From IMG/VR virus record IMGVR_UViG_3300048839_000152, positions 1-28,482 of that record: a stretch of 28,482 nucleotides of DNA; one strand, written 5' to 3'. The notes beneath the pieces were generated by a model. It had not been told where the DNA came from. It was given only the letters and a program-made list of their open reading frames with translations, and made no database searches. The position numbers were made by a program, and so were the translations under genes. Of the stretch, positions 1 through 28,482 are shown one piece after another (position 1 is the stretch's first letter; each line of letters begins with the position of its first letter). Source of the DNA: a virus.

Positions 1-1
1 C

Positions 2-244
2 CTGTTACGCCTCGCCCCTGCTGAGGTGTGGGGCTGGATGGGGCTGATTATTTTCGTGTCGGCGGCAATCAACATGGGCGTGGCAATCGTGCGATTCTGG
101 ACTCAGCCACAGACGCAGCAGCAGGCACCCCGCTTGCCGGACTTGCGTGGCGGCATCATGCGGATGCTATTCCCTGCCCCGCCAGTGGCGAAGCGGCAGT
201 ATGCAAGCAGCACTCGACGCCGTGTGCGCCAGGAGGTAGAGTAG
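2..244 (+). CDS. Small membrane protein, 5' end outside the window
   Basis: The reading frame is open from the left edge, so the gene may begin outside the window. If it starts inside, the candidates are a GTG at 26 or an ATG at 38. It encodes one clear N-terminal hydrophobic segment (GLIIFVSAAINMGVAIV), then a proline/glutamine-rich linker and a basic, arginine-rich tail, so it is probably a single-pass membrane protein with a cytoplasmic tail. The stop TAG shares its G with the GTG start of the next membrane gene, which implies translational coupling. A membrane pair at the end of a phage module could be lysis-related (holin or spanin-like), but no diagnostic motif is visible. Function unknown. 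Confidence 0.5.
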   Translation: MLRLAPAEVWGWMGLIIFVSAAINMGVAIVRFWTQPQTQQQAPRLPDLRGGIMRMLFPAPPVAKRQYASSTRRRVRQEVE

Positions 245-738
245 TGGAGGGATTGACTAGACTGTTGGCGGTTGCGGCAATCGTGATCCTGCTGGCACTG
301 GCATTCGTGGCTGGCGCTGACGATGGCGACTATGCCGCAGAACGCACTGCCCAGGTGCAGGCGCAAGAAGCCGCACGCACTGAGAGAGCGCAGGCTCAGG
401 AAGCCGCACGCACGGAGAGGCAGGCACTAATCGAACTGATGCGCACCGAACGCCAGGCAGAGAGAGAGGCATCATTCCGCATGGCGATGTTGGTCGTGGT
501 CGTGCTGGTCGTCGTCGGTGGCATCGTCATCGTCGCCGTGATGCTGATGCGCCGGACGCCACAACCACAGCGCACAGCGCCGTCACCGCCTCGCACGTTG
601 GTTGAAGTGGCTGCGCACTACCCTGCACACTGGTTGGAGTGGAATGAGGCAGAGCAGGCGTGGACGCTGGTGGACGATGGCGGGCGCTACCTGCTAGAGT
701 CTGACGCACGCCGGCTGATTGCCAGGCGGGGCAGGTGA
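244..738 (+). CDS. Two-pass membrane protein with a coiled-coil middle
   Basis: I chose the GTG at 244 because AGGAGG lies 9 nt upstream and the start overlaps the previous stop by one base (TAGTG). The 164-residue product has a hydrophobic segment at about 7-24. A charged helical stretch at about 31-76 contains the near-repeat QAQEAARTER twice and looks like a coiled coil. A second very hydrophobic segment (about 80-102) is followed by a C-terminal region of about 60 residues with a conserved-looking WLEWNEAEQAW patch. The family is not recognised. The layout resembles phage membrane proteins that display a coiled coil between two anchors. A lysis or superinfection role is possible but unsupported. 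Confidence 0.6.
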   Translation: MEGLTRLLAVAAIVILLALAFVAGADDGDYAAERTAQVQAQEAARTERAQAQEAARTERQALIELMRTERQAEREASFRMAMLVVVVLVVVGGIVIVAVMLMRRTPQPQRTAPSPPRTLVEVAAHYPAHWLEWNEAEQAWTLVDDGGRYLLESDARRLIARRGR

Positions 739-745
739 ACGGCGT

Positions 746-806
746 GAAATTTTAAGGTTGAGTTTCGGCTAGACCCCTTGACAACCAAACGGTTTGGATG
801 TATACT
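746..806 (+). promoter_or_regulatory. Strong sigma70-type promoter, copy 1
   Basis: TTGACA at 778-783 and TATACT at 801-806 are separated by exactly 17 nt. Upstream, a box at 746-762 (containing TTTTAAGGTTGAG) is shared with the second copy at 1444-1461. The transcript would start near 813 and lead into the gene at 865. The spacer carries a palindromic operator, annotated separately. Confidence 0.85.
785..797. promoter_or_regulatory. Operator palindrome in the promoter 1 spacer
   Basis: CCAAACGGTTTGG is a perfect 13-bp palindrome around a central G, lying entirely between the -35 and -10 boxes. The core CAAACGGTTTG is repeated at the same position in the second promoter (1485-1495), whereas the flanking bases differ. 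This suggests a bound repressor rather than chance. The regulator is not identifiable in this window. Confidence 0.65.
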
Positions 807-816
807 GGACTTGACA

Positions 817-835
817 GGGTGAAGCGAAGTAGCCC
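817..835 (+). promoter_or_regulatory. Conserved leader hairpin, copy 1
   Basis: GGGT pairs with GCCC around an 11-nt loop (GAAGCGAAGTA) a few bases after the predicted transcription start. The second copy at 1517-1537 has a stem one pair longer and a loop differing at one base. In it the G.U pair of this stem has become a C-G pair. Confidence 0.55.
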
Positions 836-864
836 GGCAGACAAGCAAGCGAAAGGAATGAAAG

Positions 865-1086
865 ATGGCTACCGATGTTACACGCAAGTACGGGACAAAT
901 GCACAACACTATGCAGAATTGATTGCCGAACGTGAGGAAGTGCCGGTCGAGGATGTGGACGTGCGGTTTGTGGAAGCGGGCGATGACCTGTCCATTCACA
1001 TCACCTTCACGAACGACAATGGAAAGTGGTTCGGAAGGTGGCAGGATGGCGAAAGCCTGAACGACATTCGGTGGCAGCAATCATAG
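865..1086 (+). CDS. Small acidic protein of unknown function
   Basis: This 73-residue protein starts at an ATG preceded by AAAGGAATGAAAG, a good ribosome site. It follows promoter copy 1 directly and is likely the first gene of that transcript. The sequence is acidic in the middle (EREEVPVEDVDVRF) and ends in a tryptophan-rich stretch (KWFGRWQDGESLNDIRW). I recognise no domain. Its stop codon lies near a small hairpin (GCAGC at 1074-1078 with GCTGC at 1086-1090) and is followed by a repeated leader element before the next gene. Small early phage proteins of this size often bind host factors, but nothing here shows that. Confidence 0.65.
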   Translation: MATDVTRKYGTNAQHYAELIAEREEVPVEDVDVRFVEAGDDLSIHITFTNDNGKWFGRWQDGESLNDIRWQQS

Positions 1087-1097
1087 CTGCGTAGGCG

Positions 1098-1140
1098 CAC
1101 CAACCACCAACACCCAGCACGCCCTGGAAGCTGGGGGAAG
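1098..1140 (+). promoter_or_regulatory. Repeated structured leader element, copy A
   Basis: It starts with CACCAACCACCAACA, then a stem CCCAGC (1113-1118) and GCTGGG (1130-1135) around the 11-nt loop ACGCCCTGGAA. The AAGGAG ribosome site and ATG at 1159 follow. Copy C has the same loop, but its stem is CCGGC/GCCGG: a paired A-U to G-C change that preserves pairing. Likely a cis-acting RNA. Confidence 0.6.
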
Positions 1141-1158
1141 CGGCAATAAGGAGACAAG

Positions 1159-1422
1159 ATGGAATTTTTGTCGATGGATAATTTCCCGTTGTGGGAAGAC
1201 CCGGACAACTTCGCTGAAGCACTTGCTCAGCGCAAAATGGTTGAAGAAACAGTCCAGGCGCACGCCGAAAATATGACGGAGCGTGGGTTAAGCTGCATCA
1301 TTGTAGAGGAGCGTGACTCAGCCGAAACGAGCACGTTGTGGGTGTGTTCGTTCCGTCGGAAGAGCGGCTCTCCGACGATAGAATGGCGCGGGTTGGTTGT
1401 TTCAATGCCTCTGATGGGTTGA
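1159..1422 (+). CDS. Small protein of unknown function
   Basis: 87 residues from an ATG preceded by AAGGAG at good spacing. The N-terminal half is mostly helical and acidic (DNFAEALAQRKMVEETVQAHAENM). The C-terminal half reads as beta strands (LSCIIVEERDSAETSTLWVCSFRRK). No recognised domain. It lies between leader element A and promoter copy 2, so it is probably co-transcribed with the gene at 865. A function cannot be assigned. Confidence 0.6.
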   Translation: MEFLSMDNFPLWEDPDNFAEALAQRKMVEETVQAHAENMTERGLSCIIVEERDSAETSTLWVCSFRRKSGSPTIEWRGLVVSMPLMG

Positions 1423-1443
1423 GCGTCTTTCAGACAACGGTGC

Positions 1444-1505
1444 GAAAACTTTAAGGTTGAGATTGTGCCAAACCCGTTGACAATCAAACGGTTTGGGTGT
1501 ATAAT
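1444..1505 (+). promoter_or_regulatory. Consensus sigma70-type promoter, copy 2
   Basis: TTGACA at 1477-1482 and TATAAT at 1500-1505 with a 17-nt spacer match the consensus exactly. The spacer holds CAAACGGTTTG (1485-1495), the same operator core as copy 1. The upstream box (1444-1461) is also shared. It drives the gene at 1562. Confidence 0.9.
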
Positions 1506-1516
1506 TAGGACAAGGC

Positions 1517-1537
1517 GGGGCGAAACGAAGTAGCCCC
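1517..1537 (+). promoter_or_regulatory. Conserved leader hairpin, copy 2
   Basis: GGGGC (1517-1521) pairs with GCCCC (1533-1537) around GAAACGAAGTA. It begins a few bases after the predicted start of transcription, like copy 1, and the loop is nearly identical. It is not followed by a T-run, so it is not a terminator. Possible roles are 5' end protection or a protein-binding site. Confidence 0.6.
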
Positions 1538-1561
1538 ACTAGACAACAAGGAGAAACGAAA

Positions 1562-1777
1562 ATGAACGCAGGACAGAAAGTAGTCAAGATGTTAAAAGAG
1601 GTATATGAGGACGGCGAGGTCAACGCCGCCCAGGTGTGGAAAGGATACGATAACGGAACCGGGCGCGAAGGCTGGCACTACCAGGGATTCAACGAGAACG
1701 CCCAGTACCTCGGAAAGAACCTGGCTGAAGTCCAGGAGTATGTCGAGGATGTCTCGGCTAGTCGGGAAAGCGCCTAG
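1562..1777 (+). CDS. Small protein of unknown function
   Basis: 71 residues. The start ATG is preceded by AAGGAGAAACGAAA, and the gene is the first after the consensus promoter. The product opens with a short amphipathic helix (QKVVKMLKEVYEDGEV). It then has an aromatic, polar middle (WKGYDNGTGREGWHYQGF) and an acidic C-terminal helix. No known domain. Strong promoter, strong ribosome site and small size suggest high expression, probably early in infection. That is inference from the control elements only. Confidence 0.65.
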   Translation: MNAGQKVVKMLKEVYEDGEVNAAQVWKGYDNGTGREGWHYQGFNENAQYLGKNLAEVQEYVEDVSASRESA

Positions 1778-1798
1778 CCAGCAGACAGCAACCCGTAG

Positions 1799-1818
1799 CC
1801 TGTGCGGGCAATCACAGG
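1799..1818 (+). promoter_or_regulatory. Intergenic hairpin
   Basis: CCTGTG (1799-1804) pairs perfectly with CACAGG (1813-1818) around an 8-nt loop, just upstream of leader element B. There is no following T-run, so it is unlikely to terminate transcription. Confidence 0.4.
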
Positions 1819-1827
1819 TAATCGAAA

Positions 1828-1878
1828 CCAACCAACCATACACCCGGCCAGCCGTGCAAGCCGGGGGCGAAAGCCCCC
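1828..1878 (+). promoter_or_regulatory. Repeated structured leader element, copy B
   Basis: The CCAACCAACC tract is followed by CCCGGC (1843-1848) pairing with GCCGGG (1860-1865) around an 11-nt loop. Next comes GGGGGC (1863-1868), a GAAA tetraloop and GCCCCC (1873-1878). The two stems share bases 1863-1865, so they compete unless shortened. An AAGGAG ribosome site and the ATG at 1902 follow. Confidence 0.65.
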
Positions 1879-1901
1879 ACCAACACAAGGAGCGAAGAAC
1901 G

Positions 1902-2102
1902 ATGAACGCTGAGGATATTCGGGACGCAGTTGATTACGCACTCAATAGCTACGACGGTGAACCAGTCTACATTGACGACAGCACGATTGTCGTTGGCATG
2001 GACTCGGAGAGTGGGCGCTACTGGCTGGCTGACAACGGGGACGAGATTACCGGACTTGACTACGACGGTGTTTTGAATTACTGCCTGGAACTGGCAGACT
2101 AG
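1902..2102 (+). CDS. Small acidic protein of unknown function
   Basis: I chose the ATG at 1902 because AAGGAG sits just upstream. The same frame is open further upstream but has no ribosome site there and runs through leader element B. The 66-residue product is strongly acidic and rich in aspartate and tyrosine (for example NSYDGEPVYIDDSTIVV). It looks like a small, mostly beta protein. Highly acidic small phage proteins are sometimes DNA mimics that block host nucleases or regulators. That is a possibility here but not shown. Confidence 0.65.
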   Translation: MNAEDIRDAVDYALNSYDGEPVYIDDSTIVVGMDSESGRYWLADNGDEITGLDYDGVLNYCLELAD

Positions 2103-2108
2103 GCCGAA

Positions 2109-2154
2109 ACCGGAGGCGACTCCGGTCTGACCGTGAAGCGGCAACGCCTGCCGC
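2109..2154 (+). promoter_or_regulatory. Paired intergenic hairpins
   Basis: ACCGGAG (2109-2115), a GCGA tetraloop and CTCCGGT (2120-2126) form a perfect 7-bp stem with a GNRA-type loop. A second stem, GCGGC (2138-2142) with GCCGC (2150-2154), follows. No T-run follows either stem. They lie between the gene ending at 2102 and leader element C. Confidence 0.45.
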
Positions 2155-2215
2155 CCCATCGTTCCACTGTCCGGCCCCATTGGGCGTTACAGTGCGTCAC
2201 GTGTGGGGCAGCAGG

Positions 2216-2252
2216 CACCAACCACCAACAGCCGGCACGCCCTGGAAGCCGG
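2216..2252 (+). promoter_or_regulatory. Repeated structured leader element, copy C
   Basis: Starts with the same CACCAACCACCAACA as copy A. CCGGC (2232-2236) pairs with GCCGG (2248-2252) around the identical 11-nt loop ACGCCCTGGAA. It precedes a GAGAGGGG ribosome site and the ATG at 2278. Confidence 0.6.
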
Positions 2253-2277
2253 AGGCAGGGGCGAGAGGGGATACACA

Positions 2278-2487
2278 ATGCTACAGGGGCGCATTTTTTG
2301 GGTGGGTTCCGGCTGGTACGCCAGTCGGGTTGAGGGCGATAGCGGCATGGAAGTTATCATGCCGCTGGAGACTGCCGGCAATGACCGGCGATGGCCGACA
2401 GAATCGGGAGCGATGGAGGCTAGCCAGAAGGGACTTGGAACCCCGTTTTGGTTGGACTCGATGCCGGACGGATTTGAGAGTCGGTAG
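2278..2487 (+). CDS. Small protein of unknown function
   Basis: The start at 2278 is chosen for the GAGAGGGG stretch upstream. The frame is open further left only through the hairpin element. The 69-residue product begins with a hydrophobic, aromatic segment (LQGRIFWVGSGWYASRV) and has a polar, proline-containing C-terminus. No domain is recognised. Several alternative frames are open in this GC-rich stretch, so coding status is less certain than for its neighbours. Position after leader element C and before a strong hairpin and ribosome site favours it as a real gene. Confidence 0.5.
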   Translation: MLQGRIFWVGSGWYASRVEGDSGMEVIMPLETAGNDRRWPTESGAMEASQKGLGTPFWLDSMPDGFESR

Positions 2488-2498
2488 CACACCTGGCG

Positions 2499-2524
2499 CT
2501 GGCAGACCGCCAATAGTCTGCCAG
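2499..2524 (+). promoter_or_regulatory. 9-bp hairpin overlapping a ribosome binding site
   Basis: CTGGCAGAC (2499-2507) pairs perfectly with GTCTGCCAG (2516-2524) around an 8-nt loop. The last two bases of the stem are the first two of the AGGAGG ribosome site (2523-2528) for the gene at 2535. It could partly mask the site or present it. No T-run follows. Confidence 0.6.
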
Positions 2525-2534
2525 GAGGATAGCA

Positions 2535-2747
2535 ATGGACAGCGGCACACTCTACTGCGAGGCGAAAGGATCAGCGGTTTCAATCCTGCATAGCGACTAT
2601 CCGCACGACCGGCGCATCCGTGCATACCGGCGGGCTATCGCCCGTTGCGCACGCCGGAAGCGGGCGATGCTGGCCGACCAGGATCGGCGGGCTGGCGTAT
2701 GGTGTGACAGTCGGGGCAAGTTGCACGCACGGAGGGCGCAACCATGA
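2535..2747 (+). CDS. Small basic arginine-rich protein
   Basis: 70 residues from an ATG with an ideal AGGAGG site that abuts a 9-bp hairpin. The C-terminal two thirds are strongly basic (RRIRAYRRAIARCARRKRAM). This fits nucleic-acid binding, though no defined fold is recognisable. The stop overlaps the start of the next gene by four bases (ATGA), so the two are translated as a unit with the likewise basic protein downstream. Function unknown. A DNA- or RNA-binding role is inferred from charge only. Confidence 0.6.
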   Translation: MDSGTLYCEAKGSAVSILHSDYPHDRRIRAYRRAIARCARRKRAMLADQDRRAGVWCDSRGKLHARRAQP

Positions 2748-3016
2748 CCACATCAACCGAACTCAGGCAGCTTGTCACCGCCGCACTGGATGCAGACCCC
2801 GCTGCATCCAACCGCACCCTCACCCTGTCCGTGCTGGCGCAGCTTGGGCAGGTTCCCCACGATCAGCGCCAGTACGAACGGGTGAAGCAGGCGTTGGTTC
2901 GCCAGCGCAGGCGCAATGAGAACCCCCGTCCGTGGGGTGGCGCAAGGCCGAACAGTGGCCCGCCACCTGGCAACACGAACGCACGCCAGGAAGCACAAAC
3001 GGCCAGCTTACGCTAA
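2744..3016 (+). CDS. Probable DNA-binding protein with GGARPNSG-type tail
   Basis: 90 residues, starting in a four-base overlap with the upstream gene and preceded by GGAGG. The N-terminal part (about 1-60) is helical and could form a helix-turn-helix. The C-terminal part has GGARPNSGPPPGNTNARQE. This glycine/arginine/proline motif is common in phage small terminases and other small phage DNA-binding proteins of the GARPGAG...GNTNA type. The ribbon-helix-helix protein at 24330 has a related start (GGNRPGSGRKS). Likely a nucleic-acid-binding protein. Whether it is a regulator or a diverged packaging factor cannot be decided. Confidence 0.55.
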   Translation: MTTSTELRQLVTAALDADPAASNRTLTLSVLAQLGQVPHDQRQYERVKQALVRQRRRNENPRPWGGARPNSGPPPGNTNARQEAQTASLR

Positions 3017-3044
3017 GCCACGCCGCCTGAAATCCGTCAAGGTG

Positions 3045-3067
3045 GCCGGCGCGGATATTGTGCCGGC
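3045..3067 (+). promoter_or_regulatory. Intergenic hairpin
   Basis: GCCGGC (3045-3050) pairs with GCCGGC (3062-3067) around an 11-nt loop, between the gene ending at 3016 and leader element D. It is not followed by a T-run. Confidence 0.35.
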
Positions 3068-3075
3068 GTAATTTC

Positions 3076-3124
3076 AACCAACCACACCCGGACAGCCGCA
3101 ACCACCGGGGGACGCAAGTCCCCC
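3076..3124 (+). promoter_or_regulatory. Repeated structured leader element, copy D
   Basis: The AACCAACCACACCCGG start resembles copy B. CCCGG (3087-3091) can pair with CCGGG (3105-3109). A perfect 7-bp hairpin follows: GGGGGAC (3107-3113), a GCAA tetraloop and GTCCCCC (3118-3124). As in copy B the two stems share G residues. The tetraloop is again GNRA type although stem and loop bases differ. The ATG at 3146 follows. Confidence 0.65.
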
Positions 3125-3145
3125 ACAAGAAGGAAGTGAGGGGCG

Positions 3146-3412
3146 ATGATCAAGCTACCAGAACAGAACCACCCGGCAAGGCAACTTATGGACATTGCAA
3201 GCATTGCCGAGATGCTTCGCTCGGACAACCGTGCTAATCTCCCCACGTTGCGCAATGCGTTGCTGTATGCCGCATCGTATTTCATGGCAGAGGAAGCGGC
3301 GAAGGAACTGCACATGGTGTGCTGGAAGGCTGATGGTTCAATCGTGTTAGAACGCATCGGCAATCGTGGGGGTCACAACACCGTATGGTCGTTTATCGAG
3401 GCGCAATCATGA
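3146..3412 (+). CDS. Small protein of unknown function
   Basis: 88 residues from an ATG after GAGGGGCG. It is first of a three-gene coupled set (3146, 3409, 3618) whose stops and starts overlap by four bases each. It is mostly helical in the N-terminal two thirds (MDIASIAEMLRSDNRANLPT; LRNALLYAASYFMAEEAAKE). The C-terminus is beta-like, with VCWKADGSIVLERIGNRGG. No family recognised. Leader element D is immediately upstream and probably controls the set. Confidence 0.6.
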   Translation: MIKLPEQNHPARQLMDIASIAEMLRSDNRANLPTLRNALLYAASYFMAEEAAKELHMVCWKADGSIVLERIGNRGGHNTVWSFIEAQS

Positions 3413-3621
3413 ATAACTACGCAGCAGTATCCATGTACATCAGCCACATCGAGAACATCAAGGCGATGCTGGACGCACTCCAGCAGTACGCAAACGATTA
3501 CGGTGGCGTATGGCCTGACGATGTGACATACGCCACCGTGGGCGATGTGGCCCGTATCGCTGAGTTGCTGACAGAAGCCTGCACGTTTGCCGGTGTCAGC
3601 GTGGCGGTGGTTTCAGCATGA
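3409..3621 (+). CDS. Small helical protein of unknown function
   Basis: I chose the ATG at 3409, which overlaps the previous stop as ATGA. An earlier GTG in frame at 3385 lies inside the upstream gene. The 70-residue product has a long N-terminal helix (YISHIENIKAMLDALQQYAN). A GGVWPDDVTYATVGDVARIAE stretch and a small hydrophobic C-terminus follow. It is translationally coupled on both sides. No function can be assigned. Confidence 0.6.
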   Translation: MNNYAAVSMYISHIENIKAMLDALQQYANDYGGVWPDDVTYATVGDVARIAELLTEACTFAGVSVAVVSA

Positions 3622-3836
3622 CAACGCTACACAAAATCGAGTGGCACCCGTGGTTTACAAACCCACTCGACATGCTTGACAGTGATCGCCTTCGCACGCC
3701 AGACGGAAAGAAGGTTCGCATCCAGAAGCACACCGACTTCCGTGTCTATTTTGATGACGTGTTAGTCTACTCAGGCAGCAACGACAATTCCGCATGTTGC
3801 GCCTTCCTGAGAGACAATGACGTTAGTCAGGTGTAG
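3618..3836 (+). CDS. Small protein of unknown function; parent of a decayed copy downstream
   Basis: 72 residues starting in an ATGA overlap with the previous stop. The sequence is mixed alpha/beta with several aromatic and basic residues (EWHPWFTNPLDML; DGKKVRIQKHTDFRVYFDD) and a Cys-Cys pair near the C-terminus. Both its first 22 nt and its last roughly 45 nt recur fused together at 4040-4104, so the gene was once duplicated. No family recognised. It is the last intact gene of the left plus-strand module. Confidence 0.6.
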   Translation: MTTLHKIEWHPWFTNPLDMLDSDRLRTPDGKKVRIQKHTDFRVYFDDVLVYSGSNDNSACCAFLRDNDVSQV

Positions 3837-4039
3837 GCGCCCGACCCGGCAGTGGGCCGATCCAGGTTCGCCTGCGGATCGGCAAGGTCGCCGGGCAGGA
3901 GTTGCGCATACTGACGCTGGCCCGCCGCAGCGTCACCGGAAACCAGGCGATCACGCCGGACGACGTGGCGGCGCAGATAATTCATGCGGCGTGGCTGGAG
4001 TACGACGCCGGCGTCGAGGAGGCTGGTGAGGATGCCAGC
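3837..4039 (+). pseudogene. Fragment of a coding sequence without a start
   Basis: Frame 2 is open throughout and reads like protein: LRIGKVAGQELRILTLARR, then a D-D-V-A-A-Q-I-I-H-A-A-W-L-E-Y run. The codon choice is noticeably GC-rich compared with neighbouring genes. There is no convincing start codon or ribosome site, and the frame runs into the decayed copy of the upstream gene. I read it as the 3' part of a gene brought in by rearrangement. A short real gene using the TTG at 3902 is the alternative. Confidence 0.35.
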
Positions 4040-4104
4040 ATGACAACGCTACACAAAATGTTGCGCATTCCTGAGAGACAGCGACGTTGGTCAGGTGTAG
4101 GCGC
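4040..4104 (+). pseudogene. Internally deleted duplicate of the gene at 3618
   Basis: The bases from the ATG at 4040 (ATGACAACGCTACACAAAAT) are identical to the start of the gene at 3618. They are followed directly by a near-identical copy of that gene's last 45 nt, including TTCCTGAGAGACA and the downstream GTAGGCGCCC. The middle (roughly 150 bp) is missing, and the junction shifts the frame so the original stop is not used. This is a clear remnant of duplication plus deletion. Confidence 0.75.
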
Positions 4105-4113
4105 CCACCGCAG

Positions 4114-4140
4114 CCCCGCCACAAGGCGGGGTTCCTTTTT
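4114..4140 (+). terminator. Strong Rho-independent terminator of the left module
   Basis: CCCCGCC (4114-4120), loop ACAA and GGCGGGG (4125-4131) form a perfect 7-bp GC stem followed by TTCCTTTTT. It ends the plus-strand module just before the converging minus-strand late module. In the opposite direction there is no T-run after the stem. Confidence 0.9.
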
Positions 4141-4166
4141 GCCACCCGCCTATACGTTATGTCGAA

Positions 4167-4364
4167 TTAGCGGGGCGTCACATTGTCATGCTCCGGCGCA
4201 ACCCACCCGCTACCGTCCCACGTCCAACCGTCCGGCACGTCCAACGCCGCCGATGCACCGAACAGCATCGCCTGCACCTCTAGATTGATTCGGCCGATTG
4301 TCTCTCTCGCCTTTTCGATAGCATCAGTGATGCGCTGAGGGGCATTGATTTTCTGCTCGTTCAT
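4167..4364 (-). CDS. Small protein of unknown function at the end of the late module
   Basis: The start at 4364 overlaps the previous stop by four bases (ATGA). A longer in-frame version would lie inside that gene. The 65-residue product has an N-terminal helix (QRITDAIEKARETIGRINLE) and a C-terminus with closely spaced tryptophans in DVPDGWTWDGSGWVAPE. That pattern is seen in small phage proteins near tail genes. As the last gene of the late operon behind the tail fibre, it could be a tail-associated or lysis-related accessory. No family assigned. Confidence 0.6.
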   Translation of the reverse strand: MNEQKINAPQRITDAIEKARETIGRINLEVQAMLFGASAALDVPDGWTWDGSGWVAPEHDNVTPR

Positions 4365-4741
4365 GCGCTCACCCTCCGAACTTTGTTTAGTGTGGCCCGG
4401 TAAATCGCCGGCGTTGTAGCCTGATTCGTCATCAGCTTGTCGAACTGTTGGAGCAGTGTCAAACATGCAGCCAGATCAGCTGCCGTGATGCCCAGAGCCG
4501 CCACGTCGCCATCTGCCCATGCGCCTACATCGAAATATTCGGCTTCCAAATCAGCGGCGTTGTCTGCCGTTGGCGCAAGCGCCTGCACCGCCCTGACAAT
4601 CGCCTTCGCCGTATCCAGTTTCGCCATTGCGTTCCTAGCCTCCTGTTCTGTCTCAAAAAAACGTTCCGTCAGTCCGTCAGAAAAAGCCCATCCATGCTCA
4701 GCGTCATAGTGGATGGTCAGCGCCAGATCATATAGCGGCAT
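4361..4741 (-). CDS. Unknown protein downstream of the tail fibre
   Basis: The start chosen (ATG at 4741) lies one base after the tail fibre stop. The upstream extension of this frame is inside the fibre gene. The 126-residue product begins with a beta-like segment (YDLALTIHYDAEHGWAF), then helices rich in alanine. A C-terminal helix-loop region contains LTLLQQFDKLMTNQATT. Genes in this position often encode fibre assembly chaperones or host-specificity accessories. No diagnostic motif supports either. Confidence 0.6.
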   Translation of the reverse strand: MPLYDLALTIHYDAEHGWAFSDGLTERFFETEQEARNAMAKLDTAKAIVRAVQALAPTADNAADLEAEYFDVGAWADGDVAALGITAADLAACLTLLQQFDKLMTNQATTPAIYRATLNKVRRVSA

Positions 4742-4742
4742 A

Positions 4743-7337
4743 TCAATCTCCGATGAAATAGGTAATCTCCAGACACAAATAGTCATTGGTTGAAAATGCC
4801 GACTGTGGGCGAATGGTGCCATCGTTGGCGATGACAACTCGCACAGCGCCAGGCGTACCGTAACAGGTGAACTGCCGTGCATTCCCTGGTCGATACTCGC
4901 TGACGAGCGTGTAAATGCTGGTATTGCTGGAAATACTGCCCGATGCCTGCAAAACGCCTTTGATGCTGACCAGCGTTCCGAAGCGCTTGACGCCAAATGC
5001 CGTGTTGCCGCTGCCGTAGTTATTCCACCCGCCGCCCGGCGTCAGGGCGCTCCAGTCGTAACCGGTTGTGACAGCCAGGATGCGCCCGTTGACATCGAGC
5101 ATCGCAGCCGGACTCGTCGTGCCTATGCCAACCTTACCGTCATACGTCGCGGCCAGTGGAGTAGAGTACACAGCGTTATTGACCACATACTCCAAGCGAA
5201 ACATCGCGTCGGCAGAGTTATTAGACAACTCCCATCCGTAATTTGCCGAAGTCGACAATCGGAGTGGCACTTTTCCGCTACTCCTGTGAACCTGCAATGC
5301 AACCTGTGGATCAGACAGACCGATGCCTACGTTACCACCATCCAGGCAAATTGTAGGCGCTTTGATCGTCAACAGCCGACGCGTGACTGTGCCCGCATTA
5401 TTGGAAATTGTGTTGGCTGGCATTTCAATGACAGCATCCCAGGCATGAGTGTTGTGCGGGATGCTGCCCGTGTACCACTCAACATAGTGCTGCGACGACA
5501 CGTAAATGCGCAACCACTCCAGCCCAGGATAGCTGTAGTACAACGGCCCTGAGTAGATACTGTTGTATCCCCAATCAGTCGTACCCGGTTTGTCCCATAG
5601 CGAAATGCGCTGATTGATCGCTGGCAAAACTGGCGACGCACCAGGCTCTGTTGTCGGATATTCTATCGTGGTGCTTAGCTGCCGATAACCGTTGGCATTC
5701 AGCAACACATCGCCCGCACCCGCTACGAAATTGCCAGATGTGTCGCCATACCACTGCAGGGTGTTGTTGTTGTAGCCAGCAATGCGCCCGACACTGGAGT
5801 CTCGCCAGATGCGCAAGCCGGTGTAGTTGCTGCCAAGCGTACCGGTTCCCTGCCTTATTTCGCCCGACGTGCCGATGGTCATCACGCCGGCAAAATAGCT
5901 GTTGCCGGACGGATCGAGCACAATCATATCCGTCGTGTACTGCCGTAGGCGCACGCCATTCGTCGGATCGATGACAATGTTTGGCTGTCCGCTGGCATAC
6001 TTGCCCAGCCCGACGCCCATCATGTTGGAGCCGTAGCCGTACAGTCCATTCAGATTGCCGATGGCCCACGCTTCCGACCAATCATTATAGCGTGATGGAT
6101 CGCCCGAATTGCGTATATTTCCGACGATGGTCGGGCCGACTTGGCTCGCACTCTTTACGCCACGCACAGAGTAAAGATCGATCCACCCGCTGCCAGTGTC
6201 GCCTGTGTTGAAAATGGCGTCACCGGCGAACCACTCATTCGCCCCAGAGCCATCCAGATTGCGCGTTACGCCGTAACTGTACTCGGTTGCGCTAATCGTC
6301 ACCGGGCCGGATATGATGCGCAAGAACTCTACCTTGCCATCTGCTTCCAGATAGGTAATGTCGCCATACGACACGTCAACCACACCCACCTGCATTTGAT
6401 TGTGCCGCACATAAATCGTCGTGTCGCCTGTTGCCAAATCTCTCGTCAGCGTCGTGGTTGGTCCAACCAAAACACGCCCGCCAATGGTCGCACTGGTGTT
6501 TTGTGCTACCAACGTTTCGACCCACAACTCAGCGGCGTGCAGGGTCAAGTATTTTTTCGACAGCATGCCCAGATTGATGTCGTAATTTGTTGCGGGCAGT
6601 ACATCGTTCCCCACTGGATCGATGGTGATGTCTCCAGCAGGCTGGAGCGTCAGATTGCCCGCCGCCGTATCCAGTAGCGGCGAACGCAACCTGTCCGACG
6701 CAACCAGGCGCACCAGTGACAGATAGCCACTGGCGTCACTTGCCAGAATCGACGCCGCTGCCCCTGGATTGCTGCTGCTTGTGACTGCGTGCGTGTGACT
6801 GCCGCTGGCGCTGTTGGTTGAGGATACTGTCAGCGTGCCAGGTGTCGTCAGCGCAACATCATCAGCATTGACGGTGATACCGTTGCCTGCACCCACGGCA
6901 AACACGCCGGCACTGTGCGTCAATCCAGCACCAGCCAAGCCGCTTAGATTTTGCCAAGCTGCCGCCGTGCCGCTACCCGTACCGATGTACTGGTAATTAG
7001 CGCCCGTTGTGATCCCAACGGTGTCAGCGCCCACTGTAATCAGCGTGCCAGCACCGACGTTCAGCGTTAGGTCACTCGACAACGCACCGCCGCCTGTTAG
7101 CCCGCTGCCAGCCATGACGGTGCGAGTTGTGCGCACGACGGTCGAATCAACGGCAACAGCATCAGCCGCAACGCTGATGCCTGAGCCTGCGACAACATCC
7201 AACGTAGTACCTGTCAGCGTCAATCCGTCACCCGCTACCCAATCCACTGGCGTACCGGAACCAGTCACGCCGATGATGTTGGTTGAGCGATTGACTCGCC
7301 TACTGTCGATGATGCGTTGCGCTTGTCGTTTCGGCAT
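4743..7337 (-). CDS. Tail fibre / receptor-binding protein
   Basis: 864 residues, built as expected for a trimeric tail fibre. A short basic N-terminus likely attaches it to the tail tip. Residues 30-170 carry repeats of the G-x-G-[IL]-x-[IV]-x-A-D-x-[IV] type that form beta-rich shafts. A SHTHAV motif lies near 180 (His-x-His pairs can bind metal in some fibres). Long glycine/serine-rich beta regions follow. Two copies of the VGIG...SP...L.V motif (VGIGTTSPAAMLDVNG begins near 736) are typical of adhesins and fibres. The last 80 residues resemble phage fibre tip domains (G.LVSIKGVLQASGSI.. and VIANDGTIRP). It acts outside the cell in host recognition. The start follows the previous stop by 3 nt. 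Confidence 0.85.
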   Translation of the reverse strand: MPKRQAQRIIDSRRVNRSTNIIGVTGSGTPVDWVAGDGLTLTGTTLDVVAGSGISVAADAVAVDSTVVRTTRTVMAGSGLTGGGALSSDLTLNVGAGTLITVGADTVGITTGANYQYIGTGSGTAAAWQNLSGLAGAGLTHSAGVFAVGAGNGITVNADDVALTTPGTLTVSSTNSASGSHTHAVTSSSNPGAAASILASDASGYLSLVRLVASDRLRSPLLDTAAGNLTLQPAGDITIDPVGNDVLPATNYDINLGMLSKKYLTLHAAELWVETLVAQNTSATIGGRVLVGPTTTLTRDLATGDTTIYVRHNQMQVGVVDVSYGDITYLEADGKVEFLRIISGPVTISATEYSYGVTRNLDGSGANEWFAGDAIFNTGDTGSGWIDLYSVRGVKSASQVGPTIVGNIRNSGDPSRYNDWSEAWAIGNLNGLYGYGSNMMGVGLGKYASGQPNIVIDPTNGVRLRQYTTDMIVLDPSGNSYFAGVMTIGTSGEIRQGTGTLGSNYTGLRIWRDSSVGRIAGYNNNTLQWYGDTSGNFVAGAGDVLLNANGYRQLSTTIEYPTTEPGASPVLPAINQRISLWDKPGTTDWGYNSIYSGPLYYSYPGLEWLRIYVSSQHYVEWYTGSIPHNTHAWDAVIEMPANTISNNAGTVTRRLLTIKAPTICLDGGNVGIGLSDPQVALQVHRSSGKVPLRLSTSANYGWELSNNSADAMFRLEYVVNNAVYSTPLAATYDGKVGIGTTSPAAMLDVNGRILAVTTGYDWSALTPGGGWNNYGSGNTAFGVKRFGTLVSIKGVLQASGSISSNTSIYTLVSEYRPGNARQFTCYGTPGAVRVVIANDGTIRPQSAFSTNDYLCLEITYFIGD

Positions 7338-7340
7338 TCT

Positions 7341-8534
7341 CTACGCCGCCTCATCCAACCATAGCGTGTCGGCTTCGTGAACGTAGAACGTCCCGCCCGG
7401 TGCGAGCCAGTCCACGCTATCTAAATCCAGCGAACCGTACCCCGTGCCGTCCGTGGACAGGCTAGTGTCATCATACACGCTTGCCGGGTCTTTGAGCGTG
7501 GCGGCTGTCGAGCCTGCACGGATGTAATGCAGGTAACGCTTCGTTTTGCGCAATGTCCACTGAGGATGATCCACCGTCTTATACGTGATGGCATGATGCC
7601 ACGGTATCACGTCCGTAATCGCCTCGACAGCATCCAGCACGGTTTTGTACTTATTGAGGTTCGTCGCATTTGGCAACGTGTCGCCGTGTGACCAGGTTGG
7701 TGCATAGCCTGCCGGAACCGTGCCGGATTCGTAGAGGTCTGTCAGCATTGCGGCGCCAGACTGATTTCTGAACTCGAATGAGTACCAGTTACCAACAGCA
7801 GGCCCGCCGCTTACGCCAGTCAGGTCAATCTGCACGGTGATTCCGTTGCCCGTGGTTTCTTCGTTATAGACTGACGTGCCGTTGACCAGGAGCCGATTGC
7901 TTGCGTCCCCACTGGCATTGTATGCCACATTCAGGTAACGCAGGCGTCTTTGCAACGTAAACGTGGTAGAGGTCGTCACACGATACAGGGCTGGGGACGG
8001 TGACACGATGATAGGCGCCAGTTGCGTGATGGCTGTGCCGATAGTGTTGAGTTGCGCCGCCGTGGGCGTGTCAGTTGCCCCCCAACTGTGGGGCGACGTG
8101 TACGTGCCGCCCGTCACCGCCGACGATAGTTGGTTGCTTTCAAACACGTTGAGCGTGTTCGTGCTGGCATTGTCCTCATCGGTGTAGCGCACTTCTACAC
8201 GGTAGAAATCGCCCACGGCAGGCCCGCCGCTGATGCCAACCAGGGACGTATTGTGCGTGTAGCCTGCTGGACGCAACGTTTCGTCACTCCAAATCTGTGT
8301 GCCGTTGACGAATATCTTTGTCGTTGCAGCATCGCCGCTAGTCTGGTAGGTGACGTGCAGGTAATCCCACTTGCGCCGCATCCAGTACGTGTTGTCGTTT
8401 CCGGTGCGGTAGAAGATGCCTGTCGGTGCCTGTGATGCACCTTGCAGCGCATTAGCGCATTCGGTAAGCGTATTCAGCATGGATGCAGACAACAATGCAC
8501 CCGTGACGAACGTTGGCGGTGATAGCGTAATCAT
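7341..8534 (-). CDS. Minor tail protein built of three tandem repeats
   Basis: 397 residues in three units (about 1-148, 149-278, 279-397). Each has a W-x-x-x-D-x-x-x-x-x-x-L-N helix region followed by a beta domain. That domain contains [RK]-R-x-x-Y-L-H/N-V-x-Y, an N-G-T segment and, in the first two copies, a nearly identical SGGPAVG loop. The third unit is diverged. The position between the hub-like protein and the tail fibre, with overlapping or closely spaced starts, points to a tail tip component or fibre adaptor. The start ATG overlaps the previous stop by one base (TGATG) and GGAGG lies upstream. Confidence 0.7.
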   Translation of the reverse strand: MITLSPPTFVTGALLSASMLNTLTECANALQGASQAPTGIFYRTGNDNTYWMRRKWDYLHVTYQTSGDAATTKIFVNGTQIWSDETLRPAGYTHNTSLVGISGGPAVGDFYRVEVRYTDEDNASTNTLNVFESNQLSSAVTGGTYTSPHSWGATDTPTAAQLNTIGTAITQLAPIIVSPSPALYRVTTSTTFTLQRRLRYLNVAYNASGDASNRLLVNGTSVYNEETTGNGITVQIDLTGVSGGPAVGNWYSFEFRNQSGAAMLTDLYESGTVPAGYAPTWSHGDTLPNATNLNKYKTVLDAVEAITDVIPWHHAITYKTVDHPQWTLRKTKRYLHYIRAGSTAATLKDPASVYDDTSLSTDGTGYGSLDLDSVDWLAPGGTFYVHEADTLWLDEAA

Positions 8535-10039
8535 CAGTAAAACAGCCTCCGAGTGCTACCAAGCGCATGTGTGCCGATGATGAAATAGTTGTTGTCGTGA
8601 GCGAACACGTTAGCCGCATGCACCGCTTCCAAGTCCTGAGTAAACCCGTTTTCGTCCAACATCCAACGGATGCCAACCACGTAGCAGGCAACCGTACTCG
8701 ACATGATGCCATAGGCGCCAGTGTTGTCTATGGTAATCCTGTCGCCAAGTCGCCGGTCTGGATTGCCCGGTGTGCCTATCAGAAAAAACGTCAGGCGTGG
8801 ATACTCTGACACATCCAGCACACGTTGTGCTAGTGTCTGCGCTTGCGGCATTGATTGAATATACGGATTGCCGCCGACACGCCGATTCCGATTGATGCGC
8901 CCGGCGAAATAAGCCGAGTTTGCCCCGTTTGCTGCGCTCGTCCTGGTGACTTCCTGCTCAGGCCCGCCGATGACAGGTCTGCCGAGTATGCGCAGTTTCG
9001 TGAGGTACGCCGTCACCGTGCCAGTGTTGGCGATGACCAGTGTTGCACGCTGCGCCTTGTAGGTTGGCGTCACCGTGACGTTGGCAGTTGCACTTGCCCC
9101 GCCTGCGGTACGTGCGGCAAAGTCAATCGATGATACCGTGTAGACAGGTGCATCGAATCTCGCCGTGACGGTTTCTGTTTTGCCAGGTTGCACGGTGACA
9201 ATTGACTCAGACTCCCAAACCACGTCAACGCCGCCAACGATGCGGGGTGATGCCTCTACCGTGACTTCGTTGTACAGGTCAGTGTCATCGTAGGCGAATT
9301 CCATGCGTTGCCACGATGCAGGCGTATACGTCTGTTGGCTTGTCGTGCTGCGTGTCTCTGTCTGCCATGCCGCCATGTTTTCGTACCGGAATGCGCCGCT
9401 ATGGTCAGCGTAGAATCTGCCACCGCACGCAGCAGCCAGAAGCCACATTTCTTCTAGCAGACTCTCGTCATCCATCCACGGGTAGGGAATCAGGAACAGC
9501 CCGCCATCCAGATCAAGGTTGTCAACTGTGAAACCGTTATCCGGATCGGTAATCCAGTTGAGCATGATTCCCGCCTCAGTGTCAGGCGAGTTCACGTCAG
9601 AATAGAACAAACTTTGTGAGGATGACCAACGCCGATTGAGCAGCAACTCGTCCCACGTCCGACAATCGAATGTCACCGTGCTAGTTTCGTTCCACGTTGG
9701 AGCCTGAGCCGCAGGCAGTTTCAGCACGCCATAGAAGATGGCGTAGTCGTTGCTGCCATTGTCAATCGACACGTACAGGCGGCATTTGCGCATGTAGCTT
9801 CCACCGTTGGCGATGTCGGCGTAAATTGCGCTTGACGAGTTGAGCGGCGAATACCTGCCATCATGGTTGGCAAGCGTGACCGTCATCTGTCCAGTGATGC
9901 CTGCTCCACCAACCAGTGACGAAAACGGAGCCGCATAGCGCACGTCACCCTGCGCACTGATGAACCGTGACGATTCGTCGGTGTATGCGCCGTTGCCATC
10001 CCAATCGACCTCAAACGTGGTGACAATGTTACGTGCCAT
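8534..10039 (-). CDS. Tail hub / tail-associated baseplate protein
   Basis: 501 residues. Length, position after the distal tail protein and before the fibres, and beta-rich sequence match siphovirus hub proteins of the Tal/gp27-like type. The N-terminus (FEVDWDGNGAYTDESSRFIS) is characteristic of minor tail proteins in many siphoviruses. It leads to a MTVTLANHDGRYSPLN segment. The middle has a long mostly helical/beta region (WMDDESLLEEMWLLAAACGG) resembling the hub fold. No peptidase or lysozyme domain is visible. It would close the tail tube and organise the tip. Confidence 0.7.
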   Translation of the reverse strand: MARNIVTTFEVDWDGNGAYTDESSRFISAQGDVRYAAPFSSLVGGAGITGQMTVTLANHDGRYSPLNSSSAIYADIANGGSYMRKCRLYVSIDNGSNDYAIFYGVLKLPAAQAPTWNETSTVTFDCRTWDELLLNRRWSSSQSLFYSDVNSPDTEAGIMLNWITDPDNGFTVDNLDLDGGLFLIPYPWMDDESLLEEMWLLAAACGGRFYADHSGAFRYENMAAWQTETRSTTSQQTYTPASWQRMEFAYDDTDLYNEVTVEASPRIVGGVDVVWESESIVTVQPGKTETVTARFDAPVYTVSSIDFAARTAGGASATANVTVTPTYKAQRATLVIANTGTVTAYLTKLRILGRPVIGGPEQEVTRTSAANGANSAYFAGRINRNRRVGGNPYIQSMPQAQTLAQRVLDVSEYPRLTFFLIGTPGNPDRRLGDRITIDNTGAYGIMSSTVACYVVGIRWMLDENGFTQDLEAVHAANVFAHDNNYFIIGTHALGSTRRLFY

Positions 10040-10042
10040 CGC

Positions 10043-10444
10043 CTACACTTCTTCCAAGTACAACGTGACTCTCCACCTCAGCGAACCGCCGCCCTGCATG
10101 AATGAGTCCATTGTCATGCCTGGCGAGTCAGGGTCACGATTGACGTTGTATGTCGTATTCGTCGGTGACAGGAATTGTGCGTAGCCATCATCGAGCCAGG
10201 CGTAGGCGGTGACAAGCGTATTTTTGTCCGAGTCGGTCAGCCCAGGCCAAGTCAGGCGAAACTTACGCTTGGCGTTGGCTGACACCAAGTCAATTGTCAC
10301 CGTGCCATCTGCCATGCGCCGCATCCCGCCACGATATGCGATTGTTTCGCTGTAGCCATCTGCCGCTGCAACGTGCGGGAGCAGCGTGTAATGCGTGTTG
10401 ATTGTGCCTGCGACGTTACTGCCGATGCGTGGTTGTGTTGCCAT
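10043..10444 (-). CDS. Probable distal tail protein
   Basis: 133 residues. The start at 10444 overlaps the tape measure stop (TAATG). The upstream extension of the frame is antisense-free but lies inside the tape measure gene and lacks a ribosome site. The sequence is beta-rich, with an aromatic central motif (FRLTWPGLTDSDKNTLVTAY) and a C-terminal RWRVTLYLEEV. That ending is common in siphovirus distal tail or minor tail proteins placed right after the tape measure. It would cap the tube and connect to the hub. Assignment rests mainly on position and general sequence style. Confidence 0.65.
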   Translation of the reverse strand: MATQPRIGSNVAGTINTHYTLLPHVAAADGYSETIAYRGGMRRMADGTVTIDLVSANAKRKFRLTWPGLTDSDKNTLVTAYAWLDDGYAQFLSPTNTTYNVNRDPDSPGMTMDSFMQGGGSLRWRVTLYLEEV

Positions 10445-12963
10445 TACACAGCCCCCCCTGTTGCGCCTGTCCTGCCGCCTTGCATGGCGATTGCCGCCTG
10501 CACGCCTGGCGTCACCGCTGCAATCAGCACGGCAATCAGCCCGCCCGGTACGTTGCCGGAGACAGCAGCAAGGAATCCGCTGCCCCATTGCGCACCGTAA
10601 CTCTGGCCCGCCACGTAGATGGCTTGCAGATTGTCCTCAGCGCCCAACTGCGTGGCTAGTGCCGCTACCATGCGTGCGCCAACGTCGCCGGCTGTGACAG
10701 CCGACACAGCACCATCGCCAAACACAGCGCCGATGCCTTCCGTGCTACTGCCACCGCCGAGTACTGACGACGCTGCACTTTGCGCTTGCTCCAAGCTAAT
10801 GCCAAGTTCGCCCGCCAACTCTGTAGCGATCTCTGTCGCCAGTGATGCCATGTTGGACTCACCAAGCAACGCACGTTTGACGAGTTCCTTCGCTCTGGAC
10901 TTGTCGAGCAACTCAGGACGTAACCCCGCCTCGAAGTCCTTGAGGATTTGCGCAGCCGCCTGCTTTGGGTCGCCTGCCGTGCTGATTTGCTCCCAAATCT
11001 CTGGGAACGTATCACGGATGTACGATGTCCAGGGCGATTCAAACCCACGCACGGCAATGTCAGCAAGTCGGCGTGCAGGTTCCTCGACTGCATCCTCACG
11101 TCCGAGGATGTCACCAAGATTGATGCCCGACTTCAGCGCACCGGACAGCACAGACTTGACACGGTTGGCGAGGTCGTTGAGTTCGCTGTCAACGCCACTT
11201 CCGCCACCGCCCCCGCCGCCTGTCATCTGGCTAATCAGGTCAGCGGCGATGCCTCTGCCGCCGATGCCCGCTTGCCGCTGTGCCAGTTTGCCGCTAATGC
11301 TGCTGAACTTGCCCCCCGCAAGCCCGCCTGCGCCTGCACCCCTGCCCATGCTGGGCAGTCCGCTAGTCGGGTCGAAGTCGAGTCCACGGAAGCCTTCACG
11401 GAAGCCCCGTGTGTTTGGTCTCCATCCGCTTTCGGCTTGCATGGCACGGATCGAGCCGCTAACGGCATTCGTCCAACCAAGTACATCCCTCAGCATGGCG
11501 ATTAGTGCCTGCCCTGCCGGAATGCCCGCAAGCAATCCGCCGCTCACGGAATCGCCCATCTCAGGCCCGGCGCTGATGACGTTCCCAATCTCGCCAATCA
11601 GCACGTCAAGGATTGCCGCCAGGTCGTCACCCGCTACGCCGGATGCTTCCAAGTCAACGATGATTTTGGCAAGTCCCGCCTCGACACGTTTCATGCCTTC
11701 CAGACTAGCGTCAATGTCGCCAGTCTCGCCAAGCATCTTGGCAAACAGGCCATCAGCGCCGGACTTGCTGACCATCTCCGCTGCACGTTGGAACGCCGAT
11801 GACAGGTTGTCTACAGGCGTTACCGCTTCCTCAATTGCGCCGGTTGTCTCTGCGATGATGGGCAGAAACACCTGCATTGCGCCGCCCGTAACGCTGATTG
11901 CTTGCGCTAGACGTTCCTCTAGTTGCGCAATGTACCTCTCAGTGTCGGCTATCTGCTTGTCAATGGCTGCGGTATTTGCGGAGATAATGCCAGACACGTC
12001 AACGCCCGCTGGCACATCGACAAACGATTCATTCGCAATGTTGGCACGTTCGGCCTGCAATCGTGCCAGTTCGCCCCGCACTCTCTCCAGTTCCGGTGCG
12101 ACAATAGACTGGGCGAAAGGTTCTGATGATTTCCTGTAGTCTGCGCTCTGGTTCAATCCAGAACTGACAGACTGCAAAAAAGCGGCAATTTCTGCCGCCC
12201 GTGCATCTAGGAATGGAGCAAGCGACTCACCCAGTGACTTCTGGAAATTCGCCCACGCCGCATCCAACTGCGCAAAACCCTGCCCCGCTAGATTCTGCGC
12301 CTCTGAGTTGGCGTCACCCATCAGACTAGCGGAGGATGCAATCACGGAGTTGACCAACGCCTGCTTGCGCTCAGCGTCGGTCAGCGCAGCGGCAGATTTT
12401 CCGAGCGTGGCGGCGTAATCGGCTGTTACCTGCTCAAGATTGACGGTGATGCCGAGATTGTCCAGGATAAGCGGAGACATGCGACCCAGGCCGGTCACAA
12501 TGTCATTGAATGCCTGCGTGCTGGAAATGCCCATTGCCCGCCCGCGCGTGGCGGCAATCTGCAACAGGCCGGACATTTCCTCTGCCGTATCAGCCACGCC
12601 AAGCAATGCCGCTTTGTTGGCCGCAAGCATCAGGTCATAGTCGCTGATCATCCCACGGGAGGCACTGCGCAGGGATTCCAGAATGGCAGTAGCGTTGGCA
12701 GCGCCGCCCTGCACTTGCTCAAAGCTGGATTTGAGCGCAAGCGATTGAGCGCCCATCTTGGCGAGTTCGACAGTTGCGCCGGCAACCTGCGCACCAAAGG
12801 CGACAAGGCCCGCAACACCGAGAGCCTTGCCCATTGCGCCAAGTCCACCCGCCGCCGTACCCGCTACCTTGTCGAGTCCTGCAATGTCCTGCTGTACTCG
12901 CTTCAGCGTGGGCGATGCGGCATTCCGCGCATTTACTTTTATGTTAATGTCTTGGCTAGGCAT
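10444..12963 (-). CDS. Tape measure protein
   Basis: 839 residues, the second longest gene in the window. It lies directly after the tail chaperones and before the distal tail genes, the standard place. The N-terminus (INIKVNARNAASPTLKRVQQ) and the following alanine/glycine-rich helical region with AFNDIVTGLGRMSPLILDNL are typical of phage tape measures. A heptad-like helical region, a glycine-rich stretch near the middle (several consecutive glycines in TGGGGGGGSG) and a hydrophobic C-terminus (GGLIAVLIAAVTPGV) follow. It sets tail length and is ejected on infection. The start overlaps the end of the T frame and is preceded by GGGGA. No lytic enzyme domain is seen. Confidence 0.9.
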   Translation of the reverse strand: MPSQDINIKVNARNAASPTLKRVQQDIAGLDKVAGTAAGGLGAMGKALGVAGLVAFGAQVAGATVELAKMGAQSLALKSSFEQVQGGAANATAILESLRSASRGMISDYDLMLAANKAALLGVADTAEEMSGLLQIAATRGRAMGISSTQAFNDIVTGLGRMSPLILDNLGITVNLEQVTADYAATLGKSAAALTDAERKQALVNSVIASSASLMGDANSEAQNLAGQGFAQLDAAWANFQKSLGESLAPFLDARAAEIAAFLQSVSSGLNQSADYRKSSEPFAQSIVAPELERVRGELARLQAERANIANESFVDVPAGVDVSGIISANTAAIDKQIADTERYIAQLEERLAQAISVTGGAMQVFLPIIAETTGAIEEAVTPVDNLSSAFQRAAEMVSKSGADGLFAKMLGETGDIDASLEGMKRVEAGLAKIIVDLEASGVAGDDLAAILDVLIGEIGNVISAGPEMGDSVSGGLLAGIPAGQALIAMLRDVLGWTNAVSGSIRAMQAESGWRPNTRGFREGFRGLDFDPTSGLPSMGRGAGAGGLAGGKFSSISGKLAQRQAGIGGRGIAADLISQMTGGGGGGGSGVDSELNDLANRVKSVLSGALKSGINLGDILGREDAVEEPARRLADIAVRGFESPWTSYIRDTFPEIWEQISTAGDPKQAAAQILKDFEAGLRPELLDKSRAKELVKRALLGESNMASLATEIATELAGELGISLEQAQSAASSVLGGGSSTEGIGAVFGDGAVSAVTAGDVGARMVAALATQLGAEDNLQAIYVAGQSYGAQWGSGFLAAVSGNVPGGLIAVLIAAVTPGVQAAIAMQGGRTGATGGAV

Positions 12964-13297
12964 CGTCTATCCCCATCAGCCTGTCATGATGGCGAATCAT
13001 GCGCCATTCGTCGGCGCTCAGTGCGTCGGGCTTTAGCTTGTCGTCCGCTACCAGTTGCCGCCGTGCTTCTACTTCACGAATGCGGCGCACCTGTAGCGCC
13101 CGTGCCAGCCTATGCACATCCATGCTGTCAATCTGTGCAAGCGTCAGCCCTGGCAATGCTTCGAGCAGGTAGTTGTCTACGAGCGCTTGCGGCGCAAGGC
13201 GTATCAGGTCGTTGACTTGTCCGGGTCTGCGTTCGTCGTCCCCGCCGCTTGCGCTTCGACGTAAGACTTCAATGACGCCCGCAGTATCGTTTCCCCC
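12956..13297 (-). CDS. T part of the tail assembly chaperone, reached by -1 frameshift
   Basis: The frame downstream of the G protein is open from about 13430 to the stop at 12956. It has no good start codon or ribosome site (only a TTG at 13156) and lies in the -1 frame relative to G. The product (GLTLAQIDSMDVHRLARALQ...ALSADEWRMIRHHDRLMGI) matches the style of T domains of G/GT tail chaperones. The best slip point I see is the run GGGGGAAA at 13297-13290, where the G frame reads CTG GGG GAA. The heptamer is not a perfect X-XXY-YYZ. The stop overlaps the tape measure start. The given 5' end is the proposed slip point, not a start codon. Confidence 0.6.
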   Translation of the reverse strand, partial: GGNDTAGVIEVLRRSASGGDDERRPGQVNDLIRLAPQALVDNYLLEALPGLTLAQIDSMDVHRLARALQVRRIREVEARRQLVADDKLKPDALSADEWRMIRHHDRLMGIDDA

Positions 13298-13578
13298 AGG
13301 CTGCCAACTCTTGCCCGTTCCTGCACGCTCACAGCAAGAATCCAGTTGAACGTGCGCACATCTAGCTCTTGCCAGCGTTGCGTGAAAGCGTCTGGCGTAG
13401 ATACAGAATCGCCGTCAACCGTGCGGAGGTCAACGGCGATCATCTTACGCCCAACGAATGCCATCAGGTCAGCATCGCCCAAGCTATCCACCTGGCGCAA
13501 TTCGGCATAACTCCACACGTCGCCAAGCTCGACATAGCCGGATAGACCGTCAATGGTGCAATCGTAGCGTTGTGGCAT
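13204..13578 (-). CDS. Tail assembly chaperone, G protein
   Basis: 124 residues, start overlapping the previous stop by one base (TAATG). Size, acidic/polar character and position just before the tape measure fit the G protein, which with the GT fusion coats the tape measure during tail assembly and is absent from the virion. The C-terminal third overlaps an open -1 frame that continues to 12956, as expected for programmed frameshifting. The sequence has diverged too far for a family name beyond this context. Confidence 0.65.
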   Translation of the reverse strand: MPQRYDCTIDGLSGYVELGDVWSYAELRQVDSLGDADLMAFVGRKMIAVDLRTVDGDSVSTPDAFTQRWQELDVRTFNWILAVSVQERARVGSLGETILRASLKSYVEAQAAGTTNADPDKSTT

Positions 13579-13847
13579 TACCCCTCCAGTTCGGTAGAGG
13601 TTGATTCCATGTTGGTCAGCTCGAAGATGGGGCGACTCCAGTTGAAGTTTAGAATCAATTGCTCATCATCCTTCAGCTTGCTAATCGCCTCATACCATCC
13701 TGCGCTCAGCTTCTTGGGCACAAAAGTTACGTCAACAGTCAATGCATCACGTGCATCTATGTTGATACGCATCGATTGCACCAAATTAGCCGGAATGCCA
13801 AGCAACTCACAGATTGCTTTGCCGTATGCGTTGCTACGTTCCGCCAT
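13578..13847 (-). CDS. Small tail-module protein of unknown function
   Basis: 89 residues from an ATG with an excellent AAGGAGG site. The N-terminal helix includes KAICELLGIPANLVQSMRIN and is followed by beta segments (LTVDVTFVPKK; LILNFNWSRP). It sits between the tail tube gene and the chaperones. The LGIP...V..M.I......VTV pattern resembles small phage proteins that recur next to tail tube genes. No activity can be assigned. A structural or assembly role is inferred from the operon. Confidence 0.6.
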   Translation of the reverse strand: MAERSNAYGKAICELLGIPANLVQSMRINIDARDALTVDVTFVPKKLSAGWYEAISKLKDDEQLILNFNWSRPIFELTNMESTSTELEG

Positions 13848-13856
13848 GTTGCCTCC

Positions 13857-14258
13857 TTATGCCGCCGTGCGAGTCGGTGCGCCGCTGCAAGAGAACGTCA
13901 CCTGCCCCACATGCGCAGCGCCTACTGCATGGGTGCGAGTGTACGACGTGATTTCAGCGTTGCTAGTCCAGGTGTTCGTGACGGTTGTCGTGCCGTCCGT
14001 GAACGTGTGCACCAGCGTGCGCTTTGTGCCATCTCCGACATACGGCGCAATGTAGCCGTCTAGTGTCGGCGTGATGACAAGATCGCCCGTGATCTGATAC
14101 TCCACGCTGTCGGAAACGGATACCTTTCCCGTATCGCCCAACGTGGTCACGTCGATGCTTTGCCCGTTCATGCTGTACTGGATGTTAGACAAAAACCCAG
14201 TCAGCGCATTGCTATTCCAAGTCAGGGTAGTATTTCCCTGAGACTTAAACCCTGCCAT
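13857..14258 (-). CDS. Major tail protein (tail tube)
   Basis: 133 residues, ATG preceded by AGGAGG. The sequence is beta-rich and follows the usual tail tube plan. It opens with a polar strand (GNTTLTWNSNALTGFLSNIQ), has an IDVTTLGDTGKVSVSD segment, then strands ending in VGQVTFSCSGAPTR. The D-V-T-x-L-x-D signature is typical of siphovirus tube proteins. It would polymerise around the tape measure to form the tail. A second tube-like protein lies immediately upstream, so which one is the main tube subunit is not certain. I favour this one. Confidence 0.7.
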   Translation of the reverse strand: MAGFKSQGNTTLTWNSNALTGFLSNIQYSMNGQSIDVTTLGDTGKVSVSDSVEYQITGDLVITPTLDGYIAPYVGDGTKRTLVHTFTDGTTTVTNTWTSNAEITSYTRTHAVGAAHVGQVTFSCSGAPTRTAA

Positions 14259-14269
14259 TGTCGATCCTC

Positions 14270-15010
14270 CTAGTTGTAGTACGTTACGCCATCAACGCAA
14301 GCGATGGCGTGAACCGTCCAAGATGTAGCGCCGCCCAGGTCGGTGACATTCAGGCGCACGTACTGATTGACTGTACCCGACAACGTAAGCGAATAGTCAC
14401 CGATGCCGGAGAAGGTGAAAGTACCTTCACTGGCATACGTGCCGCCGCTTGTCGTTGCGCTCTCAATGTCAATGTCGGCATTCGTACCCGTTCCACCTTC
14501 AGCCGTGACGTGCAGATACGCATACCCGCCAGCACTGCCCGCCGCACCGAGGTCTATCGGTGTCGTTGTGCCTGTCGCTGACACCGTGCCAGAGTAGATA
14601 CAGATTCCGTGCCTGAGTCCTACTGTGCTGCTGAATTGAGCGTTGACAGTCATCACGCCATCAACCGGGAAATCTAGCGCCAGCGTAGACGCCATTGCAG
14701 ATGGCAACACGTCAGCAGGTTGTCCCGTGTAGGTCGATGACTCAGAGAAAATCCGGCTTACCGTGTCGGCTGTCGTGAAGGTGTCCCGTGCTACCTTCTC
14801 CCATGTGCCGGTGTCCGTTGCGCTTACTGTCGTATAGCCGTTGATCGCAATCGTTGAGGATGGCGGCATGACGACATACTCTTTGCCCGTTGCCTCAAGT
14901 GGCGTCGTGTCTTGCCGTTCCGCTTCAGTCGTCACGGTGACGCTGCTCGTTTGACTAGACATCACGAAGCCGCCCACAAGCACACGTGTAAATCTCGCAT
15001 TACCTGCCAT
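14270..15010 (-). CDS. Second tail tube-like or tail-associated protein
   Basis: 246 residues, ATG preceded by AGGAG. Residues 1-70 resemble a tail tube N-terminus (VTTEAERQDTTPLEATGKEY). The C-terminal part (about 150-246) looks like an immunoglobulin-like beta sandwich: GGYAYLHVTAEGGTGTNADI, then SATTSGGTYAS and LSGTVNQYVRLNVTDLGGAT. Such domains often decorate tail tubes and bind cell-surface sugars. It lies between the neck genes and the smaller tube protein. It could be the tube subunit with an added Ig domain, or a separate tail completion protein. Confidence 0.6.
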   Translation of the reverse strand: MAGNARFTRVLVGGFVMSSQTSSVTVTTEAERQDTTPLEATGKEYVVMPPSSTIAINGYTTVSATDTGTWEKVARDTFTTADTVSRIFSESSTYTGQPADVLPSAMASTLALDFPVDGVMTVNAQFSSTVGLRHGICIYSGTVSATGTTTPIDLGAAGSAGGYAYLHVTAEGGTGTNADIDIESATTSGGTYASEGTFTFSGIGDYSLTLSGTVNQYVRLNVTDLGGATSWTVHAIACVDGVTYYN

Positions 15011-15013
15011 GTG

Positions 15014-15457
15014 CTAATCTCCTATCGTCACCGTTTCGATCACGGTAACGGTCATGTTTGCCACCAACCACGATACGGAGTTGATGGTTGTCAGCCCTGG
15101 ATCAACGGTGAACGTAGCCGCTTCACTGTAGTTGAGCGTGTAGCCCGTGCCATCCGCCGCAACCAACGCCAGCAGCGCAGCAGCGCCGACATCTCTAGCT
15201 CGCTGCATGGTCGTTGCCGGTTTGCCGTCGTGCTTTACCCAGAACTCGACCGGGATGCGATGTGTGGCCACAATCTCATTGATGCCCAACGTATCCCACT
15301 CGAACGATGACGCAAGCTCGAATGCTGGCGACAACGCCGCTACGCTTTTCGTAGTGATTGCTGGCGTGAAGTCGGTTGAAGATGTTGTGTCCACATCCGC
15401 CACGCCAGCATCGATTGCACTCAGGATGGCGTTGACAATCGTTGTTGGCGATGTCAT
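15014..15457 (-). CDS. Neck / tail completion protein
   Basis: 147 residues, starting in a four-base overlap with the upstream connector gene. It begins with TTIVNAILSAIDAGVADVDT, has a long alpha/beta middle and ends with VTVIETVTIGD. Position between head-tail connector and tube genes, and its size, fit tail terminator or tail completion proteins of siphoviruses. Sequence alone does not prove this. A head-closure role is the alternative. Confidence 0.55.
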   Translation of the reverse strand: MTSPTTIVNAILSAIDAGVADVDTTSSTDFTPAITTKSVAALSPAFELASSFEWDTLGINEIVATHRIPVEFWVKHDGKPATTMQRARDVGAAALLALVAADGTGYTLNYSEAATFTVDPGLTTINSVSWLVANMTVTVIETVTIGD

Positions 15458-15918
15458 TCGAACACATCCTCATCCGTGTCCAGGTCGGCGTAACCGTCGA
15501 TCCTGCGCAGTTGCAGCGTTCGCACTCGACGCCTGCCAGCGTTGACGCCTGTGGTTGCCACACTGGACACGCCAAGCGATGACAGGTCTGAGGATGCAAT
15601 GCTAGTGAGTTCGGCGTTGAACCGCTCCAGCATCACGTCGCTTCTGTTCTCTGCCTCGCCGTTGGCGCTATCCAATCCTCTGGCCATGATCACATGTGCA
15701 GCGCCGTACAGGTTTGCCAGCGCGGTTAGTTCGGCGTGAACTGTTGCAGTACTGACAACAGGAATGGAGTAGCCAGCAGAAGACAACGCCCGGTCAATCC
15801 GCGCGCTGCCCTGTGCCAACCACTCCGTAACCTGTGCGCTTGTTGGCGTGCTCGTTGTGCCGAGCGTGCCTGCCACTGGAACCAGAGCAGACACGCCTGC
15901 AACGCTACCGTAGGCCAT
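15454..15918 (-). CDS. Head-tail connector protein
   Basis: 154 residues from the ATG at 15918, one base after the previous stop. A longer frame to 15957 has no ribosome site and sits inside the upstream gene. The helical core (QVTEWLAQGSARIDRALSSA then LTALANLYGAAHVIMARGLD) is typical of gp6/gp15-like connectors, in which a short helical bundle stacks on the portal ring. It ends in a basic patch (GRRRVRTLQLRR) followed by an acidic tail. Role: adaptor between portal and tail. Confidence 0.65.
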   Translation of the reverse strand: MAYGSVAGVSALVPVAGTLGTTSTPTSAQVTEWLAQGSARIDRALSSAGYSIPVVSTATVHAELTALANLYGAAHVIMARGLDSANGEAENRSDVMLERFNAELTSIASSDLSSLGVSSVATTGVNAGRRRVRTLQLRRIDGYADLDTDEDVFE

Positions 15919-15919
15919 G

Positions 15920-16426
15920 TTAGTTGTTGCTCTCGCCGGTCTGAATCCACGACGCACCGTAGAACACGAATGAGGCGGTATCCCATTGCGCTAGACTCAC
16001 GTCACCGCCGAAAATCTGCCCGGTCGTGTCCTGAATCAGAATCGTCGTATTCGCCGTGTTGATCAGCGTCAAGTGCTGGCCGGATTGACCTGCCGCTAAT
16101 GTCGCCGTGACATTGCCGCCGGATTCCAACATCTGCAATGTGCCGGTTGGCGTGATGATGCCGCCATCGGAAACACTGATTGCCGTGCGGGGTGCGATGG
16201 CAATGTCAGCGCCAAATGACGCATCGCTGGACACGCTGAGCGTAGTGGATGATGTGCCGCCCGCCACGTTGACGCCGCTCGTGAACGTCGCCGTATCCGT
16301 CACGGTCAGCAGTTTGGTGACAACCCACGTGAAGTTGGTTGCCACCGCCTGAGCATTCACGCCGACAACCAGAGCCAGAATCAGCACGGTTGCGACGATG
16401 ACCGAAGTCATTAGGTTACGCATCAT
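15920..16426 (-). CDS. Putative exported head- or neck-associated fibre protein
   Basis: 168 residues. AGGAGG lies right before two ATGs (16426 and 16423), so the second may be used. The N-terminus is a textbook signal peptide or anchor: MRN, then SVIVATVLILALVVGVNA with an A-x-A-like end (NAQA). The rest is a beta-rich, low-complexity shaft (TTLSVSSDASFGADIAIAPR). A C-terminal globular domain with GQHLTLINTANTTILIQDTT and SFVFYGASWIQTGES resembles fibre tips. A signal peptide on a product encoded between capsid and connector genes is unusual for a virion protein. It may be a head fibre, or a membrane-displayed adhesin. Confidence 0.55.
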   Translation of the reverse strand: MMRNLMTSVIVATVLILALVVGVNAQAVATNFTWVVTKLLTVTDTATFTSGVNVAGGTSSTTLSVSSDASFGADIAIAPRTAISVSDGGIITPTGTLQMLESGGNVTATLAAGQSGQHLTLINTANTTILIQDTTGQIFGGDVSLAQWDTASFVFYGASWIQTGESNN

Positions 16427-16431
16427 GCCTC

Positions 16432-17556
16432 CTAGCTGGCAGTGCCATCAGCCCAGACTGCGTTGTTGACGTAGCGGGTCGTGCCATTCGTCCGGTCGGC
16501 AACACCCACGCCGAACTCAGTGAAGAACATCATATACTGCAACGGATACACCGCACCCGCACCAGAGCGCGGGTCTGGGAACGCCTGAATCGTCGGGCGT
16601 GGCGGCGCACCCTTCTGCACACGGATACGCAGAGGATTGCGCTGCGAGTTAGCGCCGTACGACTTCCACGCAAAGCCGTAGTACTGAGGCACGCCAGGGA
16701 CGACCCAGATTTTGCAATCGTGAATCGTGCCGATGGCGTAAGCTCCGTTGGTCAGGTAGGTTGGACCAAACGAAGCCAGGTCTTGCGTGCTGCCATAGGT
16801 GACAAGGTTGCGTGCAGTCGGTACGAACCCGGTCAGACCTTCTACGGTCGTCTGGTCGCTGATGCCGATGATGAACTCGTATGGCGGCAGATGCCCATGC
16901 TCCAGTAACTCGGCTTTCGCATCCTGGAACACCGCCGCCGTGAACACACCGCCGGCAATCGGAACATAGTGCTCATGCGTGCTAGTAAACGTGTTGCCAC
17001 CGTAAGCGGGCGGCGTGAAGTCGACATCGGTGGATGCGGCGGTCGTGGCAAAGCCAGGCGAATAGCCCGACGTGCCTAGCCCGTTCGCAGCGCCGCTGTC
17101 ATCGCCACGCTTCAGCAAGCGAGTCAGCAACTCGACACGGTATTTGTCCCGGACATCCTTCACGGCATCCTGAATGTCCGCCTCGATCTGCATCATGCGA
17201 GCCTTGCGCAGATAATCCCACGTCCAGCCCAACGCACGATCAAACGCCTTGAGCGGCAACATGTGCCCCTGCGTGTCAGCACGCTTGGGGTCAGGTCGCC
17301 CGTACTCAGTGAACAATTCCATGCCGTTCGACGTACCAACCCGGTATTCCAGGTCAGGCTGGTCAGTGTAGGACACCAGCGCAGACCAGATCGGGTCGTT
17401 GTACAGTTCGCCAGAAACAGCGGTCAATGCGCGGTTCAGCGTCAAAACGACAGAAGCGAATGAGGTGCCGTCCTGCAATTCGTACTTGCGCAGTTCGGTC
17501 GCATCCCAACCGCTCAGCATAACCAGTGACGTAGTGTCACGCGGCCCAAGTGACAT
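16432..17556 (-). CDS. Major capsid protein
   Basis: 374 residues, ATG preceded by GGGAGG. Position after scaffold and decoration proteins, length and sequence layout fit an HK97-fold capsid subunit. A helical stretch (MMQIEADIQDAVKDVRDKYR) precedes a core with LPPYEFIIGISDQTTVEGLT. The C-terminal beta region contains GAYAIGTIHDCKIWVVPGVP and YPLQYMMFFTEFGVGVADRT. There is no capsid protease gene nearby and a separate scaffold gene is present, so maturation is likely SPP1-like, without cleavage. Confidence 0.85.
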   Translation of the reverse strand: MSLGPRDTTSLVMLSGWDATELRKYELQDGTSFASVVLTLNRALTAVSGELYNDPIWSALVSYTDQPDLEYRVGTSNGMELFTEYGRPDPKRADTQGHMLPLKAFDRALGWTWDYLRKARMMQIEADIQDAVKDVRDKYRVELLTRLLKRGDDSGAANGLGTSGYSPGFATTAASTDVDFTPPAYGGNTFTSTHEHYVPIAGGVFTAAVFQDAKAELLEHGHLPPYEFIIGISDQTTVEGLTGFVPTARNLVTYGSTQDLASFGPTYLTNGAYAIGTIHDCKIWVVPGVPQYYGFAWKSYGANSQRNPLRIRVQKGAPPRPTIQAFPDPRSGAGAVYPLQYMMFFTEFGVGVADRTNGTTRYVNNAVWADGTAS

Positions 17557-17570
17557 AGTTGTATCCTCCC

Positions 17571-17960
17571 TTAACTGCGGTCGATGAACTCAGGACGCAC
17601 AAAGAGCACCGTAGCGGATTCTGCAATCCCCACGAGTACATCTTTCGTCCCTACGGATTCCGACGGTTCGCCCGCCGTGTCGCTGGCGTAGATAAGACTG
17701 CCCGGCGTGGCGTCGAGCAAGCAAACGACAGCGCCGTGCGTCACAACGTCAACCCGCTGACCAGAAACAGCCGCCTTGATCGCAATGCCAACCACGCAAG
17801 CCGCCGTAAAGTCTGTTGTGTTTGCCGGGTCAACGTAGCCATCCGCCATCAAAGCGACAATCTCACCCGCTGCGATGGTAGCGCCAGCGGTGAAACGCCG
17901 AACAACAGCCCCATCGAGCGGCTTGATTAGTTCGGCTGTGGTATTTCGCCCAAAAGCCAT
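17571..17960 (-). CDS. Capsid decoration protein
   Basis: 129 residues, ATG after GGAGGTAACACA. The N-terminal half reads as a beta barrel: LDGAVVRRFTAGATIAAGEI then VALMADGYVDPANTTD, with GIAIKAAVSGQRVDVVTHGA following. This AG.tI.aGe.V....dG.v pattern is the hallmark of DUF2190-like or head decoration proteins that bind the outside of HK97-type capsids. Its location immediately before the major capsid gene supports this. Confidence 0.75.
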   Translation of the reverse strand: MAFGRNTTAELIKPLDGAVVRRFTAGATIAAGEIVALMADGYVDPANTTDFTAACVVGIAIKAAVSGQRVDVVTHGAVVCLLDATPGSLIYASDTAGEPSESVGTKDVLVGIAESATVLFVRPEFIDRS

Positions 17961-17978
17961 TGTGTTACCTCCAGATGA

Positions 17979-18524
17979 TTAGGGTAGATAGCGCCAGTCA
18001 ACGCCCAACCGTGCAGCAAGTTCTTTCTTCTCTGCTTCGCTCATCCCCACGCCAGTTGGCGCTGCCCCGTTGCCGGTTCCGCTGTTGATGTTCGGTGCGG
18101 CCGGCTTCGGCAGCGCTGCCATAAGCTCCTTTGCATCCGCCTCGATTTCTTCCAGCGTTTCACCCTGCAACCGGTTTGCGAGTGCTTGCGGCATGTTGAG
18201 CTTCCCGGCAACTTCCCGCTTGATGCTGGCAATCTCTGCCGCTTTCAGGCGTGCTTCCGTGTCTGCGATGCGCTTCTGTGCCGCCTCGTAGAGTTCACGG
18301 AATTTGCCCTGTTCCTCTGCCGCCTTGCGCTCCGCATCTTCACGTGCTTTGGCTGCCATTGATTCGGCTTTCGCCTTCTCTTTGTTCAGCCGCTCCGTAA
18401 TGATGCGGTCAACGTCCGCTTGTGTGAATGTGCGTTCTGCTTGCGCCGCTACCGGCTGAGTGTCGCCCGCCGTAGGCTGGTCTGGCGCTGCCTGTGTTTC
18501 GTTGGCGTTGGTTTCGTCTGTCAT
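17979..18524 (-). CDS. Capsid scaffold protein
   Basis: 181 residues and highly charged. Residues 35-115 form a continuous coiled coil (DRIITERLNKEKAKAESMAA then KAREDAERKAAEEQGKFREL). The C-terminus has a proline/glycine linker, then a short helical end (MSEAEKKELAARLGVDWRYL). This is the standard form of siphovirus scaffold proteins (DUF4355 type). It directs capsid assembly and leaves before packaging. It is the first gene after a terminator and promoter region, so it starts the capsid transcript. Confidence 0.85.
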   Translation of the reverse strand: MTDETNANETQAAPDQPTAGDTQPVAAQAERTFTQADVDRIITERLNKEKAKAESMAAKAREDAERKAAEEQGKFRELYEAAQKRIADTEARLKAAEIASIKREVAGKLNMPQALANRLQGETLEEIEADAKELMAALPKPAAPNINSGTGNGAAPTGVGMSEAEKKELAARLGVDWRYLP

Positions 18525-18563
18525 TTGCTCCCCGCTTTTGCCGTCCGGTTGACGTGTGGAAAT

Positions 18564-18600
18564 AAAAAAGGCGCACCCCCGGATTTCTCCGAGATGCGCC
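18564..18600 (-). terminator. Rho-independent terminator on the minus strand
   Basis: Read on the minus strand, GGCGCA (18600-18595) pairs with TGCGCC (18575-18570), with further inner GC pairing. A run of six T (18569-18564) follows. It lies between the secreted-protein gene and the scaffold gene, and downstream of a promoter on the same strand. Confidence 0.8.
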
Positions 18601-18685
18601 GTGTGTCACTGTTTCACGCCGCCATAGCAGGTATGATGTCCTGCCGTGCGTTATGTGGTTGCGCTATGAATTATGTAGCTGTCTC

Positions 18686-18714
18686 AGTTTAGCACATTAT
18701 GCTTACAGTTTCAA
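18686..18714 (-). promoter_or_regulatory. Minus-strand promoter with extended -10
   Basis: On the minus strand TTGAAA (18714-18709), 17 nt, then TAAACT (18691-18686) preceded by TGC, an extended -10. Transcription would start near 18679. The transcript reaches the terminator at 18600-18564 after about 80 nt, before the scaffold gene at 18524. The leader also contains a GCAGG/CCTGC hairpin (18627-18644). Confidence 0.6.
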
Positions 18715-18744
18715 TAGTCTAATCAATCTGACTATCGCCGCCTG

Positions 18745-19137
18745 TCACCTGTTGCTCCAACTGCACGTCACTGCGTTTCCACCGTCCAACTGAGCCAGCA
18801 CTTTAGCCGAGCGGTCGTAGATGCGACACCGTGCGCCGCCGTCGATTGCCGCCACGCTGACGACGAACAATTCCCCACTCGGTACAGTCGTCACTCCATG
18901 CCGCACGCCGTAGGACATTTCCGTTTTGGTCTGCCCTACCAGACTCAGCGTCACCACGTAATCGCCATTGCCGTACACTTCCACGACCACGGCGTCAGGC
19001 CCACGCAGGGCGGCATCCACGATGTAGCGTTGACGTTCGCTGAGTGCGGTAGAATCTGGCGACGCTACCGCACTCTCAGCAGACAAGAGGGTGAGGAATG
19101 AGAGGATGATAAAAACGAAGATCGCTTTTGCTTTCAC
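18745..19137 (-). CDS. Secreted small protein of unknown function
   Basis: I chose the GTG at 19137: AGGAG lies 8 nt upstream and it places a signal peptide exactly at the N-terminus (KAKAIFVFIILSFLTLLSA followed by a likely cleavage near VAS-PD). Longer in-frame starts give an odd leading peptide. The mature protein (about 105 residues) is beta-rich and has two cysteines (104 and 125) that could form a disulfide. No family recognised. A secreted product between head genes, flanked by an operator-like palindrome and a terminator, looks like a lysogenic-conversion (moron) gene or an extracytoplasmic accessory such as superinfection exclusion. Confidence 0.65.
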   Translation of the reverse strand: MKAKAIFVFIILSFLTLLSAESAVASPDSTALSERQRYIVDAALRGPDAVVVEVYGNGDYVVTLSLVGQTKTEMSYGVRHGVTTVPSGELFVVSVAAIDGGARCRIYDRSAKVLAQLDGGNAVTCSWSNR

Positions 19138-19202
19138 GGTATCAACTCCTGTTTTGCAAACGTTGGTTGACACCATTGTAGCGCAAAAGATTGACACCGA
19201 AC

Positions 19203-19220
19203 GATAGACATTTGTCTATC
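19203..19220. promoter_or_regulatory. Palindrome upstream of the secreted-protein gene
   Basis: GATAGACA and TGTCTATC are perfect 8-bp arms around TT. There is no T-run, so it is not a terminator. A TACAAT sequence on the minus strand (19180-19175) could be the -10 of a weak promoter, but I see no good -35. The site could be an operator for the gene at 19137. Confidence 0.4.
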
Positions 19221-19356
19221 CTTCCAGCTTGCCCACGTTCTGCACGCTCCACTTTACGCCCGACTCGTCAATGACAAGCACCAAGTTGTACACCCCTGGC
19301 GCTAGACTCAAGAGTCGCAATATCAGTTTGTGAAACAGGTTCGCCCGCTCGCCCAT
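19216..19356 (-). CDS. Short head-module protein
   Basis: 46 residues. The start is 4 nt after the previous stop, with AGGTGA upstream. A longer reading of the same frame overlaps the previous gene and has no ribosome site. The product starts with a basic amphipathic helix (MGERANLFHKLILRLLSLAP). It then has a beta hairpin-like GVYNLVLVIDESGVKWSVQN and a short end. It may act as a small neck or morphogenesis accessory. Nothing specific is recognisable. Confidence 0.55.
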   Translation of the reverse strand: MGERANLFHKLILRLLSLAPGVYNLVLVIDESGVKWSVQNVGKLEG

Positions 19357-19360
19357 GTCG

Positions 19361-19771
19361 TCACCTGCCGAATTCCTCCCGAAGCCGCCTGTCAAAGTAG
19401 CGCTGAATCGTCGGCGTCGTGCGCCGTTGCACTTCCTGAGCGGTATTGCTCCATCTGCCTCTGTGGATGGATGCTTGCTGCGTCTGGTCTTGCACCAGTC
19501 GATTGTATGGCGCTGTGTTGCCACTGCTGACAACCTCGCCAGTAATCTCATTCCCTTGTCCGCTGATACGCCGAAACCATGACGCCCGTAGCGTGTTGGT
19601 GCGCTTGTACGTGCTACCGGCACGTTGCGGCGGGTACGTCTGCATCTGGCGGTGAATGAGCACCGTTGCATCTTCCATCGCCGCCCGCATTGCCCGATTG
19701 ATGCGTAGCGGAGCCTGCTGCAAGTAGCCGATGACTTGGCGTGACTCAACCTGGATGATGACCGTTGTCAT
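19361..19771 (-). CDS. HK97 gp10-like / virion morphogenesis protein
   Basis: 136 residues, start overlapping the previous stop as ATGA. The plan matches gp10-like neck proteins. A helix rich in R and A (RINRAMRAAMEDATVLIHRQ) is followed by YPPQRAGSTYKRTNTLRASW, a G-x-V-x-x-x-x-x-A-P-Y-x-x-x-V segment (GEVVSSGNTAPYNRLVQ) and a basic C-terminal helix. In this family the conserved T-x-x-L-R-x-S-W and A-P-Y segments are diagnostic. Its location beside the minor head gene rather than after the connectors is slightly unusual. Confidence 0.7.
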   Translation of the reverse strand: MTTVIIQVESRQVIGYLQQAPLRINRAMRAAMEDATVLIHRQMQTYPPQRAGSTYKRTNTLRASWFRRISGQGNEITGEVVSSGNTAPYNRLVQDQTQQASIHRGRWSNTAQEVQRRTTPTIQRYFDRRLREEFGR

Positions 19772-20691
19772 GCTGCCCCCACTAGCGTATCAACCACGTT
19801 CGTTTGTCGCCGTGCGTCCCGTTGCGCCTGCTGATACTGCGCATAGGTTTCGGCATTCCACTGATAGCGCTCCTCACGTGGCAATGGCGTCTCCAACGTT
19901 GCGCTTGTTTCCTCGATTGCCCTGCACCGGCAGTTTGGATGCGCCGGAATCGATGCGCCGTTCGGCCAGACCCGTTGTGCCTTTGGTACGGTGACTGTAT
20001 GATTTGGCCCACAGATGGGACATACGATTTCATCTGCCGCTGTCGCCCAACGTAGCGCAACGATGTACGGATTAGCGTTTGCCGCCTGATACGTTGACTC
20101 GTAATAGATGCGAGTCGATTCCGTCACGGCGATGCGCTCAGCCCGTACAGCGCCGAACGTTGGTTCAATGGCCCGTATCAGTTGCGGAAGCCCCTCGGCG
20201 TAACCTGCTGTTTCCAACTCGCCACGCTGCCACAGGTTGAAGATGCGCCCAAACTCGGTGCGTGAAAAGTCGTTCAGATTCGGAATGCTGCCAAGCGCCT
20301 CTATGTCAATGTTGGTGTAGTAGTCCTCAACCCAGTTGATGACTGCCTCATTGACCGCTTCCCACATGTCAACAGCGCCGCCGCTTACAATGCTTACAAT
20401 CGCCCGCTCTTGCGCAATTTCGTACAATGCCGGTTCGATGCTGCGAAAGAATGCGGCATCCTCCCGTCGCCAGAACTCAGCAAGTTGGCGTGCTGTCGGT
20501 CTACCGTTCCCGGCGTCAACCAACTCCAAGAGCCTGTAACGCTGTGCGTCGAGTCCGCCGGTGAACGCCTGCAACAGCGTAGTCTCTGCCCACGCCTGCG
20601 CTTCGTCTGGTGACAGGTTGCGATTGATGCGCTGTGCGGTTTGGTTGTCGATGATGCCAAGTTGCACAAGTGCGGCTAGTAGCTGGTTCAC
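19768..20691 (-). CDS. Minor head protein (Mu F / SPP1 Gp7-like)
   Basis: 307 residues, GTG start two bases after the previous stop. The N-terminal 180 residues are helical. The C-terminal domain has the family signature: an arginine/threonine-rich AERIAVTESTRIYYE helix, then a W-A-T-A-x-D-E-x-V-C-P-I-C segment (Cys224, Cys227) with a nearby histidine. IPAHPNCRCRA (His251, Cys254, Cys256) completes a likely zinc-binding module. Proteins of this family sit next to the portal and assist head assembly and DNA ejection. It lies downstream of the portal as expected. Confidence 0.85.
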   Translation of the reverse strand: MNQLLAALVQLGIIDNQTAQRINRNLSPDEAQAWAETTLLQAFTGGLDAQRYRLLELVDAGNGRPTARQLAEFWRREDAAFFRSIEPALYEIAQERAIVSIVSGGAVDMWEAVNEAVINWVEDYYTNIDIEALGSIPNLNDFSRTEFGRIFNLWQRGELETAGYAEGLPQLIRAIEPTFGAVRAERIAVTESTRIYYESTYQAANANPYIVALRWATAADEIVCPICGPNHTVTVPKAQRVWPNGASIPAHPNCRCRAIEETSATLETPLPREERYQWNAETYAQYQQAQRDARRQTNVVDTLVGAA

Positions 20692-20693
20692 GA

Positions 20694-20969
20694 CTAAACC
20701 TTTGGCAGATTCAAATTATCATCGATTGCATTTGCCAGCATACGGCACTGATCACGCAATAGAGCCCACGAACGCCACTGACTTTTGGTCAGGTTGTGCA
20801 GAGTTGCATAAGCCGCAAATGCCTCTGGGTTGGCGATGTATGACAACAAATTCGTCATTGCATTGACGAATAACGCAGGATTGGCGTCTGCTGGATTGCC
20901 CAAAAACACAGCGAGTCCATGCAAAATGTCAGCGATGTAGCCATCTTCGGTTTCAAATGAGTATTTCAT
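20694..20969 (-). CDS. Small protein of unknown function
   Basis: 91 residues, start in a four-base overlap with the upstream stop. It is acidic at the N-terminus, then wholly helical with repeated hydrophobic turns (GYIADILHGLAVFLGNPADA; NPALFVNAMTNLLSYIANPE). No recognised family. It lies between portal and minor head genes and is probably a structural or assembly accessory. Confidence 0.55.
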   Translation of the reverse strand: MKYSFETEDGYIADILHGLAVFLGNPADANPALFVNAMTNLLSYIANPEAFAAYATLHNLTKSQWRSWALLRDQCRMLANAIDDNLNLPKV

Positions 20970-21169
20970 TGTTTCGCCTTTCGTGGTCGCCCACGTTTCA
21001 CCGGCACAACATCCGGCACTTGCTCTGGTTCCGGTTCCTGCTCACGGAAAGCAAATGGCACGTAGTCATCCGTCAGACTCCAACCATCAGCCAACATGCG
21101 CCGCACTTCCGATGGTGCGGTCACGATCACTTCGTCGCCATCACGGTACAGTGTTACCGGTTCGCTCAT
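20966..21169 (-). CDS. Small protein with AT-hook-like tail
   Basis: The start at 21169 has GGGAGGGAATA directly upstream. The frame extends further but into the portal gene. The 67-residue product has a compact N-terminal domain (VTLYRDGDEVIVTAPSEVRR then MLADGWSLTD). This is often seen in short phage proteins encoded beside the portal. It ends in an acidic linker and KRGRPRKAKQ. The RGRP core is the AT-hook motif that grips the minor groove of AT-rich DNA. It may bind phage DNA at the portal. Confidence 0.6.
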   Translation of the reverse strand: MSEPVTLYRDGDEVIVTAPSEVRRMLADGWSLTDDYVPFAFREQEPEPEQVPDVVPVKRGRPRKAKQ

Positions 21170-22709
21170 TATTCCCTCCCTGATTCCCGTTCTGCGTTGT
21201 ATCTGCCGGTCGTTGCGCCTGTAGCCCTGCACGCCGCAATGCCTCAGACACGTTGGCGATCTTCACCGCCTCATCACGCCGCTTGTCTGCCTTCCAACCT
21301 GCGATGTCCGTTGGCGTGAAGCCCAACACCTGTTGCCAGATGGTGTTATCCGGCACGCCAAGAGCCTGGTACATTTGCCCGATTTGCGCCTGGGCTAACT
21401 CATTGCGCACGTTGGCGTCAGTCCACACGGTTTGGATCATCAGCGGGTCAACTTCTGGCACGCCGGAGCCGAACGTTTTCGCCAGTTGGTAGGCCATCGT
21501 AAAGGCATCCTCCCACGCCTGCCCGAACGTTAGCTGGCGCTCTTGCGCACGCTTGACTAGTCCGCTCTCAAGTTGCTTGAGAGCCTCACCGCTTGGCACG
21601 TCGCCGCCGCCCACGGGACGCAGGTAATACGCTGGCGTGCGTGAGACGCCGGCAACAGCCTGGACAATCGTCCACATGGTTTCAATCATCGGTTGCAGGT
21701 TGGATGCGTCAATCCGCTTGACAGTGCCATTGTCTACCTCAATCGCACGCCCCGGACTGATGCGAAACTCGTCATCACCTTCAATGTCGGCATCGTCCTG
21801 CTGCACAGCGCCAAATGCACTGTCGCCAGAATACTCGATTGCAACCACCGGAAAGCCGTTCGTGTCGGCAGCCGCTATCAGGTCAAGCCACGTTTTGTTC
21901 AGTGCGTTCTGTAGCCCGATAATCTGCTCAATCTCACTGCCGCCAGGGTTGGCAAACTCAATCACTGGAATGCCAAGCGGCGCACCTGTCGAGTCAACCC
22001 AGGGCAGCGGCCACGTTGGATCGCCAACATCCTGGAATGGTTCCCAGTTGCCCGTTTTGCTCATGATGTATTTCCTGATTTCGCCTGGCAGGTAAATCGT
22101 TTTGCGTTGCTTGCCAGTTTCGCCAGGATTGAGCGGGTCGAACGTGTAGAAGTAGCGACTGGCATGCAGCACATTGTCAGCATCTTCCGGGTCACGGTGT
22201 AGCATGATGCCCGGTTGCAGGTCGCCAGCATCGACACGATGAACGATGAACTTTGGTCGATTCTGCGCAGCGTCCCAATCGACAATCACGTAAGCCTTGC
22301 CATCCCTAAGCGCACGCCGATACAGCGTAATCTGTGCAGCATCCGTGCGGCTTGACTTCCACCACTGCCAGAACATCGCTGCAAGTTGCGCCGATGGTTG
22401 CGGATTGTCCTGCATGGTTGCATCGGCGGCGGTGTCATCGTTCACCGTGAAACCGCTCACATCAAGACGTTCCCGCAACGTGTCCACGATGGCACGCACC
22501 AGGTTGTGCGCAAAGGTAAATTCCGTATCCTCTACCAGTGCGCCCAGGTACTCCTGTTGGCGCTTGGTCAGCATGATCGGATGTTCGCCCTTGTAGTAGT
22601 CACGCAGCGCACGAACTTTTGCCGCCTCATTCGCTTGGCGGTCAACAATCCCCTGCATGTGGATAAAACGCTCAAGTTGCACCGGCGACAATGCCATAAT
22701 GTCAATCAT
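21141..22709 (-). CDS. Portal protein (SPP1 Gp6-like)
   Basis: 522 residues from the ATG at 22709, two bases after the terminase stop and with AAAGGA upstream. A longer frame lies inside the terminase gene. The sequence has Gp6-like features: an N-terminal helical region with LRDYYKGEHPIMLTKRQQEY, a segment around NLVRAIVDTLRERLDVSGF and a clip/stem region with VIEFANPGGSEIEQIIGLQN. After it come AYYLRPVGGGDVPSGEALKQ and a long C-terminal helix with a polar tail. It forms the dodecameric ring through which DNA is packaged. Confidence 0.85.
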   Translation of the reverse strand: MIDIMALSPVQLERFIHMQGIVDRQANEAAKVRALRDYYKGEHPIMLTKRQQEYLGALVEDTEFTFAHNLVRAIVDTLRERLDVSGFTVNDDTAADATMQDNPQPSAQLAAMFWQWWKSSRTDAAQITLYRRALRDGKAYVIVDWDAAQNRPKFIVHRVDAGDLQPGIMLHRDPEDADNVLHASRYFYTFDPLNPGETGKQRKTIYLPGEIRKYIMSKTGNWEPFQDVGDPTWPLPWVDSTGAPLGIPVIEFANPGGSEIEQIIGLQNALNKTWLDLIAAADTNGFPVVAIEYSGDSAFGAVQQDDADIEGDDEFRISPGRAIEVDNGTVKRIDASNLQPMIETMWTIVQAVAGVSRTPAYYLRPVGGGDVPSGEALKQLESGLVKRAQERQLTFGQAWEDAFTMAYQLAKTFGSGVPEVDPLMIQTVWTDANVRNELAQAQIGQMYQALGVPDNTIWQQVLGFTPTDIAGWKADKRRDEAVKIANVSEALRRAGLQAQRPADTTQNGNQGGNNERTGNTVP

Positions 22710-22711
22710 GC

Positions 22712-23914
22712 TCAGTATTCCTTTGCCCTTGCCCGTTTTCGTTGCGCAGCCGTCGCTCCGTGCCAACTCAGCGCCAGACTCATAACACAATCGTCGTGCA
22801 TAGAATCGGGCGCACTGTAGCGCACCATGCCGCTTTGCAATCGTTGCACTTCATACGCCTGCAACTCGGCTATTAACGTGGCGTCGTTCAGGATGCGGAT
22901 GTTGCCCTGCTCAAACGCCGCCGCGAGTGATTCGATGATGTCGGCTTTTGTGGCGTTCGTCGTGGTGAAGTCCCGCACGGGTAGACCCATCCTGCGCAGT
23001 TCGTCATTGTTCGGCTTGCCCATTGCGTTCGCTTCGGCAATCACGCCCGCCACGTTGAAGCGGTCGCACGCCGCCTTGATGCGCTGCCTCTGCATGGAGT
23101 AGTCCACGCCGTTGTAACGGTCGATGTAGACTAGCTCCCTTGTGTTGGCGTCGATGATGGTCAGCACGGTGAAGTCGTAGGACAATGCCCAGTCTAGCCC
23201 AGCCACGTAGGTCTTGTCACCACGCCTGCCCTCTGCCGGCGTTGCCGTTGCGCACTCGTTGATGCGCCGGAATAGCGAACCATCATCGACAAATTCGGCC
23301 ATCCATTCTTGGCGAAACGTGCGTTCAGGTACTTTGTCCTTGACTTTCTCAAACGCACGGCGAATCGTCGGCATGGGATTATCACTGGTTGGAGATGTCC
23401 AACTGCGCTGCTCCCTGTTTGCCGACTGCCCACGCACCCATTCAGTAAAAAACCAGTTCTTGCCCCGTGGCGTGCTAATCAGCACAGCGTCACCGTCATA
23501 GTCGGCAAGTGTCGGCATGATGGCATCTGTCCATGCGTCCTCGCCTATCTTCGCCGCTTCATCGATAACAACCAGGTTGAACGCCTCGCCACGGATTGAA
23601 TCGATGTTGTCGCCAGAGTACAGCCCGACAAACCCGCCTCGCCGTGTCTCTATGGTGCGCTCTGCCTTGTGAATGACGACCCGCTTATGCTTGGCGTCAT
23701 CGGCTACCGCCATCTGCAACCAACGCCACATGGGGCGAGTGTTCTTATACGTAGGTGCAACCCACGCCACCCGCCCATGCTGTTGTAATGTCAAGCCGAC
23801 AAGCACGCCACCTAGCACGGTTTTACCCCAACGTCTCCCCATCGATAGCACTTTGACCTTTGCTGGGTCACTCGCTATCTTCATCTGATCCCGGCGCAAC
23901 CGTGGTAAGTCCAT
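22712..23914 (-). CDS. terL: Terminase large subunit
   Basis: 400 residues. The N-terminal ATPase has Walker A GRRWGKT (26-32), Walker B VVIDEA (115-120) and the coupling motif STPRG (147-151). The C-terminal RNase H-like nuclease has its first aspartate in AGLDWALSYD (Asp241), an acidic AEANAMG (near 294) and HDD (374-376). It cuts the concatemer and drives DNA into the capsid. The start overlaps the small subunit gene by 47 nt. The length is a little below the usual 420-600 residues, but all motifs are present. Confidence 0.92.
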   Translation of the reverse strand: MDLPRLRRDQMKIASDPAKVKVLSMGRRWGKTVLGGVLVGLTLQQHGRVAWVAPTYKNTRPMWRWLQMAVADDAKHKRVVIHKAERTIETRRGGFVGLYSGDNIDSIRGEAFNLVVIDEAAKIGEDAWTDAIMPTLADYDGDAVLISTPRGKNWFFTEWVRGQSANREQRSWTSPTSDNPMPTIRRAFEKVKDKVPERTFRQEWMAEFVDDGSLFRRINECATATPAEGRRGDKTYVAGLDWALSYDFTVLTIIDANTRELVYIDRYNGVDYSMQRQRIKAACDRFNVAGVIAEANAMGKPNNDELRRMGLPVRDFTTTNATKADIIESLAAAFEQGNIRILNDATLIAELQAYEVQRLQSGMVRYSAPDSMHDDCVMSLALSWHGATAAQRKRARAKEY

Positions 23915-24263
23915 GTCTATAGTCCACTACTCGAATCGGAATATCATCGCCGTTTGGCCCACTGATTTCCGTCCTCTGCTCATATCGTTCGATGTATCCA
24001 CGATGCTTTGCTTGCGTCTTCAGGAAGAAAATAATCGCCGTGTTGTCGCCGCTGTTGATGTTCTGGTACAGCCTGCCCTCGGCAATGTCAATCATCGATT
24101 CCCGTGCATCCGTGACGGCTTGCTTGCACATGGCGTAGCGTTCCATGTAGTTGCGCACAGTCTGGTCAGAACACTGTAGATTCTTGGCAGCGACTGACAC
24201 GAACCCCTTAGCGGCAGTCAGTGCGGCCGCTACCTGTTGTGCTGTGTACCTGTCTGTTGCCAT
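23868..24263 (-). CDS. terS: Terminase small subunit
   Basis: 131 residues. The N-terminal helix-turn-helix (GFVSVAAKNLQCSDQTVRNY) recognises the packaging site. A central helical oligomerisation region and a C-terminal tail follow, overlapping the large subunit gene. It is the first gene read from the leftward promoter at 24336-24308, with a leader of about 38 nt. There is no strong Shine-Dalgarno sequence; TTTGGGATAA lies 7 nt before the ATG. Confidence 0.85.
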   Translation of the reverse strand: MATDRYTAQQVAAALTAAKGFVSVAAKNLQCSDQTVRNYMERYAMCKQAVTDARESMIDIAEGRLYQNINSGDNTAIIFFLKTQAKHRGYIERYEQRTEISGPNGDDIPIRVVDYRHGLTTVAPGSDEDSE

Positions 24264-24271
24264 GTTTTTAT

Positions 24272-24289
24272 TATCCCAAATATCCCAAA
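24272..24289. repeat. Tandem 9-bp repeat before the small terminase gene
   Basis: TATCCCAAA occurs twice in tandem (24272-24280, 24281-24289). Read on the minus strand one copy sits immediately before the small terminase start. Another copy lies at 26701-26709, likewise just upstream of the small gene starting at 26690. Confidence 0.6.
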
Positions 24290-24293
24290 TAGC

Positions 24294-24322
24294 TTGACAT
24301 ACTTGATTTTATATGATAAAAT
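24294..24322 (+). promoter_or_regulatory. Rightward promoter of the embedded operon
   Basis: TTGACA (24294-24299), 17 nt, TAAAAT (24317-24322). Transcription would start at about 24329-24330, that is at the A of the ATG of the ribbon-helix-helix gene, implying a leaderless message. Confidence 0.8.
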
Positions 24323-24336
24323 CAAGTACATGTCAA
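24308..24336 (-). promoter_or_regulatory. Leftward late promoter before terminase
   Basis: On the minus strand TTGACA (24336-24331), 17 nt, TATAAA (24313-24308). Transcription would start near 24301 and run into the terminase and head genes. It overlaps the rightward promoter on the other strand. Confidence 0.75.
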
Positions 24337-24536
24337 GACATGGAGGGAATCGCCCAGGTTCGGGGCGAAAATCCCTGTCATCTGAACCAACAGCAGTATT
24401 GAGCGTGACAATACTACGTTCGCAGCACGAATGGCTATCACGTCGGACTGTCAACATATCTCAATTTATCCGTTCTCTAGTGCAAAAGGAAATCGACAAT
24501 GACAATCAAGAGACGCAGTTACACGATCAATCCTGA
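24330..24536 (+). CDS. Ribbon-helix-helix repressor candidate
   Basis: 68 residues. The ATG at 24330 is chosen because it coincides with the predicted transcription start; upstream in-frame codons fall in the promoter. The flexible N-terminus GGNRPGSGRKS is common in small phage DNA-binding proteins. TAVLSVTILRSQHEWLSRRT then VNISQFIRSLVQKEID follows the ribbon-helix-helix plan: one beta strand, helix, turn, helix. Its own promoter and the opposing late promoter both sit in a palindrome with four half-sites, so it is likely an autorepressor. The end overlaps the radical SAM gene by 38 nt. Confidence 0.75.
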   Translation: MSRHGGNRPGSGRKSLSSEPTAVLSVTILRSQHEWLSRRTVNISQFIRSLVQKEIDNDNQETQLHDQS

Positions 24537-25320
24537 CGGTTGGAGTGTCGCCGGATGCTCCTACATCTATGCCCCTCGTGGGCAAGCTGGCGAGTATGCC
24601 AAGCTCGCCGCCAACCCGTACCGAGGATGTGGACACGCCTGCGCTTACTGCTACGTGCCAAAGGTGCTGAAGATTGACCGTCCGACGTTTGACGCCTCGG
24701 CATCTCCCCGCCCCGGCTTTATTGACTCCTTGCGCAAAGATGCCGCCAAGTATCAGGCGTGCGGCATCACGGAACAGGTCATGCTGAGTTTCACGACTGA
24801 CCCTTTCAACCCGTTTGACGTGTCGCTGACTCGCCCGACGATTGAAACTTTGATCAATCATGGTTTGGCATTCTGCACGCTCACCAAAGGCGGAAGCCGT
24901 GCGATCCCATTTCTTGACCTTTTCCGCCCTGAGCGTGACGCATTCGCCAGCACTCTCACTAGCATGGACGATGCATTTAGTCGCAAGTGGGAGCGTGGCG
25001 CTCAATTGCCCGGAGACAGAATCGCCACGCTGCGAGCCTTCCACGCCGCCGGCATCTTCACATGGGTGTCTCTGGAGCCAACACTTGACACCGCCAGCAG
25101 CATCTCCATCATCGAAGCTACGCATGAGTTTGTTGATCTGTACAAGATCGGGCGGGCTAACTACCTGCCGATGACATACACCACAGACTGGCAGGATTAC
25201 ACCATGCGAATTTTGGATGTCGTCAATCGTCTTGGTGTCAAGCACTACATTAAGCATGACTTGCAACCCTATCTGCCAACCGGCTATCACAACCCAAAGT
25301 ACATCTCCCAGCACAACTAG
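24499..25320 (+). CDS. Radical SAM protein, spore photoproduct lyase-like
   Basis: 273 residues. The CX3CX2C motif (Cys44, Cys48, Cys51 in YRGCGHACAYCYV) binds the [4Fe-4S] cluster that cleaves S-adenosylmethionine. The downstream TTDPFNP (98-104), FCTLTKG and WVSLEPT motifs place it in the SplB-like family (COG1533). That family includes DNA repair lyases but also many uncharacterised members. The start has AAGGA upstream and lies inside the repressor gene. It is the only enzyme gene on this strand in the late region. Substrate unknown: a nucleobase in phage DNA or repair of a lesion are the natural guesses. Confidence 0.85.
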   Translation: MTIKRRSYTINPDGWSVAGCSYIYAPRGQAGEYAKLAANPYRGCGHACAYCYVPKVLKIDRPTFDASASPRPGFIDSLRKDAAKYQACGITEQVMLSFTTDPFNPFDVSLTRPTIETLINHGLAFCTLTKGGSRAIPFLDLFRPERDAFASTLTSMDDAFSRKWERGAQLPGDRIATLRAFHAAGIFTWVSLEPTLDTASSISIIEATHEFVDLYKIGRANYLPMTYTTDWQDYTMRILDVVNRLGVKHYIKHDLQPYLPTGYHNPKYISQHN

Positions 25321-25916
25321 AGCCTAAGCACTGCGGCATAGTGCGTCATTTGGTCGTCATGTCCGCAGTAATATCCAGCCCAGCGGGTAAGCGTATAGCC
25401 ACGTTTACCCGCTTTTTGTTCGACAAGCTCCCTGCATATCTCCAGGTATCGCCTGTAAATGCTACTCGCCCCATACCGTGTCGCGATTTCCGACAACGCT
25501 TGCACGTCCCATCCGCCAGTCATTTTGAGTTTTTGCCGCAAGCCATCATTTACCGCAATCGCCAACACGGGCAGAAACTCTCGCTTCGACTCAAAAAATG
25601 CATCAATCGTAGACCACGGTTCGCCATATGGATCGAAGTCCACAAAGTTTACCGGCAGGTGTGCGCCTGCCCCACTACGCAAGGCGTTGACGCAATCGCA
25701 CTCGTACACAGCCCATGTCGGGCGCTGCATGGCTAACGCCTCAGCCTTCTGAGGTTCTTTTTCCATGACAACGCCATCCCGAATGGCATAGTAGCACTTC
25801 GACCAAATGCCACCATATCCTCCATGTGTCTCCATGACGATGGGATTGTCGATTTCCTGCAACAGCTTTCGCCTAAGCGATGCCTTCAAGGGTAGAGTAA
25901 AGTTGTCCTTTTTCAT
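25317..25916 (-). CDS. Methyltransferase-like protein
   Basis: 199 residues, overlapping the ParB-like gene upstream by 44 nt. It follows a class I methyltransferase plan in unpermuted order. A motif I-like PIVMETHGGYGGIW (about 25-40) comes first, with an acidic turn VVMEKEP. DC.NAL comes next, then the catalytic-type VNFVDFDPYGEPW (DPYG; reminiscent of the DPPY and Trm1 DPFG motifs). The target could be DNA or RNA. The ATG at 25916 or one before ETHGG may be used. Its TAG stop shares CTAG with the stop of the convergent radical SAM gene. Confidence 0.6.
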   Translation of the reverse strand: MKKDNFTLPLKASLRRKLLQEIDNPIVMETHGGYGGIWSKCYYAIRDGVVMEKEPQKAEALAMQRPTWAVYECDCVNALRSGAGAHLPVNFVDFDPYGEPWSTIDAFFESKREFLPVLAIAVNDGLRQKLKMTGGWDVQALSEIATRYGASSIYRRYLEICRELVEQKAGKRGYTLTRWAGYYCGHDDQMTHYAAVLRL

Positions 25917-26517
25917 GTGATTTCAGGTAATGCCGACAAATCTCCAAAATGGCAATGCCCCGGTTTCTATTCCCTGTTGCCTTGATTGCCCGCTCAAAAT
26001 CTGCCAGGTCGTCAGCGTACAAAACCGCCTTGATCTGCTTGCTTTTGTCGCCAAGCATCCGTTCGTTTTCGTTTGTGTCTTGCAGCGTAGTCTTTTCGTC
26101 GGTTGCGATCAACTCGTCAAGTTCGTTTTGAAACCAAAACGCAGACAGGTCTAAACCTGCGTCCAAATCTGCAAGAATCTGTTCGGCGTCAAATTCCAAA
26201 TCAAGCTCACCCACACGATTGTCAGCATAGGCCAGCCCTCGCCCTTCTGGTGAGTCTATGTCCAGGTCGGTGCGTTGCACGGCGACAATCTGCTTGCCGT
26301 CCGTCTGCACGACGATGACATCCTCCAACCCAACATCTGCGGCAACCTCGACCGTCTTGTTGCCTGCGATGATGCGGCCCTCCCTGTCAAGCACGATGCT
26401 GCGCCCTGCCCCGTACTGGCGCAAGGATGCCTCTAGTGCGTAGCGCCCCCGCTCAGTACCTTTGTTGGCGTTGGCGTGGTCTGGTATCAAGTCAGCTATT
26501 TTGCGTTTATCCGTCAC
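25873..26517 (-). CDS. ParB-like nuclease-domain protein, paralogue without methyltransferase domain
   Basis: 214 residues, GTG start overlapping the previous stop (GTGA). Residues 1-135 are a ParB-like domain (IPDHANANKGTERGR; YGAGRSIVLDREGRIIAGNK; YADNRVGEL) nearly identical in layout to that of the fusion protein at 26722. The C-terminus (about 140-214) is different: a short helical domain with AVLYADDLADFERAIKAT and GIAILEICRHYL. Proteins of this kind often accompany phage methyltransferases. Here the methyltransferase is the separate next gene, so the pair is a split version of the upstream fusion. Confidence 0.75.
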   Translation of the reverse strand: MTDKRKIADLIPDHANANKGTERGRYALEASLRQYGAGRSIVLDREGRIIAGNKTVEVAADVGLEDVIVVQTDGKQIVAVQRTDLDIDSPEGRGLAYADNRVGELDLEFDAEQILADLDAGLDLSAFWFQNELDELIATDEKTTLQDTNENERMLGDKSKQIKAVLYADDLADFERAIKATGNRNRGIAILEICRHYLKSHEKGQLYSTLEGIA

Positions 26518-26690
26518 GCCTTGACTCCTTGATCGGCCAAAAGCCGCCGCTTGCCGTCCGCTGGATTTATCGTGTTCTGTTGTTCCAGCGCACGCTGAAT
26601 CTCACGCTGTGTAATGCCACGCAAGCGCAATCTGGCGACCATCAGCCGCCGGTTGTCGATTATCGCTTTTGGGCTACTGTTCAAGGCCAT
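26514..26690 (-). CDS. Small helix-turn-helix-like protein
   Basis: 58 residues, ending in a four-base overlap with the ParB-like gene. RRLMVARLRLRGITQREIQR reads like the first helices of a helix-turn-helix with a Q-R-E-I turn. The C-terminus GKRRLLADQGVKA resembles the end of the small gene before the other ParB-like gene, ELRRMLDEQGVRV. ATG at 26690, with GGGATAACTGGACATC before it. No strong ribosome site. Confidence 0.6.
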   Translation of the reverse strand: MALNSSPKAIIDNRRLMVARLRLRGITQREIQRALEQQNTINPADGKRRLLADQGVKA

Positions 26691-26721
26691 GATGTCCAGT
26701 TATCCCAAATGCGCCGTGCGC

Positions 26722-27855
26722 CTATTCCACCCTCACCGGCGTCTTACCCGTATGCGTTGCCCATCGTTCCAGCGCCACCGCCACATACCCCGGCGCAATC
26801 TCCACCGCCCGACACCGCCGCCCCAAGTTCTCGCAAGCGATTATGGTTGTGCCGCTGCCGCTAAACAGATCAAGGGTGACGCCGCCGTCCGGCGAAAATC
26901 CCTCTATAAGTGGCTCTATGATTTTCACGTGTTTTGCGTGCGGGTGATCGCTCTGCCGGTCGAACTTCGATGAGCACTCGATTATTGAGTGCAATCCGTT
27001 CAGGCTGTAATTTTTGGCGTTTGCGGCTCGATAGTGCGCAATGCAAAGATGTTGCAATATCGGAATGTAAATATTGAGATTCCAAGAAAACTGCTTAAAA
27101 TACACGACGAAAAATTGATTGAACCGTTCGCCAAATATTTGTGCCGCCTGAATATGCTGACGGTCACCAGCCATGACCAGCCAATGCGGAATCTCACAGA
27201 GGCCATCGGTATATAGCCAATCCATCGGTGCGTCGTACTCTGGATCAGCCAACAACAGGACAGCATTATCACACGCCATCACCCTCGCCACGACCGCCGC
27301 ATCCGTGCAGTCGCCACAGATCAGCCGGTGCTCGCCAAGCTGCCACATCCGACCCGACTCCACGCCCCACTTCTGACGCAGTTCCTCCGCCCGGTCAATC
27401 TGCGGCTCGGTGTCGCCTTCCGTGCCTTTCGGTTGCAGGTCTGCGAGTAGTTCGTCTAGCTCATCCTGCCGAAACAACGCCGACAAATCCACGCCTGCGT
27501 TGATGTCTGCTAACACTTGCTCGGCGTCCCATTCCAGCGACAACTCGCCTACCCTGTTGTCGGCATAGGCCAGCCCTCGCCCCTCTGCGCTATCGATGTC
27601 CAGGTCTGTACGCTGCACGGCGACAATCTGCTTGCCGTCCGTCTGGATGATAATCACATTATCCAAGCCGATGTCGGCGGCGGTCTCTACCGTTTTGTTG
27701 CCGGAAATGATACGCCCGTTCTTGTCGATCAGGATGCTGCGCCCCGCCCCGTATTTGCGGAGTGACGCTTCCAAAGCGGAGCGCCCCCGCTCCGTGCCTT
27801 TGTTGGCGTTGGCGTGGTCTGGTATCAGGTCTGATAGTTTACGCTTGTTCGTCAT
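26722..27855 (-). CDS. ParB-like domain fused to a DNA methyltransferase with altered motif IV
   Basis: 377 residues. The N-terminal ParB-like domain (1-135) is followed by an adenine/cytosine-type methyltransferase in permuted order: a catalytic motif IV position reading LLADPEYDAP (204-207 DPEY instead of DPPY), HPHAKHVKIIEPLI, and the SAM-binding motif I DLFSGSGTT (329-337). The Pro-to-Glu change could affect activity or specificity. The middle region at 26960-27180 is visibly more AT-rich than the rest of the gene, so the target-recognition part may have been exchanged. It overlaps the upstream gene by four bases. Likely modifies phage DNA. Confidence 0.8.
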   Translation of the reverse strand: MTNKRKLSDLIPDHANANKGTERGRSALEASLRKYGAGRSILIDKNGRIISGNKTVETAADIGLDNVIIIQTDGKQIVAVQRTDLDIDSAEGRGLAYADNRVGELSLEWDAEQVLADINAGVDLSALFRQDELDELLADLQPKGTEGDTEPQIDRAEELRQKWGVESGRMWQLGEHRLICGDCTDAAVVARVMACDNAVLLLADPEYDAPMDWLYTDGLCEIPHWLVMAGDRQHIQAAQIFGERFNQFFVVYFKQFSWNLNIYIPILQHLCIAHYRAANAKNYSLNGLHSIIECSSKFDRQSDHPHAKHVKIIEPLIEGFSPDGGVTLDLFSGSGTTIIACENLGRRCRAVEIAPGYVAVALERWATHTGKTPVRVE

Positions 27856-28061
27856 ACCCTGACCCCCTGCTCGTCCAGCATCCGCCGCAACTCTGCCATG
27901 TCGGAACCTGCCACCGTTACGCGCTCACCAGATGCCAGCAGCGCAAGTGCAGCGCTCGCCGATGTGCACAGAGAGCGCTGCATCGTTGTTTGTGTCACGG
28001 TCAACTGGCCGTCGTTTACCTGGCAGCGATAAGATGTCGTTGCCCCGCCTGCGATTGCCAT
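27852..28061 (-). CDS. Small protein preceding the ParB-methyltransferase gene
   Basis: 69 residues, start overlapping the previous stop by one base (TAATG). The N-terminal half is beta-like (TTSYRCQVNDGQLTVTQTTM) and the C-terminal half helical. Its last residues (AELRRMLDEQGVRV) resemble the end of the 58-residue protein before the second ParB-like gene, so the duplication includes this end. Function unknown; coupled to the methyltransferase by a four-base overlap. Confidence 0.55.
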   Translation of the reverse strand: MAIAGGATTSYRCQVNDGQLTVTQTTMQRSLCTSASAALALLASGERVTVAGSDMAELRRMLDEQGVRV

Positions 28062-28249
28062 TATGCGCCACCCTCTGCCTGATAGCGATCGTAATCATCG
28101 TAGCTGAGCCACGCCGCTTTGTCCTCTGCCAGTTTGCGTTTCGCCGTCTCCAGCGAGTCCAGGCGGATATGCAAGATATTGGCCTTGCGGATTTTGCCAC
28201 CAGGATAAATGCACACACACGGACGGTAGTCGTCACTGGTTTTGCTCAT
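28061..28249 (-). CDS. Small protein of unknown function
   Basis: 62 residues, start in an ATGA overlap with the upstream gene. It has a beta-like N-terminus with a C-V-C-I-Y-P-G-G segment and a charged helical C-terminus (SLETAKRKLAEDKAAWLSYD). No family recognised. It is translationally coupled on both sides in the right-hand accessory block. Confidence 0.5.
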   Translation of the reverse strand: MSKTSDDYRPCVCIYPGGKIRKANILHIRLDSLETAKRKLAEDKAAWLSYDDYDRYQAEGGA

Positions 28250-28482
28250 TTGTGCTCGCCCTCCGCCCGGTTGACGTACTGATGGACAAACTTGCGCAGA
28301 TACTCGACCTCCTCACGCAAGCGCCCCACTTCAATCTCTAGCGCCAACACACGTCTGTCGTTGCGCTCAGGATACGGCACGCCAGCAGATGGAAAATCAT
28401 AATGCCCGCTGTCTGGGAATCCATTATCCTGGATTAGTTCACTTTCCAAAGCTGCGATCCTTTCCTCATGATCAATCAGAAT
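28246..28482 (-). CDS. Coiled-coil protein, 5' end outside the window
   Basis: The frame is open from the right edge to the stop at 28246, so the gene is truncated here. No ribosome site or good start is visible in the window (a TTG at 28449 is unlikely). The visible part has a polar, proline-rich N-terminal piece. The helical end, RRVLALEIEVGRLREEVEYL, has leucine/valine heptads, probably a short coiled coil. Function unknown. Confidence 0.5.
   Translation of the reverse strand: MLIDHEERIAALESELIQDNGFPDSGHYDFPSAGVPYPERNDRRVLALEIEVGRLREEVEYLRKFVHQYVNRAEGEHK

Follow-up and report, generated by a model that had tools for sequence, protein, structure and literature searches.

The stretch of DNA analysed here, an IMG/VR record of an uncultivated phage that is 28,482 nt long and referred to below as the window, contains a long palindrome at positions 24293–24337. 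It lies between two divergently oriented groups of genes: the terminase genes, beginning with that of the small subunit (terS), on the minus strand, and the genes of a small regulator of the ribbon-helix-helix (RHH) type and a radical SAM (rSAM) enzyme on the plus strand. An earlier, sequence-only reading interpreted the element as a two-way switch, in which face-to-face promoters inside the palindrome exclude one another and the RHH protein is the ligand. Here we ask which direction of transcription the element serves and which protein is likely to bind it.

Facing promoter-like sites within a palindrome

The element reads CTTGACAT-ACTTGATTTTAT-ATG-ATAAAATCAAGT-AC-ATGTCAAG and is a predicted operator composed of four half-sites. 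The inner arms (TACTTGATTTTAT at 24300–24312 and ATAAAATCAAGTA at 24316–24328) are 13 bp long and pair perfectly around a 3-bp centre; the outer arms (CTTGACAT and ATGTCAAG) add seven paired bases, with the right side offset by 2 bp. The palindrome is real and far above chance: it has 20 paired bases, compared to 14 for the best among 60 dinucleotide-shuffled versions of the whole window. It lies exactly where the sequence-only reading had placed it. No second copy of the element was found in the 28,482 nt of the window.

Both pairs of promoter boxes named in that reading are present as well. The rightward promoter (24294–24322, plus strand) consists of TTGACA at 24294–24299, a 17-bp spacer and TAAAAT at 24317–24322 with the TG of an extended −10 box, and its predicted start is at about 24329. 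Scored with a generic σ70 matrix (E. coli frequencies, and hence a guide only for a phage whose host may be another bacterium), it reaches 15.8 and ranks second among all sites on both strands of the whole window. The leftward promoter-like site (24308–24336, minus strand) consists of TTGACA at 24336–24331, a 17-bp spacer and TATAAA at 24313–24308. It is weaker, scoring 12.7 with the same E. coli-based matrix, which makes it the top site of the minus strand and the fourth in the window. Its −10 box has neither the T at position 6 nor the TG, and therefore the site is missing from a consensus promoter scan.

A promoter within a near-perfect palindrome necessarily has a mirror image, so that the two facing promoters are not two independent observations. 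The exact mirror of the rightward promoter, TTGACA-19-TAAAAT, scores 12.3, and TTGACA-17-TATAAA is found two bases over. Since the exact mirror already scores that high, the leftward site is largely a by-product of the palindrome symmetry. Only relatives can tell which of the two promoters is maintained by selection.

A perfect 13-bp stem would also fold in read-through RNA, and we therefore considered the palindrome as an RNA hairpin or a bidirectional terminator acting in the transcript. The stem is A+T-rich, and the start codon of the RHH gene is at its edge. Moreover, both predicted starts lie past the inner arms, and hence the hairpin would be present in neither promoter's own transcript. 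We rejected this explanation, to which we assign almost no credence.

The regulator and the radical SAM gene form a putative inverted cassette

The rightward −10 box is separated by 7 bp from the ATG of the RHH gene (68 codons, 24330–24536, plus strand), and thus the mRNA of this gene is probably leaderless. The distance from the beginning of the −10 box to the start codon equals 12–13 nt in the window and in the relatives L005, L134 and L051; the same spacing was described for leaderless bacterial genes (PMC3160421).

The 68-residue protein has no significant match in Pfam, NCBIfam or PHROGs, its Pfam matches being at the chance level. Its profile matches PDB entry 2kke weakly (E 0.07), and its relative from L051 matches the MazE and BrnA models with E 0.0035 and 0.035, respectively, both far under the cut-off. 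In the structure model of the monomer, an extended segment is followed by helices at 30–39 and 43–64 (pLDDT about 80–87); a Foldseek search with this model yielded nothing at E 10. The family pattern of the relatives, the weak MazE/BrnA and 2kke matches and the two-helix model together suggest the RHH assignment. The relatives are 38–84% identical to the window protein; among the matches listed in the search with the RHH alignment, L134 was the main addition.

The second gene (24499–25320, plus strand) overlaps the RHH gene with its start and encodes a radical SAM enzyme of 273 aa, which scores 32.6 bits against Pfam PF04055 (cut-off 29.5). The cysteines of its CxxxCxxC cluster motif (C44, C48 and C51) are invariant across the rSAM alignment. 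The protein does not fall into the PA0069, Rv2578c or mobile pair B subfamilies, where it scores 36–41 bits against curated cut-offs of 360–430. Type II toxin–antitoxin modules have a known toxin fold in the second gene, the place taken here by the radical SAM enzyme. A terminator-like hairpin on the plus strand (25382–25413) is located 62 bp past the rSAM stop codon. Terminator-like hairpins of the same orientation are found 57 bp (L051) and 65 bp (L219) past the rSAM stop, inside a convergent gene of about 200 residues; no such hairpin was found in L005, nor in the rightward orientation in L134. The convergent gene is conserved and regularly adjoins the rSAM gene (25317–25916, minus strand, in the window; 5800–6420 in L051; 4813–5415 in L219), and it has a very weak likeness to the tRNA dimethyltransferase Trm1 (E 0.05).

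The RHH and rSAM genes run opposite to the genes that flank them. On one side, the minus strand carries terS (23868–24263; phrog_309, E 4e-8), terL and the genes of an SPP1-like portal and of Mu F-like and major head proteins; on the other side, also on the minus strand, are genes of a ParB-like protein and a DNA methyltransferase. The same layout (the convergent gene, rSAM–RHH, divergent terS, terL) recurs in L005, L051, L134 and L219 with differing terminases. L015, L004, L027 and L028 have relatives of terS and terL and no cassette beside terS, and in cassette-free relatives terS is mostly preceded by a codirectional gene-sized reading frame (e.g. L004, L015, L027, L028, L031). Given the opposite orientation and this codirectional gene, the RHH/rSAM pair looks as if it were a transcription unit inserted in inverted orientation. 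By its sequence features it looks like a self-contained cassette beside terS, made up of a promoter/operator, a leaderless regulator, an enzyme and a terminator. A literature search found no description of an RHH/rSAM cassette. In L048 (1838–2160), whose cassette region is near-identical to that of the window, a mosaic boundary cuts through terS: the leader and the initial part of the gene are near-identical to the window, and the remainder diverges.

The leader of terS contains two tandem copies of TTGGGATA (24271–24288, minus strand). One of them, TTGGGATAAT, ends 6 nt before the terS ATG and is situated outside the palindrome; related TTGGGATA copies are found upstream of terS in cassette-free L015 (80–312). 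These repeats are possibly an alternative terS promoter or a binding site of TerS. The position of the palindrome beside terS, adjoining these direct repeats, might indicate that the palindrome itself serves in packaging (pac/cos) or in recognition by TerS. However, the operator core described below accompanies the RHH gene even where the TerS proteins are dissimilar (L134, L219, L051), and L015, with a TerS 71% identical to that of the window, has no such palindrome. We rejected the packaging site on these grounds and consider it highly improbable.

Operator sequences among relatives

The conserved part of the palindrome is the core CTTGA-N15-TCAAG (24302–24326), which encloses the −10 box and recurs in six further independent RHH–rSAM cassettes. 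We compared 112 distinct regions upstream of rSAM relatives, 10 with an RHH gene and 102 without it. The core in the form YTTGA-N15-TCAAR was present in 8 of the 10 RHH-positive regions versus 3 of the 102 RHH-negative ones (Fisher p 1.5e-8, or 1.2e-7 when the near-identical L048 is omitted), about 3 occurrences being expected by chance in all 112 regions. This enrichment implies that the operator tracks the RHH protein rather than the terminase. The cassettes thus possess a symmetric operator at their own promoter, as is typical of RHH repressors. The core ends a few bases 5' of the RHH start codon.

The 25-bp core sequences are CTTGATTTTATATGATAAAATCAAG in the window, CTTGATTGCGTGTGATATAATCAAG in L005, CCTGATAGAATGTGATACAATCAGG in L134, CTTGAATGTGTGTGATAGAATCAAA in L050, ATTGAAAACGTATGCTACAATCAAA in L051, ATTGATTGAGTATGATAATATCAAA in L054 and TTTGATTTGGTGTTATACAATCAAT in L219, with the consensus [CA]TTGATTNNGTRTGATANAATCAAR. 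These seven sequences were chosen by the same symmetric pattern, and hence their perfect pairing (28 of 28) is built in; the fair control for core symmetry is the RHH-negative set. L134 has matching changes in both arms (CCTGAT/ATCAGG). L005 has perfect 17-bp arms with a different outer sequence, altered on both sides (TTTGTCAC/GTGACAAA). The outer arms are retained in the window, L048 and L005 only, and there the right one falls in the first RHH codons. In L050 and L054 the site is located further upstream, and one or two additional small reading frames separate it from the RHH gene. One of these frames, at about 4670–4810 in L050 and also present in L054, is cysteine-rich (CAGCCDCG/CAGCCECG).

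Taken together, the co-occurrence with the RHH gene and the changes in both arms of L134 make it likely that the ligand is the RHH protein, as the sequence-only reading had proposed, and its suggestion that the palindrome controls the regulator/rSAM operon is likewise supported by the comparison.

There are two exceptions. L218 has an RHH relative and no operator, and its neighbouring genes are codirectional. In L049 the left half-site has decayed to CTCGG and the outer right arm is lost, although the RHH protein is 76% identical to that of the window and the predicted DNA-contact strand, LSVTILR, is identical; this is the main evidence contrary to the operator model. We considered whether the left arm of L049 had gained 9 nt by insertion and rejected this, given that the alignment is gap-free and substitutions suffice.

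The retention of the RHH gene in L049, where the palindrome is incomplete, would be in line with binding by a host repressor instead of the RHH protein; the palindrome would then silence the cassette in unsuitable hosts or growth states. Against this stands the association of the site with the RHH gene within the rSAM cassettes, as does the fact that cassettes with other regulators bear other palindromes, and we consider a host repressor very unlikely. In the L058 cassette (about 840–945), which has an unrelated small regulator, AAAACTCGCGAGTTT occurs twice around TATACT, with AAACTCGCGAGTTT present twice over the promoter. The L052 group (about 4765–4810) has CTGTAGACAAGGG-CGCT-CCCTTGT...TATCTACAG, in which CTGTAGACAAGGG/CCCTTGT/TCTACAG are nested, again with an unrelated small regulator. 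Since other rSAM cassettes combine other regulators with other promoter palindromes, we infer that self-regulation with interchangeable regulators may be general to these cassettes.

Several further palindromes were observed. Two promoter modules of the window, TTGACAACCAAACGGTTTGGATGTATACT and TTGACAATCAAACGGTTTGGGTGTATAAT (755–880 and 1450–1570), are near-repeats of one another, and each lies before a small plus-strand frame. These modules, at 778 and 1477, have a different palindrome, CAAACGGTTTG, in the spacer, which places them outside the RHH regulon; they are probably operators of a different regulator. Three sites of the CTTGATT-ATTATAC-AATCAAG type, centred near the −10-like TATAC, are found in one 109-kb virus (L161 at 1078 and 1412, L175 at 481), and their regulator is apparently unrelated. 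A scan of IMG/VR with the pattern CTTGATTN{8,14}AATCAAGN{1,6}TGWCAA returned 55 stretches, and a match on both strands went together with an RHH gene behind it in just two of them, L048 and L178 (the L005 contig). The remaining stretches appear to be chance matches or operators of unrelated regulators.

Direction of control and comparison with known systems

The two promoters behave differently in relatives. Plus-strand scores in seven relatives range from 10.2 to 15.3, with the −10 box in the same register inside the core, whereas the best minus-strand scores near the core are 7.2 (L005), 5.8 (L134), 8.7 (L051), 6.6 (L050), 6.6 (L054), 5.5 (L219) and 6.6 (L049). None of these minus-strand values leaves the range of shuffled sequences (means 5.1–7.1, 95% values 8.4–10.2). 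The leftward promoter was kept in none of the compared relatives but the near-identical L048, where the palindrome is identical to that of the window. Leftward transcription from the palindrome is possible in the window phage and L048. Of the sequence-only reading, the RHH ligand and the control of the RHH/rSAM operon are thus supported, and a leftward promoter for the terminase genes, conserved as one side of a switch, is not.

A two-way switch would require both promoters to be active and mutually exclusive, with the RHH protein deciding whether the virion genes, from terS onward, or those of the accessory operon are expressed. The leftward site being the best σ70-like site of the minus strand agrees with this, as do the 38 bp between its predicted start and the terS start and the divergent terS/RHH order retained in several phages. 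Nevertheless, that site is a symmetry by-product with an incomplete −10 box and is at the background level in all seven compared relatives; terS in cassette-free relatives mostly follows a codirectional gene; and one bound operator would silence both promoters rather than toggle them. At symmetric promoters, mutual exclusion of polymerases is known, but in five of five E. coli examples tested polymerases transcribed too little at the basal level to compete (PMC12825309), and thus a switch that relied on such exclusion alone would be weakly founded. Such a switch is, in our estimation, unlikely.

We consider it quite probable that the element is the promoter–operator of an autonomous inverted RHH/rSAM cassette under negative autoregulation by the RHH protein. 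The palindrome, promoter match, conserved spacing, RHH co-occurrence, terminator and synteny are computed results, whereas we infer the binding, the sign of regulation and the start site. RNA polymerase would start rightward at about 24329 and produce an mRNA that has no leader and opens with the start codon of the RHH gene. RHH dimers would bind the inner half-sites CTTGAT/ATCAAG straddling the extended −10 box and, in the window phage, probably also the outer half-sites, the left of which is the −35 box itself. Binding would block the protein's own promoter, and expression of the rSAM gene would stay low and self-limited as long as the repressor is neither diluted nor titrated. Any leftward transcript that begins within the palindrome would come under the same repression; the repression of terS is possibly a side effect, unless both starts are real.

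Control of this kind is already known, and the operator family is new and conserved. As in autoregulated RHH operons of the Arc/CopG/MazE/ParD type, a small RHH-type protein comes first in the operon and a symmetric operator covers its own promoter. In M. tuberculosis, MazE6 has an 18-bp operator in an autoregulated RHH operon (PMC9477884). Unlike in those operons, the partner is an rSAM enzyme rather than a known toxin, partition or metal-transport gene, the start codon is located at the edge of the operator core, as in a leaderless gene, and no family model recognises the regulator.

The element also resembles the bidirectional promoters of E. coli (Warman et al. 2026, PMC12825309), being a pseudo-symmetric promoter between divergent genes at which polymerase engagement in either orientation is conceivable. 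However, those promoters share −10 elements, and the commonest distances between their starts are 10, 18 and 23 bp, whereas the −10 boxes of the window (24317–24322 and 24308–24313) are separate, 3 bp apart, with predicted starts 28 bp apart, and the leftward promoter is not conserved. Like phage morons, which are inserted cassettes with independent transcription, the cassette has its own promoter and terminator, as far as consensus matches indicate, is inverted within a minus-strand block and is absent from some relatives; unlike them, it appears to be regulated by its own first gene and sits at a single fixed position next to terS in several phages whose terminases are dissimilar.

The biotin operator of E. 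coli is a long palindrome over two overlapping divergent promoters and is bound by a dimer of the repressor BirA, a co-repressor-controlled winged-helix protein; both of its transcripts are established. The window element shares the long palindrome across overlapping divergent promoters, but just one direction of transcription is well supported. A bolder version of the model holds that, in a phage family, self-regulated RHH/rSAM cassettes lie beside the terminase genes, with a single element serving as promoter, operator and translation start, and that in the window lineage this element has become fully symmetric, which lets the repressor time the expression of the terminase as well. We regard it as a doubtful extension.

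A palindromic operator can yield a convincing promoter on the opposite strand without comparative support, which is a general trap in sequence-based reading of promoters. For the phages themselves, a widespread and unannotated type of rSAM gene gains a regulatory context comprising a candidate regulator, a 25-bp site, a probable leaderless start and a terminator. The target of the regulator is now directly testable, and the consensus may be used for finding more such cassettes.

Follow-up and report, generated by a model that had tools for sequence, protein, structure and literature searches.

The described proteins closest to the locus studied here belong to several families. Spore photoproduct lyase (SPL, or SplB; the family of PDB entry 4FHC) is a radical SAM enzyme in whose PDB entries we take Cys140 to be the hydrogen donor. 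Trm1 is a tRNA (guanine-26-N2)-dimethyltransferase, and the aspartate of its motif IV, D-P-F/Y-G, is catalytic. The DUF5131 family (PF07505) presumably comprises the phage Gp37/Gp68 three-Cys-motif proteins, and TcmP (TIGR04474) is the methyltransferase-like partner of the three-Cys protein, an association with DUF5131 that we take from the NCBIfam model. The searchable literature, outside which most subscription papers lie, gives no function for DUF5131 or for the three-Cys-motif pair. Likewise, no function for the PA0069 (NF033668) and Rv2578c (NF038135) families, which have the same NPYRGC-H-C-YCY core as the radical SAM proteins analysed here, was found in the searchable literature. In the part available of one report, a gene of the Rv2578c family is labelled putative SplB in several strains and has 17.6% identity to the SplB of B. 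subtilis (PMC12924846).

The window, that is, the whole stretch of DNA that we analysed, is the 28,482-base virus record IMGVR_UViG_3300048839_000152 of IMG/VR (Table 1). A preliminary description had placed an SPL-like radical SAM (rSAM) gene of phage origin opposite the late genes of the packaging region. In agreement with this, the gene lies on the plus strand, divergent from the minus-strand genes for both terminase subunits and the portal protein. What that description overlooked is the important feature of the locus, namely the linked genes for a ParB-like protein and for a Trm1-like class I methyltransferase, called C4 here. The position in the packaging region applies to the window and not in general. 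Thus, in the Bradyrhizobium-type prophages L055, L056, L058 and L059 the rSAM gene is located in the early region and C4 is missing; in L058, the only one in which these families were tested, its neighbours are genes of the exonuclease VIII/DUF3799-like type and with a DnaA C-terminal domain.

Table 1. Features around the rSAM gene in the window (strand of the palindrome given as a dot).
Feature	Position	Strand	Basis or remark
Portal protein	21141..22790	-	PF05133 E 5.7e-29
Terminase large subunit	22712..23914	-	PF17289 E 1.1e-8; phrog_2 E 1.8e-42
Terminase small subunit	23868..24263	-	phrog_309 E 4.4e-8
Sigma70-type promoter match, TTGACA-17-TAAAAT, 11/12	24294..24322	+	consensus match only
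Perfect palindrome, 13-bp arms, 3-nt loop, 29 bp, operator-like	24300..24328	.	sequence
Small ribbon-helix-helix-like protein, 68 aa	24330..24536	+	ATG at 24330; 38-nt overlap with rSAM start
SPL-like radical SAM enzyme, 273 aa	24499..25320	+	PF04055, pLDDT 94.1, 58-row alignment, purifying selection
CX3CX2C cluster motif, C44/C48/C51	24628..24651	+	invariant in 58/58 aligned relatives
Phe98 codon, at SPL Cys140 position	24790..24792	+	hhalign pairing; F in 58/58
C4, Trm1-like class I methyltransferase, 199 aa	25317..25916	-	convergent with rSAM; profile and fold
ParB-like protein	25873..26517	-	phrog_620 E 2.1e-19, phrog_498 E 4.1e-18; 44-nt overlap with C4 start
ParB domain fused to N6/N4 DNA methyltransferase	26722..27855	-	PF01555 E 1.4e-13; phrog_498 E 6.7e-62

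By its cysteine motif, its match to the Pfam family Radical_SAM (PF04055; E 1.1e-7, 32.6 bits against a cut-off of 29.5) and the confident barrel predicted by AlphaFold2, whose listed fold matches are nearly all radical SAM enzymes, the protein is a member of the radical SAM superfamily. The cluster motif is intact, as previously claimed, and none of the 58 aligned homologues has lost it. The family is viral and large. Relatives in IMG/VR share 55-96% identity with the window protein, and a second, more remote group shares 37-42%; a scan of 2.9 million contigs with the relatives' alignment gave 380 relatives, and 80 of these were retained. Exact-peptide seeding over 84,980 species genomes produced 16 matches, including records of Bradyrhizobium, Chloroploca and Herpetosiphon, while the plasmid search yielded 13 records, all of them weak relatives (24-32% identity). 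The gene, which starts with ATG, is under purifying selection, with dN 0.071 and dS 1.03 (dN/dS about 0.07) in the comparison with L003, and dN 0.023 and dS 0.18 (about 0.13) in that with L002. The relatives, the invariant cysteines, the low dN/dS and the confidence of the model together indicate that this is a real gene and not a chance ORF.

A family search of the 273-aa chain revealed neither a SPASM nor an auxiliary-cluster domain, and PADLOC gave no match for the rSAM, C4 or the small protein encoded upstream, for which reason a defence-system identity was rejected. When the long rSAM frames were scanned for fusions, two inteins were found, and beyond these just extensions that we took as spurious upstream reading. 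The inteins, of about 328 aa (L043:4735-6678) and about 345 aa (L051:4819-6675), start with C-L-T/S-G-D-T, finish with HN and are each inserted immediately in front of the third cysteine of the cluster motif, which means that splicing would be required to restore the [4Fe-4S] site.

Since phmmer and profile searches against the PDB sequences gave no relevant match, the rSAM protein was compared by fold and by profile-profile alignment. The SPL-like fold that had been claimed was recovered: SPL was the best VIA-align match of the model (Z 16.9, 223 aligned residues, 13% identity), tied within 1 with lipoyl synthase (Z 16.1), and RlmN, TYW1, SuiB and the PFL-activating enzyme were among the other matches. 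In profile-profile comparison by hhalign, the rSAM matched SPL with an E value of 4.5e-7. The likeness extends to the radical SAM barrel and to a CX3CX2C motif followed by tyrosine. This tyrosine (Y52), kept in 54 of 58 relatives, corresponds to Y98 of the SPL PDB entries, a residue with a role in SPL. In contrast, the position of Cys140 is occupied by the invariant Phe98. Thus, of the catalytic residues whose comparison with SPL had been proposed, the tyrosine is present and the cysteine is replaced. The window protein also differs from SPL in being shorter and in its link to ParB and methyltransferase genes.

The family models were searched as well. The SPL model, TIGR03886, did not match the window rSAM at E 0.1 and matched just 3 of the 58 members, weakly (best E 3.9e-4). 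The PA0069 and Rv2578c models matched all 58. On these two the window protein scored 41 bits, better than on the SPL model; the cut-offs are 360 and 430 bits, and equivalog membership in either family was ruled out. Because the hydrogen-donor cysteine of SPL is replaced, we conclude that the enzyme does not work by SPL chemistry. Its identification as SPL was rejected on the basis of this replacement and of the SPL family models, and with it the SPL-type repair suggested previously.

C4, the convergent neighbour, has no accepted family match. Its alignment profile matched Trm1 2dul with an E value of 3.2e-4, and the best PDB fold for its model (pLDDT 89.8) was Trm1 3axs (Z 14.6, 188 residues aligned). 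D93, D95 and Y97 of the motif D93-x-D95-x-Y97-G are invariant in the C4 alignment A2. D95 (29/29 and 39/39) is aligned with D138 of Trm1, pairing the DLDxYGxP of C4 with D138-P-F-G on the same fold core. Membership in Trm1 was nevertheless rejected, because NF003327 gave 12.5 bits against 568 and the Trm1 C-terminal domain is missing. Unlike Trm1 (378 aa), C4 lacks the C-terminal half, is phage-borne and is linked to ParB and rSAM genes. C4 is far more variable than the rSAM, its relatives being 15-64% identical to the window protein, with one at 99%; judged from these sequences, such variability would sit oddly with a common fixed substrate. Between the window (25320-25916) and L002 (3179-3775), C4 has 99.5% DNA identity and the adjacent rSAM gene 95%, a difference that points to a recombination boundary between the two genes. 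Searches of the GenBank phages with the window or the L193 query found no C4, and with the L212 query C4 was found in Dulem virus 36 only.

Upstream of C4 lie two ParB-like genes. A direct repeat of 300 nt (26104-26403 and 27442-27741; 72% DNA identity) marks the ParB part of the methyltransferase fusion as a diverged tandem copy of the neighbouring ParB-like gene. Since the ParB-C4 pair thus adjoins a paralogous ParB-DNA methyltransferase, C4 appears to occupy the place where the DNA methyltransferase domain usually stands. ParB is upstream of C4 or fused to it in 72 of 80 C4 records (the best 80 of 152), and C4-ParB fusions are found in four loci (L019, L025, L043 and L142). In the ParB-fused N6/N4 methyltransferase of the window, motif IV reads DPEY, not DPPY.

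A survey of the neighbours of close homologues, as had been proposed, uncovered the linkage. The 129 rSAM loci counted are the best-kept matches of the single-protein and alignment scans plus the genome matches; the distant genome matches L083-L086, the window duplicate L001 and the loci L087-L095, which came from C4 queries, were left out, and the counts include near-copies except in a reduced set of 104. Within 3 kb of the rSAM gene, C4 was present at 64 of the 129 loci, a ParB/N6-N4-type methyltransferase at 16, and either of them at 78 (64 of 104 with near-copies removed). Where 3 kb were available on both sides, 38 of 67 loci had either partner and 29 had neither. Among these well-flanked loci, a partner was present in 20 of the 21 with a terminase large subunit within 3 kb and in 18 of the 46 without. 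Since 51 of the 129 loci have neither partner within 3 kb, and the whole-record search of such loci recovered C4 in only 3 of 32 records, the pairing is not obligate; about half of the rSAM loci have no nearby C4. A requirement for any N6/N4 methyltransferase was also rejected, PF01555 being present in only 11 of 35 mixed records.

The search from the side of C4 was the most telling: the rSAM is present in 48 of 80 C4-bearing records (the best 80 of 152), compared with 380 relatives among all 2.9 million contigs scanned. Bradyrhizobium lablabi SZCCT0422 (L073) and B. oropedii Pear76 (L071) have both C4 and the rSAM. Note that of 49 rSAM matches in these records one, G096 (E 7.7e-4, within a DUF5131 gene), was scored as DUF5131, and that G076, a piece of 34 aa where the contig ends, was retained as rSAM. 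The link persists despite changes of gene order or strand in L053, L062, L218, L220 and Dulem virus 36. The order ParB - C4 - rSAM is also found in the bin contig L252 and in the GenBank phage PP511521 (Dulem virus 36), where the trio is annotated as a ParB protein, a hypothetical protein and a PA0069 family radical SAM protein.

In the C4 loci that have no rSAM, the same slot is mostly taken, in the same orientation, by DUF5131 (in the 8 that were tested, the E values ranged from 1e-64 to 1e-83). Over the whole of the 80 C4-bearing records, DUF5131 was found in 25, rSAM in 48, both as separate genes in none, and neither in 7, some of which are short fragments. Of 26 PF07505 matches, the one in G110 falls on the rSAM gene and was left uncounted; four additional matches, in G111, G114, G103 and G093, lie within rSAM genes. 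The mutual exclusion has a Fisher p of 5e-8 on 50 records, these being treated as independent though the phages are related. Mapped onto the C4 tree, the partner label requires 12 changes, and the starred branches force at least 6 of these; shuffled labels require about 20 on average. The partners are therefore clustered on the tree, yet have been swapped repeatedly. The two partners are homologous by profile (hhalign E 3.4e-8, 199 columns), and DUF5131 has CX6CX2C instead of CX3CX2C. The window rSAM did not match PF07505 at E 0.1; one distant relative, G111, passes the PF07505 cut-off, and some other distant members match the model. A separate observation is that L045 (record G020), which has no C4, carries an rSAM and a true separate DUF5131 gene.

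A similar arrangement exists in bacteria, where DUF5131 adjoins TcmP in 15 of the 15 TcmP loci examined (25 matching genomes among 149). By analogy, these bacterial pairs resemble the rSAM/C4 pair in principle. TcmP has FAGxG and DPxG-type motifs in common with C4, but is longer and was found here in bacterial genomes. The identification of C4 as TcmP is unsupported: the profile similarity is weak (hhalign E 7.7e-4, probability 25), and 0 of 29 C4 members matched TIGR04474 at E 0.1. In a sixteenth TcmP locus, that of G168 (L251:2263-3048, 3042-4226), an SPL-like rSAM with CX3CX3C (GCSHGCLYPC) overlaps TcmP and takes the place of DUF5131.

The direct coupling of the rSAM gene to a repressor, also claimed previously, was borne out in part. 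The overlap of the small ORF with the rSAM start, the palindrome and the promoter, which is predicted to overlap the palindrome just upstream of the small ORF, fit a regulator, and from this pattern the small protein is likely an autoregulator. On the other hand, it matched no family model at E <= 0.01, and homologues turned up in only 8 of 87 loci, the window itself counting twice among the 8. The palindrome is not expected by chance (0 of 2000 shuffles reached an 11-bp arm). It is identical in L002 and absent from nine other relatives inspected, so control through it would be local to this clade.

With a probability of about 0.5, we propose that the rSAM supplies the radical step in a module of two enzymes that is targeted by the ParB-like protein and modifies nucleic acid, most likely phage DNA. 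Since the key SPL residue is missing and a methyltransferase and a ParB-like protein accompany the gene, the enzyme probably adds an uncharacterised mark to nucleic acid, most likely to the virus's own DNA. The module would consist of the ParB-like protein, C4 and the SPL-fold rSAM. The ParB-like protein would bind or select phage DNA, and C4 would grip a base, perhaps the exocyclic amine of guanine by its Trm1-type motif, and methylate or prime it. The rSAM, on an SPL scaffold without SPL chemistry, would cleave SAM, and the 5'-deoxyadenosyl radical would further functionalise the base handled by C4. Alternatively, C4 could be a non-catalytic scaffold. The likely benefit would be that phage DNA is shielded from host nucleases, or marked before packaging. 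Of the options in the preliminary description, base modification therefore stands as one and SPL-type repair does not. More tentatively, ParB, the Trm1-like methyltransferase and either the SPL-fold rSAM or DUF5131 may form a previously undescribed system for hypermodifying phage DNA, with the radical SAM enzyme elaborating a base primed by the methyltransferase.

DNA is favoured as the substrate by the paralogy of the ParB-like gene next to C4 with the ParB part of the DNA methyltransferase fusion and by the contexts, terminase in the window and the exonuclease VIII-like and DnaA-C genes in L058. An RNA substrate is conceivable because C4 resembles, in profile and fold, the tRNA enzyme Trm1, and RlmN and TYW1, among the fold matches of the rSAM, act on RNA; the targets of the two enzymes would then be tRNA or rRNA of the host or the phage, and the gain could be, for instance, escape from a defence that cuts tRNA or is directed at ribosomes, or a bias towards late translation. 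We consider this unlikely, given that the ParB-like partner is in the window also fused to a DNA methyltransferase, that the gene lies by terminase or, in the Bradyrhizobium-type prophages, by exonuclease VIII/DnaA-C genes, that the window contains no tRNA gene, and that C4 lacks half of Trm1. More doubtful is that rSAM and C4 merely share a cargo or counter-defence spot by the terminase and do not act jointly. The many rSAM loci without C4 and the separable inheritance implied by the comparison with L002 would agree with this; the arguments against it are that DUF5131, a distant homologue, takes the same slot in mutual exclusion with the rSAM, that the link survives changes of order and strand, and that bacterial genomes contain the analogous pair with TcmP.

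Repair of UV lesions by a phage enzyme of the SPL type, or by a related radical DNA repair enzyme, is improbable. It would account for SPL being the top fold, for the profile-profile match, for the conserved tyrosine and for the fact that one relative matches a PHROG labelled 'DNA repair photolyase' (E 2.3e-6), but lipoyl synthase ties with SPL on Z, Cys140 is an invariant phenylalanine and the SPL family models reject the protein. Moreover, we know of no counterpart in SPL repair to a methyltransferase partner or to an exchange with DUF5131. A protein of the phage or host, such as an anti-defence peptide or the terminase, is a very improbable substrate of the rSAM, with C4 then serving as its protein partner: the fold matches do include SuiB and the PFL-activating enzyme, rSAMs that modify RiPPs or proteins, but neither the chain, in which the family search found no SPASM or auxiliary-cluster domain, nor the ParB and DNA methyltransferase context fits such a role.

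The ParB-C4-rSAM module is not described in the available parts of PMC10783043, PMC12429752, PMC3765255 and PMC12924846, nor did we find a description in the searchable literature, from which most subscription papers are missing, so that this result is no proof of novelty. With the proposed module, a testable idea takes the place of the label 'spore photoproduct lyase', which is misleading, and three orphan families are joined: the viral SPL-like rSAM, DUF5131 and the Trm1/TcmP-like partners. Should DNA be what the module modifies, phage DNA would be hypermodified by radical chemistry under the guidance of a ParB-like protein, and the position of such genes next to terminase and recombination genes would be explained. 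If the hypermodification proposal is true, DUF5131/TcmP would be a cellular version of the same two-enzyme chemistry, and two families without an assigned function would gain one testable role.
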